Shown here: piece after piece, positions 1 through 8,933 of the stretch | Layout of the letters: the number at the start of each line of letters is the position of its first letter | How positions within the stretch are numbered: position 1 is the stretch's first letter | Assembly: GCA_023249255.1 (NCBI GenBank) | Contig: JAHFCY010000138.1 | Span: 1-8,933, forward strand | Reading direction: 5' to 3' | Source of the DNA: Candidatus Lindowiibacteriota bacterium | Lineage (GTDB): Bacteria; Lindowbacteria; 2-12-FULL-62-27 | Length of the DNA: 8,933 bases | Translations under genes and position numbers: made by a program | The notes under the pieces: generated by a model | What the model saw: the letters and a program-made list of their open reading frames with translations, nothing else | What the model was told of the DNA's origin: nothing | The model's database searches: none

Positions 1-1
1 T

Positions 2-2149
2 GCCCTGGAAAAAGTCATGTGCGTTGTCAAAGGCCACGACAAAACGATCCTCGACGAGTGCCGGGTGGCCGGCGTCACGCACGTCCTGGCCGTTTCCGGA
101 CAGCACGTCACCATCATCAGCGCCATGCTCATCGCCATGCTGAGCGCGTTGCGGATTCCGTTGCGGGTCCAGGCGCCCGTCGTCATCACCGCCCTCTTCA
201 CCTTCCTCATCATCACCGGTAATTCTCCGTCCGCCATGCGCGCCGTGCTCATGAATTCCTTCGCCATCTTCTTCCTCGCCCTCACCCGCGGATCATTCAA
301 GACATCCATTCTGTTCAGCATTGCCGAGGCCGCCATGATCGTGCTGTTCATCAATCCGAAAAATCTCACCCAGCCGTCCTTCACGCTCTCGTTCGCGGCC
401 GTCCTGGCGCTTTCCCTGATCTCCTATCCGCTCGAGCGGCTCCTGTCAAAACTGAAAGGCCCGATGACCGTGTACGCCTGTGGCGTGGCGGCGCTGGCCA
501 CAGTCAGCTCGACCAAAATGTTCTTTGACACGGCGACAAACCCGGCGGTCTTCTGGCCCGGACTCGTCGCGCTCACCGCGGGAATGATGGCATGCCGCCG
601 ATTGGCCACGCAGGGCGTCTGGCCGAACCTTTCGTACGAACGCCTGCCGGCGGGCGTTCGTCTTTTCATTGTCGCCCAGGGCGCCGTCATGATTGGCATG
701 ATGATTCCGCTGTCCTCTTTTTATTTTGGCCGCTATCCGCTCGCCGGGCCGTACGCGAACTGGATCGCCATTCCCTTGACGGGCGTCATCGTGCCGCTCG
801 GCATCATCGCGGGACTCGTAGGCATGATCCCCGGGGTCGGCCTATTCCTCGCGCTCGTCCTGAACGCCACCAACAACCTTCTCTGCAAACTTTTTTTCTA
901 CACGGCGCACTATGCGACAGTCTGGTTTCCATATCCTTTTATCGAAAATCTCACGGTGGGCCGCCTCGGCGTGTATTATGCGGCGCTGGCGCTGTTCGTC
1001 TGGTGGGAACCGCTATTTAATACAGGTAGAAGTATATACATTAAGTATATCCGCTACGCGGAAGATCCGGCCATTCGGCGAAATGTGATCGGCATGGCCT
1101 CCGTTGGAACGATTCTGCTGATTGCTCTTGCCGTGAAGTCATGGCAACGCGAGCCAGTTGTTCCTCCCGGGAAATTGCGCCTGACGTTCCTCTCCGTGCC
1201 GTTTGGAGGAAGCACTGTGCTTCTGAGTCCGACCGGCACGAGTTACGTGATCGACGGCGGTCTCAACACCACGCAGACGCACACAGACGTCGGCGAACGC
1301 GTCATCGCGCCGTATCTTCTCAAACACGGCTTCAAAACGGTTGACGCCGTCCTGCTCACCAACGTCGGACCCGAGCACACTGAGGGACTTGCCACAGTCA
1401 TGAACGGCCTTCGGGTTGGACGCTGGTACGATCCGATGCCGCTGTCGGACATGAACCGTCTCAATACCGCGCTGAAAGCCGGCGGCAACTGGGGCTACAG
1501 TGAGTTTCTGAAGGATATCGGCGACCCGGCTCTTCAACAATCGCGCGATGCTGCCGCCGTCCGGAGAATCTATGAAGGATACGCAGAGCTGGCCGTGGCC
1601 GCAGAGAAACATGGAATTGTCCGAAAACGCGCCGAGACCGGTGTTACGGTGGAAAGCGCCACCGTCAATGGAAAACCGTTTCGTATCCGGTACCTGTCAC
1701 CACGAAAATTTTTTGATGATTTCAAAAATCAGAGCGCCGTCCTCAAAGTGGACTACGGAATGTTTTCAGCGCTCTTTTCCGGCGATGTGCGCGATGCGGC
1801 CGTTGACGCTCTGCTGGCGGAATCCGCCGATGATCTGAAAGCCAGCGTGCTGATCGTCCCGAACCACGGTCTCACGCCGGCGGCAAAGCGCACGGACCTC
1901 CTGGGCGCGGTGAAACCCACGGCGGCCATTTTTCAGGCCGGAAATTTCAGGCAACTCTACGGCCGGGGATCCGAAGCCAAACCGCTTGTCGAGCGCGCCA
2001 AACAAGATTATGATGCGGCCATGGCGTTTTATAAGGAAGCTCTCGGAGAAAATAACGTTCTGGATCCGCAAAAGGATATGGCGGTCGTGATCGAAACAGA
2101 CGGCAGGACATTCAGCATCTCAAGCCTGCAGGAGCATCCGGCTAAATGA
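2..2149 (+). CDS. comEC: ComEC/Rec2-family DNA-uptake channel, 5' truncated by window edge, with degenerate C-terminal MBL domain
   Basis: ComEC is the inner-membrane channel that passes single-stranded DNA into the cytoplasm during natural transformation. The reading frame is open to the left edge, and family proteins carry an N-terminal region before this point, so the true start lies upstream; the ATG at 17 is internal. Numbering from that ATG: the Competence domain begins at the edge and includes the hallmark AGVTHVLAVSGQHV (18-31), then SPSAMRAVLM (70-79) and many hydrophobic segments up to about 375. A soluble MBL-like domain follows (about 386-705). It keeps the fold signature (LTFLSV, VIDGG, DVGERVIAPYL, FSGD 587-590), but the HxHxDH metal site reads NVGPEH (449-454), the usual HHGS reads NHGL (616-619) and the terminal GHP is absent. 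I infer a catalytically weak or dead domain, not a pseudogene, since the frame is intact. The stop overlaps the next start (ATGA at 2146-2149). Confidence 0.93.
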   Translation, partial: ALEKVMCVVKGHDKTILDECRVAGVTHVLAVSGQHVTIISAMLIAMLSALRIPLRVQAPVVITALFTFLIITGNSPSAMRAVLMNSFAIFFLALTRGSFKTSILFSIAEAAMIVLFINPKNLTQPSFTLSFAAVLALSLISYPLERLLSKLKGPMTVYACGVAALATVSSTKMFFDTATNPAVFWPGLVALTAGMMACRRLATQGVWPNLSYERLPAGVRLFIVAQGAVMIGMMIPLSSFYFGRYPLAGPYANWIAIPLTGVIVPLGIIAGLVGMIPGVGLFLALVLNATNNLLCKLFFYTAHYATVWFPYPFIENLTVGRLGVYYAALALFVWWEPLFNTGRSIYIKYIRYAEDPAIRRNVIGMASVGTILLIALAVKSWQREPVVPPGKLRLTFLSVPFGGSTVLLSPTGTSYVIDGGLNTTQTHTDVGERVIAPYLLKHGFKTVDAVLLTNVGPEHTEGLATVMNGLRVGRWYDPMPLSDMNRLNTALKAGGNWGYSEFLKDIGDPALQQSRDAAAVRRIYEGYAELAVAAEKHGIVRKRAETGVTVESATVNGKPFRIRYLSPRKFFDDFKNQSAVLKVDYGMFSALFSGDVRDAAVDALLAESADDLKASVLIVPNHGLTPAAKRTDLLGAVKPTAAIFQAGNFRQLYGRGSEAKPLVERAKQDYDAAMAFYKEALGENNVLDPQKDMAVVIETDGRTFSISSLQEHPAK

Positions 2150-2850
2150 AGATCGCGCTGACTTCCGAACAAAAGTGGATCTTCGGCGCGCTGGTCGTAG
2201 TGATTCTTGGCGCGGCGCCGTCATATTTCATGAAACCATCGGCCGGCGGCTCCGGCGCGGCGGCATCTTCGGCCCGGGTTGGCGATTCGGGCGATGAGGT
2301 TCCGATTGTCGAGACGACCTGGTCGCCCCGGACGATGACGGGAGACGAACAACGGGTCCTTCACGAGACTCTGAAAATCGATCTGAATCATTCGGACGTG
2401 GAACAATTGAACGGCCTGCCAAACGTGGGCGCGTCGACAGCCCAGGCGATCGTCGATTACCGGACCGCGCACGGATGTTTTCGAGACGTCGATGAGCTTC
2501 AAAATGTCAAAGGATTCGGCGGTTCCAAATTCGACGTGGTGAAGGACCACATCCGGGTCGACGTGAAGGGATGCGTCTTCAAGGACGGCGGCGGGGAAAG
2601 TTCTGACAAGCCGTCCGGACGGAAAAAATCGAAGCGGGGCGGCGCGGCGGACGGAAAACCGGTCGACATCAACACGGCGGACGAGGACGAGCTGGACGCT
2701 CTGCCCGGCATCGGCAAGGCGATGGCCCGAAAAATCATCCAATACCGGGAGGACAACGGGCGATTTTCGTCGATCGACGAGATCACGAATGTTCCCGGCG
2801 TCAAAGAAAGTACGTTTGAAAAATTCAAGGATTACATCACGGTAAACTGA
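2146..2850 (+). CDS. comEA: ComEA-like membrane-anchored DNA-binding protein with two helix-hairpin-helix units
   Basis: Predicted extracytoplasmic DNA receptor that hands double-stranded DNA to ComEC. The 234-residue protein has one N-terminal membrane segment (about 11-28, WIFGALVVVILGAAPSYF), a flexible Gly/Ala/Ser stretch, and two ComEA-type HhH units: 77-140 (KIDLNHSDVEQLNGLPNVG, then VKGFG) and 172-233 (VDINTADEDELDALPGIG, then VPGVK). They are joined by a charged Lys/Arg-rich linker (about 150-170). The usual ComEA has one such unit, so this is a tandem form. The first unit has diverged from the second and contains the only two cysteines, C111 and C143, which could form a disulfide outside the membrane. 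The ATG overlaps the comEC stop by 4 nt, with GGAG at 2131-2134 as a distant ribosome binding site, so coupled translation is likely. Assignment to the ComEA family is firm; its binding role is inferred from the family. Confidence 0.88.
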   Translation: MKIALTSEQKWIFGALVVVILGAAPSYFMKPSAGGSGAAASSARVGDSGDEVPIVETTWSPRTMTGDEQRVLHETLKIDLNHSDVEQLNGLPNVGASTAQAIVDYRTAHGCFRDVDELQNVKGFGGSKFDVVKDHIRVDVKGCVFKDGGGESSDKPSGRKKSKRGGAADGKPVDINTADEDELDALPGIGKAMARKIIQYREDNGRFSSIDEITNVPGVKESTFEKFKDYITVN

Positions 2851-2859
2851 AGAGGCGGC

Positions 2860-3891
2860 ATGTCGGACGAGGACAAATTTTCAAAATATCGCCGGGCAGG
2901 CGGGACGGACCGGCCCGCGACATGGCCGGGCTGGGTGGTGGCCGGAATTCTGCTTGCCGGCGCTCTTGCGGCGTGGCTCCACGCGATTCCCGTTTATTTC
3001 CCGTCGGCCAAATCCGCCGCCGGAGGCAAATCGGCGGAACTCTCGGCCACGGTCGTCAAGTCATGGCGGCATCCGGGAGAACTGGCCATCGTCTATCTGG
3101 ATATCGGCCAGGGAGACGCGGCCTTCATCCAGACGCCCCGCGGCCGGACGATGCTGATCGACAGCGGCGAGGGCAAAAGTCCCGACAACCGCTATCTCAA
3201 ACCCGTCGACGCGGCGAACAAGGTTATTCTTCCATTTTTGAAACAAATCGGTGTCTCCCGCATCGACATCGTCATCGCAACCCATCCGCACAGCGATCAC
3301 ATGGGATCCATGTACGAAATCGTCGGCAACGACGGCGTCGAGATTGGACAGGTCTGGATTTCCGGATTTGTCCATCCGACTTCGGCGAACAAGAAACTTC
3401 TGGCGGCCATCAAGCGCCGGCAAATTCCGCTCTACTCTCCCAATCTTGACGAATTGCCGATGAAACTCGATCTTGGTTCGGAAGTCGCCGCATACGTCAT
3501 GTACGGCGATCCGAACGCCGACAGCCCGAACAATTCGTCGGTCGTCGTCAAATTGGTCTATGGCCGCGTGTCGTTTTTGTTCACGGGCGACATTGAAGCC
3601 GACGCCGAGAAGGCCTGCGCGATGCGATGGGGCAATGAGATCAAGTGCGATGTGCTCAAGGTGGCGCATCACGGCAGCCGGACATCCAGTACGCCCGTGT
3701 TCATCAACCTGGCCAGGCCGGCCGACGCCATCGTATCTGTCGGCTCCTACAACACGTTCGGCCATCCCACCCCCGCGGTGATGGAACGCCTGCAGGCATC
3801 CGGCGCCAAAATCCATCGGACGGACGAACACGGATCAATTTTCGTGTTTTCGGACGGTAAATCCTACCGGATCGAACCATCGAGGCTGTGA
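2860..3891 (+). CDS. Membrane-anchored ComEC-type metallo-beta-lactamase-fold hydrolase
   Basis: A 343-residue MBL-fold protein of the ComEC/Rec2 C-terminal type, probably a metal-dependent nuclease or phosphodiesterase. After a charged N-terminus (KYRR) comes one membrane segment (about 24-47); positive charges before it predict N-in, with the catalytic domain outside. That domain (about 73-340) shows YLDIGQGDAAFI (79-90), MLIDSGEG (98-105), the complete metal motif THPHSDHMG (141-149), FTGD (241-244), KVAHHGSRTS (267-276) and the closing SYNTFGHPTP (296-305). Every metal ligand missing from the MBL domain of the upstream ComEC is present here, so I infer that this protein supplies the activity in trans. 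Spacing to the preceding stop is 9 nt, with AGAGG at 2851-2855 close to the ATG. Two other family roles cannot be excluded: a secreted hydrolase unrelated to DNA, or a regulator of uptake. The fold call is firm, the substrate is not. Confidence 0.9.
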   Translation: MSDEDKFSKYRRAGGTDRPATWPGWVVAGILLAGALAAWLHAIPVYFPSAKSAAGGKSAELSATVVKSWRHPGELAIVYLDIGQGDAAFIQTPRGRTMLIDSGEGKSPDNRYLKPVDAANKVILPFLKQIGVSRIDIVIATHPHSDHMGSMYEIVGNDGVEIGQVWISGFVHPTSANKKLLAAIKRRQIPLYSPNLDELPMKLDLGSEVAAYVMYGDPNADSPNNSSVVVKLVYGRVSFLFTGDIEADAEKACAMRWGNEIKCDVLKVAHHGSRTSSTPVFINLARPADAIVSVGSYNTFGHPTPAVMERLQASGAKIHRTDEHGSIFVFSDGKSYRIEPSRL

Positions 3892-3895
3892 CCGG

Positions 3896-4531
3896 ATGAT
3901 GCGAAAATTTCAGAAGGGCGAATGGATCGTGCTGGCGGCGATGTGCGCCACCGCGCTCGCCGGATGCGCCCGGAAAGAGGATATGCCGATTCTCGCTTTG
4001 GCGAAGATGGCCGAGGTGAACCCACCCGCGGCGAAAATTCCGGCTGACGCGGTTGCGACCGACACATCACCCGGTTCCGCGGTTTCAGTTGTTGAACACA
4101 TCGACACGCCGGCTGCCAATCGGAAGACCGAGACCGCACCACCGACTGCGACGGATTCCGAGCCGGCTTCCGGCTCCGAATCGGAATCTCGCGCGTCAAG
4201 AAAGAAAGAGGCGCCGGCCGAATCGGTCAACATCAACACCGCCGACGAGGATTCACTGGCCACTGTGCCGGGGATTGGCCCGAAAATGGCCGACGCCATC
4301 ATTCAATATCGGCGGGAAAACGGCCCGTTCAAATCGACCGAGGATTTGATCGGCAACGTCCGCGGTATCGGAGAAAAAAAATTCGAAAAAATGAAACCAT
4401 TCATCACCGTGGGCGACACCGAAACCGGCGCAACAACCCCGTCCCTCGCGGCTGATACAACCCCGGCCGGAACCGTCGACACCGCATCAACCGCTGCCGC
4501 CGCGGGCGACACAGCAACCGACACGCCATGA
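3896..4531 (+). CDS. HhH (ComEA-like) DNA-binding lipoprotein
   Basis: A 211-residue predicted lipoprotein. The signal peptide (about 1-23) ends in the lipobox LAGC with the lipidated cysteine at residue 24; the next residues are Ala-Arg, not Asp, compatible with outer-membrane sorting in a Gram-negative cell. A disordered, Pro/Ala/Ser/Glu-rich linker (about 40-108) leads to a single ComEA-type HhH unit (about 110-172) with SVNINTADEDSLATVPGIG and VRGIGEKKFEKMKPFI. The last 39 residues are low-complexity Thr/Ala/Asp. It is most similar by eye to the second HhH unit of the upstream tandem ComEA protein (shared NTADED and PGIG), suggesting duplication within the locus. Lipid tether plus long linkers suggests a DNA catcher reaching from a membrane, in line with a receptor role before ComEC. 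The start could be the ATG at 3896 or the adjacent ATG at 3899. Its stop overlaps the following ATG (ATGA at 4528-4531). Confidence 0.86.
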   Translation: MMRKFQKGEWIVLAAMCATALAGCARKEDMPILALAKMAEVNPPAAKIPADAVATDTSPGSAVSVVEHIDTPAANRKTETAPPTATDSEPASGSESESRASRKKEAPAESVNINTADEDSLATVPGIGPKMADAIIQYRRENGPFKSTEDLIGNVRGIGEKKFEKMKPFITVGDTETGATTPSLAADTTPAGTVDTASTAAAAGDTATDTP

Positions 4532-4851
4532 GCGTCACGCCCTCCGGTCTTGGCGAGTTCAGCTACTGCAACAAGAAATGGGCGCTGGCCCGGAAATACG
4601 GCCATCTCACCCGGCAAGCCATCGAACAAAAAATTGCGGAAATGTCCCAGACCGGCCAGACCGGCGGCGACGAATTTTCGCTCTATCAGCGCATGCTGAC
4701 CGCACAGGCCCGCCTCGACGCGGGAACAGCTGCGCATACCAGCCACGCGCGATCCGCCGGTGCGGGGCGGCAGGCGGCGTCGACATCCTGGATTCTGGCC
4801 GTGGCCGCTGTCGCTCTGGCCGCCGTGGCGATTTATCTGCTCGCGCACTGA
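4528..4851 (+). CDS. Small tail-anchored protein resembling the N-terminal part of a Cas4-like Fe-S nuclease
   Basis: A 107-residue protein with a soluble N-terminal part and a C-terminal membrane segment (about 87-105, ending almost at the C-terminus). Arginines before the segment and none after it predict the soluble part in the cytoplasm. I do not recognise it as a named family, but two features match the N-terminus of Cas4/RecB-type PD-(D/E)XK nucleases: FSYCNKKWAL (11-20), like the Y-x-C-P-R-x-x-x-L segment that donates the first Fe-S cysteine, and AGTAAH (65-70), like the G-x-x-x-H motif that precedes the catalytic core. C14 is its only cysteine. The very next gene lacks exactly these elements and starts with a membrane segment, so I infer a two-subunit enzyme. 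ATG overlaps the previous stop by 4 nt; no clear Shine-Dalgarno, so coupling is likely. The gene itself is well supported by operon position; the Cas4 reading is moderate. Confidence 0.75.
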   Translation: MSVTPSGLGEFSYCNKKWALARKYGHLTRQAIEQKIAEMSQTGQTGGDEFSLYQRMLTAQARLDAGTAAHTSHARSAGAGRQAASTSWILAVAAVALAAVAIYLLAH

Positions 4852-4852
4852 T

Positions 4853-5395
4853 ATGTTCGCTTTCACTCTGTTTCTGCTGGCCGCGGCTCTGGTCTATTTC
4901 GCGTGGGACCTTCGGCGCGTGGCGGCGCGCAAGGCGGAGGAGACGGGCGTGGGAGGGAGCGTGCTCTACAGCGACGCCGACCATGAGCGGCCGACCGAGC
5001 CTCTGGCCTGCGAGCTTCCGGATGGCGGACGGCTCGTCGGCAAACCCGACTATCTCCTGAAACGCGACGGCAAAATCATTCCGCTCGAATACAAATCGAA
5101 TCGCGCGCCCGAACGGCTTTTCCCAAGTCACGAGGAACAGGTCGGCGCGTATTTTATTTTGATCGAATCCCGATTCGGTCCGGGTGCGGTTCCGGATTAC
5201 GGACTTGTCCGGTTCGGTGACGGGAAGGAATTTTCGGTCGAAAATTCCGCGCGCCTTCGGGAACGAGTCCTCGCGCACGCGAAGATGATGCGCGCCATCG
5301 AGACGGGCGGAGTGGAAGCGCGCCGAAATCACGAAAGCCGGGCCAAATGCGCGGCCTGCGAATTTTTCCCGGTCTGTGACGAGCGTATCGCGTAA
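4853..5395 (+). CDS. Membrane-anchored Cas4-like PD-(D/E)XK nuclease, C-terminal part with Fe-S cysteines
   Basis: A 180-residue protein, short for a whole Cas4. An N-terminal membrane segment (about 2-18) is followed by DLRRVAARK, so the positive-inside rule puts the catalytic part in the cytoplasm. The core has the PD-(D/E)XK signature: GKPDYLL (63-69, D66), PLEYKS (77-82, E79 and K81) and the Cas4/RecB-type QxxxY motif (Q96-Y100). The C-terminus carries CAACEFFPVC (166-175), a C-x2-C-x5-C cluster that in Cas4, AddB and AdnA-type nucleases binds [4Fe-4S] together with one cysteine far upstream. That fourth cysteine and the early histidine motif are absent here but present in the preceding gene. 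I chose the ATG at 4853, one nt after the previous TGA (TGATATG), over an in-frame ATG at 4760 whose added residues are Arg/Pro/Trp-rich shadow sequence of the upstream gene. A single-base frameshift splitting one gene is the main alternative. Confidence 0.87.
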   Translation: MFAFTLFLLAAALVYFAWDLRRVAARKAEETGVGGSVLYSDADHERPTEPLACELPDGGRLVGKPDYLLKRDGKIIPLEYKSNRAPERLFPSHEEQVGAYFILIESRFGPGAVPDYGLVRFGDGKEFSVENSARLRERVLAHAKMMRAIETGGVEARRNHESRAKCAACEFFPVCDERIA

Positions 5396-6136
5396 ATGGA
5401 CATCGAACGCATCCGGAATGAACAACGTCATTTCGACGTCGTCGCCGACCACGAGGGGTTCAGCTGGTGGGGCGTCGGCACGCCCGCGGGAAAACTTCGA
5501 ACGGAACGCCGGGCGGGTTTCGTCCGGGACGCGCTCGGGCCGGCGCCGGAGAAAATCATTCTCGAAATCGGCTGCGGATCAGGCGAGATCACGCCGTATC
5601 TGTCCGGACATTTCAAACTCGTCGTCGGCGTCGATGTCTCATTCGGCCTTCTCAAAAAATTCAACAGCCGCCTGAGCGGCACGGCGGCCGCCGGCGTTCT
5701 GGCCGATGGAGAGCGTCTGCCGTTCAAGGAACGCAGCTTCGACGGCATCTGCGGCAACAACATCCTGCACCATCTGGAACTGGACATCATCCTGCCGGTC
5801 TGCGCGCGATACCTCAAACCGGGCGGCCGGCTGGCTTTCGCCGAGCCGAACCTGATGAACCCGCAGAACTGGATTGAAAATAAAACGTTTGTCCGAAAAT
5901 ACAGACCCTATTCGCCGGATGAAATGCCGTTCACGCGGTGGCATGCCGTGAACAAACTCGCCCGGCATGGATTTCGAAACGCACGGGTGAGGCCATTCGA
6001 TTTTCTGCATCCAAGCACCCCGACCGGCCTCATCCCGGCGGTCTCCGCCCTCGGCCGGATGCTTGAATGGTTTCCGCCGACGCGCGAAATCGCCGGCTCC
6101 ATGATCATCTCCGCGCAAGCTCCGGAAACCATGTAA
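5396..6136 (+). CDS. Class I SAM-dependent methyltransferase (Methyltransf_11 type)
   Basis: A 246-residue cytosolic methyltransferase of the Rossmann-like class I fold. Motif I, which binds the methionine part of SAM, is ILEIGCGSGEI (55-65); the acidic residue after strand 2 is in VVGVDVS (76-82); ADGERLPF (103-110) and SFDGICGNNILHHL (114-127) follow; the post-core strand is YLKPGGRLAFAEPN (139-152). The C-terminal part, with WHAVNKLARHGF (182-193), is the usual variable substrate cap. There is no catalytic NPPY or DPPY motif typical of amino-group DNA methyltransferases, and no PC motif of cytosine-5 enzymes, so DNA is an unlikely substrate; a small molecule, lipid or sugar precursor is more plausible. 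It starts directly after the previous stop (0 nt gap) without a clear ribosome binding site. Its link to the uptake genes is positional only, and I cannot name the reaction. Confidence 0.88.
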   Translation: MDIERIRNEQRHFDVVADHEGFSWWGVGTPAGKLRTERRAGFVRDALGPAPEKIILEIGCGSGEITPYLSGHFKLVVGVDVSFGLLKKFNSRLSGTAAAGVLADGERLPFKERSFDGICGNNILHHLELDIILPVCARYLKPGGRLAFAEPNLMNPQNWIENKTFVRKYRPYSPDEMPFTRWHAVNKLARHGFRNARVRPFDFLHPSTPTGLIPAVSALGRMLEWFPPTREIAGSMIISAQAPETM

Positions 6137-6142
6137 TTCCGC

Positions 6143-8380
6143 TTGCTCACCCTCGCCAACCTATCGTTTGAGGAACAACGGCAGGTCGATACCCTGCTGG
6201 CGTCGCTTGATCCCGGCATTCAGCCCGCCGTCCATTCCCTGTTTACCGGCCTGAACCGCGAGCAGGTCGCGGCGCTGGCCCATCCGCTCTCCGCCGGAAA
6301 ACCCCTGCTGATCATCGCGGGCGCCGGAAGCGGCAAGACGTCGGTCCTCACGCGTCGCGTCGCGCTTCTGCTTCTCTCCGGCATTCCACCCGATCTGATT
6401 TTCGTTTCGACGTTCACGGTAAAAGCCGCCGGCGAGATGAAAGAACGCATCGGCCATCAGCTCGAGAAATTGGCGCAGGAATCCCACGGGCCGCTCAAGG
6501 CGAATCTCGATCTGCTCCTCGCGTCATTCACCAACGCCTGGATCGGAACGTTTCATTCGCTGTGCCTGCGAATGTTGCGGGAAAAAGGGCCTGAAGGGGT
6601 TTCTCCCATCGAGGAACTTGGCTTTCCACCGGCCGTTCAAATTCTCTCGGACGCCGAATCACGCCGGATGCTGGCCGAAATCCCGGCAGGCGCGGCGGTG
6701 AAAGCCGACGTGAGGGAAATCGCGGCCGCGATGGATCTTGCGGCCAATGATCTTCTGACGCCGGAAACGCTCGCGGCCAAAAAAACCTGCGGCTCCCTGC
6801 CGGCCGACCTCGTCGCCGAAACCTGGCGGCAGTACGCCGACAAAAAACGAGCGGCCGGCATGGTCGACTTCACCGACCTTCTCTATCTCGCCGCAACTGC
6901 GTTCGCCGACCGCCGGCCCAGCGCCCAACGCTGGAAAACGCGATTCACACATGTTCTGATCGACGAATATCAGGACACGAATATCGCGCAGTACGCCATC
7001 GCGACGGAACTGGCGGCCGCCCACCGCAATCTCTTCGTCGTCGGCGACGATGACCAGAGCATCTATCGTTTTCGCGGTGCGGACGTTCGAAACATCCGCG
7101 CGTTCACGGCCGACTATTCCGACGCCCGCGTCGTCCGCCTCATCCGGAATTACCGCTCGTCGCCCATCATCCTCGGCGCCGCAAACGCGCTTCTGGCAAG
7201 CCGTCCCACAAGCGAAATCGACAAGACGCTCCTTGCGTCGGCGCCGGCATCCGACAAACTGCCGGACAAGATCACCGTGTACGAAGCGGCCGACGACGCC
7301 GACGAAATCAATTTCGTGATTTTTCAGATTCGCGAATTGCTGAAAGAGGGATTTCGCCTGTCCGACATCGTCATCTTCTACCGCGTCCATGAATTCTCCG
7401 AAACGGTCACGTCGCATTTCCGCGCGCAGAATGTTCCGTTCGCCGAGGTCGGCGGGAAATCTCTTCTCGACCATCCGCTGGTTCATTCGATGCGCGCGCT
7501 GATCCTCGCCGTGAACGCCGTGGCGGCGAAATACGCCGGACGATTTGATATTCTTCGGGACGGCTTGGTCTTGCGCGAGGCCCTGCGCGATGTCTGGTCG
7601 ATCGGCAAGTTAGGCCCGAAAAATCGGGAAGATCGCGCGATGTTCGAGTCTCTACCGGCCCCCGAGCGCATTCTGCTCGAGGAACAGGGATACGTCGAGG
7701 CGGTCCACGCCTGCCGCAGCGGCGATTCCCAGCAGCATCTTGAACGCCTCTGGAGCGCGATCCACGGGGCCGCGCAGGGACTGGCGAGCGCAACGCCCCG
7801 GCAAGTGACGCATTTTCTGGTTGACACGCTCGATATCCGAACTCTTGCGAATGAGGATGCCGGCGTTCGAAAAGGCCTGGTCGTTTTTGAGAAATTTTTG
7901 TCGTCGCGCCTGCCTTTCGCGCCGGCCGGCCGGGAGGGATTTGACCTTCTGCTGTCCGCGTTCGAATCGGGCCAGAAAGGCGAGCCGTCCGCCGATCTTG
8001 TGGCAGACGACGCCGTCCGCCTCATGACGATCCATGCGTCGAAGGGACTCGAATTTCCGGTCGTGTTTGTGATCGGCGTCGAGGAGACGATCCTGCCGTT
8101 CGTCCACATGCAGGCCTCCAGGGAATCCGATGCCGAGCGGCGGGAGAGCGAAGAGGAGGAACTGCGGCTGTTTTACGTCGCGATCACGCGGGCCAAGCAC
8201 CGCCTCTACCTGACGAGCGCCGCCCGACGCGCATGGTATGGCCGCCAGGTCACGCACGTCCCTTCACGCTTTTTGTCCAAACTTCCCAAAGAACTCACAA
8301 CCCGCGGATCCGCCCTCTCCACCGCCGACCGCGCCGCCCACCGCACCAAACAGTTTTTCAAGGACATGTTCGGCGGATGA
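6143..8380 (+). CDS. UvrD/PcrA/Rep-family ATP-dependent DNA helicase (SF1A)
   Basis: A 745-residue 3'-5' DNA translocase/helicase. All SF1A motifs are in order: Q motif LNREQ (37-41), Walker A AGAGSGKT (59-66), Ia FTVKAAGEMKERI (91-103), Ib IGTFHSLCLRML (134-145), Walker B DEYQDT (274-279), III VVGDDDQSIYRFRGA (299-313), IV RNYRSS (335-340), V TIHASKGLEF (629-638) and VI FYVAITRAKHRLYL (677-690). Length is normal for UvrD/PcrA. The TTG at 6143 is the only credible start: an in-frame TAA lies 6 nt upstream and the first internal ATG falls after motif Ia. This gives a leader of about 35 residues before the Q motif, longer than usual. No nuclease domain follows, so any nuclease partner must be separate; the Cas4-like pair two genes upstream is a candidate. 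General repair roles are an equal possibility. It ends with FFKDMFGG and lacks an obvious PCNA or UvrB interaction motif. Confidence 0.94.
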   Translation: MLTLANLSFEEQRQVDTLLASLDPGIQPAVHSLFTGLNREQVAALAHPLSAGKPLLIIAGAGSGKTSVLTRRVALLLLSGIPPDLIFVSTFTVKAAGEMKERIGHQLEKLAQESHGPLKANLDLLLASFTNAWIGTFHSLCLRMLREKGPEGVSPIEELGFPPAVQILSDAESRRMLAEIPAGAAVKADVREIAAAMDLAANDLLTPETLAAKKTCGSLPADLVAETWRQYADKKRAAGMVDFTDLLYLAATAFADRRPSAQRWKTRFTHVLIDEYQDTNIAQYAIATELAAAHRNLFVVGDDDQSIYRFRGADVRNIRAFTADYSDARVVRLIRNYRSSPIILGAANALLASRPTSEIDKTLLASAPASDKLPDKITVYEAADDADEINFVIFQIRELLKEGFRLSDIVIFYRVHEFSETVTSHFRAQNVPFAEVGGKSLLDHPLVHSMRALILAVNAVAAKYAGRFDILRDGLVLREALRDVWSIGKLGPKNREDRAMFESLPAPERILLEEQGYVEAVHACRSGDSQQHLERLWSAIHGAAQGLASATPRQVTHFLVDTLDIRTLANEDAGVRKGLVVFEKFLSSRLPFAPAGREGFDLLLSAFESGQKGEPSADLVADDAVRLMTIHASKGLEFPVVFVIGVEETILPFVHMQASRESDAERRESEEEELRLFYVAITRAKHRLYLTSAARRAWYGRQVTHVPSRFLSKLPKELTTRGSALSTADRAAHRTKQFFKDMFGG

Positions 8381-8400
8381 TGAGGCCCGGATGATGAGGC
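8375..8400 (+). repeat. 12-bp tandem direct repeat at the helicase stop codon
   Basis: GGATGATGAGGC occurs at 8375-8386 and again at 8389-8400, a 14-nt period. The first copy contains the helicase TGA stop (8378-8380). It looks like a local slippage duplication; no function is evident. Confidence 0.7.
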
Positions 8401-8409
8401 GCGGTACAG

Positions 8410-8438
8410 TTGACACCCGGGCACTTTGCATATACGAT
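8410..8438 (+). promoter_or_regulatory. Sigma70-type promoter of the cold-shock gene
   Basis: A perfect -35 hexamer TTGACA (8410-8415) is followed after 17 nt by TACGAT (8433-8438, four of six matches to TATAAT). Transcription would begin near 8444-8447, giving a leader of about 175 nt. This is the only strong promoter I see in the window. The sequence TGCATA occurs at 8427-8432 and 8442-8447, one copy on each side of the core of the -10 box. Confidence 0.68.
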
Positions 8439-8445
8439 CCGTGCA

Positions 8446-8604
8446 TAGGCCTTGATTGGCATAAGCCGCAGAGAGCGGTGGGCCGGTCGAGAAAGGTTAT
8501 CTGGGATTTACCCGTTAGACGGTATTGGCTCTGCGGTCCTTCGGACTTTCAGCCGAAATCGATGGCGTAATGAACAGCGTTCCTGACTTTGGCTGAACGG
8601 AAAG
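8446..8604 (+). promoter_or_regulatory. Long structured 5' leader of the cold-shock gene with competing pairings
   Basis: No ORF here looks like a gene, yet complementary segments are dense. CCGCAGAG (8466-8473) is perfectly complementary to CTCTGCGG (8529-8536). TTCAGCCGAA (8548-8557) can pair with TTTGGCTGAA (8588-8597) over 10 bp with one G-U. These compete with local hairpins at 8465-8479, 8525-8556 and 8536-8546. TCCTTC (8537-8542) is complementary to GAAGGA (8604-8609), which includes part of the ribosome binding site. Long leaders with alternative folds are known for cspA-type mRNAs, where they tie translation to temperature. Pairings were read by eye; no energies were computed, and I do not recognise a known riboswitch class. 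Confidence 0.5.
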
Positions 8605-8612
8605 AAGGAGGT
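8605..8612 (+). promoter_or_regulatory. Strong Shine-Dalgarno site of the cold-shock gene
   Basis: AAGGAGGT lies 7 nt before the ATG at 8620 and is a near-perfect match to the 16S rRNA 3' end, far better than any ribosome binding site in the upstream cluster. It fixes the start codon. Confidence 0.9.
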
Positions 8613-8619
8613 AGAGCAA

Positions 8620-8832
8620 ATGTCACAGGGAAAAGTCAAGTGGTTTGACGCTCAGAAGGGCTATGGCTTTATCGAGCTCGATGGTGGGGCGGGAGATTTG
8701 TTTGTGCACTTCTCCAGCATCGCCGGCGAGGGATTCAAGAGCCTCGACGAGGGTCAGAAGGTCGAATTTGAAATCGGCGACGGGAAGAAAGGCAAGCAAG
8801 CGATCAACGTCCAGAAAGTCGCGGCGGTTTAA
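8620..8832 (+). CDS. Cold-shock-domain RNA chaperone (CspA family)
   Basis: A 70-residue single cold-shock domain, the usual length of the family. These small OB-fold proteins bind single-stranded RNA and DNA and melt secondary structure in mRNAs. Both nucleic-acid-binding motifs are present: RNP1 KGYGFI (13-18) and RNP2 LFVHFSSI (27-34), along with the typical start GKVKWFD (4-10) and the end QAINVQKV (60-67). It stands alone as a transcription unit, with its own promoter and long leader upstream and a strong terminator downstream, and is not part of the DNA-uptake cluster. The leader suggests control after transcription, plausibly by temperature or by Csp binding itself. Which paralogue this is (cold-induced or constitutive) cannot be told from the protein alone. 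Confidence 0.97.
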
Positions 8833-8864
8833 GTTCGGCTTCACATTTCACAGAGAAAATTCTC

Positions 8865-8899
8865 CGGTCCCGGCGGGAAACCGCCGGGATCGTTTTTTT
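8865..8899 (+). terminator. Rho-independent terminator of the cold-shock gene
   Basis: A 12-bp G+C-rich stem with one G-U pair (8865-8876 with 8881-8892), a GAAA tetraloop and a run of seven T (8893-8899), 32 nt after the csp stop codon. The 34 nt that follow to the window end contain no assignable feature; the final ATG has no clear ribosome binding site. Confidence 0.93.
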
Positions 8900-8933
8900 G
8901 ATCCCGGCAGGACACCCTTGAAAAACTTCCATG

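Follow-up and report, generated by a model that had tools for sequence, protein, structure and literature searches.

Two adjacent bacterial genes as the probable halves of a membrane-anchored Cas4-type Fe-S nuclease

Two adjacent open reading frames, A and B, are present in the 8,933-nucleotide stretch of DNA analysed here (hereafter, the window), and the evidence largely supports the view that one Cas4-type Fe-S PD-(D/E)XK nuclease is encoded in two pieces, the N-terminal half in A and the C-terminal half in B, with the split located between two membrane helices. The probability that A and B form a two-chain, membrane-anchored nuclease of the Cas4 type is, in our estimate, roughly 85%. The features of the locus considered below are as follows.

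2–2149, + strand: ComEC, start cut off by the contig edge; operon neighbour
2146–2850, + strand: helix-hairpin-helix (HHH) protein
2860–3891, + strand: metallo-beta-lactamase-fold (MBL) protein of the ComEC cluster; operon neighbour
3896–4531, + strand: ComEA-like helix-hairpin-helix protein; operon neighbour, outside the nuclease
4528–4851, + strand: ORF A, 107 aa; Cas4-type nuclease N-terminal half, then membrane helix
4567–4569, + strand: C14 codon of A, predicted fourth cluster ligand; lines up with the leading cysteine of one-chain Cas4
4789–4845, + strand: membrane segment of A (WILAVAAVALAAVAIYLLA), mean hydropathy 2.58
4853–5395, + strand: ORF B, 180 aa; membrane helix, then Cas4-type nuclease C-terminal part
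4853–4912, + strand: membrane segment opening B; long helix 2–31 in the B model
5396–6136, + strand: methyltransferase
6143–8380, + strand: UvrD-type helicase; operon neighbour, two genes downstream of the pair

The genes are thus arranged on one strand in the order ComEC, HHH, MBL, ComEA, A, B, methyltransferase and UvrD, and they overlap or are separated by gaps of a few bases. The ATG of A overlaps the stop codon of the ComEA-like gene, while its TGA occupies positions 4849–4851; B begins one base later, in a different frame.

An earlier note on the window had read three elements in A, namely C14, a G-x3-H motif (G66-x3-H70) and a hydrophobic, membrane-type C-terminal segment (WILAVAAVALAAVAIYLLA), and all of these are present, the named residues at the numbers that it gave. 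The same is true of B, in which an N-terminal hydrophobic segment is followed by D66, E79-x-K81, Q96-x3-Y100 and the cysteine cluster C166-x2-C169-x5-C175. Across ten deeply diverged B proteins, G63, P65, D66, E79, K81, Q96, Y100, C166, C169 and C175 are invariant. Searches with B against protein families returned partial matches: that to PF12705 (E 3e-9) begins only at profile position 100, that to the Cas4 family TIGR00372 (E 2e-13) only at position 67 of 180, and that to PF01930 at position 54 of 160. The equivalog cut-off of TIGR00372 (65 bits) was reached neither by B (50.6 bits) nor by a naturally fused A-B protein, L045 (57.2 bits). When the B profile was aligned to that of one-chain Cas4, it covered columns 70–191 (hhalign probability 99.5%, E 2e-22). 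Likewise, the predicted structure of B (pLDDT 84) matches Cas4 7mi4 over residues 51–178 only (Z 12.7), and the solved structures nearest to B by sequence are those of Cas4 8d3l and 4r5q. B is a Cas4-type nuclease without its beginning, and it is A that supplies this beginning.

Window A gave no match in Pfam and a match at chance level only in NCBIfam. It scored 34 bits with a profile built from 14 other A proteins, the window being excluded, and the best of 5000 shuffled sequences scored 11.4 bits against the A profile. A profile of 11 other A proteins aligned to columns 3–53 of one-chain Cas4 (hhalign probability 93%, E 3e-7), with the A cysteine placed on the first cysteine of Cas4 and G-x3-H on the same columns in both. 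The proposal that A and B hold complementary Cas4 elements is therefore upheld by the profiles, which occupy columns 3–53 and 70–191, respectively. In the pair of Paludisphaera borealis the division is visible against a single Pfam family, A falling on positions 2–43 of PF12705 and B on positions 101–246. Window A is itself divergent and contains an insert between C14 and H70. Three other A proteins of 150–160 aa (L153, L154 and L155) carry an insert between the cysteine and G-x3-H, in a similar place to that of window A.

The motifs are well kept among relatives. In all 48 split pairs the cysteine of A and the CxxCx5C cluster are retained, as are G-x3-H in 46, G-x-PD...ExK in 45 and QxxxY in 46. 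The family also includes proteins in which the A part, two membrane helices and the B part form one chain. Such natural fusions, for which the earlier note had suggested a search, were found in several families (L012–L018, L021, L022, L024, L025, L027, L029, L031, L032, L056, L057, L119 and L121). One natural fusion yields a single PF12705 match spanning 6–246. For the fusion L045, an AlphaFold model was obtained (pLDDT 85, pTM 0.72) from an alignment without the rows of window A and B, which were misaligned with the fused proteins; long helices at 41–85 and 103–131 separate the two halves. Residues 6–278 of this model match residues 5–214 of Cas4 7mi4 with a Z score of 16.5 and 167 aligned residues, and the prediction for the natural fusion is thus a single Cas4 domain formed jointly by the two halves. 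The pair accordingly displays features of the Cas4 family in the broad sense, namely a PD-(D/E)XK core, one plus three cysteines and a G-x3-H histidine ahead of the core, and the Cas4 fold over both halves is predicted for a natural fusion.

It might be argued that A and B are separate proteins, B being a nuclease by itself and A, with a vestige of the Cas4 N-terminus, serving as its regulator or membrane partner. The divergence of window A, its insert between C14 and H70 and its modest sequence match would agree with such an interpretation. However, the first cysteine and the histidine are missing from B and are retained by A in 48 and 46 of the 48 pairs, respectively; fused A-B forms exist; and A is practically never found without B. 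We consider this explanation improbable and favour the two halves of one nuclease.

In order to assess the relation of the two proteins to the membrane, their hydrophobic segments were scanned in the 48 split pairs. A strong hydrophobic segment ends A in all 48, and one is present at the start of B in 42, as judged by a crude scan in which several of the remaining B sequences were fragments trimmed at the domain start. L091 illustrates this: its scanned B fragment was trimmed, and the full-length B opens with an evident membrane segment. The mean number of lysines and arginines went from 2.7 before the A helix to 0.6 behind it, and from 1.2 before the B helix to 3.7 behind it. The positive charges thus flank each helix on the side of its soluble part, and both soluble parts are therefore predicted to be cytoplasmic, as the earlier note had claimed on the basis of the positive-inside rule.

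The search for the pair in other genomes, also suggested in the earlier note, showed it to be present in at least six phylum-level lineages, and the frame relation of A and B varies among the lineages (0, 1 or 2). Apart from the genome of the window, the carriers include a broad set of metagenome-assembled genomes (MAGs) that bear the labels Deltaproteobacteria, Myxococcota and Bdellovibrionota, members of a large phylum for which G105 was the entry point, the phyla of G143 and G151, and the plasmids of two Planctomycetota isolates, Paludisphaera borealis PALBO2 and Singulisphaera acidiphila pSINAC03; the latter plasmid was typed as conjugative. A B-like fragment was detected in Planctomyces SH-PL62. 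In one MAG, B is frameshifted into two overlapping pieces (L053 and L030, the same locus).

Among 121 genomes of the phylum of G105, A was found in 38 and membrane-type B in 37, all 37 being shared (matches with E up to 1e-10 for A and up to 1e-23 for B, counted by hand, with the one-chain protein of G449 left out). The sole genome with A and no detected B, G488, is a MAG of 82% completeness, and an A without B, which the earlier note had named as an observation that would speak against its proposal, is thus confined to 1 of 38 genomes. Where B at first seemed to lack A in some genomes of this phylum, A turned up several hundred bases further upstream, beyond an intervening gene or on a separate contig. 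A sample of 96 genomes around G010 gave 42 with an A match and 42 with a B match (E 1e-3); all 41 genomes with strong A matches (4e-9 or better) have B, and the remaining matches are to long one-chain frames. The two genes reside on different contigs in G463 and G522, and another gene sits between them in G439 and G506. Co-occurrence of A and B that are not linked provides strong evidence for joint function.

These data also bear on whether the assembly merely shows a single Cas4-like gene interrupted by a one-base error, which the earlier note had listed among the outcomes that would refute its proposal, or by a recent frameshift. The arrangement in the window, with the two frames adjacent, one base apart and differing in phase, could suggest this. 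However, in at least six phylum-level groups the split always falls between the two membrane helices, with frame relations of 0, 1 and 2; pairs also occur with intervening genes or on separate contigs, as well as in completely sequenced plasmids of isolates. Because the pair recurs across lineages and frame relations, we rejected a frameshift or assembly error for the A-B family, and we attach next to no probability to it. The A-B split is old and general. An ordinary one-chain Cas4 at the position of A-B was likewise discounted; the other Cas4-like match of the genome, C352, is a distinct protein of one chain. In G001, a genome of the family to which the window belongs, positions 1258–2967 of L005 (C6) encode a one-chain Cas4-Cas1-like fusion, and the membrane pair was not found in this genome.

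A tree of 87 B domains was computed by a quick method from 127 columns, a small number, with the window on a long branch. It placed 74 membrane-type rows, the window included, opposite 13 soluble Cas4 rows, with an SH-aLRT value of 99 for the separating branch. The fused rows are scattered among the split ones, which forces at least two changes (six on the tree itself). Since fused rows are nested within split rows, the fusion is most simply regarded as secondary to the split form. One group of proteins (L031–L034, L056, L057 and L119) has lost the histidine and has an aspartate or other residues in place of the glutamate, with the lysine also lost in L056 and L057, while the four cysteines and the membrane helices are kept. 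These losses suggest that some members may not cut, and the nucleases of this branch, which may still bind a cluster, are probably inactive or altered. One genome, G090, has a degenerate fused copy (C59) and an intact split copy (C56).

Of the known systems, Cas4 itself (TIGR00372, PF01930; PDB 7mi4, 8d3l, 4ic1 and 4r5q) is closest to A-B, being both the best structural match (Z 16.5) and the best sequence match among solved structures. The two have in common the fold, the four cysteines and the order of motifs (C, GxxxH, D, ExK, QxxxY, CxxCx5C). Unlike Cas4, however, A-B is divided over two chains that each carry a membrane helix, and membrane-type B stands apart from soluble Cas4 in the tree and below the TIGR00372 cut-off. 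In the Fe-S nuclease domains of Dna2, AdnAB, AddB and EXO5, one N-terminal and three C-terminal cysteines hold the cluster around a RecB-type core. These domains match the fusion model with Z scores of about 9–13; each is contained in one chain, unlike A-B, without a split at membrane helices, and those of Dna2, AdnAB and AddB are in addition fused to helicases. ACE1, an Argonaute-associated Cas4 family (9iab/9iac; Z 9–10), resembles A-B in being a non-CRISPR nuclease of the Cas4 family but is soluble, single-chained and partnered with Argonaute. No cas1 or cas2 gene was found in the window or beside the other pairs examined, and A-B, with its two chains, differs also in this respect from CRISPR-associated Cas4, a single chain encoded with cas1/cas2. 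Cas4-type nucleases outside CRISPR loci, mostly inherited vertically, have been described as solo-Cas4 (PMC5704561), which is one soluble chain, whereas A-B is made of two membrane chains. In the text of that survey of the Cas4 family the word 'split' does not occur and 'membrane' occurs once. Our literature search, which covered few subscription papers and no preprints, yielded no split, membrane-bound or transmembrane Cas4.

In order to obtain clues to the function of A-B, we inspected the gene neighbourhoods. In the window, the tight operon from ComEC to UvrD, with genes overlapping or nearly touching, could mean that A-B is dedicated to natural transformation, in which it would process DNA emerging from the ComEC channel. 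However, G001 and G002, two relatives from the family of the window, have the same com cluster without A-B, which makes the link to com local, and com genes adjoin none of the other pairs examined. We therefore rejected a conserved com linkage and regard a dedicated role in transformation as unlikely. Orthologues of the MBL protein are present in two relatives that lack A-B.

Alternatively, A-B might serve as a module against phages or plasmids by degrading their DNA on entry at the membrane, a site that would suit incoming DNA. The split pairs on plasmids of cultured planctomycetes (L091, NZ_CP019084.1 30615–31396; L122, NC_019895.1 25321–26093) lie beside genes for large DNA methyltransferases or N-6 methylases, and in G151 the pair adjoins a gene for a UvrD-like helicase, followed by a DUF2290 gene and, further on, by a gene that is AIPR-like as judged by eye. 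On the other hand, the neighbours in the two largest groups are of housekeeping type, the gene tree tracks the genome groups, as expected of a resident function, and PADLOC returned only generic Cas4, DruK and UvrD/GajB models, so that we discarded assignment to a known defence system. Furthermore, one pattern search and a tblastn search found no relatives of A-B in phages and viral contigs. Defence is accordingly a tentative assignment, although better placed than transformation. The surroundings of the G151 pair (L083, 7638–10377 and 10702–12456) resemble a defence island.

In the group of G105, the gene preceding the pair appears, by eye, to be that of an RseP-like protease belonging to a housekeeping cluster. 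In many genomes of Myxococcota/Bdellovibrionota type, A-B is directly preceded by a gene for a protein of ∼165–175 aa with the motif 'DELSAYRAR' (among others, L045 5054–5569, L050 5043–5537, L039 4976–5485 and L041 4901–5395), and the examples searched matched no Pfam family; a gene for a Gly/Arg-rich protein ('SGNQRERIAIESGD') lies divergently before it. All of these neighbourhoods agree with a nuclease that meets DNA on its arrival at the membrane, and the housekeeping neighbours would fit a general repair role too. We hold a role of A-B in DNA entry to be plausible, at somewhat under even odds.

Taken as two halves of one enzyme, A and B suggest the following arrangement. A single membrane helix would anchor each chain, C-terminal in A and N-terminal in B, with the soluble parts in the cytoplasm, and the two helices would pair as the arms of an interrupted hairpin. 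A would contribute the first cysteine and the G-x3-H histidine, and B the metal-binding D, ExK and QxxxY motifs together with the remaining three cysteines, so that the heterodimer would share one cluster ligated by one plus three cysteines. The assembled domain would act as a metal-dependent DNA exo- or endonuclease at the inner face of the membrane, its most likely task being to trim or degrade DNA located there, for example DNA arriving by injection, conjugation or uptake.

Cas4/RecB-type Fe-S nucleases have so far been known as single soluble chains or helicase domains. If the proposal is true, an enzyme assembled across the membrane from two chains would represent an architecture new to Fe-S enzymes, and a DNA nuclease would be stationed at the face where DNA enters the cell. 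The A-B pair is widespread, and yet in three plasmid records A is annotated as 'hypothetical protein', B being named 'PD-(D/E)XK nuclease' or 'Dna2/Cas4 domain-containing protein'. The pairs carried by isolates, that of Singulisphaera acidiphila among them, and the natural fusions make direct biochemistry and genetics possible. On balance, we lean towards a widespread bacterial family in which one Fe-S cluster and one active site would be completed between two single-pass proteins acting on DNA that passes through or contacts the inner membrane; fusion would have followed repeatedly as a secondary step, and one branch would have changed in its catalysis.
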